From: a virus
Length of the DNA: 41,589 nt
Reading direction: 5' to 3' (one strand)
Virus record (IMG/VR): IMGVR_UViG_3300025117_000133
Coordinates: 1-41,589 of that record
Both the position numbers and the translations under genes were made by a program. The notes under the pieces were generated by a model. The model did not search any database and was not told where the DNA came from. It saw only the letters and a program-made list of their open reading frames with translations. Below, piece after piece: positions 1 to 41,589 of this stretch; positions within the stretch are counted from its first letter, which is position 1, and each line of letters opens with the position of its first letter.

Positions 1-1
1 T

Positions 2-64
2 GCCGCCCTTGATGCTGTAAATATTGCGAAGTCCGTCCTCACCTGTAAAGAGGACAAGGCATGA
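2..64 (+). CDS. C-terminal end of a partial coiled-coil protein
   Basis: The only frame open from the window start ends at TGA 62-64 and gives about 20 residues, AALDAVNIAKSV then LTCKEDKA. Its stop overlaps an ATG at 61 in an ATGA junction, as in most neighbouring genes. The composition (A, E, K, D) fits the end of the coiled-coil protein that runs off the right edge of the window (41286 onward). The two pieces may be one gene if the genome is circular. Function unknown. Confidence 0.5.
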   Translation, partial: AALDAVNIAKSVLTCKEDKA

Positions 65-96
65 TCACCCCTTACTACCAAGAGGACGGAAAATGA
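61..96 (+). pseudogene. 11-codon ORF resembling a DNA methyltransferase N-terminus (possible remnant)
   Basis: ATG 61 opens an 11-residue frame, MITPYYQEDGK, that stops in the ATGA which starts the next gene. Both ends are ATGA junctions, so it could be translated by coupling. The residues recall the start of phage site-specific DNA methyltransferases, which often begin M-I-x-P-Y-Y-x-x-D and continue into the catalytic region. Nothing of the enzyme follows. It may be the scar of a deleted methylase, or chance. Confidence 0.3.
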
Positions 97-455
97 AGAT
101 CACAAAGGTTAGAGACATCCTCAATCGCGCTGAAAATCACGAAGCGGGCACATTCACTCATCAACTTCTTTGCGAGCTTTGCAACGCGTTATTGGAACAC
201 CCAGACATAGACAAGACGTACGAAATCCGGGTGAACCAAAGGACAGACGAAGAAATCGACGCGCTGTTCGATGAATGTGTTGACGGTCAGCAAGACCGAT
301 TCATTGGGAAGACATACGAGGCGGGAATCGCAGCCTGTCTCTTGTGGCTATTCGAGAAGGACGTAAGGAACCCACTGGAGATCGACGGATATTTCACCGA
401 TCTGCCAACCCCAGAAGAAGCGGTGCGTAAGCTACGCGAAACCAGGAAAGGGTAA
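93..455 (+). CDS. hypothetical early protein, 120 aa
   Basis: The start is ATG 93, preceded by AGAGGACGG as ribosome binding site; the longer open frame from 24 has no such site. The product is acidic and mostly helical, without signal peptide, membrane segment or recognised motif. It belongs to a run of plus-strand small genes with short spacings, so it is probably an early host-takeover or accessory gene. Family not recognised. Confidence 0.75.
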   Translation: MKITKVRDILNRAENHEAGTFTHQLLCELCNALLEHPDIDKTYEIRVNQRTDEEIDALFDECVDGQQDRFIGKTYEAGIAACLLWLFEKDVRNPLEIDGYFTDLPTPEEAVRKLRETRKG

Positions 456-460
456 AGAAA

Positions 461-682
461 ATGCATGCAATCGAAACACTTGAGTTCGCGGAAAAGAATC
501 TGATAAAAACGCTTTCCTTTCTGGGCGATCCCAACGCAGAAGAGGAACGCTACCGAGAAACAACCATTAGAAATATCAAGATGGCTCAAGATCAACTTGA
601 AGAAGTGCGTTGGGGATTGGCGGTGCTCAAAGCCGCGATGGGGCGGGCGGGAGAAACGATAACATTACCGAAGGAGGGCTGA
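461..682 (+). CDS. small helical protein, 73 aa
   Basis: ATG 461 lies six bases after the previous stop, with GGAAAGGG just upstream. The product is highly charged, with E/R/K/Q-rich helices around residues 25-50 that could form a coiled coil. No enzymatic motif is visible. Position suggests co-transcription with the genes on both sides. Function unknown. Confidence 0.7.
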   Translation: MHAIETLEFAEKNLIKTLSFLGDPNAEEERYRETTIRNIKMAQDQLEEVRWGLAVLKAAMGRAGETITLPKEG

Positions 683-688
683 ATAACG

Positions 689-904
689 GTGCGACACCTA
701 CAAGACACTAAACCACAGATGACGGCAAAGCAACTACGATTTGAGCTTCGCAAAGCCCTTAATTTGGCAATTCGCGATGGAGTTAGGCAACGCCGCGAGG
801 CCGCAAAGAGGAAGGATGTGGTTAGGGCGTTGACGACGCAGAGTTATATCAACGGATTATTGGTTGCGAAAGAGATACTGCGGGCTGTGGGTGAACGCAT
901 TTAA
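689..904 (+). CDS. small basic protein, 71 aa, GTG start
   Basis: GTG 689 is chosen because AAGGAGGG sits about ten bases upstream; the alternative ATG 719 has no comparable site. The product is Arg/Lys-rich (around residues 18-42) and helical, which could suit nucleic-acid binding, but no known fold is recognised. It lies between two other small early genes. Confidence 0.65.
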   Translation: MRHLQDTKPQMTAKQLRFELRKALNLAIRDGVRQRREAAKRKDVVRALTTQSYINGLLVAKEILRAVGERI

Positions 905-916
905 TCAGGAGGATTT

Positions 917-1081
917 ATGGCAAAGGCGAAAAGGGGCTACGTAGTTGCTGGAGACTTGTTGGAAGAAATCAGTCGCCGCACAGAACAGTTAAACGATGAC
1001 GATTACATTGACTGTCTTGAAGAGATCGAAGAGGCGATAAAGGATCGGATAGAGGCAAAAAAATTGCAACTCACAAGATAG
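917..1081 (+). CDS. small acidic helical protein, 54 aa
   Basis: ATG 917 follows the strong site TCAGGAGGATTT. The frame runs to TAG 1079-1081 and encodes a helix rich in E, D and K after a basic start (MAKAKRGY). The final G of the stop begins a ten-base G run that leads into the next gene. No family recognised. Confidence 0.7.
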   Translation: MAKAKRGYVVAGDLLEEISRRTEQLNDDDYIDCLEEIEEAIKDRIEAKKLQLTR

Positions 1082-1090
1082 GGGGGGGGG
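1081..1090 (+). promoter_or_regulatory. G10 homopolymer acting as ribosome binding region
   Basis: Ten consecutive G bases lie between the stop codon of the gene ending at 1081 and ATG 1093, the only purine-rich stretch upstream of that start. It must serve as, or disrupt, the Shine-Dalgarno site. Such runs change length by slipped-strand mispairing and are also prone to sequencing error. Confidence 0.5.
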
Positions 1091-1092
1091 TA

Positions 1093-1443
1093 ATGAAAGA
1101 GCTGGCCGAAGAAATGAGAAGTGCGAGTTTACAATGGGGCCAGAGGGAAAACCAGTTGGTCGCGCGAATCGACTTGTTGACCGCGCTTCTGGATTCTTGC
1201 TACGACGCCATTTGCAACGCCGTGTATGACGAGGATGGATTGGACGGGGCAAAAGGCGTGGAGCTGCTGGAGAAGATCAAGGAGACAATCGGGATGGTTG
1301 GGAATGTCAGAAGTTGGGAACCGGAACACAACGAACGAAAAAGTCAATTCTGTGCTGCTGATAATGACTTGAAACGGTTTAAATCTGAATTTATTGGTGA
1401 ATGGCCAAAAGATTTCCCCACGGTAGACGGAGAAATCTTTTGA
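1093..1443 (+). CDS. hypothetical protein, 116 aa, partly coiled coil
   Basis: ATG 1093 directly follows the G10 run. Residues 1-35 are helical and charged (MKELAEEMRSAS and following), the middle contains an acidic loop, and the C-terminus is mixed and ends in GEIF. No membrane segment or catalytic motif is visible. The stop TGA 1441-1443 overlaps a possible TTG start. Probably an early accessory protein of unknown role. Confidence 0.7.
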   Translation: MKELAEEMRSASLQWGQRENQLVARIDLLTALLDSCYDAICNAVYDEDGLDGAKGVELLEKIKETIGMVGNVRSWEPEHNERKSQFCAADNDLKRFKSEFIGEWPKDFPTVDGEIF

Positions 1444-1514
1444 ATCGCGAACAACGCAACCGTTTAAGGCAAATGGAGTTATTTTCCTATCCCAAAGAGG
1501 GAGAGAAGAAATGA
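1440..1514 (+). CDS. possible 24-aa peptide, TTG start
   Basis: TTG 1440 overlaps the previous stop as TTGA, and the frame ends in TGA 1512-1514, which overlaps the next start as ATGA. That double overlap is the pattern of real neighbours here. The peptide is basic (R, K, Q). No separate ribosome site is needed if translation is coupled. It may equally be an untranslated spacer. Confidence 0.35.
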   Translation: MNREQRNRLRQMELFSYPKEGEKK

Positions 1515-1696
1515 GGAAGGTATTACTTGTCGTTGTGCTTGGCTTGCTCAACGTATTCCTCTATGGTGACGGGCCGGGGCTGTATTTTCGCGTTCCGCCG
1601 GATTTGTTCTTGGCAATCTTACACTTTCTAGCCCCCGGTTGCATTGTTTTGGGAGTGGCGGCGATCATTCACGAACTAAAGGAGAGAGCGGTATGA
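1511..1696 (+). CDS. small membrane protein, 61 aa
   Basis: ATG 1511 is preceded by AAGAGGGAGAGAAG. Two hydrophobic stretches, about residues 3-19 and 33-52, predict a double-spanning inner-membrane protein with a short basic tail. It ends in an ATGA overlap with the radical SAM gene, so it starts the radical SAM/glycosyltransferase cassette. It could anchor or assist the enzymes of that cassette at the membrane; this is inferred from position only. Confidence 0.7.
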   Translation: MRKVLLVVVLGLLNVFLYGDGPGLYFRVPPDLFLAILHFLAPGCIVLGVAAIIHELKERAV

Positions 1697-2367
1697 GTAG
1701 TTTATTCAATAAGCTATTGGTTAATCCACGTCGGGGCGGGAAGTACACACGTGGCGCGTGGTTCACGTTGATACTCACAACGAAGTGCAATCTTCACTGT
1801 GGATATTGCCCCATGTTTACAGAGGGTAAGGTGCAGAAGTATGAGGAATGCACCGCCGAGGAATGGGTTGAGTTTCTAGGGACCGAATACCCTGAGTGGA
1901 TCTCCTATGTCTGTATTTCCGGGGGTGAGCCATCGTTCCATCTCGGTATGCACAAGATAGTTAATTACCTGACAGATAGGGGAACGGATGTGAGGATCTA
2001 TTCCAACCTCAAGAACGTCTCTGAGATAATCCGGTGTAAGCCGTCCAAGAGATTCAACGTATGGGCTACATTCCATCACACGGACATTAAGGATGAGTTT
2101 GTGAGGCACGTACAGGATATCAGGCTCAAGCATATCAACATATCGGTGAATGAGATTGAATCCCCAATGATACTCCCTGAGTCGATTTACAAGGGGAAGT
2201 ATAGCGCAGAAGATATACGGGCGTTCAATACTCTGCACTTTGCGCCGGATAGTCCGCGGACGAGGGAGCTGTATATCGGTTGCACCCCGGTATATCACGA
2301 GAGGATGGGCGGGACGATTGTTAATCATTGCCCGCCACTGCAACAAGTACCGAAGGTGGCTGAATGA
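1693..2367 (+). CDS. radical SAM domain enzyme, 224 aa
   Basis: The start at 1693 gives the usual ATGA overlap. The iron-sulfur motif C-x3-C-x2-C is present as TKCNLHCGYC (Cys32, Cys36, Cys39) and is followed by a classic SGGEP motif near residue 78. Together these identify a radical S-adenosylmethionine enzyme, which cleaves SAM at a 4Fe-4S cluster to start radical chemistry. The protein is short: it keeps the core half barrel, and I see no SPASM-type cysteine cluster, although Cys196 and Cys212 near the end could bind metal. The spacing differs from QueE. Neighbours are glycosyltransferases and membrane peptides, so the substrate may be a sugar, lipid, peptide or modified base. The substrate is unknown. 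Confidence 0.85.
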   Translation: MSSLFNKLLVNPRRGGKYTRGAWFTLILTTKCNLHCGYCPMFTEGKVQKYEECTAEEWVEFLGTEYPEWISYVCISGGEPSFHLGMHKIVNYLTDRGTDVRIYSNLKNVSEIIRCKPSKRFNVWATFHHTDIKDEFVRHVQDIRLKHINISVNEIESPMILPESIYKGKYSAEDIRAFNTLHFAPDSPRTRELYIGCTPVYHERMGGTIVNHCPPLQQVPKVAE

Positions 2368-2612
2368 CCATCGGTAAAGTCAAGTTCGTTTTTGAACGCT
2401 GGAAGAACTACGCCGCCGGGATGAACTTCCTGATGATCGTCTACTTGTTTGTCCGGGACTCTGGCATATCTTGGTGGTGGGTCGTAGCTGGGTTTGCGTT
2501 CTCAGTTGTGTTTATGTGGATTGACCTGAGATACATCGCGCCAAGCGAGTATGACTATTCCAGCACAATCAACCCGCAATGGCGTCAGTTAATGAGGAAT
2601 ACTAAGAAATGA
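2364..2612 (+). CDS. small membrane protein in radical SAM/GT cassette, 82 aa
   Basis: ATG 2364 overlaps the radical SAM stop by four bases. Hydrophobic segments at about residues 19-31 and 36-53 (with a WWW cluster) predict two membrane spans, followed by a polar tail with several Tyr residues. Its stop overlaps the next glycosyltransferase start. Its position between two enzymes suggests a membrane-associated pathway. No family recognised. Confidence 0.75.
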   Translation: MTIGKVKFVFERWKNYAAGMNFLMIVYLFVRDSGISWWWVVAGFAFSVVFMWIDLRYIAPSEYDYSSTINPQWRQLMRNTKK

Positions 2613-3388
2613 CCTTTCTCATTCTCCCGATTCATAACGAGAACGTGAGTGAGTTCATCAAGTGCCTACGCGCCCAGACCGTCAAGCCGTGGATGATAGT
2701 CTGGGTGGATAGCGGGACGAAGGACTGCGGGACTTGCGAGGCTACGGCTCCGGGCTGTTACTATGAGTGCATCCGCGTATCAAGCGGGAACTATTGGGCG
2801 GGGTCACTCCAGGCGGGACAGAGGTATATTGCGAGACTAGCTAGGCCGGGGGACATCGTGGGAGTGATGAACAACGATACGACCTTTGGCCCGGACTTCA
2901 TTGAGACGGCCGTCAAGCATTGCAAGCCGGGGCGGATAGTTCACTGGGCGGGAGATGGTAAGCGAGTCTTGTGGGAGTGGATATTCACGCGTCAGTTTGG
3001 GGCAATCTCAACGGTCAATTCCCTCATCCCCAATGCGCTGTCCAATCGTGCCGTGTTTATGATGTGGTCAGATTTTGAGAGAGTCAAGTTTCACAAGTGG
3101 CTCTTGCCTCATTATTGTTCAGATTACGCGTGGACGTGCAAGGCACTCAAGAGGCTAGAGCCATTCGCACCGTTTGACCTTGAGTTGACCGTGGACGAGA
3201 CGCGGACGGGCATCACAGAGCCAGAGACAATCCGGGAACTGTTCAGTATCAAGTGTGTGCATAATCCAATTTACTATTCAGTGTACGTATTGATGTGTGC
3301 GCCGCTTTTGTGGAAGATCCCAAACCTAGTGAGGGTATGGGGGTATGCGATGGTCAGGATGTGGAGGATAATCAGGAAGGGGAAATAA
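2609..3388 (+). CDS. family 2 (GT-A) glycosyltransferase, 259 aa
   Basis: The N-terminus (LILPIHNENVSEFIKCL) and the metal-binding VMNNDTTF motif near residues 86-93 match GT2 enzymes such as rhamnosyltransferase-like proteins, which move a sugar from a nucleotide donor to an acceptor. A conserved-looking DYAW segment near residue 172 could supply the catalytic base. The C-terminal 40 residues are hydrophobic and aromatic and could lie on the membrane. It is coupled by ATGA to the gene before it. Likely roles are host envelope glycan modification or glycosylation of a phage component; sugar and acceptor cannot be told. Confidence 0.82.
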   Translation: MTFLILPIHNENVSEFIKCLRAQTVKPWMIVWVDSGTKDCGTCEATAPGCYYECIRVSSGNYWAGSLQAGQRYIARLARPGDIVGVMNNDTTFGPDFIETAVKHCKPGRIVHWAGDGKRVLWEWIFTRQFGAISTVNSLIPNALSNRAVFMMWSDFERVKFHKWLLPHYCSDYAWTCKALKRLEPFAPFDLELTVDETRTGITEPETIRELFSIKCVHNPIYYSVYVLMCAPLLWKIPNLVRVWGYAMVRMWRIIRKGK

Positions 3389-3389
3389 A

Positions 3390-3479
3390 ATGGGTATGGG
3401 CATTTGCCTTGCCGCGGTTCTGGTAACGGTGTTTCTTTTGGTAATTTTAGAAGAAAACCAAGGTGGGCGCAAGAAATGA
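3390..3479 (+). CDS. 29-aa single-span membrane peptide
   Basis: ATG 3390 follows CAGGAAGGGG. The peptide is one hydrophobic helix (about residues 3-20) with a basic C-terminal tail, and its TGA overlaps ATG 3476 of the next gene. Its place between two glycosyltransferases matches the other small membrane proteins of the cassette. Confidence 0.6.
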   Translation: MGMGICLAAVLVTVFLLVILEENQGGRKK

Positions 3480-4528
3480 AACTAGCCCTCATCGCCAATC
3501 AGCCCTATCCCTACAGGCTAGACACCTATGACCTATTGGCCTCTAAGTTAGGTCAAGGGAATTTCCTTGTGATATATTCCACGCGCCGCGAGGAAAATAG
3601 ACCGTGGCACTCCACGGATTTCGGGCACAATTCTATCTTCCTCAAAAGGCATATCGTGAAGTATGGTGATGAGGGATTCCGCCATGTCAATCCTGACATA
3701 TTCAGACAGGCGGGACTATTCAACCCTGATGTGGTGATGATCTACGGTGATGGGTTCACGGGTCAAGCTGCTTACTTGTGGGCGAAGATGCACGGGCGGA
3801 GGGTCATACTATGGTCTGACTCCTGGAAGTTGTGGGAAGATCATTACACACCCCGTCAGCGATGGCTCAAGGGTCTAATGGCTAGACACGCGGACGCGGT
3901 GATAGTAGCTGGTGAGAAGGGGCGAAGTCTGTATCGGGAGTACGGGGCAGATCCCGTTGTAAGCCATATCCCGATTGACACGCATAGATTCTATCCGCTA
4001 GAGATAACGCCGAAACTCTATGACGTTATTTATGTGGCTCAATTTGTTGACCGGAAAATGCCCCTATTCGTAGCGGAAGTCTTGAACCGTCTTTCCATCG
4101 TTAGGCACACCTCAGCCTTAATCATTGGGGATGGTCCGCTATACCCTGAGTTCAAAAGGTTGGTCAATTCTGAGGTAAGTCTGAGGGTGGTCCACAAGGT
4201 TGACTACGACCAAATGCCATATTTCTACCGTCTCTCACAGATCCTGTTAATGCCGACGCGGTGTGAGCTATGGGGCCAAGTTGCAGGCGAGGCCCTGGCC
4301 TCTGGCGTCCCGGTCATAACGTGCGAAAACGCGGCGTGTGCGAATGAGATGGTGTGGCACAGGTTAAATGGCTATGTCCTGCCTTTGGACGCGGAGAGGT
4401 GGGCAACGAAGGTACACGAGATGCTTATGAGTGACATGGGTAAGCTCAGTAGCAACGCGGTAGAGACGGCAGGGTTATTCACCTTAGAGAAGTCAGTACA
4501 CGCGATAATGAGGGCACTCAATGGATGA
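3476..4528 (+). CDS. family 4/group 1 (GT-B) glycosyltransferase, 350 aa
   Basis: ATG 3476 gives an ATGA overlap and starts a typical GT-B N-terminus (MKLALIANQPYPYR). The C-terminal half has the nucleotide-sugar site EALASGVPVITCENAA near residue 272, with a preceding QILLMPTRCELWGQVAGEA, as in GT4 enzymes. A strand pattern typical of the second Rossmann domain begins near YDVIYVAQFV. Length is normal for the family. It is the last enzyme of the radical SAM/glycosyltransferase cassette. Donor and acceptor are unknown; surface glycan change or DNA/protein glycosylation are both possible. Confidence 0.85.
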   Translation: MKLALIANQPYPYRLDTYDLLASKLGQGNFLVIYSTRREENRPWHSTDFGHNSIFLKRHIVKYGDEGFRHVNPDIFRQAGLFNPDVVMIYGDGFTGQAAYLWAKMHGRRVILWSDSWKLWEDHYTPRQRWLKGLMARHADAVIVAGEKGRSLYREYGADPVVSHIPIDTHRFYPLEITPKLYDVIYVAQFVDRKMPLFVAEVLNRLSIVRHTSALIIGDGPLYPEFKRLVNSEVSLRVVHKVDYDQMPYFYRLSQILLMPTRCELWGQVAGEALASGVPVITCENAACANEMVWHRLNGYVLPLDAERWATKVHEMLMSDMGKLSSNAVETAGLFTLEKSVHAIMRALNG

Positions 4529-4622
4529 GGAAAGCGTAATGTTGGTGGTCGTATTCGTGGTGATGCTATCGCCCGTTTGGGTTCCACTTATTCGGTTCAT
4601 ACTCAAAGCGCGCCGTCATTGA
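4521..4622 (+). CDS. 33-aa membrane peptide
   Basis: ATG 4521 overlaps the end of the glycosyltransferase by eight bases. Residues 7-27 form a hydrophobic span (VMLVVVFVVMLSPVW) flanked by acidic and basic ends. It is the last plus-strand gene before the convergent minus cluster. Ribosome site weak; translation is probably coupled. Confidence 0.5.
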   Translation: MDEESVMLVVVFVVMLSPVWVPLIRFILKARRH

Positions 4623-4630
4623 CAGCGCGC
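4608..4630. terminator. hairpin between convergent operons
   Basis: GCGCGC at 4608-4613 and 4625-4630 pair around an 11-base loop. The hairpin lies exactly between the rightward cassette and the leftward cluster. Read on the minus strand, it is followed by TTT; on the plus strand there is little U-tract. It could be a weak bidirectional terminator. Confidence 0.4.
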
Positions 4631-4651
4631 CTTCAGTACAATTCGTGCCCA

Positions 4652-4816
4652 CTATTTCTTTTCATTCCGCTCAACCCAGTCCGTTATAGCTATTTCTGCG
4701 GCATGGGTCATGTCCTTGATCGCTGGCTTATTCGCTCTCACTGTGCCCTTGAGCCTGTCAATCAATGGCCGGGGCAGGCGGAAAGACACGACAACGGTAT
4801 TAGCTTTCATTCGCAT
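4652..4816 (-). CDS. ribbon-helix-helix (Arc/CopG-like) regulator, 54 aa
   Basis: The minus-strand frame from 4816 gives MRMKANTVVVSFRLPRPLID and so on: a short beta strand (TVVVSFRLP) followed by two helices, the layout of ribbon-helix-helix DNA-binding dimers. AAAGGGA lies about seven bases upstream of this ATG; in-frame ATGs at 4822 and 4810 are alternatives. It is the last gene of the minus cluster beside the promoter region at 5428-5805, so it may repress that region. No toxin partner is visible. Confidence 0.7.
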   Translation of the reverse strand: MRMKANTVVVSFRLPRPLIDRLKGTVRANKPAIKDMTHAAEIAITDWVERNEKK

Positions 4817-4838
4817 GGTCATTCCCTTTCTAGTTTAC

Positions 4839-5030
4839 TCAGGCAAGCATCGCGCTGACGGCGTCTCGAATCGCTTTCGAAAACTCCGGTGCTGTCTCGC
4901 CGTGTACTCGGATCGTGACGCGCTTATTCTCACCGCTTGGGCGATGGTTGTTTTCGCAGATGGTGAGATACTTCGTTCCATTGTGCTCCCTGATCTTTTT
5001 TCGGGCGGAGACGGGGGAAGGGCTATACAC
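4839..5030 (-). CDS. hypothetical protein, 63 aa, GTG start
   Basis: The frame ends in TGA at 4839-4841. GTG 5030 overlaps the stop of the upstream gene by eight bases and suits coupled translation; a TTG six bases before is an alternative. The product has a basic middle and a C-terminal helix (PEFSKAIRDAVSAMLA). The frame stays open far upstream, but there it runs antisense-free over the better supported 5023-5427 gene, so the long form is not accepted. No family recognised. Confidence 0.6.
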   Translation of the reverse strand: MYSPSPVSARKKIREHNGTKYLTICENNHRPSGENKRVTIRVHGETAPEFSKAIRDAVSAMLA

Positions 5031-5427
5031 AGACTGCAATGCCGCGTGTGTAGTAGGATTCAAGTTTACCGTCTTTAGGTATATCTGACTTGCGGACGAT
5101 ATACAGCGCACACCCCCGTGGGTCTGACTGATTATACGCCACGAATTTGGGATGTTTTGCCATGATCTTGGCAAGGCGTGCAAGTGCTCCGGTTTCCCTG
5201 TCTGCGGTCGGCCAGCGGTTATAATCGCCAGTGCCGTTGACGTAAGCCATTGAAACGGCATACGCTTTGCCCGTTGTCTCATCTCGCTCAATTTCCCCGT
5301 TGCACTCGTGTTCTGCCCATCTATGCAGGGTCATTTCGATACGTCTCAGGGCTTGTGCCTCTGAATAGCTAAAACCAGCCCGTGAAAGGCCGTCAAACAA
5401 TTGGGACATTCGTTCTATTTTCGTCAT
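5023..5427 (-). CDS. conserved phage hypothetical protein, 134 aa
   Basis: ATG at 5427 starts MTKIERMSQLFD. The segments LRRIEMTLHRWAEHEC, ADRETGALARLA and DPRGCALYIVRKSDIP resemble a small protein seen in many phages and prophages without known role. No catalytic motif is obvious. It is the first gene of the minus cluster and faces the promoter region. The ribosome site (AAAAGAT) is weak. I know the pattern but no tested function. Confidence 0.72.
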   Translation of the reverse strand: MTKIERMSQLFDGLSRAGFSYSEAQALRRIEMTLHRWAEHECNGEIERDETTGKAYAVSMAYVNGTGDYNRWPTADRETGALARLAKIMAKHPKFVAYNQSDPRGCALYIVRKSDIPKDGKLESYYTRGIAVCV

Positions 5428-5659
5428 GATCTTTTCGCCGACTTTAGAGAGCTGGCCCCGCTCTGATAGTGAGGTATTTCGTTGACTAGATATGGTATTG
5501 CATTATCTGTGCCACAGAGAGAGCACGGGCAAATCATTAGCCTTTGAAAATATTACCGAGTAGCGACGTGCATCACAGTGAGAAGTATTAACGAAACGCG
5601 TACCGATATGAGAATGATTATGTAAACTTGATTGATTCTCGAATGAATATAGCCCTCAT

Positions 5660-5678
5660 ATTCTGACCTGAACAGAAT
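5660..5678. promoter_or_regulatory. dyad operator candidate
   Basis: ATTCTG (5660-5665) and CAGAAT (5673-5678) form a perfect inverted repeat with a seven-base spacer, 21 bases before the -35 box at 5700. This size and place suit an operator for a dimeric regulator such as the ribbon-helix-helix protein encoded nearby. Binding is inferred only. Confidence 0.4.
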
Positions 5679-5699
5679 GAAAGATTTACAAAATAGTTC

Positions 5700-5728
5700 T
5701 TGACAAACGCCATTTCGCACGCTATCTT
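5700..5728 (+). promoter_or_regulatory. sigma70-type promoter for the virion operon
   Basis: TTGACA at 5700-5705 is a perfect -35 box, and TATCTT at 5723-5728 is a fair -10 box, 17 bases apart. Transcription would start near 5735 and run into the terminase small subunit operon. It is the best promoter seen in the window and suggests that host sigma factor is used. Confidence 0.65.
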
Positions 5729-5754
5729 AATACTAGCGGCATAAAGATCAACTG

Positions 5755-5782
5755 GCCGGTGAAGTGCTCTGAGCTAACCGGC
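5755..5782 (+). other. leader hairpin after the promoter
   Basis: GCCGGT (5755-5760) pairs with ACCGGC (5777-5782) around a 16-base loop within the likely 5' untranslated leader. No U-tract follows, so it is not a standard terminator. It could stabilise the mRNA or bind a protein. Confidence 0.3.
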
Positions 5783-5805
5783 ACAGTCGCAAAAGTTTAC
5801 CTTGC

Positions 5806-6009
5806 TTGAATAGGGATGGGACAGTAACGGACGCCCTCTACATCACACTAGCTCATATTTACGGCCTCGCCATAGGTGTATACTTAGGGCTAGGCATCAG
5901 CGCGTACAACAGAGCTAAGAGAGACGCGGAGCAACCCACCGAGCAACCCACTGAGCAAGACCCCCGAAACCAGCACACAGTAACTCTTTACAGAATAGGC
6001 GTGAATTGA
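5806..6009 (+). CDS. small single-span membrane protein, 67 aa
   Basis: TTG 5806 is the only usable start in this frame. Residues 10-33 are hydrophobic (ALYITLAHIYGLAIGVYLGL), and a tail follows with the repeat EQPTEQPTEQ encoded by a 12-base tandem repeat. It is the first gene after the promoter and its stop overlaps the next gene as TTGA. Ribosome site weak. Function unknown. Confidence 0.55.
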   Translation: MNRDGTVTDALYITLAHIYGLAIGVYLGLGISAYNRAKRDAEQPTEQPTEQDPRNQHTVTLYRIGVN

Positions 6010-6533
6010 GCCAACCGGCAAACATAGAGCAAACCCCGTCAACTAATCAGCAGCCAATCGCGGCGAGAACACAAACCAACCCTAATAGTCTGGCTAACCT
6101 GATTAAAGGGACCGAGGGAATCATCGAGGAACAGGCTAAACACAAAGATATTTTCCTCGCTATCCTTCCCGATCATTGGCCCAACATTGCAAAGGCGGCT
6201 AAACAAATTGGTATAGATCGTAGGACTGCCTTTTATTGGCGTACCAAAGACCCAACATTCGCTGACAAATGGGATGAGATCGAGCAAGCTAAGATTGATG
6301 AGCTGGAGAAGCACATCGTCGCTTTTTCGCTAGAGAGGGGTGGGGCTGGGTATATATTTCCCATCCTAAAGGCTTACAGGCGTGAGAAATGGGGCGATCA
6401 GTTAACGCACGGAGGCACCATCACCCAAGTGAGCCTGGTATCAGGGGTTAGGCGGGACTTGTCAAAGGATGAGTTGAGCCAGGTAGAGGTAGCACAGGAC
6501 GGTATCAGGGCTGCCACATACGAGGATGTATGA
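6006..6533 (+). CDS. terS: terminase small subunit
   Basis: Start TTG 6006 overlaps the previous stop. A helix-turn-helix spans about residues 57-82 (WPNIAKAAKQIGIDRRTAFY), followed by WRTKDPTFADKWDEIEQAK and a long helix, the usual build of small terminase proteins that recognise the packaging site. Length (175 aa) is normal. It precedes the large subunit by about 1.6 kb, a gap filled by small and secreted proteins, which is unusual. It should assemble as a ring and hand DNA to the large subunit at the portal. Confidence 0.8.
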   Translation: MSQPANIEQTPSTNQQPIAARTQTNPNSLANLIKGTEGIIEEQAKHKDIFLAILPDHWPNIAKAAKQIGIDRRTAFYWRTKDPTFADKWDEIEQAKIDELEKHIVAFSLERGGAGYIFPILKAYRREKWGDQLTHGGTITQVSLVSGVRRDLSKDELSQVEVAQDGIRAATYEDV

Positions 6534-6680
6534 CAAGATGCTAGCAATGGTTATAAGTGATGTTATGTAAGCCAGCATAATGTCAGTAAGTCATAGTCGG
6601 GGCGAGGGTTAGACCGGACAGGACCGGGGCAAGACGGGGGTAGGAGGGGTTGACATAGGGGGTGGCGGGTGTCGTATGTG

Positions 6681-6721
6681 ACTCCCATCCCCGCACTACC
6701 GGGCAGGATGGGAGTGATTTT
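6681..6721 (+). terminator. Rho-independent terminator
   Basis: ACTCCCATCC (6681-6690) pairs perfectly with GGATGGGAGT (6706-6715), with further GC pairs inside, and is followed by GATTTTGT. It lies in the 249-base gap after the small terminase gene, so part of the transcript may stop before the next genes. The gap is also G-rich from 6595 to 6660 and holds a TTGACA near 6650 without a good -10 box. Confidence 0.6.
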
Positions 6722-6782
6722 GTCTTGGCGTGGTGGGGAAATGGCACGTTGAAATCGCCAATATTTTTGAAAAGTGTAGGGT

Positions 6783-7040
6783 GTGAAATTCGTGAAAAGG
6801 CCAATGAAGTCTCCGAAAAAGGCGGGAAAACACTTTTCAGATTTATGGAGCAAGGAAGTCTTGAGTGGTGAGGAATACGGTGAGTTGGTATGTCGGGCGT
6901 ATGTCCAGATTGCGCCGAGGTTGACGAGGAAGTGGGCTGAGGGGGTTTTGGGTCGGAAGTCGAGTCAGATTTCGAGGGACTTAGCGCGGTTATATATAGC
7001 GATGAATCCGGAAGTTAACAATGTTCAGGCAGGAGGGTAA
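6783..7040 (+). CDS. hypothetical basic protein, 85 aa
   Basis: GTG 6783 gives 85 residues; ATG 6804, with AAAAGG close by, is an equally possible start. The N-terminus is very basic (MKFVKRPMKSPKKAGK), and the C-terminal part (GRKSSQISRDLARLY) looks like a helix-turn-helix, so DNA binding is possible. A competing frame (6662-6871) overlaps it but has poor composition. It lies between the small and large terminase genes and may assist packaging. Confidence 0.6.
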   Translation: MKFVKRPMKSPKKAGKHFSDLWSKEVLSGEEYGELVCRAYVQIAPRLTRKWAEGVLGRKSSQISRDLARLYIAMNPEVNNVQAGG

Positions 7041-7041
7041 G

Positions 7042-7395
7042 ATGAAGCGATTCTGGTTTTTGGTGATGGTAATGGTTCCGGTGTTGGGATGGAGCCAGGT
7101 AAAGCCGATAGCGGCGGCGTTCACGAAAGTAGGGAGTGCGACGACGGCGTGGGTAGCGGTGCCGTTACGGGACAGGTCGGAGAAGGATTACACGATTTAT
7201 AATCGTGACGTAGCGACCGACACGTTGATCGTGGCTTTGAACAAGGCGGATACGCTGGCTGCATCGAGGAATGGGGGCAAGTGTTTGTTCATCTTGGCAG
7301 GTGAGGCTCATTATTTACCGAGGTTAGCGAGGGACACGATATGGGTGATTGGGAGCGGCACAACGCCATATACCATAACTGGAGTTTTACGATAA
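7042..7395 (+). CDS. Sec-secreted beta-rich protein, 117 aa
   Basis: ATG 7042 follows GGCAGGAGGG. Residues 1-19 form a signal peptide (basic start, hydrophobic core, cleavage after WS), leaving Gln at the mature N-terminus. The rest is Thr/Ala/Val-rich and beta-like, ending TIWVIGSGTTPYTITG, a texture found in phage head-decoration or fibre proteins. It sits between the terminase genes. A signal peptide on a morphogenesis-operon protein is unusual; it may be exported to the periplasm or surface of the host. Role unknown. Confidence 0.75.
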   Translation: MKRFWFLVMVMVPVLGWSQVKPIAAAFTKVGSATTAWVAVPLRDRSEKDYTIYNRDVATDTLIVALNKADTLAASRNGGKCLFILAGEAHYLPRLARDTIWVIGSGTTPYTITGVLR

Positions 7396-7405
7396 GGAGG
7401 ATGAG

Positions 7406-7894
7406 ATGAAACGGTTACTTGTATTACTGATGGTATTTGGCTTTGGGGTGGCGGAGGCGCAGTTGATACCGGCGTTCAAGCTGACGCTGGTAGGGACGAC
7501 CGTGCAGGACTCGCTTGATAAAATGGTGGCCGCGGAGGACACTCTGAACCAGCCGGGGTATGTGAGCCGGACGGCTTTTGCTGCGGACACGACTTACAAG
7601 AAAAATCAGATTGCAGCCAAGGCTACGCTCGCGCAAGACACCGCCAACGTCAAGCTCAACCGTTCTGAACTCAACGTCACCTTTGGGACGGCGGCGATAA
7701 CCGTGGATGACAGTATCCAGGTGACGCTCGCGAACTTTACGATTGCCACGGGGATTGTAGTCGCTTCTTATGTCGGGGTGGACGCCAATCAGTACGCGGA
7801 TACCACGGTATCGGTGAGGAAAAACACGGCGGGTAAATTTACACTCTGCGGGAAGAACGGATCTTCGATACTTTGGTGGGTCCCGAAATTATGA
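7406..7894 (+). CDS. Sec-secreted fibre-like protein, 162 aa
   Basis: ATG 7406 follows AAGGAGGATG. A clear signal peptide covers residues 1-18 (VLLMVFGFGVAEA) with Gln at the predicted +1. The mature part has a helical Ala/Asp/Thr-rich region (about 40-85), then a beta-rich domain with VSVRKNTAGKFTLCGK and an aromatic end (SSILWWVPKL), as in short fibre or adhesin-like domains. It is adjacent to the first secreted protein and both seem to be a pair. Function unknown; cell-surface or superinfection roles are possible. Confidence 0.75.
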   Translation: MKRLLVLLMVFGFGVAEAQLIPAFKLTLVGTTVQDSLDKMVAAEDTLNQPGYVSRTAFAADTTYKKNQIAAKATLAQDTANVKLNRSELNVTFGTAAITVDDSIQVTLANFTIATGIVVASYVGVDANQYADTTVSVRKNTAGKFTLCGKNGSSILWWVPKL

Positions 7895-8139
7895 GCCTCA
7901 TCGACTCAGACCATGTTCAACCGACACATAGACGGTCCAACGTCCATTACTACCAGAAGGCCGACCACGCGGGCCAGCTCAAGCCAGCGATGACGATTTA
8001 TTTGCACGAACTTGCTAGCGGTAGTCAAGGATCTTGCGGGCATTTTATCAAGGACGCGTTCCCGCACCCAAAGAGTTATGTAAAGTCGTTCGCGTACTGC
8101 GCAGAATGTAAAAAGACGGTGGAACTTCTCAGACAATGA
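7891..8139 (+). CDS. small protein with C/H cluster, 82 aa
   Basis: ATG 7891 overlaps the preceding stop as ATGA. The second half contains CGHFIKDAFPHP and YCAECKK, so Cys and His residues could bind zinc. It ends in an ATGA overlap with the large terminase gene. No known family; it may be a small DNA-packaging accessory factor by position. Confidence 0.65.
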   Translation: MSLIDSDHVQPTHRRSNVHYYQKADHAGQLKPAMTIYLHELASGSQGSCGHFIKDAFPHPKSYVKSFAYCAECKKTVELLRQ

Positions 8140-9488
8140 CGCCGATAATCCTGAAATATAATCCCCAGAGACACCAGACGGAATTTCACCGGAGCGCGGC
8201 GAAGTTCCGGGCTTTGTTTGGGGGTTATGGTAATGGGAAAACCACAGCTTTCTGCGCTGAGGGGCATCAGTTGTCACTTGAATATCCCGGTAATTTTGGA
8301 CTCATCGGGAGAATGACCTATCCGGAGTTAAGAGATTCGACGTGGCACGAATACATCAACTTTCCCGTCATTGTTGAGGGGAAGGAAATGCCGATTAAGG
8401 ATTCGCCGCTCATTAAGGCCTACAACAAAGCCGAACACAGCCTGGAATACGTCAACGGTTCGCTCGTCGTGGGAAGGGCTTTGGAGGGGTCGTTTGACAA
8501 AGTGAAGTCGATGAACCTGGGGTGGTTTGGGATTGACCAGGTAGAGGAATGTCCCGAAGAAATGTGGCTTGGTCTGGTCGGTAGATTGAGGCGCAAGGGC
8601 GTTCGCCACACAGCCTTTGGAGTGGGAAATCCTGAAGGGCATAACTGGGTGTGGAAACGCTGGGTGATGGGGCCAGACCAAGACCACTTTATCGTCAACG
8701 CACCGTCAGACGCGAACAAATATCTCCCCGCGGGATATGTTGACTCGCTGATAAAACTCTATCCCGAAGAATGGGTCAAGCGTTATGTCTACGGCTCGTT
8801 CGATACCTTTGAAGGTCTGGTGTATAAGGAATTTCAGGACAAGGAACCGTTCGTGCTTCCCAACGATACGAAGATCCCCGAACACTGGTACCGCTTTGTG
8901 GGGATGGATCACGGGTACAGGAATCCTACCGCGGTATTGTGGTGTGCGGTTGCCCCAACGGGAGAGGTTTACGTCTATGACGAGTTTTTCTCAAGTGGGA
9001 AACTCGTAAGTGAGATAGCCCAGATCATCAAGACGAAGGACAAGGATGTTCATTCGCGTCTTGTGCTGATTGACCCCTCTTGCCGGAATCGTAACGGCGT
9101 CACGGGCCGGAGTGTGATTGACGAGTTTATGGACTATGGGATAGCCTGTACGCCAGCGAACAATGATGTCAGAGCTGGCATCAACCACGTTCAGGAAATG
9201 CTCAAGCTCAAGAACGGACAACCACAGTTGCGGATTTTGCGTAACTGTGTGAACCTGAGAACGGAGTTTCAGACATATCGGTGGAAGGATTTGAAACCGG
9301 GCGCGACTCAGAACTCACTGGAGAAACCCGTGAAGAAGGATGATCACGCGATAGACGCTTGCCGGTATTTGCTGAACTATATTTATGACACGCCGAACCT
9401 GACGAAGAAGAAAAACAAGTTTGACTACAAGGCGGTCCTTGCCCGGTTCAAAGGGGCAGAAGCGGAACATCACTGGATGGCAGCATAA
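8136..9488 (+). CDS. terL: terminase large subunit
   Basis: The ATPase domain has the Walker A motif GGYGNGKTT (residues 29-37) and a Walker B-like GIDQVEE near 131-137. The C-terminal RNase H-like nuclease domain shows its acidic positions in GMDHGYRNP (about 256), VLIDPS (about 311) and KKDDHAIDACRY (about 399-410). The 450-residue length is normal. The enzyme cuts concatemeric DNA and pumps it into the prohead through the portal, which is encoded directly after it with a TAATG overlap. Confidence 0.95.
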   Translation: MTPIILKYNPQRHQTEFHRSAAKFRALFGGYGNGKTTAFCAEGHQLSLEYPGNFGLIGRMTYPELRDSTWHEYINFPVIVEGKEMPIKDSPLIKAYNKAEHSLEYVNGSLVVGRALEGSFDKVKSMNLGWFGIDQVEECPEEMWLGLVGRLRRKGVRHTAFGVGNPEGHNWVWKRWVMGPDQDHFIVNAPSDANKYLPAGYVDSLIKLYPEEWVKRYVYGSFDTFEGLVYKEFQDKEPFVLPNDTKIPEHWYRFVGMDHGYRNPTAVLWCAVAPTGEVYVYDEFFSSGKLVSEIAQIIKTKDKDVHSRLVLIDPSCRNRNGVTGRSVIDEFMDYGIACTPANNDVRAGINHVQEMLKLKNGQPQLRILRNCVNLRTEFQTYRWKDLKPGATQNSLEKPVKKDDHAIDACRYLLNYIYDTPNLTKKKNKFDYKAVLARFKGAEAEHHWMAA

Positions 9489-11395
9489 TGGAAAACGAAG
9501 CCTTAAAGATTCTTGACGCGTACCATCGCGCGGTTGCGCGTGAACAGGTTGAGCGAGACTTGCGTGAGAAGTTCTATGCGTACTACAACAATCGCGTGGA
9601 TGACAAGCTCGGTCAGTGGCCCAGTGACGTTCGTTCCAAACTGGAAGCCCAGGGAAAACCCGCGATAAGTTTCAACGAAATCAAGAAGTTCATCAACCTC
9701 ATCTATGGAATCATTTCCCAGATGAGGGTTGACCAGAAAGCCTTTCCGAGAGACGATGCGGCTGATTCCCTCGTAGCTGAGACGATTACCGACCTGATAA
9801 AGTACGTCAAGGACATCAATAAGGGAAATACGAAGGCACTCAAAGCGTTCAAGGACTGTCTTATCGGGGCGTTGGGATTCCAGAAGGTCGAGTGGTCAGA
9901 CGAACTGGATCCGTTGGGCGAAATCACCATCAAGGACTTGGACCCCGCCTCCGTGTATGTCGTTGGTAAAGGACGGGAATACGACCTCTCCGACCGGAAG
10001 GCGATTATCGAAGTTCTTCCAATGGACAAAGAGGAAATCCAAGCCCGTTGGCCCGACAAGAAAAAGGACGTTGAGGGACTAAAGACCACCGCCGAGGGTG
10101 ACGATAAGATTCCCGTAGCGGACGACGTTGATTATTCGTTTGGCAAGACGGTATCCCAATCGGACATTTACGATCCGAAGCAGGGCAAGTATCTTGTCTT
10201 GAGGCAGCAGAAGTTTATGTGGCGATCGGTGACGTTTGTAGTCCTTCCTGACGGTACGCGTAAGGAAACCGAACTCAAGGGCAAGGAACTCAAAGCCGCG
10301 CAGGAGATTTCACTTACTCAGGGCATCGAACTTAAGATCATCAAGAAGCCCATCCGCAAGGTGAGGCTTTCTTACTCCATCGGTCCCGTGATGTTAGAGG
10401 ACGATTGGAGTCCGTACGCTCACAACAAGTTTGACATCGTTCCAACGATAGCCTTCATTGCGAACAACTTTGAGACGGGTGTTGTCCAGGATCTGATCGA
10501 CCCGCAGGATGAGAAGAACAAGAGACATTCTCAACTGATTCACATCCTCGGTACCGCAGCGAAGAACTCATACTTTGCCTATGGTGACATTTTCGATGAT
10601 ATAGAGGACGCCCGTAAGCGAATGGGCGGAGTGGGTGAAATCGTTGTAACGAAGAAACCCCCGACACCGGAAAACATCCGCACAATCGACTCCAACCTTG
10701 AAGCCGTTCCAGCACTAGCCAACATGGATATGGCCGCGACTCAGGAGATGAAGGAAATCTCCGGTATCAACGATGCGTCGTTTGGGAAAGTCCCGTCAGG
10801 CGTTAAGTCCGGGCGTGGAATAGACGCCTTGCAAGCCCCGACTGAGACGGTTATCGGTGAGTTGGTTGAACATTATCTGGAGTCTCACAAACTCGTTGCT
10901 CAACTCATCGTAGCCTTGATACAGCAGTTCTATACGTCGGAACGCAAGGTCAGGATATTGGGTGAGTTCCATCCCGGAGTCATTGACGAGAAAACTAAGA
11001 TGATGATGGGCGCGGGATTGGTCAATGTCGAGGACGGAGCCAAGACCGTGACGGTGAATAAGCCCGGAGAAGATGGCAAGCCCATAAACGATGTCACCGT
11101 GGGACGATACGACATTGTTCTGGACAACGTGAGTGGCAATCCAACGACTAGACAGGCCCGGTATATGGACTTGATGAATATGAAGTCTCTCGGCGCGCCG
11201 GTGAAGTGGTCAACGATCATAAAGGCGAGTGATTCCCCCGGCAAGATGGAGGCACTCAAAGACACGCTGGAAGTGGAACAAATGGCACAGATGGCTGGCG
11301 TCCCTCCGCAGATGGCGGGCGGACCGCCACAGGCCAACGTGAAGAAACCCGGTCCGGGGGATGAAATGCTCAATGTCGGCGGAGTGAGGAACTAA
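9488..11395 (+). CDS. portal protein (P22-like)
   Basis: Its position between large terminase and scaffold, its 635-residue length and its make-up fit P22-type portals: an N-terminal helical region (KFYAYYNNRVDD, FINLIYGIISQMR), a beta-rich centre (LDPASVYV), and a C-terminal helix-rich stem with GINDASFGKVPSGVKSG. The C-terminus is Pro/Gly-rich. Twelve copies should form the DNA channel at one capsid vertex and bind terminase and then the tail adaptor. Confidence 0.88.
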   Translation: MENEALKILDAYHRAVAREQVERDLREKFYAYYNNRVDDKLGQWPSDVRSKLEAQGKPAISFNEIKKFINLIYGIISQMRVDQKAFPRDDAADSLVAETITDLIKYVKDINKGNTKALKAFKDCLIGALGFQKVEWSDELDPLGEITIKDLDPASVYVVGKGREYDLSDRKAIIEVLPMDKEEIQARWPDKKKDVEGLKTTAEGDDKIPVADDVDYSFGKTVSQSDIYDPKQGKYLVLRQQKFMWRSVTFVVLPDGTRKETELKGKELKAAQEISLTQGIELKIIKKPIRKVRLSYSIGPVMLEDDWSPYAHNKFDIVPTIAFIANNFETGVVQDLIDPQDEKNKRHSQLIHILGTAAKNSYFAYGDIFDDIEDARKRMGGVGEIVVTKKPPTPENIRTIDSNLEAVPALANMDMAATQEMKEISGINDASFGKVPSGVKSGRGIDALQAPTETVIGELVEHYLESHKLVAQLIVALIQQFYTSERKVRILGEFHPGVIDEKTKMMMGAGLVNVEDGAKTVTVNKPGEDGKPINDVTVGRYDIVLDNVSGNPTTRQARYMDLMNMKSLGAPVKWSTIIKASDSPGKMEALKDTLEVEQMAQMAGVPPQMAGGPPQANVKKPGPGDEMLNVGGVRN

Positions 11396-11589
11396 TGAAA
11401 ATCTTGGTGAGTGATGCAAACGGCAAGCCAGTATTTGAGTTCGAGACGAACGACGCTCCTTACCGTTTCACAATGACCACGATTCACGGCAACAAAGAGT
11501 ACGAGTTGAGATTCGGTCACCCCAGAGAAGAAGGGGTGAAGAACAAGGAAGTCGTTACGGGCGTCCAGTTGCAGGGCGTCGCCAAGTAA
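11395..11589 (+). CDS. small hypothetical virion-region protein, 64 aa
   Basis: ATG 11395 shares the TAATG junction with the portal stop. The product looks beta-rich (MKILVSDANGKPVFEF) and has no membrane or signal segment. Located just before a strong terminator, it ends the terminase-portal transcription unit. Function unknown. Confidence 0.7.
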   Translation: MKILVSDANGKPVFEFETNDAPYRFTMTTIHGNKEYELRFGHPREEGVKNKEVVTGVQLQGVAK

Positions 11590-11634
11590 CCGTCTATTGA
11601 CATAGGCAGCTAGGTAAATTTAGCAGTAAAACCA

Positions 11635-11689
11635 AGCGGCTAGTAAGGACAATCTCAGTAAGGGAATCCTGACTAGCCGCTATTTTTTT
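11635..11689 (+). terminator. strong Rho-independent terminator
   Basis: AGCGGCTAGT (11635-11644) pairs with ACTAGCCGCT (11672-11681); past one mismatch the stem continues as AGGA/TCCT. A T7 tract follows at 11683-11689. It separates terminase and portal from scaffold and capsid. A TTGACA at 11597 lies upstream, but I see no matching -10 box, so the downstream promoter for the capsid unit remains unfound. Confidence 0.85.
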
Positions 11690-11712
11690 GTACCCACCCA
11701 CAAGGAGGATGT

Positions 11713-12618
11713 ATGCCAGAACAACAGCTAGAAGTCACACCGGAGAACCTTGAAGAAGTTGAGAACCAGTTGGCCGGTTTTCAGAAAATTCAAGGTGAAC
11801 CCCCGAAGGCTGACTCTGAACCCGCACCGGAAACAGTGCAAAGTGCAACTCCGGCAACCCCGCCGAGCCAAGCACCAGCAGAAGATTTCTCGAAGTACTT
11901 GGCAGAGACACCGTTCAAGAACATCGACGAAGTCGTTAAGGGGTGGAAAAACGCAGTTGGTGAAATGACGCGCAAGAATCAGAAAGTCAAGCCGTATGAA
12001 CCAATTCTGAATCAAGCCGACACCGACCCGGAATATGCCCAGTACTTGCAGAAGGCGCACCAGCAGTATCTTGCGTACAAAGCAAACCCGCAAGCATTTC
12101 AACCGCAGTCTCAGCCGCAACAGGCTTACGATCTCTATACACCAGAGGGACAGGCTCAGTTTCGGCAGGACATGGCACTACAGACACAGCAACAGGTTGA
12201 AATGGTTCGAATGCAGTACCAACAGGAAATTGCGAAGGTGCAAGAACAAGCAAGGTTCGAGAACATGAGGGCGGCGTTTAAGGCGAAGTTTCCAGACGAA
12301 GATCCCGACAAGTTACAGGAGTTTTGGCAGGAAGCAGTCAGTCAACTTACGCCTTACGAGATAGCTCTCCGTGTCAGGAACTTTGACAAAGTGCAGACTG
12401 ACGCGACCAGCAAGGCTAGGCAAGAGGTAAACAAACAACTCGAAACAGCACAGAAAACGAAAACGCCAGCATCATCTCCACCGGCACAAGCCGCGAAAGT
12501 TGAGGACATCTTAGCCCACGTAGGAAAATACGGGGCAGAGGCGGCCTTCAAGCGGTTCGGTGAAGGCGAGACGATGAAGGCGATTGAAGATGCTGAAAAC
12601 ACACTATCAACTCGCTAA
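11713..12618 (+). CDS. capsid scaffolding protein
   Basis: ATG 11713 follows ACAAGGAGGATGT. The 301-residue product is acidic, Pro/Gln/Ala-rich at the N-terminus, then strongly helical and Gln-rich (about residues 130-185), with little hydrophobic core, typical of scaffolds. It lies immediately before the capsid gene. It should guide prohead assembly and leave the head before or during packaging. No protease motif is seen. Confidence 0.82.
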   Translation: MPEQQLEVTPENLEEVENQLAGFQKIQGEPPKADSEPAPETVQSATPATPPSQAPAEDFSKYLAETPFKNIDEVVKGWKNAVGEMTRKNQKVKPYEPILNQADTDPEYAQYLQKAHQQYLAYKANPQAFQPQSQPQQAYDLYTPEGQAQFRQDMALQTQQQVEMVRMQYQQEIAKVQEQARFENMRAAFKAKFPDEDPDKLQEFWQEAVSQLTPYEIALRVRNFDKVQTDATSKARQEVNKQLETAQKTKTPASSPPAQAAKVEDILAHVGKYGAEAAFKRFGEGETMKAIEDAENTLSTR

Positions 12619-12632
12619 ACACGGAGTGACTT

Positions 12633-13826
12633 ATGGCTTACTACACTTATGGTTACGCTCCGACTACCGCATACAATTCTGTAAAGAAAGTATGGGATAC
12701 TCTACTCCATGAGCAAACCCAAGCTGGTCTGTTTTTCAAAGACCTCATTGGGAAAGACAAGGGTGGAGAAGGCAGTCTGGACGACCAGATGTCAAACTTC
12801 CCGATTGTGGAAAAGACACAGTTGGGCAAAGATTCCGGCGACAGGATCACCATGTCGCTGGTTCGTCAACTCGCAACATCGACGTTCTACAACGAGGGCG
12901 TTACGGGCAATACCCAACTCGTTGACTCGGAAACGGCGATGTCATTCTACAACACGCAAGTGTACGTATCTCACTGGCGCGATGCGACCGCAATCCTGGG
13001 CAAGCAGACGTTACAGCGTTCGCCTTTCCAGTTGAAGAAGGTCGCAAAGGGCTTGCTTGCGAATGAAATCGCGAAGTTCCTCGACGAAGGTCTGTTTTTC
13101 GCCTTCTATTCGGGTTACTCCCCGAACGTCGTTCGTGAGATTGGAACGTCCACCCTGCTCGAAAAACTTCCGCTCAACAACGTCTACGGAAAGAACCGCT
13201 CTGCTTACTCAGGGTTGGGGACTGCCGACGTGGTTGACACGGAACTGCTCGAAATCCTCTCTACCGTCGCGATTGAGAACAACATCAATCCGATTAAGTA
13301 CGAGGGTTCAGAGACACACCTGTTCGTTATCCATCCCCGCGGGTTTAAGACTCTCCGCGCGGACAGTCTCTATCAGGATGCGAACATCCACGCGCTTCCT
13401 TCAAACAAAGAGAACCCAATGTTCTCGCGTGCGAAGGGTCGTTGGGGTGGGATCTACGTCACGGAACACAACAGCATCGCAACTGGTGCAAACTACGGAT
13501 CACTCACCGTTACGTCTGATGCAATTTCCGTCGCGGCCGCAACTGCCCCAACGGACATCGGCAACAACACTGACGTTCGGATGAATCTGCTCATTGGCGC
13601 AAACTCGATAGCCCGCGCCGTTGCTCTTCCCGAGTACATGGAAACAAGGAAAGAGGACGATTACGGGAACATCATTGCGTTCGGTGGCGGACTCATCTAC
13701 GGTGACAGGCGTGCGGATTATCAAATTGATGACGGAACTGGCGCGACGTTTGCCAATCAGTCCTCGATTTGCGTGTACAGTTATTCACCGGCGGTTGCCT
13801 CGAATTTCACGGCGATCTGGTCATAA
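12633..13826 (+). CDS. major capsid protein (N4-gp56-like)
   Basis: ATG 12633 is preceded by ACGGAGTG. The 397-residue protein follows the scaffold and has features recalling the N4-gp56 capsid family: an N-terminal arm, a GDRITMSLVRQL segment, LFVIHPRGFKTLRADS in the middle, and a C-terminal GGLIYGDRRADYQ. It should adopt the HK97 fold and form the icosahedral shell. Assignment to that family is from memory of the pattern, while the capsid role is well supported by order and size. Confidence 0.85.
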   Translation: MAYYTYGYAPTTAYNSVKKVWDTLLHEQTQAGLFFKDLIGKDKGGEGSLDDQMSNFPIVEKTQLGKDSGDRITMSLVRQLATSTFYNEGVTGNTQLVDSETAMSFYNTQVYVSHWRDATAILGKQTLQRSPFQLKKVAKGLLANEIAKFLDEGLFFAFYSGYSPNVVREIGTSTLLEKLPLNNVYGKNRSAYSGLGTADVVDTELLEILSTVAIENNINPIKYEGSETHLFVIHPRGFKTLRADSLYQDANIHALPSNKENPMFSRAKGRWGGIYVTEHNSIATGANYGSLTVTSDAISVAAATAPTDIGNNTDVRMNLLIGANSIARAVALPEYMETRKEDDYGNIIAFGGGLIYGDRRADYQIDDGTGATFANQSSICVYSYSPAVASNFTAIWS

Positions 13827-13850
13827 TTAGCTGACTGACAGGAGGCTAAA

Positions 13851-14144
13851 ATGCGACTGAGATATACGAGAGACAAGAGGATTAAGGTCAACTGGAGCGA
13901 TTCACCGGACAAGAACAATCCAGAGTTCACAGTGTTCGAGCCAGATGGCGAAACCAGCGACGAGCGAGGCAAGAGGTTATTGGAAAACCGCGAACACAGG
14001 GGATGGTTTATGGAGGTCCCACCGGTAGAGATTACCGTGCCGGAGAAACCGAAAGAGACTTTCCTTTGCGAGACTTGCGGTGAAACCAAGAAATCAAAAG
14101 CCGGACTCGCAGCTCATAAACGAAAACACAAGGAGACATCATGA
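13851..14144 (+). CDS. small protein with C-terminal C2H2 zinc finger, 97 aa
   Basis: ATG 13851 follows ACAGGAGGC. The C-terminal 25 residues match a classical finger, C-x2-C-x12-H-x3-H (FLCETCGETKKSKAGLAAHK and onward), while the first 70 residues look like a small beta domain. C2H2 fingers occur in some phage head-region proteins, but the role is unknown. It is coupled by ATGA to the next secreted protein. Options: head completion, host DNA binding, or a structural zinc site. Confidence 0.78.
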   Translation: MRLRYTRDKRIKVNWSDSPDKNNPEFTVFEPDGETSDERGKRLLENREHRGWFMEVPPVEITVPEKPKETFLCETCGETKKSKAGLAAHKRKHKETS

Positions 14145-14674
14145 AGAAGATGCTTGCTGTATTCACATTCCTTGCGTTGTCGCTGTTGCTGGTCGGTGAG
14201 GCTTATGCACAAGGTACGACCCAATTCAACCGGGCGTGGCTTGTCTATTCAAAAACCGCATACGAGGATTCAACAGCGAACGACACAACGAAGTTTCTCA
14301 ACCTGTCGGAAATGACGGCTGGGCGAAGAAGCGCACCATTTGATATTTCTTGCTACGGACGTTCCAACGATAGCATACGCGTTCTCGTGTACTATCAGCT
14401 TGGTAACACCGAAGCGAATCATCTGGGTGCGTGGACGGCTCTCGACAGCGTTATCCACGTTGACGACGCAGGAGCGGCTACGGACACCACGACAGACGGG
14501 GTGAACCATAACGCGCTTGCGTCAACCACGATAAAAGGCGCAGATAAGGTCAGGTTCTACTTTAACTATCTGGGTGCGGATGCGGGGATCAAAAACCCCG
14601 CCGAGTCCGGTACAGACGGTACGGCGACCCTGTTCCGGTTCTACGTCGTTATCCGTGAGTTGTATTTCCGGTAA
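14141..14674 (+). CDS. Sec-secreted beta-rich protein in the head gene cluster, 177 aa
   Basis: Residues 1-24 form a strong signal peptide ending AYA, with Gln at the predicted +1. The mature part is Thr/Asp/Ser-rich with regular strands and few charged clusters, as in decoration or jelly-roll-like proteins. It sits between capsid and head-tail adaptor, where a virion protein would be expected, so a secretion signal is surprising. If cleaved, the protein would leave the cytoplasm before assembly. Function unknown. Confidence 0.75.
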   Translation: MKKMLAVFTFLALSLLLVGEAYAQGTTQFNRAWLVYSKTAYEDSTANDTTKFLNLSEMTAGRRSAPFDISCYGRSNDSIRVLVYYQLGNTEANHLGAWTALDSVIHVDDAGAATDTTTDGVNHNALASTTIKGADKVRFYFNYLGADAGIKNPAESGTDGTATLFRFYVVIRELYFR

Positions 14675-14725
14675 CAAGTGGGCGGGGTGCTGCGAAGTGC
14701 CCCGCTTATCTAATTTGGAGGCACG

Positions 14726-15349
14726 ATGGCAACAGGGGACCGCACAGACCGAATTGCAGACCGGGTTCAGTTATTGCTCGGCGTGAAGGATTTTAAGCTG
14801 GCTGATGTCAACGTCTATGGACAGATAGACGATGCACAGCGACGGCTTTGCGAGGAATTGCTTTGCCTTGAGAAAAGCACAGCAGTCTTGGCTTTCACAA
14901 GCGGCGCGGCGTCGGAGCCGTCGGGGTTCTACAAAATTAAACAGTTGGTCTTGGGTACTAGCGCGTCGTGGCAACCCACAGAGGTCAGCGTTGAGGATTA
15001 CGATGCGATTACCCGTCAGAGTCCGACTACGGGATTCCAAACGGGTGAGTTTTACAAGAGATGGGCCGGGACGTTAACAACCTATCCAGCTCTGTCTGAC
15101 GGGAATTATACCATGTACTACTATGGTATCCCGACAACGAATGTAACCACAGCGGTTGACCCAGAGACTCCCGCGATTCTGGACAAGTGCATTGAATACC
15201 TGGTAGCGACGGAACTCGCGCCTTACGTCGGTAAGCAAGAGTTGACAGCTGGCCTTGGCGTCGCGTACTCACAGGAGTTAGACCGCGTGCGGCACTCTTG
15301 GTTTAGAACCAAGCCGTCAGGGTATGGCGTTGTTTATCATGATGTCTAG
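14726..15349 (+). CDS. head-tail adaptor protein
   Basis: ATG 14726 follows TTGGAGGCACG. The 207-residue product begins with a helical domain (DRIADRVQLLLG, QIDDAQRRLCEELLCLE), has a beta-rich middle, and ends with helices (ILDKCIEYLVATELAPYV). This plan fits adaptor proteins of podoviruses that dock below the portal. Its place between capsid and nozzle genes supports this. A weak hairpin at 14682-14705 lies upstream. Confidence 0.75.
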   Translation: MATGDRTDRIADRVQLLLGVKDFKLADVNVYGQIDDAQRRLCEELLCLEKSTAVLAFTSGAASEPSGFYKIKQLVLGTSASWQPTEVSVEDYDAITRQSPTTGFQTGEFYKRWAGTLTTYPALSDGNYTMYYYGIPTTNVTTAVDPETPAILDKCIEYLVATELAPYVGKQELTAGLGVAYSQELDRVRHSWFRTKPSGYGVVYHDV

Positions 15350-15355
15350 GAGAAA

Positions 15356-15442
15356 ATGCCCGAACAGTTTATTCAGATTATGCAAGTGAGAATATCAGAA
15401 AGGGAAGGTGCGTCATTAGCACTCCAAACTGGGATTCATTAA
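15356..15442 (+). CDS. possible 28-aa peptide overlapping the next gene
   Basis: ATG 15356 has AGGAG only three bases upstream and opens 28 codons ending in TAA 15440-15442. It overlaps the better-looking frame of the downstream virion protein. It could be a leader peptide that couples translation to the unusual start at 15415, or noise. Confidence 0.3.
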   Translation: MPEQFIQIMQVRISEREGASLALQTGIH

Positions 15443-16332
15443 GTGTCAGTCATTCCAAGAACATTGGCGACCCCGCGGCAACGGCGGCAACCAATGGTAA
15501 CAAGTGGTCAAGCGCACAACGGGACGCACACCTTAACACCGCGGTAGCCCGTTGGCTTGACAAAATGGTATCTGCCGCGACGAAACTAGAGTCGATCGGC
15601 GGCAATGCTTCTCAGTACTGGGATGCCTTGCAAGGGTTTACCAACACAGAAGCGCAAGCCTTAGCCACGAACTTCAAGGCACTCTCGACGTGGAACTCAG
15701 GCAACGGGATAGTCAAGATCCTGGATGTTTACGATTCCACCCTGTCCCTACCGTGTAGATATATCCCACAGGACATGTATAACTGGGCGGGAACGGGTGG
15801 GAATACGATTATTGCCGCGAGCGCAACAAACCCCCTCTGGTCTGAAATCAACTCAACCCTGTATGTCTTGGGTGCGGGTGCGTCAGACTCCATCACGCTA
15901 AGATACATCAAGCGGCACGTCCCGATAACGAACGGTCAGGCCAGCACCGCGGTTGTTTCGGATACCGCCTTTACCGCTACCGGGATGGCAATAACCAATT
16001 TCACGGGAACACTTTCTACCCACGTAGGCGGGACATTTGCAGGCACAGACAGCGCGGCCGCTCCGTTCTCGCGGCTTATTGTTGCTTATGTCAGCTCGAC
16101 AGCCTTCACCATCGCCTCGGCTCTGGCGGCGGACGGTGCAAGCACCAATGGCTACATCATACCTCCTAATGGCTCGGACATCGCGGTAACCTCGACCTAC
16201 TGGCCTATGATCCTTGACCTTGCCTATGCAGTAGCCAAGATGGAAGAAGGGGAGCCGGACACGATTCAACTCGCGCTTGCAAAAGAAGCGATTGTGGACA
16301 AGGAAATCAACGCAGGATTACCGGGAGCGTAA
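15415..16332 (+). CDS. virion-associated protein, about 305 aa, probable ATT start
   Basis: The frame is protein-like well before its first ATG (15565): upstream codons read STPNWDSLSVSHSKNIGD and continue without a break. No ATG, GTG or TTG exists in this stretch, but ATT 15415 has AGGGAAGG six bases upstream, ideal spacing. The product is Ala/Thr/Ser-rich with strands in the centre and a helix near the end (VAKMEEGEPDTIQLALAKEA). It lies between adaptor and nozzle genes, so a tail-completion or neck role is likely. The conservative start is 15565. Confidence 0.65.
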   Translation: MSTPNWDSLSVSHSKNIGDPAATAATNGNKWSSAQRDAHLNTAVARWLDKMVSAATKLESIGGNASQYWDALQGFTNTEAQALATNFKALSTWNSGNGIVKILDVYDSTLSLPCRYIPQDMYNWAGTGGNTIIAASATNPLWSEINSTLYVLGAGASDSITLRYIKRHVPITNGQASTAVVSDTAFTATGMAITNFTGTLSTHVGGTFAGTDSAAAPFSRLIVAYVSSTAFTIASALAADGASTNGYIIPPNGSDIAVTSTYWPMILDLAYAVAKMEEGEPDTIQLALAKEAIVDKEINAGLPGA

Positions 16333-18675
16333 ATGCCATACCCGCTATTCAAATTCAGTGATTTCAAGGGCATCTATACAAGGGCGTCAAGGTCTAATCG
16401 TCCGTTGGGGACGGTGGATGACAGCCTCAACGTGGTACCGAATACCAAGACGGGCAAGATGTGCCTGAGAACGGGGTACACGGCGGACATTTCCAGCGCG
16501 ATAACGGACGTAGCGGGAACAACGTTGACGGTGATTCAGAACCAATGGAAAACGCAGACTGAAAATCCGACAACAACCAACATCGACGTTGTGGCGGGGA
16601 CCACATCGGGCGCGTCGAAGTATGTTTTTCAGAAACCATTTTTCAAACAAAGCGCGACGGCAACAGATTCGTGGGTAGATACGGGAGAATATCTCAATAC
16701 AACCATCGCGACAGTATCGGGGGACTTCATAACCTATACACTTACGGCGGGAAGCGCAAGTAACGATTACTACAACGGATGGCATATTTACAATGACACC
16801 AAGAACGAAGGCGCAACAATTTTAGATTATACGGGTTCATCCAAAACGATTGTGACGGCACAACCCAACGGCGACGGATCACACGGGGATTGGGCGGTAG
16901 GCAACGTAGTGTTTCTACTTCGTTATGCCCATGATCGTTGGGATCCGTCTTACGTGGCGGATTTTGACACTCAACCCAACCTCATACAACTGGGGAGTAA
17001 TTACATTTTTAGCAACAAAAAAGCCAGTGGTAATTACCCGCTTTGGTCCGGGTATATCAATGCGACATTTTTTCCAGATGCGGCAACATCTACGTTTACC
17101 TATCAGGGAACATATACCGAAAGTTTGGAAATAGGACAAGTGAATATGGGTGCTGGTGCGATTGCCAATGTTGCAGAGCTTACAGACCCCTTGCCAAGCG
17201 GTTTCCGGTATTTCGTTCTTGTCGTTTGTGAATCAATAGACGGATTGCTTTCCGAGCCTGATATTCTCACAGCACCGATATACGATGATGTGTCCACGGA
17301 CGAACGAATCGACGTTACGTTCAAAATCACGCCGGATTTTGACAAGAGAATAAGGTATGTCAATCTCTTTATGGCGTCAGGGAGTGCGACTGAAACAAGC
17401 GTTGATTGGTCGCGGTATTTCTACGTTGATCGTATTGACCTGACAGCAAGCGAGGGGTTTACATGGACGCTTGACGATGCTACGCAAGGAAATTGCTGGA
17501 TAAAGGCGAAGGCTATCAAGGGAGCGCAATGGGCAAGTCGCGGATCAGACCTTCTCACTTACGTTGGGACAACAATCTATGGTGGAAGTTCAATCGCGTC
17601 AACACCGATTTATGCGCTTTCCGCGTTAGTTAGCGGGCGGCTGTTTGTGGCAAAGTACCGCGATCCCATCGCTGCAAAGAATTTTGATAACTCCATCCGA
17701 TTCTCGACTATCGGTAATGGTGTTTCGCGGTTTAATGTCTTGCCCAATATAGGCGACTTTTCCGAGACCACGCTCGGCTATGGCGACGATTCCAACATCA
17801 CTCAACTTCTCGGCTACGAGTCCAACCTCGTTGTATTCAAGACCGGCTCAGTCTCATACATCAACATCACGGACGATCCTCTTACGTGGACGCAAGTACC
17901 GATACAGAAGTATTCAGGCTGTGATGCGCCGTACTCGGTAGTCACCACTCCCTACGGGATAGTCTGGGCAAACTCCAACGATGACGTATATCTCTGGAAT
18001 GGGGGGTCGGTGAAGTCACTCGCGAAGAACTGGCTAACGACTTACAGGGCGTTTACCACAACTCCGACCTCTTGGTTAGGATGGTACAACGAGGCGAACA
18101 AGTCTTACAACCTCGCTTGTAATATGAGCGACAAGACGGTGTGGTATGAGATGTTCTTCGAGAGGCCCTTGGACGATGCTTTCGTTTGGGTGAGACATCA
18201 AGGGGCGGATGCGATTACGTGGGTTCACACACGCTCAGACGGGACGGTCTTTTTCGTCAAGTCCGCGTCAGACGATACATTCTATTTCAACTCAGCAGCC
18301 ACCGCGGACAACGCAACGACCATCAAGCCATACTTTGACACAGGGGACTACGTGGTGGACGAGGGACAACTTATCAGCCCGAAATCCTGGTATCTGGCTG
18401 TCTCTGGTCAGGCTGGTTCTCCCGCGGGGACATTGGATGCGAAACTTTACGTGGACGGCACGGCGGTATCGGTAGGTGGGGCGAATCCCTACCTAGCCTT
18501 GACCACGACCAATCCGTTGTTCAAACGTCCCATCCCGTTGATTAACGGTACCCGGGTCAGATTCGAGTTCAACACGAACGCGACAAAGGCCAGTCTAGGG
18601 ACTGCCTATACAATCGAAGAACTAGGGATTGAATACACCTTGAGGACCAGGAAAGGCGACGCGGCTCTACTCTAA
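16333..18675 (+). CDS. tail nozzle / hub protein (T7 gp12 or P22 gp10-like), 780 aa
   Basis: ATG 16333 starts right after the previous stop. The N-terminal SLNVVPNTKTGKMCLRTGY and the later LLGYESNLVVFKTGSVSYI and VVTTPYGIVWANSNDDVYLW segments resemble the repeated blades of podovirus nozzle or DNA-stabilisation proteins. Length matches T7 gp12 (about 800). It should form the hexameric tip of the short tail, closing the DNA channel and carrying fibres. This is the main reason to call the phage podovirus-like. Confidence 0.8.
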   Translation: MPYPLFKFSDFKGIYTRASRSNRPLGTVDDSLNVVPNTKTGKMCLRTGYTADISSAITDVAGTTLTVIQNQWKTQTENPTTTNIDVVAGTTSGASKYVFQKPFFKQSATATDSWVDTGEYLNTTIATVSGDFITYTLTAGSASNDYYNGWHIYNDTKNEGATILDYTGSSKTIVTAQPNGDGSHGDWAVGNVVFLLRYAHDRWDPSYVADFDTQPNLIQLGSNYIFSNKKASGNYPLWSGYINATFFPDAATSTFTYQGTYTESLEIGQVNMGAGAIANVAELTDPLPSGFRYFVLVVCESIDGLLSEPDILTAPIYDDVSTDERIDVTFKITPDFDKRIRYVNLFMASGSATETSVDWSRYFYVDRIDLTASEGFTWTLDDATQGNCWIKAKAIKGAQWASRGSDLLTYVGTTIYGGSSIASTPIYALSALVSGRLFVAKYRDPIAAKNFDNSIRFSTIGNGVSRFNVLPNIGDFSETTLGYGDDSNITQLLGYESNLVVFKTGSVSYINITDDPLTWTQVPIQKYSGCDAPYSVVTTPYGIVWANSNDDVYLWNGGSVKSLAKNWLTTYRAFTTTPTSWLGWYNEANKSYNLACNMSDKTVWYEMFFERPLDDAFVWVRHQGADAITWVHTRSDGTVFFVKSASDDTFYFNSAATADNATTIKPYFDTGDYVVDEGQLISPKSWYLAVSGQAGSPAGTLDAKLYVDGTAVSVGGANPYLALTTTNPLFKRPIPLINGTRVRFEFNTNATKASLGTAYTIEELGIEYTLRTRKGDAALL

Positions 18676-20084
18676 TGCCATTATTCCCGGCAAATACTAC
18701 CCCTGAGACACCGGACGAAATGCGGTTCCTCGTTACGCGTTTGTATGAGAACATCGCAACGCTGGAAAAAGCTATCAGGGAGTTGCAGGCGAAGGAACCG
18801 ACTTCTACGCCAGTGGCGCAAGGGACGGACGGGAACATAGCCATATTCGGGACCAAGCCGAATTTTCAAGGGCTGGATAGGGGATTATTCCTTGACAACG
18901 CGTACAAGGCTCCTACCGCGGCCCCGGCTGGCGGTGGGTTCTTCTATTCGCTCGGCGGCGTCCTTCACTGGTATGGTGTCAACGGTTTAACTCCGATTGG
19001 GATATGGACGCGGACGGGAACTAACGTCTATCCGAGAACGATAACCGACACACTTTCCATTGGGACGGCGACGGTAGTTGGGAAGGTGACGGTTGAGGTT
19101 GACGGGGGTGTCTCAATAATCTCTAATCGGTCCTATGGTAGTTCTCCAGCGTCCGATTATTATGCGGCAGATGGAACACTCGCGTTACCGTCCGCTATAG
19201 CTTCTGGAAGGCAACTCGCGCTTATTCGTGGCTGGGGATGGGATGGTTCCGCTTTCGATTTTAATGTAGCAATAGACATGAGAACTACCGAGTTGTGGTC
19301 ATCAACCGCGAATGGAACCGACATACGATTCCGAGTTACGCCGAGCGGGTCAACCACGATGGCGGAAATAGCAAGGCTGACCTCAACGGGACTGGCTATT
19401 GGGGTTGGAGCGGCGGCATCCGCCAAACTTCACGTCCGCTCTACCACCGTGCAAAAACGGTTAGACTATGACGCTAACAATTATGTTACCGAAACAGTAT
19501 CAGGGACGGGTGCGACAGCTTTCGCCATCGTCAGCAACAACGGTACACCAAAGTTCTCATTCGATAAGGGTGTGGACGTAACAGGTAATTCCAGTGTAAC
19601 CGGGACTTTGGATGTAACCAGCACATTCAACAAGGTAAAGATTGCCTACAAAACCGCCGATGAGACAGTCAACAACAGCACGACATATCAGGACGACGAT
19701 CACTTGACATTGCCCGTTGAAGCGAACTCGGTATATCATTTCTCGCTCAATGTGTTGGGTGTGACAAACAATGCAACGCCGGAAATCAAGTTCCAGTTCA
19801 CCGCGCCCGCAAGTTCAAACGGGGCGTGTACGTACCTCGTCCCAACGACAAACTCGTCCACGTTTTACAATGGCGTAATCGCCTACGGTGCGGCTCCCAT
19901 CATAGTTGCTCCGGCAGTTAATTCGTGGGGTGCGATATTCACCACCGTTCCATTAAAAGCGGAGGGCATATTGGTAACGGCTGGAACGGCTGGAAGTTTC
20001 ACCGTCCAATGGGCGCAACGTGTAGCAAACGCGTCTGACACGAAATGGCTAACAGGTTCTTCTTTGACGTTGATTAAACAATAG
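18675..20084 (+). CDS. tail fibre/spike-like protein, 469 aa
   Basis: ATG 18675 overlaps the nozzle stop (TAATG). A short N-terminal coiled coil (RLYENIATLEKAIRELQAKE) could bind the tail, followed by Gly/Ser/Thr-rich repeats typical of trimeric fibres and a C-terminal beta domain starting near YKTADETVNNSTTYQDD that resembles receptor-binding heads. No enzymatic depolymerase motif is visible. It is the likely host-recognition protein. Confidence 0.75.
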   Translation: MPLFPANTTPETPDEMRFLVTRLYENIATLEKAIRELQAKEPTSTPVAQGTDGNIAIFGTKPNFQGLDRGLFLDNAYKAPTAAPAGGGFFYSLGGVLHWYGVNGLTPIGIWTRTGTNVYPRTITDTLSIGTATVVGKVTVEVDGGVSIISNRSYGSSPASDYYAADGTLALPSAIASGRQLALIRGWGWDGSAFDFNVAIDMRTTELWSSTANGTDIRFRVTPSGSTTMAEIARLTSTGLAIGVGAAASAKLHVRSTTVQKRLDYDANNYVTETVSGTGATAFAIVSNNGTPKFSFDKGVDVTGNSSVTGTLDVTSTFNKVKIAYKTADETVNNSTTYQDDDHLTLPVEANSVYHFSLNVLGVTNNATPEIKFQFTAPASSNGACTYLVPTTNSSTFYNGVIAYGAAPIIVAPAVNSWGAIFTTVPLKAEGILVTAGTAGSFTVQWAQRVANASDTKWLTGSSLTLIKQ

Positions 20085-20092
20085 GGGCAGGT

Positions 20093-21724
20093 ATGGCATA
20101 CGCAGGGAGTGATTGGATCTGGGGCGGAGTTCAACCGCAACAAGTGGCTCAGTGGTTGCAACAGCAGGGGATAGACGTTGCTTCCGTGTGGAGTGACCCC
20201 GCAAAGAGGAATCCGCTAGTGGAGCGGTATATCCAAGAGATGCAGAACAATAACCCGCAAGGGGGTTCTCCGGTTGCACCACAAGGCGGGGACATTTATG
20301 GCGATCCGCGAGAGGACCCGGCGTGGTATGATTTTGAGAAATGGGTGTATCGTTCCGTGCAGCGACAGTTCGGGACCGACGCGGCGCGGGCCAAAACATA
20401 CCTTGACGATTTGTTCGGTCCCAACCCACAGGGTAACTTGATGCAGTGGTATCAGTCGTGGAAGGAAAACCCGAACTATGATCCCCCCATCGACATAAGA
20501 GATCCAGGTAACCCAAAAGGTCCGGGTGATCCCCAACCGGGTGATACTGACACCGCAAGAGAGGAAGCAGAGAAAAACAAGCGAAGGCAGGGATTTGTCC
20601 CAAGCAAAACGCCAGCAGATAAGGGTGTGGGTGGTGGAACGTCTCAGGGCGATGATTGGCGCGCTGGTATTCAAGCACAGATTGACGAATACAGACGCAG
20701 GCTTGCCGACCCAAGCCAATTCGAGAGCAATCCCGGTCAGGCTTATGAGTTTATGGGCCGTATCAATCAGTTACAGGGCTTGCTCGATCAGGGTGCGACA
20801 AGTTCCTATGATACGCCGACACAGTTTGGCACGGGCTATACACCAACTCAGTTTGGGGCGGGCACTGGGACGCAATCCAGCGTGGACCCCAATCGCGATG
20901 CAATGATGCAAGTTCTAAAACTCAAGATACAGACCAATTCGGGAACGCCGGAAGAAATAGAGTCATACAAGGCTCGACTTGCCACGCTTGAACAACAGGG
21001 ACAGTCAGGCTTGAGTTCAACGCCTACGGATTTTACCATCCCAAAGGACTTGAAGGGATTCCAGTACGAAGATCCGACGAAGTATTACGCTCCAGAGGCG
21101 ACCAACGCCTACTTTGACACAGCGAGGGGAAATCTCTCTGGACAGGCTGGCACAGCCTCTAGCCAAGCAGCGAACAGGGGAGCGGCAATGGCGGCATCAC
21201 GCGGACTTGTCAATCCTTCCGGGTTCACTTCTGCGGTGGCGTCTCAGGCGTATGCTCCATTCGCTACTCAGATGGGGAACCTTGAAGTTGACAGGGCTAA
21301 AACCCTGGCGGACAATCAGCAGAAGTTATTTTCCGCGCTCTTACAGTCTCAGCAGTTGACTCAAGGTGACAAGCAACAGCAAATTAATAATTTTCTCAAC
21401 CAACAGGGAGCCACAGAATCAACGCGTCAATTTGGGATAGGTCAGGACTTCCAGAACCAACAAGCATCGGAAGCCTCACGTCAATTTGCCGCGAACCAAC
21501 AAGGACAAGCACAGTCCGCGGCAGAACAAGCGCGTCAGTTCCAACTTAACGCGGCATTCCAGAACCAGCAAAACCTGTTCAATCAGGGACAGCAATATAC
21601 CGGGATGGGGCAACTATATTCCAATAACAAGCCTAATGAGTTCTGGAACGCTCTAGGCGGATTGTTTGGTGCGGCAAAGTCTGGGGCGTCGTTACTGTTC
21701 CCCGGCACGTATGGAGGGAAGTAA
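20093..21724 (+). CDS. internal virion / ejection protein candidate, 543 aa
   Basis: ATG 20093 follows GGGGCAGGT. The product is low in complexity: Pro/Gly-rich in residues 45-170, then Gln/Ala/Ser-rich helices (QGDKQQQINNFLNQQG, RQFAANQQGQAQSAAEQ). A segment AANRGAAMAASRGLVNPSG and a Gly/Ala-rich C-terminus resemble ejection proteins that leave the capsid with the DNA. Position after the tail genes supports this. Sequence alone cannot prove it. Confidence 0.65.
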   Translation: MAYAGSDWIWGGVQPQQVAQWLQQQGIDVASVWSDPAKRNPLVERYIQEMQNNNPQGGSPVAPQGGDIYGDPREDPAWYDFEKWVYRSVQRQFGTDAARAKTYLDDLFGPNPQGNLMQWYQSWKENPNYDPPIDIRDPGNPKGPGDPQPGDTDTAREEAEKNKRRQGFVPSKTPADKGVGGGTSQGDDWRAGIQAQIDEYRRRLADPSQFESNPGQAYEFMGRINQLQGLLDQGATSSYDTPTQFGTGYTPTQFGAGTGTQSSVDPNRDAMMQVLKLKIQTNSGTPEEIESYKARLATLEQQGQSGLSSTPTDFTIPKDLKGFQYEDPTKYYAPEATNAYFDTARGNLSGQAGTASSQAANRGAAMAASRGLVNPSGFTSAVASQAYAPFATQMGNLEVDRAKTLADNQQKLFSALLQSQQLTQGDKQQQINNFLNQQGATESTRQFGIGQDFQNQQASEASRQFAANQQGQAQSAAEQARQFQLNAAFQNQQNLFNQGQQYTGMGQLYSNNKPNEFWNALGGLFGAAKSGASLLFPGTYGGK

Positions 21725-21725
21725 T

Positions 21726-23219
21726 ATGCCACTCGGAGATTTAATCAACATTGAGCAGATGAAGCAGGGCAATCTTGACCGTTCAAGGGGAGGCGCGCTT
21801 GCGAACTTTGACGAGTTGATGAAAACGCTCGCTCAGTATCTGCAAAGGAAACGGGCAGAGGAAGGGTTTCAGGGGATGTTCCCACAACAGGCTAACATTG
21901 CTCCCCCGACACAACCGCCTGCGGTAGTTCCCCAACAATCAGGCGGTCCCGCGGTAATGCCACGCGCGGGCACGGCAAGCGTAGCCCCGTCTCAGACGCC
22001 CGATCCGGCACTGCTATTGCAGGAGATGGCCGCGGGAAATCCGATGGCAAAGAACTACGTTGAGGGTGCAAGGGCAACCGCCCCAACGACGCAGATGGTC
22101 AGTCCCGGTGTGGGCGGGATGCAAGAAGTTCAGAGAAATCCTTTGACGGGCGCGACCACGATGAATGAACGCGTCCCGCCACAGTCAAGGCCGATTGACC
22201 CATTGCAACAGGACTTGATTCGTTCACAGATTGAGCGGAACAGGCGCGGACCCGCGGCGTCAGGGCAACAAGTTGATACCATCCCGACTGGAAAGACCAA
22301 GACCGAGGGCGGCGTCAGGCTGAAAGAAGTCCAAGACATCAACAAACTTACGCGCCAACCACTTCCCGGCTCGGCTCCAAGATGGGAGCCGTGGACGCAA
22401 GAATCGGCCACAACTCAGGCATTGAACGCGGCAGATTTCCGTCCCGACCTTGGGGGGGAATCGTTATTGAAGGCGTTACCTGTTGGAGATAGAGCGTTGG
22501 TTGACAGTATCAGGAAGGGCAACGTCGATCCCAACAAAGCCACGTCGATGCGCGGTGCGAACCGGGAACGGATTATGAAACTCGTTACCCGTGTTGACCC
22601 GACCTACGATCAGAAATGGATTGACGCAACGAAAGCCTTGATGAAAGACGCGACGGTTGGCAATCTTGCTCGGTCTGCGCGGTCACTCAATATGGTTGTA
22701 GGACATATTGAGGACATGAAAGCCGCGGCAGATGAATTGAAGAACAACGCGTGGCAAACAGGAAACACTATCACTAACTACATCAAGGAAAATCTTGGCA
22801 ATCCGATCGTAACGCGGTTCAATCTTGCCCGTGATGCGGTAAAGTCAGAAATGGCGGCATCATTCAAGGCGGGCGTAGGCACAGCCTCACCAACCGATCA
22901 GGAGATTATGGAATGGGGCAAGACGCTGAACTACGGCCTATCTGACGCCCAGTTCAACGCGTGGGTTGACACGGCGGACAAACTTCTTGGCTCGCGTCTT
23001 ATGGCATTGGAAAGCCAGAAGAACGTACCGGGTATCGCGTGGCCTCCGGGGTTTGACATATTGAGTTCACGGGCGCGAGAGATCCTATCCGCGCGGGGCT
23101 TTGACTTCTCGAAATACACAGGCGGCACACAAGGCGGCGGTCAGAAGAAGGTTGTCAATGAGTCTGACTTGGACAAAATGAGCAATGAGGAATTAGAGCG
23201 ATTCATTCGGGAGCAGTAA
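21726..23219 (+). CDS. internal virion protein candidate, 497 aa
   Basis: ATG 21726 follows ATGGAGGGAAG; the longer frame start is not needed. The first 170 residues are Pro/Gln-rich and disordered; the rest is helical with Lys/Asp patches and ends EELERFIREQ. It overlaps the next gene in TAATG. It is one of three large, low-complexity proteins in a row, the usual layout of podovirus ejection proteins. No lytic transglycosylase motif was recognised. Confidence 0.65.
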   Translation: MPLGDLINIEQMKQGNLDRSRGGALANFDELMKTLAQYLQRKRAEEGFQGMFPQQANIAPPTQPPAVVPQQSGGPAVMPRAGTASVAPSQTPDPALLLQEMAAGNPMAKNYVEGARATAPTTQMVSPGVGGMQEVQRNPLTGATTMNERVPPQSRPIDPLQQDLIRSQIERNRRGPAASGQQVDTIPTGKTKTEGGVRLKEVQDINKLTRQPLPGSAPRWEPWTQESATTQALNAADFRPDLGGESLLKALPVGDRALVDSIRKGNVDPNKATSMRGANRERIMKLVTRVDPTYDQKWIDATKALMKDATVGNLARSARSLNMVVGHIEDMKAAADELKNNAWQTGNTITNYIKENLGNPIVTRFNLARDAVKSEMAASFKAGVGTASPTDQEIMEWGKTLNYGLSDAQFNAWVDTADKLLGSRLMALESQKNVPGIAWPPGFDILSSRAREILSARGFDFSKYTGGTQGGGQKKVVNESDLDKMSNEELERFIREQ

Positions 23220-24943
23220 TGAACGGTCAAGACCCACAAAGAGAACGCTTGCTTTTGCTTGCGAAGGCAAAGATGAAACTCCGCAGTCGGAGTGCGCCCG
23301 TCGAGACTGCACCGGAACGCACTATTGGTCAGAACTTTTCAGAGCCGTGGCAAGCAGCGGGCGTAGACATTCAGACCGGACAAGCCAAGATGGACAGGGG
23401 AAACCTTGTCGCTGGCGGGGCGCAGAAACTAGCTGGCGCGGCACAGGCGGTTCTTTCTCCACTGTCAGGTATAGATCAATCGCTTAGGCAAGTAGCACAG
23501 AAACACGGTGGGTTTGGTACGGACGTTGGAATACCTGCGGTGCTTGATTTACTTGGAGCAATACCGAAAGCCACTGGATATGTTGGTAAGAAATTGGGTC
23601 AAGCGGGATTAGGGCTTGTTGGTGGAGCAATAGAGCTTGCTGGTGGTGGGCATAATCTCGGAACCACCCCGGAGAACGCTCAAGACATTCGCGAGCAGGT
23701 TCCTAAGTTAACCGAGACGGTAGGTTCTATCGTCGGGCCAGTAATGGCTCCAAAGGCAGTACGGGGAGTGAAGGATGCGGTAGAATATCGGAAACCGTAC
23801 AAGGCCATTGCCACAGCAGAGAAATCAATCGAAACACTCAAGCAGAAACTTCCCCCAACAAAGAGTGAGACAAACTATACCGATAATATGCGGCGGGCGG
23901 CGGAATACCTTGCTCCCGAACTGAAAGAGAATCCCCTTAACTCAGCCGGTGCAGTTAGACAGATGGCAGATGTTACAGCTCAGACGCGAGCTAAGATGTT
24001 TGACGATTACCTAGCCCCGATTACTGAGCGCATAGGTGACGTTCCTGTTGCTAAAATGTCAGCAAGGCGAGCGATTAGAGGCGCAATCACCGAAACGATG
24101 CGTCAGCACGATCCCGCTACAGTTCGCGCTCTTGAACAGTTTGCTGAGACATTCAATAAACAGGACACATTTAAGGGCGTACTCGAAACCATTAAGGAAT
24201 TTAACGCAGAGGCACAATCATTCTACAAGGCGTCGCCTGATGCCCAATATCAAATTATGTCAGACCCCGTAAGGCGGTCAATGATAGGCGCGAAGATTGT
24301 AGCCGCGGACGCGTTGCGAGATGTGATGTTCGACACGGCAGAACGGTTTGGCGAAAAGGGGATGAAAGAACTTCGCAAGGACTACGGTGCTTTGCGGTTC
24401 GCTGAGAACGTCTTTACCCGCAACATAACAAGGTCGGAAAAGGTAGGTGGTGCTACGGGTGCGGGTGGAAGAACCCCGCTAGGGTTAACGCTGGCAACTG
24501 AGGCGTTGTTGATGGGATTGCACTACGCACCCGCAACAACTATACCCGCAGGAATTGTTGGATTTGGTAAGAAGTATGCCAACTACCGTAACAAGACCAA
24601 TCCATCGGTTGCACGGGCAATGAATAAACTGGGCAAGACCGGTATTGAGCCACCGTTGCCACAGACACCCGATCCCCGACTTCAGGCGCAACAACGAGTA
24701 GCGACGGCCCTTGCCCCATCACAGAATTATTCACCTACGCCACCTCCGCCTAGATTGATGCTTCCCCAACAAGCAGGTGGTCCGTTTGAGATGGGTAGAA
24801 TTGGTAGCACTCAACCACAAGGGCCAATGAGCGTTCAATCGGGCGGATTACCGCCAGGAGTGCCGACACAGGTTCCAACGCTGACACCGGCGGATATCGC
24901 GGCGTTACAACAACTGCTTTTGAGTTTACAGCGCAGACCTTAG
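23219..24943 (+). CDS. internal virion protein candidate, 574 aa
   Basis: ATG 23219 shares the TAATG junction. The N-terminal third has Gly/Ala-rich segments that could insert in membranes (GLGLVGGAIELAGGG), the middle is helical, and residues 420-470 hold another hydrophobic stretch (LTLATEALLMGLHYAPATTI). The C-terminus is Pro/Gln-rich. This suits a protein that helps form a DNA path through the host envelope. The stop TAG 24941-24943 overlaps the stop of an antisense gene by two bases. Confidence 0.65.
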   Translation: MNGQDPQRERLLLLAKAKMKLRSRSAPVETAPERTIGQNFSEPWQAAGVDIQTGQAKMDRGNLVAGGAQKLAGAAQAVLSPLSGIDQSLRQVAQKHGGFGTDVGIPAVLDLLGAIPKATGYVGKKLGQAGLGLVGGAIELAGGGHNLGTTPENAQDIREQVPKLTETVGSIVGPVMAPKAVRGVKDAVEYRKPYKAIATAEKSIETLKQKLPPTKSETNYTDNMRRAAEYLAPELKENPLNSAGAVRQMADVTAQTRAKMFDDYLAPITERIGDVPVAKMSARRAIRGAITETMRQHDPATVRALEQFAETFNKQDTFKGVLETIKEFNAEAQSFYKASPDAQYQIMSDPVRRSMIGAKIVAADALRDVMFDTAERFGEKGMKELRKDYGALRFAENVFTRNITRSEKVGGATGAGGRTPLGLTLATEALLMGLHYAPATTIPAGIVGFGKKYANYRNKTNPSVARAMNKLGKTGIEPPLPQTPDPRLQAQQRVATALAPSQNYSPTPPPPRLMLPQQAGGPFEMGRIGSTQPQGPMSVQSGGLPPGVPTQVPTLTPADIAALQQLLLSLQRRP

Positions 24944-25320
24944 TTCTTCGTCGCGGTCATCGCGTAGTGGGTGAACGCGAAATAGTCCTTTGGCCTGACG
25001 GATAGCGTCCCGTCGATACGGTTGTAAAGGAATGTGGTTGTCCCCTCAAAGGCCAACCGAGACTCGGCTGAGGTTCCGGTGAGTTTGAGTTTGAATGTGG
25101 TGGGATCAACCGTGCCGTATAGTTCCCACGTCCCGGTCGAGAAGGTGAGTCTAAATTGGATGTTCTGTTCTTGCTGGATAACAATGAGGGGCGGTTGAGA
25201 GGAATAGCCCGTAGCGGTGATAGACGAGTTCCACGTCCCGCTCAGGCTTGGCGGATCGGGTTCAGTAGGCTTGTCACACGCAGAGAACAGGACAAGGAAC
25301 GCAATGAGAAGTGGTTTCAT
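24940..25320 (-). CDS. antisense lipoprotein, 126 aa
   Basis: Start 25320 on the minus strand has GGAGG five bases upstream. Residues 1-14 are a lipoprotein signal (MKPLLIAFLVLFSAC), with Cys14-like lipobox LFSAC and a Pro/Asp/Glu-rich linker after it. SGTWNSS begins a beta-rich domain of about 95 residues, like small lipocalin- or META-like folds, though no family is certain. It is the only minus gene within the virion operon and has its own promoter, so it resembles a moron. Superinfection exclusion at the envelope is a plausible but unproven role. Confidence 0.78.
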   Translation of the reverse strand: MKPLLIAFLVLFSACDKPTEPDPPSLSGTWNSSITATGYSSQPPLIVIQQEQNIQFRLTFSTGTWELYGTVDPTTFKLKLTGTSAESRLAFEGTTTFLYNRIDGTLSVRPKDYFAFTHYAMTATKN

Positions 25321-25344
25321 AGCGGCCTCCAATCGTAGTAGTGG

Positions 25345-25373
25345 AAACTAACGACTGTCTCAATCAGAGTCAA
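25345..25373 (-). promoter_or_regulatory. promoter of the antisense lipoprotein gene
   Basis: On the minus strand TTGACT (25373-25368) and TAGTTT (25350-25345) are spaced by 17 bases and lie about 25 bases before the ATG. The -35 box matches five of six positions and the -10 box three of six. The gene can thus be expressed apart from the phage late operon. Confidence 0.5.
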
Positions 25374-25412
25374 GTTAATTTTGCAGTAGCCATACAGTAG
25401 GAGAGAGCGGAC

Positions 25413-25703
25413 ATGGCAGACGAGAGCGGTAAAAAACAGAGCGTATTCAACGGGTGGGTCAGGCAGGTACTCACCGCGGTCATTACGGCTAGCTTGTTGG
25501 CTATTCCCGCCTTGTTCTTTATGTATGCCGATGTGGACAGCCTCAAGACTCAGGCAAAGGAACTTATGGCCGAGCAAAAGGTACACACCGTTGCCATAGC
25601 CAAGTCCGACGAGAAGTTTGACGCAATCAGGGAATTGCTCAGAGAGATAAGGGACGAACAGAAGGAAATCCGCAAGGAGTTAAGCAAGAAAAAGGACAAA
25701 TAA
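25413..25703 (+). CDS. membrane-anchored coiled-coil protein, 96 aa (spanin-like)
   Basis: ATG 25413 follows GTAGGAGAGAGC. A single membrane span (about residues 18-38) is followed by a long charged helix ending in a Lys-rich tail (IRDEQKEIRKELSKKKDK). This is the shape of an inner-membrane spanin or of a holin-associated protein. It sits next to a holin-like gene. No separate outer-membrane partner is seen unless the antisense lipoprotein acts as one, which would be unusual. Confidence 0.65.
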   Translation: MADESGKKQSVFNGWVRQVLTAVITASLLAIPALFFMYADVDSLKTQAKELMAEQKVHTVAIAKSDEKFDAIRELLREIRDEQKEIRKELSKKKDK

Positions 25704-25716
25704 CAAGGAGGGCATC

Positions 25717-25947
25717 ATGTCTAGCTTTCTCAAGCTCAATCTTCAAGACCTACTCAAGGGGTTCATCGTCGCGGCACTCGCGGCCATTGGCACGGCACTC
25801 ATTCCGTTGTTGGACGCTGGAACACTTCCGACACTGGCACAGCTCGGCGCAGCCGGAGCCACAGGACTAGCGGCTGGACTCGCGTACCTTGCCAAGAACC
25901 TGTTTACCAATTCTGACGGCGAGGTTGCCAAGACTGAACCGAAGTGA
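25717..25947 (+). CDS. holin-like protein, 76 aa
   Basis: ATG 25717 follows AACAAGGAGGGC. Two hydrophobic helices (about residues 13-33 and 38-60) with a short turn and a charged C-terminus fit a class II holin, which would form membrane lesions that release the endolysin. The next gene overlaps by GTGA. The endolysin candidate is 3.2 kb away at 29160. Confidence 0.65.
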   Translation: MSSFLKLNLQDLLKGFIVAALAAIGTALIPLLDAGTLPTLAQLGAAGATGLAAGLAYLAKNLFTNSDGEVAKTEPK

Positions 25948-26336
25948 CCCGCATCATTCGCAACGTCTGTCTGTTCCTTCTCTCTGCGGTCCTCTTTGGA
26001 CTGCTAGAAGGAGGGGGACACGTTACCTTTGGCCCGCCAACGCTGTTTGGCCTCCTAGTTGCCAACTGGCATCTGCCAATGGCGGGCTTGATGCTGATAC
26101 TCGCGTACGGTTTAGACAGATTCCAGGACATTCCATTGTGGGTAATCCTTGAAGATATCGCGTACTGGATCTTCTCAGGGAACGCGCTCGCAACGTCAAG
26201 CTGGATTTCCATGTCGCTAGGTGGATTTCATTTGTTCGGTGAGTACCTACCGTGGACGTACGTTCTCTTGCTCGCGCTCTGGGGTGTGTTCGTTTTCGTC
26301 AAGCGCAGATTTTTCCTTCACAGTCTATCACAATAA
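25944..26336 (+). CDS. polytopic membrane protein, 130 aa
   Basis: GTG 25944 overlaps the holin-like stop. Three to four hydrophobic segments (about 7-22, 31-54, 65-75, 103-119) predict an inner-membrane protein with a basic C-terminal tail. It may be a lysis accessory or antiholin by position. No family recognised. Confidence 0.65.
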   Translation: MTRIIRNVCLFLLSAVLFGLLEGGGHVTFGPPTLFGLLVANWHLPMAGLMLILAYGLDRFQDIPLWVILEDIAYWIFSGNALATSSWISMSLGGFHLFGEYLPWTYVLLLALWGVFVFVKRRFFLHSLSQ

Positions 26337-26346
26337 CCGGAGGCGT

Positions 26347-27213
26347 ATGAACACCGGAGGTATCTTTGAGATACACCGTTATCCCATTAGATACAAGAAG
26401 CAAGGTGAACCCCTTTATCTTATTCCCTTCGGCGACATTCACCGTTCGAGTCCCCTGTGCCACGTTGAGAAGTGGAAGGAGTTCCTTGAATGGGCGAAAC
26501 ACAAGCCCCGTTGTTACTTCCTCGGAATGGGCGACTATGACGACCTCATAAGTGGTTCTGAGCGCAAGATCCTCAACAACGACAACCTCCACGATTCAAC
26601 GGGAGAAACCCTGGAACAGTTCTACCGCAGTCAGACGGAGAGGCTTGCGAAAGAGCTAGGGTTTATGCGCGGGCATCTCGTCGGACTGATTGAAGGGAAT
26701 CACTTTGTCAAGTTCGAGGACGGGACAACCTCAACCCAGTATTTGTGCCGATTGTTGGGCTGTAAATATCTTGGTTGCACCGCATTCATTCGCCTAGTCC
26801 TTTCTCCCGATACCAAGCGGAACGATGGTCGTTCTATTGACATTTGGGCGTATCACGGCAAGGGGGCGGCGAGACTCGTAGGGGGAAGCCTGAACACGGT
26901 CCAGCAGATGTGCGAACAAGCCGAGTCAGACGTGTATTTGATGGGGCACGATCATAAAAAGTCCATAGCGACCATTACACGCCTGAAACTGAACGGCGGC
27001 GGTTATAAGACTATTAGACTGTCTCATAGAAAGTGCTTACTAGCCCGTACCGGCTCGTTCCTCAAGGGCTATGTTCCCGGCAAGCGATCGTACGTGGTGG
27101 ATAGGAACCTCAACCCAACGGACCTGGGTGTAGTCAAGATTGAGATAACCCCGAAGAGACACTCGGAGAACGGGGACGATTTCACCGAGATAGACCTGCA
27201 CGGAAGTGTGTGA
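26347..27213 (+). CDS. calcineurin-like metallophosphoesterase, 288 aa
   Basis: ATG 26347 follows CCGGAGGCG. The family motifs appear in order: FGDIH (about residues 27-31), GMGDYDD (60-66), EGNH (116-119), AYHGKG (168-173) and GHDH (199-202), which together bind two metal ions. Such enzymes cut phosphodiesters or phosphomonoesters of nucleotides, nucleic acids or proteins. It closes the late operon after the lysis-like genes. Viral members are common, but their substrates are mostly unknown; countering nucleotide-signal defence is one idea. Confidence 0.85.
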   Translation: MNTGGIFEIHRYPIRYKKQGEPLYLIPFGDIHRSSPLCHVEKWKEFLEWAKHKPRCYFLGMGDYDDLISGSERKILNNDNLHDSTGETLEQFYRSQTERLAKELGFMRGHLVGLIEGNHFVKFEDGTTSTQYLCRLLGCKYLGCTAFIRLVLSPDTKRNDGRSIDIWAYHGKGAARLVGGSLNTVQQMCEQAESDVYLMGHDHKKSIATITRLKLNGGGYKTIRLSHRKCLLARTGSFLKGYVPGKRSYVVDRNLNPTDLGVVKIEITPKRHSENGDDFTEIDLHGSV

Positions 27214-27296
27214 CCGGAGCGAAAAAGCAACGTATGGCTACTTTAGTATATGATGCAGATTTAACCTGTGAGTGCAAATTTACATAGGAGAGATTT

Positions 27297-27500
27297 TTGC
27301 TCAGCGCGCTTAGTGAAAATACTCATAATAGGATGCCATGCCCCGACAATGAATTTAGCGAACATTGCACGGGTGATATGCCAACGATGGACAGCGCGTA
27401 TCATTATTGGATGCAACCCCAGTACGACACCCAACGGAAGGAATGGTTGCGGCGTCTCGCGGCCAGTCAACCGTCAGATGGGCGACCTGCGGCGGGATAA
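27297..27500 (+). CDS. hypothetical protein, 67 aa, TTG start
   Basis: TTG 27297 has TAGGAGAG about six bases upstream, so it is preferred. The product is rich in Met, His and Trp with two Cys residues. The 83 bases before it hold no clear gene; a 17-codon ORF from 27234 is too weak to call. Function unknown. Confidence 0.6.
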   Translation: MLSALSENTHNRMPCPDNEFSEHCTGDMPTMDSAYHYWMQPQYDTQRKEWLRRLAASQPSDGRPAAG

Positions 27501-27504
27501 CTGC

Positions 27505-27720
27505 ATGAGTGTTCATGAGCGCTCATTGCCGCCGATGGTACGCTCTTTGACGCCGCAATCTTTTTTGACTCTACCGGAAATCCCGGACAGTTGCAAAAAA
27601 TGCAACGGCCAGTGTCGGCCTCGGCGTCAGTTAATAGCTGAAATGACGGCACAAGCCGGTAGTCCGGAGATCCCGGACAACTTGAAATCACAGATTGAGA
27701 CTTCAAACGTCCGATTGTGA
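27505..27720 (+). CDS. small Cys-containing protein, 71 aa
   Basis: ATG 27505 follows GGCGGGATAACTGC. The product contains CKKCNGQC, a possible zinc knuckle, flanked by two PEIPD repeats encoded by similar DNA (ATCCCGGACA). Longer in-frame extension upstream lacks coding character. Unknown role. Confidence 0.55.
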   Translation: MSVHERSLPPMVRSLTPQSFLTLPEIPDSCKKCNGQCRPRRQLIAEMTAQAGSPEIPDNLKSQIETSNVRL

Positions 27721-27739
27721 GATTGAGAGAAGCAAATTC

Positions 27740-27775
27740 GGACATTATCCGGACAAGAATCTGGACAAAGTGTCC
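27740..27775 (+). repeat. GGACA repeat cluster with a palindrome
   Basis: GGACA occurs at 27740, 27751 and 27763, 11-12 bases apart (one helical turn), and the last one forms TGGACAAAGTGTCCA with TGTCC at 27771-27775. Two more copies lie at 27585 and 27675 inside the preceding gene. The pattern resembles binding sites for a DNA-binding protein just before the next gene. Confidence 0.5.
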
Positions 27776-27837
27776 AAATTCACGCATAACGGTACGTGAT
27801 TCAGACGTATTCAGCCAGTTGTAGGGAGTGGATCAAA

Positions 27838-28068
27838 ATGACTGTAGGTAAGAAGAACTCGCAGAAGAAACGAGCCAAGTGCTCCGAGTGTTCCAAGTTC
27901 GCGATCGGAGCGTGGACGATTGACCCGGACATTCCGGGCGTGAAGTTCTGCAAAAAAGACTGTGAGAAGGCTTACATCAAGCTCTTGGTGGCCTTAATCG
28001 AGCGGGACTTTCACCCAGTAATACCGCCGGGACTATCCAAGAAACCACCCAAGAAACGACGGACCTAA
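27838..28068 (+). CDS. small zinc-binding protein, 76 aa
   Basis: ATG 27838 is preceded by TAGGGAGTGG; the frame is open from 27796 but without a site. Four Cys in C-x2-C and C-x3-C (CSECSKF and FCKKDC) predict a zinc site, flanked by a very basic start and end. It could bind nucleic acid. Function unknown. Confidence 0.65.
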   Translation: MTVGKKNSQKKRAKCSECSKFAIGAWTIDPDIPGVKFCKKDCEKAYIKLLVALIERDFHPVIPPGLSKKPPKKRRT

Positions 28069-28082
28069 AACAATGGGGTAAG

Positions 28083-28229
28083 ATGAATACGCGAACAGGA
28101 TTGGCGTTAGCTGGTATGCTTGGCAGGGATGCGCTTCTGGCCGAGAAAGAACGCATTTGGCGTGAAAAGATGGCACGCAAGCGGAAAATCAAATCTTCTG
28201 CACCCAACCCAAAGCCGTCGAAGAAATAG
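28083..28229 (+). CDS. small basic protein, 48 aa
   Basis: ATG 28083 follows ATGGGGTAAG. The product is Arg/Lys-rich with a helix (DALLAEKERIWREKMARKRK) and a Pro/Ser/Lys tail. Too short for family assignment; nucleic-acid or protein binding is possible. Confidence 0.5.
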   Translation: MNTRTGLALAGMLGRDALLAEKERIWREKMARKRKIKSSAPNPKPSKK

Positions 28230-28370
28230 GTTCACCGAGCCATTAATAGGCTCATTAAACAAGGGTGTGACCTTATTCGGGGGACACAAAAACAAGGATG
28301 TATCCTTATGAAAAGGACAGTAACCCGACTTCTGCACAATAACACAGGCAATGTTACCAAGGAGGACGAA

Positions 28371-28952
28371 ATGGCACAGTTAAGCTCGCATCAATTCAAG
28401 CAAGTGTACGAATGGCTCGGCATTAATCTGAATAAGCTCGGTTGCGTGATGCTTGACCTTGAGCCATTGCCGAACATGTACACCATCGAGGCGGACGGTG
28501 CGGGTGTCGCGCTGTATTACGCCAAGAACAAAGAACGGTTTTGGATCGACGGATGGGTTGTCGGGAAGGTCGCACACATCACGCTGCTCTACGGTCTTTT
28601 GGAAGAGGGGAAGAACTACGCCTCGCACATAGGGAAGGTGCTGGAAGGGTGGGAACTCAACGAAGTAGAAATCGCGGACATCGGGTACTTCGATAGCCCC
28701 TATCCCGACGAACCATATTGGTGCATCGTGGCGCACATCAAAGTCAACAACGACCTTCTTGCGGGACATCATCGGCTTGAGTTCCTACCGCACGTCAACA
28801 CCTTCTCGTCATACAAGCCGCACATGACGATCTGCTATCTCGACAAAGCGCAAGGTGAGGCATACCGAGATAGAATGATTGCCGAGTTCAAGAACCTGTG
28901 GATTGGGAAATCGCTCAAGGTAAGGGGAACCAATCTCGGCGGCAATAAATAA
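28371..28952 (+). CDS. 2H phosphoesterase, anti-CBASS Acb1-like, 193 aa
   Basis: ATG 28371 follows the strong site CCAAGGAGGACG, so the longer frame from 28308 is rejected. Two H-x-T motifs, AHITLLYGLL (His about 69) and YKPHMTICYL (His about 151), are the catalytic pair of the 2H phosphoesterase superfamily. The context between them (IVAHIKVNNDLL, LEFLPHVNTF) resembles phage proteins annotated as Acb1, which cut cyclic oligonucleotide signals and so block CBASS defence. Acb1 identity is a judgement from pattern memory; a 2',3'-cyclic RNA phosphodiesterase or ligase is the alternative. Confidence 0.72.
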   Translation: MAQLSSHQFKQVYEWLGINLNKLGCVMLDLEPLPNMYTIEADGAGVALYYAKNKERFWIDGWVVGKVAHITLLYGLLEEGKNYASHIGKVLEGWELNEVEIADIGYFDSPYPDEPYWCIVAHIKVNNDLLAGHHRLEFLPHVNTFSSYKPHMTICYLDKAQGEAYRDRMIAEFKNLWIGKSLKVRGTNLGGNK

Positions 28953-28990
28953 TATCATCGGCACATTAGCGATAAAGTGCCAAAGGGAGT

Positions 28991-29290
28991 ATGGCTAACC
29001 TACGATCATTGAGGGTAACCTTTTTCGGCTATTCCGAGCCAGAGCGCAAGGCTATACTAGACTTTCATTTCAAGGCTGAATCTTGCGGGTACCCTACATT
29101 CAAGACGGGGTTATGGCTGAAACAGAAGATGGGGAAGTCATTGGGGGAGGAAACAGAAGATGAGACTAAGCGAACACTTCGACCTAAGCGAGTTCACCAT
29201 GTCAGAGGAAGCGGTGAGGAAGGGGATAGACAACACCCCGTCGGACGAGACAAGGGGCAAGCTGGTGATGCTCTGCCTGAAAGTCCTTGA
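28991..29290 (+). CDS. hypothetical protein, up to 99 aa, overlapping the endolysin gene
   Basis: ATG 28991 follows AAAGGGAGT. The first 55 residues look coding (RVTFFGYSEPERKAILDF, GLWLKQKMGKS), but the last 43 lie in the endolysin gene and are of shadow-like composition. With one extra base before 29160, the frame would stop at the ATGA of the endolysin start, as usual here. The real end may be near 29163 if a base is missing in the G-run at 29142-29149. Confidence 0.5.
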   Translation: MANLRSLRVTFFGYSEPERKAILDFHFKAESCGYPTFKTGLWLKQKMGKSLGEETEDETKRTLRPKRVHHVRGSGEEGDRQHPVGRDKGQAGDALPESP

Positions 29291-29594
29291 GCCAATCCGC
29301 GAGCTGGTGGAAGTCTCGTTAATCATCACAAGCGGCTACCGTAGCCCCGAAGTCAATAAGATGATAGGCGGGAGCGAGTCTAGTCAGCATTGCAAGGGAG
29401 AGGCGGCGGACTTCCATTGTACGCGTCTCACGGTACAAGACCTGTTCGACCTCGTACGCGCGAGCAACATTCCCTACGATCAACTCATTCAGGAATTTAA
29501 CCGTTGGGTTCACATATCGTATCGTCCAAATCCGAGACGGCAAGCGATGTACGCCGACAAGAAGGAAGGGAAAACAGTATATGAGCCAGCCTAG
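29160..29594 (+). CDS. M15-family peptidase, probable endolysin, 144 aa
   Basis: ATG 29160 follows GGGGGAGGAAACAG. The zinc-site pattern S-x-H-x2-G-x-A-x-D appears as SSQHCKGEAADF (about residues 73-84), with a further His in RWVHISY (about 117) and SGYRSPEVN before it. These are hallmarks of D-Ala-D-Ala carboxypeptidase-like L-alanyl-D-glutamate peptidases that cleave peptidoglycan cross-bridges. The small single-domain form without signal peptide suits a holin-dependent endolysin. It is separated from the holin-like genes by several accessory genes. Confidence 0.88.
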   Translation: MRLSEHFDLSEFTMSEEAVRKGIDNTPSDETRGKLVMLCLKVLEPIRELVEVSLIITSGYRSPEVNKMIGGSESSQHCKGEAADFHCTRLTVQDLFDLVRASNIPYDQLIQEFNRWVHISYRPNPRRQAMYADKKEGKTVYEPA

Positions 29595-29946
29595 AGACGA
29601 ACCGGACGCCAAGACACTCGGCTTTGACATTACCGACCTTGACGCCAAACTAGACAAGGAACAACCACCGACCGTTGAGGCAATCACGGTGCATCCCGAA
29701 CCCGATCCGATTAAGGGGGTTGACTCCAGACTCAACGGTGAGACGATGAACTCAAGTACCAAGCTCATCGAGGACTTGTGGCTCTGGTTCCGCAACAGGC
29801 TGAAGAAAGTCAGTTTAGAGGGGGGTAATCTGATACCATCCATCTCTAGTTTGTTCAACGTAGGGGTGTTCCTGACGCAATTTTGGATCCCAATTCTGGC
29901 CATTGTCCTGATTGTGGCGGGACTGCTCATATTCAAGGTAATCTAA
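29581..29946 (+). CDS. tail-anchored membrane protein, 121 aa
   Basis: ATG 29581 overlaps the endolysin end by 14 bases. The first 60 residues are acidic and disordered; a helix follows and the C-terminal 25 residues form a membrane span (FWIPILAIVLIVAGLLIF). It could be a lysis partner. No family recognised. Confidence 0.65.
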   Translation: MSQPRDEPDAKTLGFDITDLDAKLDKEQPPTVEAITVHPEPDPIKGVDSRLNGETMNSSTKLIEDLWLWFRNRLKKVSLEGGNLIPSISSLFNVGVFLTQFWIPILAIVLIVAGLLIFKVI

Positions 29947-29955
29947 GGAGTCCCA

Positions 29956-30030
29956 ATGTTCGACATTACCAAACTCATCTATCTCATTGTAATCCTGACA
30001 GACTCGCCGCCTGAGATGATTATAGAGTGA
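29956..30030 (+). CDS. 24-aa hydrophobic peptide
   Basis: ATG 29956 has TAAGGAGTCCC upstream. The peptide has a hydrophobic centre (LIYLIVIL) and acidic end. It ends the rightward unit, abutting the stop of the minus gene at 30031. Plausible membrane peptide, otherwise unknown. Confidence 0.45.
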   Translation: MFDITKLIYLIVILTDSPPEMIIE

Positions 30031-30315
30031 CTACGCTCGTTTCTGGAGTGGGAGTATCACGGCGCAATGTCTCTCTTTCATTGAGGCGACCAAGTAAGAC
30101 AAGACTCTCCACGGATAGGACCGCAGAACAACAACATCGAACCGGCTCACTTGATACTGCAAGGCAAGCACTCTATTATTAAGACGTTCATTTCTGAACG
30201 CGAGATACAACCGGGCTATCAATTCAAGCCCGATTTGAGGCTCAAGCCTTTTCAGCACTCTGTCGGCTGGTTCGTCTGCCCGGAAGGTATCTGAGGGCTT
30301 CTCTATCTGCTTCAT
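30031..30315 (-). CDS. hypothetical protein, 94 aa
   Basis: Start 30315 on the minus strand has GGAG seven bases upstream; a start at 30330 is possible. The product is Arg/Leu-rich and helical. It overlaps the upstream minus gene by 74 bases, both frames having plausible composition. It lies in the putative regulatory block opposite the early genes. Family not recognised. Confidence 0.55.
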   Translation of the reverse strand: MKQIEKPSDTFRADEPADRVLKRLEPQIGLELIARLYLAFRNERLNNRVLALQYQVSRFDVVVLRSYPWRVLSYLVASMKERHCAVILPLQKRA

Positions 30316-30616
30316 CGGCTTTCTCCGCAAGTTTAAGTATCTGTTCTTTCGCCCAATCGACCCCGGCTTGATCTGACTGAATCATTCTATCTAGGCATAG
30401 CTTAGCTGGTTCAACGGGGGTTGCCCTGAAATGGATTAACTTCTCAATGAGTTGAGAGATACGCCTACGGGACAGCTTCTTTCCCGTGCGTGGACTCTTT
30501 GGAATCTTTCTAGCTATGACGCCGTGCTTCTCACCGTTGTCCGCACACTCAAGCAAAGTCAGCCAAGCATCATAACCATAATCACGAATGAACCGTTGCA
30601 TTGTGTGGTAAGCCAT
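30242..30616 (-). CDS. probable helix-turn-helix regulator, 124 aa
   Basis: ATG 30616 on the minus strand follows GGAAAGGTCGTG. The segment KHGVIARKIPKSPRTGKKLS followed by RRRISQLIEKLI looks like a DNA-binding helix-turn-helix with a basic loop, and the C-terminal half is helical and acidic. It is transcribed away from the early genes at 31102 and onward, the usual place of a phage regulator. No serine-type autoprotease motif (as in CI or LexA) is seen. Confidence 0.6.
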   Translation of the reverse strand: MAYHTMQRFIRDYGYDAWLTLLECADNGEKHGVIARKIPKSPRTGKKLSRRRISQLIEKLIHFRATPVEPAKLCLDRMIQSDQAGVDWAKEQILKLAEKADEADREALRYLPGRRTSRQSAEKA

Positions 30617-30938
30617 CACGACCTTTCCGGGGAGATCGCTCCGGGATTTTCGTTGTTTCAATGGTGAAATGCTGTGCGCTTGCTCACGCGTGCCGAACTT
30701 GGGAATGCATAGGATATGGCACGGCACTTGCTTACAAAGAAAATTTCTTGCAAGCCGTCAAAACGCTTGACTCTTATTGTGGGATTTCCTACGCTGGGTT
30801 AGTGATTGACCGTGATTCAACAGAGTTTACCCGTGTGCTTTAGTTTGTAAGGTGTTACGCCGGATTTGACCGATAATATGCAGGAAGTAAAGGCGCAGAC
30901 CTAAAAAACTAAAGCAAGTTCCAACGGGAAGTTTTCAG

Positions 30939-30976
30939 GCCCGATCAATCGCAAGGTTGGTCGGGCTTTTTCTTTT
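30939..30976 (+). terminator. strong Rho-independent terminator
   Basis: GCCCGATCAA (30939-30948) pairs with TTGGTCGGGC (30957-30966), ten pairs including one G-U, followed by TTTTTCTTTTT. It acts on plus-strand transcripts, yet no plus gene lies within 900 bases upstream. It may stop read-through from the late region or end a small RNA. Confidence 0.8.
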
Positions 30977-31025
30977 TCTATCCTTATGGCACTCTCAATT
31001 TCCTTTTGGCTGTTCTTTTTCTCGT

Positions 31026-31053
31026 TTGATTTTCTGACTCAAGATAGTATGAC
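31026..31053 (+). promoter_or_regulatory. weak promoter candidate for the early operon
   Basis: TTGATT (31026-31031) and TATGAC (31048-31053) are spaced by 16 bases and lie just before the first early gene. Each matches four of six consensus positions. A stronger alternative was not found. Confidence 0.3.
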
Positions 31054-31101
31054 CGTAGTCACAAAGCAAGCCCCGAAAATCTTCGACGAAAGCCAACCCC
31101 A

Positions 31102-31404
31102 ATGAAGATAACCGACACCAACGAGTTTAAGACCGAGCTGCTGAGTGAGGCAAAGGTTCTTATGCTTGTCATCCTTCGCTATCAAGCGGCTCATTTTGAT
31201 GACGAGGGCCGGAGTGTTGTTGACGGACGCAAATGGGCGGCTGGATGTACCGGGGCAAGCCCTCAGCATATCGCGGACTGTCTCGCGGGAAAGTGTTGCA
31301 TCGGTGATGAACGATGGGCGAAACTTATGGCCGAGGCAGATCCAAAAGGCCGGGAAGCGCGAGAGAAGTGGTTAAAGGAATGTGGACGAAGGGCGACGCA
31401 GTGA
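31102..31404 (+). CDS. Cro/YdaS-like small regulator candidate, 100 aa
   Basis: ATG 31102 has no ribosome site, so translation may be inefficient or start later. The centre contains GASPQHIADCLAGKCCIGDE, which resembles a helix-turn-helix with a turn-recognition helix pattern, and the rest is helical. As first gene of the early operon, opposite the minus regulator, it fits a Cro-like role. The assignment rests mainly on position. Confidence 0.55.
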   Translation: MKITDTNEFKTELLSEAKVLMLVILRYQAAHFDDEGRSVVDGRKWAAGCTGASPQHIADCLAGKCCIGDERWAKLMAEADPKGREAREKWLKECGRRATQ

Positions 31405-31499
31405 ATCATACTCGGCCTCGAAGTCGCCCGATTTCGAGAGGGGGTAGCTCACGGTCGTTGCCCCCTTTTGCCGAGGAAATCAATAGGAGGATGAAATGA
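31401..31499 (+). CDS. possible 32-aa basic peptide
   Basis: GTG 31401 overlaps the previous stop as GTGA, and its stop overlaps ATG 31496 as ATGA. The peptide is Arg/Ser/Pro-rich. The same DNA forms a terminator hairpin (31440-31469), so coding is uncertain. Confidence 0.35.
   Translation: MNHTRPRSRPISRGGSSRSLPPFAEEINRRMK
31437..31469 (+). terminator. terminator or attenuator hairpin
   Basis: GGGGGTA (31440-31446) pairs with TGCCCCC (31459-31465), followed by TTTT. It lies between the first early gene and the pentapeptide protein. If active, it would limit early transcription until antitermination or read-through; it overlaps a possible small ORF. Confidence 0.5.
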
Positions 31500-32170
31500 A
31501 ATTCGAGATCAAGTCAAGATGGAATGGCTCGGTTCTTTTCTCTCTCGAAACCGAATCATTGAAATTGTGCGTTGAGGCGGCGGTTAGGGCGCGCGCAGAC
31601 CTTCAGGGCGCATACCTTCGGAGCGCAGACCTTCAGGGCGCATACCTTCAGGGCGCATACCTTCAGGGCGCAGACCTTCAGGGCGCAGACCTTCAGGGCG
31701 CAGACCTTCAGGGCGCAGACCTTCAGGGCGCATACCTTCAGGGCGCATACCTTCGGAGCGCATACCTTCAGGGCGCAGACCTTCAGGGCGCATACCTTCA
31801 GGGCGCATACCTTCAGGGCGCAGACCTTCAGCGCGCAAAAAACGCCGAGCAAGCATTTGCTCAAACTCTCATCGTCCCTGAAGGCTCTCTGATTGTTTGG
31901 AAAAGGTGTAACAGGGGTATCATTGTCAAGATGAGAGTACCCGAGGATGCAAAACGGTCAAACGCCACTGGGCGGAAATGCCGCTTTGAATTTGTTGACG
32001 TGCTTGAATTGTTCGGCGGTCACGTGGGCATATCCCAGCACGACAAAAAAACAGAATACCGCGTCGGCCAGCGTGTGATTTGTGATAAATGGGACGATAA
32101 CCGTTGGAACGAATGCTCTGGCGGGATACACGCTTTTCTGACTCGCATTGAGGCAGAGAATTTCCAATGA
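31496..32170 (+). CDS. pentapeptide-repeat protein with DUF5758-like C-terminus, 224 aa
   Basis: ATG 31496 follows AATAGGAGGATGA. After a 33-residue start, 16 repeats of A-(D/Y)-L-(Q/R)-(G/S) (residues 34-113) should fold as a square beta helix. The C-terminal domain (LIVPEGSLIVWKRCNRG to GGIHAFLTRIEAENF) resembles the DUF5758 domain often attached to phage pentapeptide proteins. Pentapeptide proteins can mimic DNA and inhibit gyrase (MfpA, Qnr), but this one is short and strongly repetitive, so that role is only a possibility. Confidence 0.85.
   Translation: MKFEIKSRWNGSVLFSLETESLKLCVEAAVRARADLQGAYLRSADLQGAYLQGAYLQGADLQGADLQGADLQGADLQGAYLQGAYLRSAYLQGADLQGAYLQGAYLQGADLQRAKNAEQAFAQTLIVPEGSLIVWKRCNRGIIVKMRVPEDAKRSNATGRKCRFEFVDVLELFGGHVGISQHDKKTEYRVGQRVICDKWDDNRWNECSGGIHAFLTRIEAENFQ
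31595..31834 (+). repeat. 16 tandem 15-base units coding the pentapeptides
   Basis: Sixteen in-frame units of the form GCAGACCTTCAGGGC or GCATACCTTCAGGGC run without interruption. Only four sites vary (codon 2 A/D or Y, and CAGGGC versus CGGAGC). The near identity at synonymous positions suggests recent expansion. Because of the period of 15, several other frames are also open on both strands; these are by-products. Confidence 0.95.
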
Positions 32171-32370
32171 CCGCCCTCACCGAACACGAATACCGCGTAG
32201 ATGCGGCCGCCTGTGGGTGTGAGTATTTGGGTATGCAGGAACGCCCGAACAAGTCGGCGGTACCATTATTCCAGGACCACAAAACGGGAACCAGCTTCAC
32301 GATGCACGGTACAGAGACGGTACGTGAGGCATTGCTCAGGGTAAGAAAGGATTGGAAGGCACAACAATGA
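32167..32370 (+). CDS. hypothetical protein, 67 aa
   Basis: ATG 32167 overlaps the preceding stop. The product (TEHEYRVDAAACGCEYLGMQ, TSFTMHGTETVREALLRVR) is a mix of strands and a C-terminal helix with two Cys and two His. Coupled by ATGA to the next small gene. Not recognised. Confidence 0.68.
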   Translation: MTALTEHEYRVDAAACGCEYLGMQERPNKSAVPLFQDHKTGTSFTMHGTETVREALLRVRKDWKAQQ

Positions 32371-32492
32371 CCTTCTCTCAAGAGTTAGCCCGTCAACAAG
32401 CCAGACTACACAATCTGGAAATGACCAAGCAGTACAAGCCTTCTCCGTGTCTGTGGACTGAGGCAATACACCTATACTTCTCTCTGAACTGA
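32367..32492 (+). CDS. small protein, 41 aa
   Basis: ATG 32367 overlaps the previous stop as ATGA. The helical N-terminal half (FSQELARQQARLHNLEM) and an aromatic end suggest a small folded or binding peptide. Ends two bases before the next ATG. Confidence 0.55.
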   Translation: MTFSQELARQQARLHNLEMTKQYKPSPCLWTEAIHLYFSLN

Positions 32493-32494
32493 CA

Positions 32495-32815
32495 ATGCAC
32501 ACCATCGACAATTCCCCCCACGGTAACAGTATGATGGTTGGCATAGACAAAGACCCCAAGCCGGATATGGACGATTACTACAAGTGTGACGTTTGCAATA
32601 CACTGAACCACATAGACGATATTGAGGATGGGCTATGCAGGGAATGTTGGGCTAAGGACAGGCACAGGTTCTACTGTCTAGCTGACCCGCAGCATGACGA
32701 GATTGAGATGGTGGGCATCCCAACCAAGTGTCCTGTCTGTGATAGTCTGTTCATCGGACATTCAACCGCCAAAGTCACAAGGTGGATTCATGAAGCGCAA
32801 AAGGCCAGCCAATGA
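32495..32815 (+). CDS. double zinc-ribbon-like protein, 106 aa
   Basis: ATG 32495 lies two bases after the previous stop; later Met codons are alternatives because no clear ribosome site exists. YKCDVCNTLNH with GLCRECW, and PTKCPVCDSLF, give three C-x2-C pairs that suit zinc ribbons. The protein may bind nucleic acid or protein. It overlaps the next gene by ATGA. Confidence 0.65.
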   Translation: MHTIDNSPHGNSMMVGIDKDPKPDMDDYYKCDVCNTLNHIDDIEDGLCRECWAKDRHRFYCLADPQHDEIEMVGIPTKCPVCDSLFIGHSTAKVTRWIHEAQKASQ

Positions 32816-33078
32816 ATTTCCGTCTAGAGTTCATCAATCGCGACCTAGCCACATTGGAGTCAGCGCAGAGGATAGCCCCTGAGACAAGAGAGTTGCTTGA
32901 GAGGGTGAGAAAGTCTTTGCCCGACGTATCACACGCGGACTTCTTTGAGCTGCAAGTGAGGGCTGAGGAAATAGTCAATTCAAGGATAGCCAAAAAGAAC
33001 CTGATAGCCAAAGTGAAGAAGGCTTATGGTGGGTTGACATTGGCGAGGTATTCAGGACGCAACGTGGTAAGAATATAA
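32812..33078 (+). CDS. hypothetical helical protein, 88 aa
   Basis: ATG 32812 overlaps the previous stop. The product is mainly charged helices (RELLERVRKSLPDVSHADF) with a basic C-terminus. No motif recognised. Located upstream of recombination-like genes. Confidence 0.65.
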   Translation: MNFRLEFINRDLATLESAQRIAPETRELLERVRKSLPDVSHADFFELQVRAEEIVNSRIAKKNLIAKVKKAYGGLTLARYSGRNVVRI

Positions 33079-33090
33079 CAGGAGGAACAA

Positions 33091-33276
33091 ATGGCGACAT
33101 ACAAGATTATCACAAGAACAGACGGCAAGGGGCGGTATTGGATGGCTAAGAGCGAGGAGGGCTATCTGATGCCAAACACCTTGAGCCGCGACAGCCAAGA
33201 GGATTGTCGCAAGAGGCTCATTGCCGAAGTGACCGAGAAGGCGTCCGAGCAGGAAGTGGAAACGGTGATGCTATGA
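33091..33276 (+). CDS. small hypothetical protein, 61 aa
   Basis: ATG 33091 follows AACAGGAGGAAC. The sequence (YKIITRTDGKGRYWMAK, then a helix) looks like a small alpha-beta domain. Its stop overlaps the Gp157-like gene as ATGA. Unknown role. Confidence 0.65.
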   Translation: MATYKIITRTDGKGRYWMAKSEEGYLMPNTLSRDSQEDCRKRLIAEVTEKASEQEVETVML

Positions 33277-33767
33277 AACTCTACGAACTGACTCAAGAAC
33301 TGTCTCAGGCAATCGAGTTATATAATGAGGCCGAGACGGACGAGCAGCTTGAGGTCATCGAGAAACAACTGGTATCGCTCAATCTGTCATTCAAGGACAA
33401 GTGTGTGGCTGTGGGAAAGCACGTCCTGAACACGGAGAGCGAATCAGAGCAAGTTGTGGCCGAGATTGCAAGGCTCAAAGGAATCCTGGACCGCCGCAAC
33501 AAACAGGCCGAATGGTTCAGGGCTTACTTGAAGAAGGCCATGGAGGCAACCGAGACAACGGAAATTGACGGTATCACGCTCAAGCTCAAGATCAAGAACA
33601 ATCCGCCGAGCGTGGAAATCGTGGATGAGAAGGCCGTACCCGAGAAGTATAAGAAGTCCAAGACCGTCGTGACCATTGACAAGGCCGCAATCAAGGCAGA
33701 CTGGAAAGAGGGTGTTGGCGTTGACGGTGCAAAGATCAATCAGGGAACCAGGCTGGACATAAAGTGA
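33273..33767 (+). CDS. Siphovirus Gp157-like protein, 164 aa
   Basis: ATG 33273 overlaps the previous stop. The long coiled coil in residues 1-95 (LYELTQELSQAIELYNEA, RLKGILDRRNKQAEWFRAYL) followed by a small beta region (ITLKLKIKNNPPSVEIVD, VPEKYKKSKTVVTIDK, and a terminal GTRLDIK) fits the Gp157 family of phages. Members lie beside recombination or replication genes and are described as phage-resistance related in Streptococcus; the mechanism is unclear. Neighbours here agree. Confidence 0.8.
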   Translation: MKLYELTQELSQAIELYNEAETDEQLEVIEKQLVSLNLSFKDKCVAVGKHVLNTESESEQVVAEIARLKGILDRRNKQAEWFRAYLKKAMEATETTEIDGITLKLKIKNNPPSVEIVDEKAVPEKYKKSKTVVTIDKAAIKADWKEGVGVDGAKINQGTRLDIK

Positions 33768-33829
33768 TGGCACTCGCAAGAACAGACCCCGAAGTATTTG
33801 ACATCCACCAACAAGAAAGGGAACAAGTA

Positions 33830-34183
33830 ATGCCTAGCATACACGAACTCATCCCATCGCGTTACATCAAGAAGGAAGACTTGGGAGCAAACCAAGCCGG
33901 ACTGTTCACCATTTCCGGTATCAGCCGGGAGAACGTCGGGACAGAAGACGATCCCGCCGAGAAGGTGGTTATCAAGTTCGACGAGTCGCCAAAGGGATTC
34001 GTGGCGAACATTACGAACATCAATGTCCTCGTAGCGATTTACGGGGATGATTACTCGACGTGGATGGGAAAGAAGATCGTGGTTTACTTCGACCCGGCCA
34101 TCCAGTTTCAGGGCAAGCTAACGGGCGGCTTGCGCCTCCGTGCGCCCAAAGGTCAGACACCCGGACCGGACTTACCTTTCTAG
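33830..34183 (+). CDS. conserved phage protein next to recombination genes, 117 aa
   Basis: ATG 33830 follows GAAAGGGAAC; the frame is open back to 33764 with weak support. SRYIKKEDLG, WMGKKIVVYFDPAIQF and LRLRAP resemble a small beta-rich phage protein often found with Gp157 and single-strand annealing genes. I recall the pattern but no proven role; an OB-fold or DNA-binding role is possible. Confidence 0.65.
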   Translation: MPSIHELIPSRYIKKEDLGANQAGLFTISGISRENVGTEDDPAEKVVIKFDESPKGFVANITNINVLVAIYGDDYSTWMGKKIVVYFDPAIQFQGKLTGGLRLRAPKGQTPGPDLPF

Positions 34184-34192
34184 GGAGCGTCA

Positions 34193-34591
34193 ATGCTAAT
34201 CACCGAACGAGTCGTCAAGGTAAGAGATGGTAAGATCGTTCTTGACATAGCCCGCAAAGACGGTGACGAGGTTATGGTCATCGTCGAGACAGTTCCCCGC
34301 CAAAGGAGTCTCAGGGCAAATCGCTACTACTTTGGCGCACTCGTTCGGGCGTTGTCTGAGTACACGGGGATGACAACCGATGAAGTCCACGAACTCATCA
34401 AGTTCAAATTCAATCCGAAGGAAATAACAGACCCGACGACAGGTGTGATAATGGTGGTTGGCGGGACAACGACAGCCCTGAACTCGGTCCAGTTTGCCGA
34501 GTTGACAATGAGGGTTCAGGACTTGTGCCACGAACTAGGCATAACAAACGTCAGCCCGGAAAAGTATTGGCAGTCAATCGAAGGACAATAA
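34193..34591 (+). CDS. recombination-type phage protein (NinB/Orf-like?), 132 aa
   Basis: ATG 34193 follows TAGGGAGCG. The segment SLRANRYYFGALVRALSEYT followed by GMTTDEVHELIKFKFNP resembles the N-Rxx-L pattern of NinB/Orf-type recombination mediators that bind single-strand DNA. Length (132) fits. The neighbouring Gp157-like and HNH-like genes support a recombination block. The identity is uncertain. Confidence 0.55.
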   Translation: MLITERVVKVRDGKIVLDIARKDGDEVMVIVETVPRQRSLRANRYYFGALVRALSEYTGMTTDEVHELIKFKFNPKEITDPTTGVIMVVGGTTTALNSVQFAELTMRVQDLCHELGITNVSPEKYWQSIEGQ

Positions 34592-34677
34592 CACTCCAAC
34601 GCCCTGTTGTAGGCGCGACTAAAGACCAAAGCGGTCTGACCCTCTTAGTGGGGAGGCGTGGGAACCTTATCGAGACC

Positions 34678-34794
34678 ATGAAAATTCACCCCAACCATAC
34701 TGACAAGTCGTACGCTCTCACCCTGATAGGGGTAATTCTCGGCGTATTGTTTGCGGCGGCCATCCTGTGGGAAATTTATCTGAGGACACTATGA
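34678..34794 (+). CDS. 38-aa single-span membrane peptide
   Basis: ATG 34678 begins a peptide with one hydrophobic helix (ALTLIGVILGVLFAAAILW). Its stop overlaps the next gene as ATGA. No ribosome site close by (GGGAGG is 22 bases upstream). The preceding 86 bases hold a small hairpin (AGACC/GGTCT) and nothing else clear. Confidence 0.5.
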   Translation: MKIHPNHTDKSYALTLIGVILGVLFAAAILWEIYLRTL

Positions 34795-35114
34795 CCGAAC
34801 GTGAGCAGACCTTGAAAGCCTTGCGAACCACGATAAGGGCGTTCCCGATAGTTCATTCAAAGGCATATCTAGCGTTCATCCGCGAACTGCCTTGTATTTT
34901 CTGCGACGCAACCCCGGTAGATGCTCACCACGCCGCTCTCGGGTACCATAACTGCAAGACAAGTGACCTAATGGCGGTCCCGGTATGCCGTCCGTGTCAT
35001 AGGGACAAGGCCGAGCGGATAGACCTGTTCGATACCGTCCTTGTAGCAATGCTTCGTATCTGGCACGACTTCCTAGCTAAATGTGTGAAATGCGACGAAG
35101 GGAACGAACAATGA
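34791..35114 (+). CDS. HNH-like / DUF968-type nuclease candidate, 107 aa
   Basis: ATG 34791 overlaps the previous stop. LPCIFCDATPVDAHHAA and VPVCRPCHRDKAE give two C-x2-C pairs around an HH motif and a final His, the zinc and catalytic layout of HNH-type phage nucleases such as DUF968 or Rap-like recombinases. C-terminal residues KCVKCDE add another pair. Located in the recombination/replication block, so processing of recombination intermediates is plausible. Confidence 0.7.
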   Translation: MTEREQTLKALRTTIRAFPIVHSKAYLAFIRELPCIFCDATPVDAHHAALGYHNCKTSDLMAVPVCRPCHRDKAERIDLFDTVLVAMLRIWHDFLAKCVKCDEGNEQ

Positions 35115-35308
35115 CCCAGTGTGAACAAGTCTTATCAATGTTCCGCAACAATCCGGGCGGGGTGACAACGGCGGAATGGATAACTACGCCACCATTGGGA
35201 GCAGAATACAGGGCGCGTATTTCCGAACTAAGGCGCGCTGGTTACAGAATCACTTGTGAGCGCATCCGTAAAGGGTGTTTCCTGTATAAACTAGTGGAGG
35301 GACAATGA
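35111..35308 (+). CDS. winged helix-turn-helix protein (HTH_39-like), 65 aa
   Basis: ATG 35111 overlaps the previous stop. NNPGGVTTAEWITTPPLG and RISELRRAGYRI match the pattern of small phage helix-turn-helix proteins, in which the second helix is followed by an R-x2-ELR-x-AGY motif. It probably binds DNA near the replication genes. Target unknown. Confidence 0.75.
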   Translation: MTQCEQVLSMFRNNPGGVTTAEWITTPPLGAEYRARISELRRAGYRITCERIRKGCFLYKLVEGQ

Positions 35309-35490
35309 ACCAGACCGAGCTAGAATTTGACGAAGCACCGCCCGAACCACATCGTGAGTTCAAGGAGCGCACCAAGTCGAAGAAGTATGACACGAACACG
35401 AACAAGCACAGGGTGCAGTGTCAAATGATGCCCTGGGAGTATGCAACATTCGTAACGAGTGGACAGGTTCAGAGAACGCCACATGACTAG
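35305..35490 (+). CDS. small polar protein, 61 aa
   Basis: ATG 35305 overlaps the previous stop as ATGA. The product is acidic at the start, basic in the middle (FKERTKSKKYD) and looks disordered. Its stop overlaps the next frame by eight bases. Not recognised. Confidence 0.6.
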   Translation: MNQTELEFDEAPPEPHREFKERTKSKKYDTNTNKHRVQCQMMPWEYATFVTSGQVQRTPHD

Positions 35491-35662
35491 GGGACTTGCA
35501 ATACGGACACAAATTTCGTATATTGTAAGTGCCATCAGTACAGGATTTTTCATTCTAGGGACGTTCATTACTCGTTGCAGCTATGGAAGTGATTCCTGTG
35601 CTGATGGCCAACGGGTTTTGGGCGTCCTTTTTCTATTTACGTCCGAATGGCGCACAAGATGA
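35483..35662 (+). CDS. small membrane protein, 59 aa
   Basis: ATG 35483 overlaps the previous gene, and its stop overlaps ATG 35659 as ATGA. One clear hydrophobic span (ISYIVSAISTGFFILGTFI) and a shorter one near the end, with two Cys between them, suggest a membrane protein. Unknown role. Confidence 0.5.
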   Translation: MTRGLAIRTQISYIVSAISTGFFILGTFITRCSYGSDSCADGQRVLGVLFLFTSEWRTR

Positions 35663-36465
35663 AATGGTTTAAGCACATGACAGACTCAAGCGATGATTTG
35701 TTTGTGAGGGATTTGGAAAGGCGGTTCGGGGACGCGGGTTACGCTTTTTGGTTCAAGACGCTCGAATTACTGGGAGCGCACGGCAAGGCGGGTGTGCTGA
35801 CCATCTCTTGGAAGAACTATTGCGAGAGACTCAACAAGCGTAGGGACCACCTACGCAGGATACTCACCTACTGTTCGCAGGACGCTCACCTCACATTCGT
35901 CGAGAACTCGGAGGATTTCGTAACTATCACTTGCGCCAAGTTTGCCGAAATTGCTGACAATTTCACGAAATACGGGGGCAAACTTCAAAGTGACTTTAAA
36001 GTGTCTTTAAAGCAAGAAGAAGAAGGAGAAGAAGATAAGAAGAAGATTAGAAGAGAAGAGAAGAAAGATATACTCCCCTCTAGTGGTTTATCGGTTTTAG
36101 AACACTGGAACAGCGAGGCGAAAAGACTCGGACTAAAGACAATCCTTAGGCTCTCCGACAAGCGGGTGAAAGCCGTCGCCGCTCGTTTCGCGGAGAAGGA
36201 GTTTGACCTTGAGGCGTGTTTCAAGCGGATAGAGGAATCTGCGTTTGTGCGCGGTGAGAATGACCGGGAATGGAAGGTTGATTTTGATTGGCTCTTTTGC
36301 TCAAGCAATAATTATTTGAAACTCTTGGAAGGGAAATACAGTGGAACAAATCGGCAAAGCAATCGACAAGCTGGCACTAGACCCCCACTTACCGCAGACA
36401 ACCTCCGCAGGAGTGCAGAAATGGCTCAAAAACTCGCTGACGCACGCAAAGCAAGAGGCGAGTAA
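35659..36465 (+). CDS. phage replisome organiser / replication initiator (DUF4373-like), 268 aa
   Basis: ATG 35659 gives an ATGA overlap; ATG 35647 is an alternative. The N-terminus (MKWFKHMTDSSDDLFVRDLE, then GYAFWFKTLELLGAHG) is typical of the winged-helix domain of Lin1244/DUF4373-type initiators. A charged E/K linker (about 114-135) and a C-terminal domain ending WKVDFDWLFCSSNNYLKLLE follow. Such proteins bind the phage origin, often inside their own gene, and recruit host helicase. Tandem repeats within this gene (35987-36069) fit that. Confidence 0.82.
   Translation: MKWFKHMTDSSDDLFVRDLERRFGDAGYAFWFKTLELLGAHGKAGVLTISWKNYCERLNKRRDHLRRILTYCSQDAHLTFVENSEDFVTITCAKFAEIADNFTKYGGKLQSDFKVSLKQEEEGEEDKKKIRREEKKDILPSSGLSVLEHWNSEAKRLGLKTILRLSDKRVKAVAARFAEKEFDLEACFKRIEESAFVRGENDREWKVDFDWLFCSSNNYLKLLEGKYSGTNRQSNRQAGTRPPLTADNLRRSAEMAQKLADARKARGE
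35987..36069 (+). other. origin-like element: tandem 11-mers and polypurine tract
   Basis: Two adjacent 11-mers, AAAGTGACTTT (35987-35997) and AAAGTGTCTTT (35998-36008), each have dyad symmetry (AAAG/CTTT). They are followed by about 60 almost purely purine bases to 36069. The element sits in the linker-coding part of the replisome organiser gene, the place of the origin in lambda O-type systems. Confidence 0.5.
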
Positions 36466-37066
36466 CCGGGACGAAATCTTGGAATTGGTTGGTGAGGTAG
36501 AATTTGCGAAGCAGATCCGAATTTCAGATGAAGAGCGGGCCGTCCTTTGTGACCGATTGTTCCAACTCAAAGAGCCAATCGCTAAGATTCGAGAGCGGGC
36601 GAAAGCGGTTGAACGGAACACGACATACAAGAGCCTTGCCTTTGAGTATTGGATTAACACGGAACAACTCTACACCGCCGCCGAGGTTGAAAGGATGGTT
36701 ACTGACAGGATAGAACAACGCCGCCGACAGCTTGAGAAAATCAATATCCCCGTGGCTGAACTGGAAAAGGCTGGACTCGTTGAGTTTTCAACGCTCTATG
36801 CGCGTCGCTACGCTTTGGCAATGGAACCCGTGATTGCGAAACTGAAAACCCGTTGCCGTCGCGTTCAGGCGTTCATTCGTCAAGCCCCCGAAGAAGTGAA
36901 ACTAGAAATCAAGGCAATCGCAGAGGAAAAAGGATACATCAAGGACGATCCGTATTGGAGAATGAGCCTACCCTTTGCCGCCCCGCACCTATTGAACGAA
37001 GTTGAAAAGATAATGAAACGCGTACCGTGCGGTAAGGACCACAAAGCAAGCGAGGTGTGCCAATGA
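36341..37066 (+). CDS. helical protein after replisome organiser, 241 aa
   Basis: GTG 36341 follows TTGGAAGGGAAA and overlaps the previous gene by 125 bases in another frame. The product is almost all charged helices (RIEQRRRQLEKINIPVAELE) with no Walker motif, so it is not a DnaC-type loader ATPase. An accessory replication or helicase-interacting role is inferred from its place. Later starts in frame are not better supported. Confidence 0.65.
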   Translation: MEQIGKAIDKLALDPHLPQTTSAGVQKWLKNSLTHAKQEASNRDEILELVGEVEFAKQIRISDEERAVLCDRLFQLKEPIAKIRERAKAVERNTTYKSLAFEYWINTEQLYTAAEVERMVTDRIEQRRRQLEKINIPVAELEKAGLVEFSTLYARRYALAMEPVIAKLKTRCRRVQAFIRQAPEEVKLEIKAIAEEKGYIKDDPYWRMSLPFAAPHLLNEVEKIMKRVPCGKDHKASEVCQ

Positions 37067-37230
37067 GACAAGCCAAGAAACGCCAGATGCGACGGCACTG
37101 GTATTTCACAACAACAACCGAGTGTGTAATTTGTGGGCGTGGCGGACCCTATCGTGAGCGTCGATACGGGCGACCACCCACAAAGGCGAAGCGATACGCT
37201 TACAAACAGTACTGTTGTGATCATCACTAG
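37063..37230 (+). CDS. small zinc-ribbon/HNH-like protein, 55 aa
   Basis: ATG 37063 overlaps the previous stop. A basic start (MRQAKKRQMRRH) precedes ECVICGRGG and a terminal QYCCDHH, giving four Cys and two His that could bind zinc as in truncated HNH or zinc-ribbon proteins. The Arg/Lys content suits DNA or RNA binding. After it, 37231-37326 holds no clear gene. Confidence 0.6.
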   Translation: MRQAKKRQMRRHWYFTTTTECVICGRGGPYRERRYGRPPTKAKRYAYKQYCCDHH

Positions 37231-37326
37231 AATCGCAGGGGTGGCTATCGTAACGCAACCGAGTTTGTTAAGTCGTTTTTCAAGTAGCCCCCTCACGGGC
37301 GGGAACAAACCAGTCAGAGGAACATT

Positions 37327-38424
37327 TTGAACCATGTTGATCTCTTTAGCGGTATCGGTGGTTTTGCTCTCGCAGCGTCTTGGTGTTGGGGCGATGAATA
37401 CGTGAACTTAGGTCATTCAGAGATTGAAAAGTTCCCCTGTCAGGTCTATCACAAGCATTTTCCAGAGAGCAGGTGTTTAGGTGACATCACGAAGATTGAT
37501 TGGGGAGAATTTGAAGGACGGGTTGGCCTCGTCACGGGTGGCTTCCCCTGTCAGCCCTTCTCTGTCGCCGGCAAGCGACGAGGCAAAGAAGATGACCGTC
37601 ACCTCTGGCCGGAAATGCTTAGAGCAATCCGCGAGACTCGGCCGCGCTGGGTTATTGGCGAAAATGTTGCTGGAATCATCCGAATGGAACTCGACCAAGT
37701 GTTATCTGACTTGGAAGCTGAGGGCTATCAAACGGAACCGTTTCTTATTCCAGCTTGCGCCGTCAATGCCCCACACAGAAGGGATAGAGTCTGGATTATT
37801 GCTCACACCGGGGACGGAGGATCACAAGAGCGACGGACCGAAAACAATGGAGAAGTGGAGAGAGGCGCAAAGCAAGGGAAAGCGTCCAGCATCTTCGGCG
37901 CAACGGCTCCGCAATCAAATAGTGGTATTAGGAACTCCAACGGGATCAATGGCGACAATGCAGGATCTGATTCAAGCATCGTACTCAAGCTCGAAGCGGC
38001 CAAAGTATTGCGACGCACAACTAAACACGCCCCGGACAACCCCGCGAGCAATGAGTTACCTGTTACCGACCCCCAAGAAGTGGAACTCAACAGGAGCCGG
38101 CGAACATGGTCAGGGCGGGAAGGACTTGCAGACAGCGATCGCACTTCTACCAACCCCAACCCCAACCACACCGCGACCTCACGACAACGAGGACACGGCG
38201 GGGAAATACTACGAATCACAGAATCAGAAAGACTTAACGGGAACGGTTGGCGAGAACCCTGGCTTGAAGTTGCAACCCGCCTTTGTCGAGTGGATGCAAG
38301 GGTACCCAATCGGGTGGACAGACTTAAAGCCCTCGGCAACGCGATAGTTCCTCAAGTCGCATTTGAGATTATGAAAGCAATCAGGGAATATGATTCTATG
38401 AACCAGTCAGAACGGAGCGCGTAA
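37327..38424 (+). CDS. DNA cytosine-5 methyltransferase, 365 aa
   Basis: TTG 37327 has CAGAGGAAC at good distance. Motif I (DLFSGIGGFALA, residues 5-16), motif IV with the catalytic Cys (GGFPCQPFSVAGKRRG, about 71-86), motif VI (GENVAG, about 112), motif VIII (HRRDRVWII, about 150) and motifs IX-X (NRVDRLKALGNAIVP, about 327-341) are in order. The enzyme transfers a methyl group from SAM to cytosine C5, probably to resist restriction. The 170-residue section between VIII and IX is low in complexity and unusual for a recognition domain; a second open frame lies there. Confidence 0.92.
   Translation: MNHVDLFSGIGGFALAASWCWGDEYVNLGHSEIEKFPCQVYHKHFPESRCLGDITKIDWGEFEGRVGLVTGGFPCQPFSVAGKRRGKEDDRHLWPEMLRAIRETRPRWVIGENVAGIIRMELDQVLSDLEAEGYQTEPFLIPACAVNAPHRRDRVWIIAHTGDGGSQERRTENNGEVERGAKQGKASSIFGATAPQSNSGIRNSNGINGDNAGSDSSIVLKLEAAKVLRRTTKHAPDNPASNELPVTDPQEVELNRSRRTWSGREGLADSDRTSTNPNPNHTATSRQRGHGGEILRITESERLNGNGWREPWLEVATRLCRVDARVPNRVDRLKALGNAIVPQVAFEIMKAIREYDSMNQSERSA
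37592..38347 (+). CDS. second reading frame inside the methyltransferase gene, 251 aa
   Basis: In the +1 frame, ATG 37592 (GAGGCAAAGAAG upstream) opens 251 codons that start MTVTSGRKCLEQ, contain SEWNSTKCYLTWKLRA, FLFQLAPSMP and several LLPTP repeats, and end PAFVEWMQGYPIGWTDLKP. These blocks look like a real protein and resemble ORFs and C-terminal segments I recall from phage methyltransferase regions. The frame may be an overprinted gene, an older methyltransferase C-terminus now out of frame, or a conserved by-product of the methyltransferase DNA. A longer frame from GTG 37481 exists. Confidence 0.5.
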   Translation: MTVTSGRKCLEQSARLGRAGLLAKMLLESSEWNSTKCYLTWKLRAIKRNRFLFQLAPSMPHTEGIESGLLLTPGTEDHKSDGPKTMEKWREAQSKGKRPASSAQRLRNQIVVLGTPTGSMATMQDLIQASYSSSKRPKYCDAQLNTPRTTPRAMSYLLPTPKKWNSTGAGEHGQGGKDLQTAIALLPTPTPTTPRPHDNEDTAGKYYESQNQKDLTGTVGENPGLKLQPAFVEWMQGYPIGWTDLKPSATR

Positions 38425-38452
38425 TGGTTATCATAACTGAAAGGGCGGAGAG

Positions 38453-39097
38453 ATGAATAGACCAGAAATGCTAAAAATGTTTATTAGCGAGGACGATCTG
38501 CGCCCCGCGATGATGAATCCGTGGACGTGGGAAGGACAGACGGGTGCGACGAACGGACACATTATGATATTGTTGCCGGGAGTAGATGCCGAGTATAAAC
38601 CGTGCGAACTCGGAATTAGATCTGTGTTGACGCCCGAAGTGGAGGGGATTGAATCAATCGACGTGAAATCTCTCTGCGCCGCGATGGAGCGAATACCGAA
38701 AGTCGAGAGGCTTGATCCAAGGGAAGTCGAGTGCGAAACGTGCGACGGCGAAGGGGAATACAAATGCTTTGTATGCGGCTCAGAGGCGCATTGTGATGAT
38801 TGCGACGGTAAAGGCAAAGTCACAAAGAATGTCAAGCCGACCGGAATCTTTATTCCTGACGATAACGCGAAGATAATTATTGACAAGGTTCCCTTTTCTG
38901 TTCGATACCTGAAAAAGATTCTCGTTGTGGCGCAGGAACTCAATGTGGCTGAAATCAATCACAAGACCGGGCCGGAACCCGCGCGCGGTCATTGGTTCAT
39001 GGTGGGCGAAGCGCGCGTCCTTCTGATGCCAATGCGTCTTGATCCAGAGGCAGACGAACATATTGTCACCTATCGCAAACTCAAAGTATCAGCGTAG
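38453..39097 (+). CDS. sliding-clamp-like protein with DnaJ-type zinc insertion, 214 aa
   Basis: ATG 38453 follows GGGCGGAGAG. The N-terminal part (GATNGHIMILLPG) and the end (VPFSVRYLKKILVVAQEL, then ARVLLMPMRL) look like the strands and helices of beta-clamp-like domains. Between them, residues about 93-122 carry four C-x2-C pairs with Gly-rich spacing (ETCDGEGEYKCFVCG, DDCDGKGK), as in DnaJ zinc fingers. A role in replication or DNA processing is possible. The clamp relation is a weak pattern match. Confidence 0.6.
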   Translation: MNRPEMLKMFISEDDLRPAMMNPWTWEGQTGATNGHIMILLPGVDAEYKPCELGIRSVLTPEVEGIESIDVKSLCAAMERIPKVERLDPREVECETCDGEGEYKCFVCGSEAHCDDCDGKGKVTKNVKPTGIFIPDDNAKIIIDKVPFSVRYLKKILVVAQELNVAEINHKTGPEPARGHWFMVGEARVLLMPMRLDPEADEHIVTYRKLKVSA

Positions 39098-39116
39098 CCC
39101 ACAAGGAGGAACGGAA

Positions 39117-39521
39117 ATGGAATGGCACATTGAAGGATTCACCCGTCACAACTATGACGTTGCGAGAGCGCACGCCAACAAGATGGAAGATACCTGTGCG
39201 TTCACAGTTGGTATGCTGATTATGGCCATTGACGCGGCGAACGAACAAATAGCCAAATTCAAGGCCGTTTCTCCCCCCAGTGAAGGGGCGGGGAACGCTG
39301 AGAAACTTATCGACGAATTGCTCGCGACGCGCTCTCACGATATTGTTAGTTTTATCGACAAGCAAAAATGGATTAAGGTCGCTTCAAGGTATTTGTCCTC
39401 CCCCTCCCCGGTGAGCGAGGAAAGGAAACTCATTGATGAAATCTATGACGCGATTCCGAATATCGGCATGAATGAATTGGCAGAGAAAATCGAACAGTTT
39501 CGTTCCCGTTCACACACATAG
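39117..39521 (+). CDS. hypothetical protein, 134 aa
   Basis: ATG 39117 follows ACAAGGAGGAACG; the frame is open upstream but inside the previous gene. The product is helical and acidic in part (KLIDELLATRSHDIVSFIDK) with a Pro/Ser stretch in the middle. No family recognised. Confidence 0.65.
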   Translation: MEWHIEGFTRHNYDVARAHANKMEDTCAFTVGMLIMAIDAANEQIAKFKAVSPPSEGAGNAEKLIDELLATRSHDIVSFIDKQKWIKVASRYLSSPSPVSEERKLIDEIYDAIPNIGMNELAEKIEQFRSRSHT

Positions 39522-39535
39522 GAGGAACAGAGTTG

Positions 39536-39661
39536 ATGTTCACATACTGCCAAAATCTTCGTAGCCATCACCGGGTTGCGGTAGCTGTGGCGTTTCATCT
39601 CGATTTCTTCGAGACGCTTTCGCAGGTATCGGACTTGCCAGCACCGCACCCCGTATTTTAA
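39536..39661 (+). CDS. possible small protein, 41 aa
   Basis: GGAGGAACAGAG precedes TTG 39533 and ATG 39536, and the stop is 12 bases before the next start, so the slot suits a gene. The predicted peptide is odd (AVAVAFHLDFFETLS), while the minus strand of the same DNA reads RYLRKRLEEIEMKRH and looks more protein-like. An inverted or foreign segment is possible. Confidence 0.4.
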   Translation: MFTYCQNLRSHHRVAVAVAFHLDFFETLSQVSDLPAPHPVF

Positions 39662-39673
39662 CAGGAGGAGAAT

Positions 39674-40039
39674 ATGAAATTTGACATAGGCATAGTTCTT
39701 AGTATCTCTCACGATCACCTGCTCTGTGATATTGGCAAGGTTTATGAGATTCTCAACTTTATGCTGGACGAGAACCTTTACACCCATCAACTTCCACGAG
39801 CCGGTAAGTTTTGCCGCCCATTCGTGCTTCAACAACATCCACAACTTACCGATTGGGACATCCTTGATGTACAGGTAACGACGGCAAACTGGAAGGATAT
39901 GGTAGGGAAGGCAACAGCGATGTTTGGAGAATCTCTTGAAATCGAAAAGCTGCCGGGCGGAGTCTGGACAGAAAAAGACCCTATCGAAGAAGCGAAAGAG
40001 ATAATGGGCAACGATGGTGTAATAGTTTTGAACATCTAA
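39674..40039 (+). CDS. conserved phage hypothetical protein (DUF7736-like?), 121 aa
   Basis: ATG 39674 follows AACAGGAGGAG. The start (MKFDIGIVLSISHDHLLCDI) followed by VYEILNFMLDENLYTHQLPRA and QQHPQL resemble a small family common in phage early regions. Function unknown. The C-terminus ends in a helix and strand (EEAKEIMGNDGVIVLNI). Confidence 0.7.
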   Translation: MKFDIGIVLSISHDHLLCDIGKVYEILNFMLDENLYTHQLPRAGKFCRPFVLQQHPQLTDWDILDVQVTTANWKDMVGKATAMFGESLEIEKLPGGVWTEKDPIEEAKEIMGNDGVIVLNI

Positions 40040-40057
40040 CCTTTTGGAGGGACAACA

Positions 40058-40465
40058 ATGAGCGAACCGAAAAGATATGAAGGAGCTATTGCTGTAAGGT
40101 CTGATACCGATACAATCAAAATTTTACCCGCTACTGTTTTTTGTGCCGACGATCCCGCCGTAGTGGAGAGATTCAAGAAGGCCGAACTCTACGACAAGGG
40201 TGATGCTGAGTGGCGGGCGAAGTTGGAAAAGGAGTACCGCAGCACAATCAAAACGCTCAAGGCCCAGTGCGTGATTCACGGCCGCAAGGCGGATGCGCTG
40301 GACAAGCTGGAGAGAATAATAAATGACGGGTTTGTCGAATTGCATCTGGAATATCCAATCGCTATGCCAACCCGTGTCGCGCTCACGCTGGCAAAAGGGC
40401 AATGCGATCCGCCTATTACCGCCCCCTCTCTCCTCGAGGCCATCGAATCAGTAAAGGAGGGGTGA
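40058..40465 (+). CDS. hypothetical protein, 135 aa
   Basis: ATG 40058 follows TTTTGGAGGGAC. Strands at the start, then a charged helix (KGDAEWRAKLEKEYRSTIKT), and a later mixed domain. Its stop overlaps the next ATG in TGATG. No family recognised. Confidence 0.65.
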   Translation: MSEPKRYEGAIAVRSDTDTIKILPATVFCADDPAVVERFKKAELYDKGDAEWRAKLEKEYRSTIKTLKAQCVIHGRKADALDKLERIINDGFVELHLEYPIAMPTRVALTLAKGQCDPPITAPSLLEAIESVKEG

Positions 40466-40608
40466 TGAAGAGGTTGTATAAATACCATTGCAAGCGATGC
40501 GGTAAGACATTCACGCGTCCATTCAAAAAGCGTTGGTTTAAGAGCATGTGTGGTGACGAAGCGATTGTCCGAGTGTATTTGGTAGTCAAGAAAAAGGAGG
40601 ACGTATGA
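40465..40608 (+). CDS. small basic zinc-finger-like protein, 47 aa
   Basis: ATG 40465 has AAAGGAGGGG upstream, one of the best sites in this block. A YHCKRCGKTF motif and a further Cys, in a Lys/Arg-rich context, could bind zinc. It overlaps the next membrane peptide by ATGA. Confidence 0.62.
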   Translation: MKRLYKYHCKRCGKTFTRPFKKRWFKSMCGDEAIVRVYLVVKKKEDV

Positions 40609-40691
40609 CTTATGGTGAAAAAATGTATTTCGGTTTCGGATTTGTCACGGGGCTTCTTGTGACGGTGCTGTTGTTCGTATGGTTTCTCTAA
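40605..40691 (+). CDS. 28-aa membrane peptide
   Basis: ATG 40605 follows AAAAAGGAGGACGT and overlaps the previous stop. The peptide is one hydrophobic helix (FGFGFVTGLLVTVLLFVWFL). Likely membrane-inserted; role unknown. Confidence 0.58.
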   Translation: MTYGEKMYFGFGFVTGLLVTVLLFVWFL

Positions 40692-40715
40692 CCGCATCAA
40701 GGCAGGAGTGAAATA

Positions 40716-40904
40716 ATGATTCACCTGGAATTATTCAGCATTTTTATAGATTGGTCATACTGGGGATTCGAGCTTTCGTTTCTCTCCGTTGAATATCCCT
40801 ATGGTGATGTATTCCGCGTGGATAGTCTATTCTGCGTGAGTAACTTTGACGGCAAATGGTTTTTGGAAATCGCGTTTATCACTTTGATTGGAGAAAAACA
40901 ATAA
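40716..40904 (+). CDS. hypothetical protein, 62 aa
   Basis: ATG 40716 follows GGCAGGAGTG. The product is rich in aromatic residues (Phe, Trp, Tyr) with a strand-like pattern and no clear membrane span. Not recognised. Confidence 0.6.
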   Translation: MIHLELFSIFIDWSYWGFELSFLSVEYPYGDVFRVDSLFCVSNFDGKWFLEIAFITLIGEKQ

Positions 40905-40917
40905 CCGAGGAGGACGT

Positions 40918-41001
40918 ATGAGCGAACTGAAACCTTCGACATTCTGGCCCGACGTGCCACCAGAATATGGCAGACCCGCCACACAAGGGACTAAACGGTA
41001 A
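40918..41001 (+). CDS. 27-aa peptide
   Basis: ATG 40918 follows ACCGAGGAGGACGT, an excellent site. The peptide MSELKPSTFWPDVPPEYG and so on is Pro-rich. It overlaps another small frame (40967-41065) by 35 bases. It may be real or a remnant of a longer protein. Confidence 0.45.
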   Translation: MSELKPSTFWPDVPPEYGRPATQGTKR

Positions 41002-41065
41002 AGACTGTCCCCAGTGTGGTCAGGGAATGAGCTGGCGCAAGGCCCGCATAGGAGGTGGAAGATGA
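40967..41065 (+). CDS. 32-aa peptide with CPQCG zinc knuckle
   Basis: ATG 40967 opens a frame with DCPQCGQGM and a basic end, and its stop overlaps ATG 41062 as ATGA. It has no ribosome site of its own. A +1 shift from the preceding peptide would join the two into one protein of about 48 residues, so a base error is possible. Confidence 0.4.
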   Translation: MADPPHKGLNGKDCPQCGQGMSWRKARIGGGR

Positions 41066-41289
41066 AAAAGAAATCACTATATGCTTATTGGTCGTTTGAG
41101 GAGGTAAATCCTGTTATTCGCGCCAGAGATCCGCGTTGGGTTGAGGGCGTGCTTGCCGCCTGCAACATCCTCAGCGATTACCATTCTACAACAATCAACG
41201 GTTATAATCCCGGCGATATCGTGCTTGCAAAACTCAACTTGATAGCGACCAGTCAGATACGTAAGGCTCGCAAAGGAGGTGTGAAGTGA
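41062..41289 (+). CDS. hypothetical protein, 75 aa
   Basis: ATG 41062 follows ATAGGAGGTGG. The product has an aromatic start (LYAYWSFEEVNPV) and a helical, basic end. Its stop overlaps GTG 41286 as GTGA. Not recognised. Confidence 0.65.
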   Translation: MKKKSLYAYWSFEEVNPVIRARDPRWVEGVLAACNILSDYHSTTINGYNPGDIVLAKLNLIATSQIRKARKGGVK

Positions 41290-41589
41290 AAATACGCATT
41301 GACACCGACAGTACAATCAACGAGGGTGCACAAGAAGCCGAGATCAAGGAGAACGCCATGAACGAACAGATTGAGCAAGAGCTGGAGAAGGAACTGGAAC
41401 TATTTCTTCTACAACTTAGCCCTTCGTTTCCCAAGCCAGTTGAGACATTTTATCGATGTGCCGCTCTCTCCGCTCGCCGAGAGGTGGAAGAGTTGAAACT
41501 CGAAAACAAAATACTGAGCGGCAATCGTCAGGCCGATGCAGCGGACATTGAACGCCTTGAGCGAGAGAACGCAGAGAAGCAAAATGCAA
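41286..41589 (+). CDS. partial coiled-coil protein running off the window
   Basis: GTG 41286 overlaps the previous stop and has AAAGGAGGT upstream. The 101 visible residues are mostly heptad-like charged helix (IEQELEKELELFLL, REVEELKLENKI, IERLERENAEKQN). The protein has no stop before the window end. It may continue into the partial frame at 2-64 if the genome is circular. Unknown role. Confidence 0.65.
   Translation, partial: MKIRIDTDSTINEGAQEAEIKENAMNEQIEQELEKELELFLLQLSPSFPKPVETFYRCAALSARREVEELKLENKILSGNRQADAADIERLERENAEKQNA

Follow-up and report, generated by a model that had tools for sequence, protein, structure and literature searches.

Overlapping reading frames within a phage cytosine methyltransferase gene probably encode two chains of one C5 methyltransferase

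What is encoded by a second long reading frame that lies open inside a phage gene for a C5 cytosine methyltransferase? The question is raised by a viral sequence of 41,589 nucleotides (IMG/VR record IMGVR_UViG_3300025117_000133, positions 1 to 41,589; hereafter the window, meaning the whole stretch of DNA analysed), for which a preliminary description based on the letters alone had claimed two long overlapping frames and had offered as explanations either overprinting or a shift of the methyltransferase's C-terminal half into another frame. Both frames are confirmed, the +1 open reading frame occupying positions 37481-38347 inside 37327-38424, and all the peptides quoted in that description are present; the +2 frame is open for no more than 180 nt. 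The analysis shows that both frames are protein-coding and which parts of each are constrained, and it finds the same module in one chain elsewhere. The best explanation, and in our judgement a very probable one, is that the locus encodes a two-chain C5 methyltransferase from overlapping frames, although the joint requirement for the two chains, their assembly, activity, specificity and expression are all inferred.

Table 1. Features of the two overlapping frames, in window positions.
Feature	Positions	Strand	Basis or remarks
Frame 1, C5 cytosine methyltransferase, putative alpha chain	37327..38424	+	TTG start, 365 aa; PF00145 3e-43, phrog_363 4e-76
Frame 1 motif I, DLFSGIGGF	37339..37365	+	sequence
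Frame 1 motif IV, GGFPCQPFS (catalytic PCQ)	37537..37563	+	sequence
Frame 1 motif VI, WVIGENVAG	37648..37674	+	sequence
Frame 1 motif VIII, APHRRDRVW	37768..37794	+	sequence; handover of selection to frame 2 directly downstream
Frame 1 unconstrained spacer, frame 2 under selection; target recognition domain position	37804..38277	+	omega in relatives, window versus L002
Frame 1 motif X, LKALGNAIVPQ	38323..38355	+	sequence
Frame 2 (+1), putative beta chain	37481..38347	+	288 aa, phrog_1008; GTG 37481 or TTG 37523 start
Frame 2 anchor EAKKMTVTSGRKCLE, conserved	37580..37624	+	alignments of relatives
Frame 2 WNSTKCYLTWK...FLFQLAPSMP, conserved, predicted beta hairpin	37685..37771	+	alignment; pLDDT 75-85
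Frame 2 TP/LLPTP repeat units (LLLTP, LGTPT, LNTP, LLPTPK, LLPTPTP)	37796..38164	+	sequence
Frame 2 motif IX-like segment LQPAFVEWMQGYPIGWTDL	38270..38326	+	actinophage same-chain equivalent; helix pLDDT 75-83

Frame 1 matches the C5 methyltransferase profile PF00145 over positions 1-323 of 324, and motifs I, IV (PCQ), VI (ENV), VIII and X are all present in its chain; motif IX of a single-chain C5 enzyme is not in frame 1, and a motif IX-like segment sits in frame 2. An HMM search of the frame-2 protein, which the preliminary description had proposed, gave a divided answer, with a match to phrog_1008 (5e-24, residues 15-283) but none to PF00145. Profiles of frame 2 and of its C-terminal part likewise gave no useful match to solved structures. 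phrog_1008 is the frame-2 family itself (matched by 101 of 101 members), and Pfam searches of 101 frame-2 members found no family common to them. It carries the label 'DNA methyltransferase', yet its 101 overlapping frame-2 matches are without catalytic motifs. The AlphaFold model of frame 2 was of low confidence (pTM 0.29) and had no fold match in the PDB; we infer that such a poor model might be expected if the chain folds only with a partner. The relatives hold 0-7 PTP units before the C-terminal motif, and the consensus ending of the family is L-[NQS]-P-x-[FW]-V-E-[WE]-[ML]-M-G-[FY]-P-x-[GD]-W-T-x-L.

Frame 2 could in principle be a chance open frame that mirrors the conserved motifs of frame 1, but we regard this as vanishingly improbable. 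The +1 run is open for 864 nt, whereas the longest run was 852 nt among 20,000 synonymous permutations of the frame-1 codons and 783 nt under the codon usage of the window (20,000 reshufflings per scheme), so that 0 of 20,000 in each scheme were as open. Scored with a frame-2 profile constructed without the window sequence, the real frame 2 reached 255.8 bits. Reshuffles that preserve frame 1 averaged 78-91 bits with a maximum of 136, which lends the chance reading some support, since it means that the similarity of frame 2 to its family is in part a mirror of frame-1 motifs. The codon periodicity of frame 2 between motifs VIII and IX, present in 57 of 61 pairs of relatives, also speaks against chance. 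The reshuffling test and the codon-rate test together rule out a chance or mirror frame. Frame 2 is a real protein-coding gene.

The overlap is shared widely. Homologues in which frame 2 carries stops while frame 1 is kept, which the preliminary description had named as a refutation, were sought among the 80 viral loci nearest to the window methyltransferase (L001 is identical, the rest mostly 34-56% identical over the best segment), and none of the 80 lacks the frame-2 family. One internal stop was seen, at L029:456-1487, where a single frame-2 stop lies near 805 with frame 1 intact and the sister locus L043 is open; it is either a sequencing error or the mark of a decaying copy. Among the relatives read, open +1 runs measure about 550-1270 nt, whereas +2 runs do not exceed 252 nt. 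Across a wider collection of 274 loci, comprising viral contigs, bacterial and archaeal contigs (the bacterial ones spanning many phyla) and annotated phages, 273 carry the frame-2 family in +1 overlap with the methyltransferase, the sole exception being a mycobacteriophage with methyltransferase and frame-2 family in one frame. Because most of the later loci came from frame-2 queries, the unbiased figure is that of the 80 found through the methyltransferase. Motif IX lies in frame 2 and motif X in frame 1 at 260 of the 273 overlap loci. Both frames are annotated in the Paenibacillus phages Bloom and Shelly ('g55 internal gene'), in E. coli phage K1G (ORF31/ORF30) and in fTaEco01; other records annotate just one of the two. 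A literature search limited to open-licence papers found no phage description of this overlapping-frame arrangement, which is weak evidence because only such papers were covered.

The preliminary description had proposed substitution rates in both frames as a check, and these reveal constraint in frame 2. Codon-position and omega tests drew on 74 independent close pairs, 70-97.5% identical; in the +1 overlap the third position of frame 1 is the second of frame 2, and the third position of frame 2 is the first of frame 1. The fastest position was the frame-1 third both before (0.40) and after (0.38) the overlap, and between motifs VIII and IX it was the frame-1 first (0.30 vs 0.14 at the third), with the first-position rate exceeding the third in 57 of 61 pairs there and in 1 of 64 outside. 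Omega for frames 1 and 2, respectively, was 0.14 and 0.82 before the overlap, 0.21 and 0.53 over motifs IV-VIII, 0.93 (0.85-1.02) and 0.34 (0.30-0.39) between VIII and IX, 0.34 and 0.36 around motif IX, where both frames are constrained, and 0.20 and 0.70 after the overlap. Between VIII and IX, then, frame 1 has no target recognition domain under constraint. The switch of selection to frame 2 falls no more than 30 nt downstream of motif VIII, and the switch back to frame 1 about 30 nt ahead of the frame-2 stop. The window itself shows the same stretch differing from the nearest relative, L002, at 33/65 for codon position 1 and 8/63 for position 3 (Fisher p = 4e-6), and against relatives the stretch scores 91.8 bits in frame 2 and 23.6 bits in frame 1. 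Since frame 2 overlaps frame 1 and evolves under purifying selection, the overprinting reading holds. The accompanying suggestion, that frame 1 becomes low in complexity where selection acts on frame 2, applies between VIII and IX but cannot be extended to the whole overlap, which is not under selection in frame 2 alone.

The handover of selection from frame 1 to frame 2 directly after motif VIII is also what a programmed +1 frameshift near that motif would produce, giving one long chain that starts with the N-terminal half of frame 1 and continues into the C-terminal half of frame 2. We consider this highly improbable because the fusion would be without motif X, which is kept in frame 1 and constrained there (omega 0.20), because frame 2 is already constrained upstream of the handover, and because frame 2 is enriched for a start of its own: of 102 non-redundant loci, 36 have an ATG with a Shine-Dalgarno sequence 20-40 codons ahead of the anchor, where resampling of frame-1 codons predicts 4.4. 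A QLxLF motif, which we take to be sliding-clamp-binding-like, lies near the frame-2 start in 46 of the 102 (0.74 expected; for example L003:2700-2745, L079:3200-3235 and L105:2441-2500). Together, these two enrichments near the start favour independent initiation over frameshifting. QLxLF does not occur in frame 2 of the window, and the start codon there is uncertain, the candidates being GTG 37481, with AGG alone upstream, and TTG 37523, with AAGGA upstream.

What frame 2 may contribute is suggested by relatives that carry its C-terminal module in one chain with the catalytic motifs. Canonical phage methyltransferases run in one frame from PTLTxxxGG units to LTPRECFRLQGFPD (motif IX) and motif X, and in actinophages (DillTech15 gp66 and many others) motifs I-VIII, LLPTP units, FPEWMMGWPAGW (EWMMGWPAGW) and motif X also lie in one frame. 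The claim that the frame-2 ending resembles main-frame segments of other phage methyltransferases is borne out by these actinophages, which keep such a segment in the main frame. Motifs IX and X are 20 residues apart in the actinophage one-frame form and about 17-23 in other single-frame enzymes, and across frames they are 35 nt apart in most overlap loci read, compared with 17-23 residues in one chain. The LLPTP stretch of the single-frame group has frame-0 periodicity (third 0.20, first 0.10), so constraint stays with the module, whatever its frame. In a structural model of the fused L277 protein both ends are well folded and the repeats between them stay disordered; the model matches M.HhaI and M.HaeIII (E about 1e-13). 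There is also a third form, a split gene with motifs IX and X together in +1; closely related actinophages (L277-L318) alternate between one-frame and split-frame methyltransferases. In a tree of the catalytic half the single-frame enzymes group together and the one-frame and split actinophage forms are intermixed, but the tree resolves neither the root nor how often the overlap arose, and within the large overlap clade some loci labelled as split are truncated contigs. Frame 2 thus looks like the small-domain half of a methyltransferase (target recognition plus motif IX), in keeping with the proposal that a C-terminal half moved frame. The link to the actinophage proteins rests on motif order and in-frame fusions. 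The identity of motif IX rests on those fusions and on motif resemblance, because frame 2 alone has no match to PF00145, to solved structures by sequence, or to any known fold.

The absence of any match to methyltransferases by sequence or fold for frame 2 by itself, its constraint also opposite motifs IV-VIII (omega 0.53) and the QLxLF motif near its start in many relatives would suit an overprinted gene that has nothing to do with forming the methyltransferase and encodes, for instance, a regulator or an anti-restriction protein. We nevertheless think this quite improbable because actinophages join the C-terminal module of frame 2 to motifs I-VIII and X in a single frame, and because frame 1 is neutral precisely at the position of the required target recognition domain, so that frame 1 alone would be without one. 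We caution that the two-chain reading has points against it: the long N-terminal part of frame 2 opposite IV-VIII is constrained although a bare small domain would not need it, the distance from IX to X is 35 nt across frames, the frame-2 start in the window is weak, and there are no expression data.

Under the two-chain reading, which we prefer, the alpha chain (frame 1) would provide the large domain for catalysis and cofactor binding, with motifs I-VIII and X and an unconstrained spacer where a target recognition domain is expected, and the beta chain (frame 2), probably made from its own internal start, would provide target recognition through LLPTP-type repeats together with the motif IX-like segment. 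The two are predicted to combine as an active methyltransferase acting on the phage's own DNA, most likely as an escape from host restriction. Self-protection is inferred as the likely role because no restriction enzyme or other nuclease partner was recognised among the neighbouring genes scanned. The methyltransferase adjoins replication genes. Directly downstream (38453-39097) lies a gene for a protein with a Cys-rich CETCDGEGEYKCFVCGSEAHCDDCDGKGK stretch (phrog_20807, unknown function), and positions 31496-32170 encode a pentapeptide-repeat protein with a C-terminal DUF5758 domain.

The arrangement recurs in hundreds of other phages and, if the two-chain reading is true, many annotated 'complete' phage cytosine methyltransferases would be half of a two-chain enzyme; recoded (codon-optimised) clones might then look inactive or be misassigned, because recoding destroys the second frame. 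The same-strand overlap is unusually long and widespread, and selection switches frames at domain borders, which argues that a domain has been relocated to the other reading frame. One-frame, split and overlapping relatives all exist in the family, making the origin of the overlapping genes testable. A broader proposal, speculative and on present evidence unlikely to hold, is that of a phage-wide two-chain class whose beta chain serves as an exchangeable target-recognition module with a variable number of LLPTP units, in many relatives docking to the sliding clamp via its N-terminal QLxLF and thereby coupling methylation to replication, and in which lineages move the module between frames.

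Among known systems, M.EaeI is a C5 methyltransferase of two polypeptides, like M.EcoHK31I, whose chains, according to what Lee, Kam and Shaw reportedly found in 1995, come from overlapping frames and are both needed in vitro. The large chain of M.EcoHK31I carries motifs I-VIII and X and the smaller chain motif IX, and the predicted target recognition domain is reported to lie in the larger (PMC3404938). The window resembles this enzyme in that frame 1 has I-VIII and X without IX. Its frame-2 segment resembles IX and sits at the place of IX in actinophage fusions, but has no direct profile match, so that a motif IX in the small chain is only putative. It differs in that its target-recognition stretch is neutral in frame 1 and constrained in frame 2, that is, in the small chain, which makes it a variant of the M.EcoHK31I type rather than a member; it also belongs to a family with LLPTP repeats that numbers hundreds of phage loci. 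These differences are drawn without a sequence comparison with M.EcoHK31I. M.AquI, a two-chain enzyme with an alpha/beta split, has motif IX and a portion of the variable region on its small chain (PMC3404938), but motif X is there too, as in the actinophage split form and unlike the window. The label of phrog_1008 is silent on the location of this family inside another methyltransferase gene. DillTech15 gp66 and its relatives have modules like those of the window (I-VIII, LLPTP repeats, F.EWMMGWP and X), but arranged in a single frame, or split so that IX and X fall together in +1, whereas motif X of the window is in frame 1; Pharaoh (gp79/gp78) was assigned to the split form solely because its two annotated genes overlap. 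Multispecific SPbeta-type methyltransferases hold several PTLT-like units between motifs VIII and IX, as the window holds LLPTP units, but do so in one chain and one frame.
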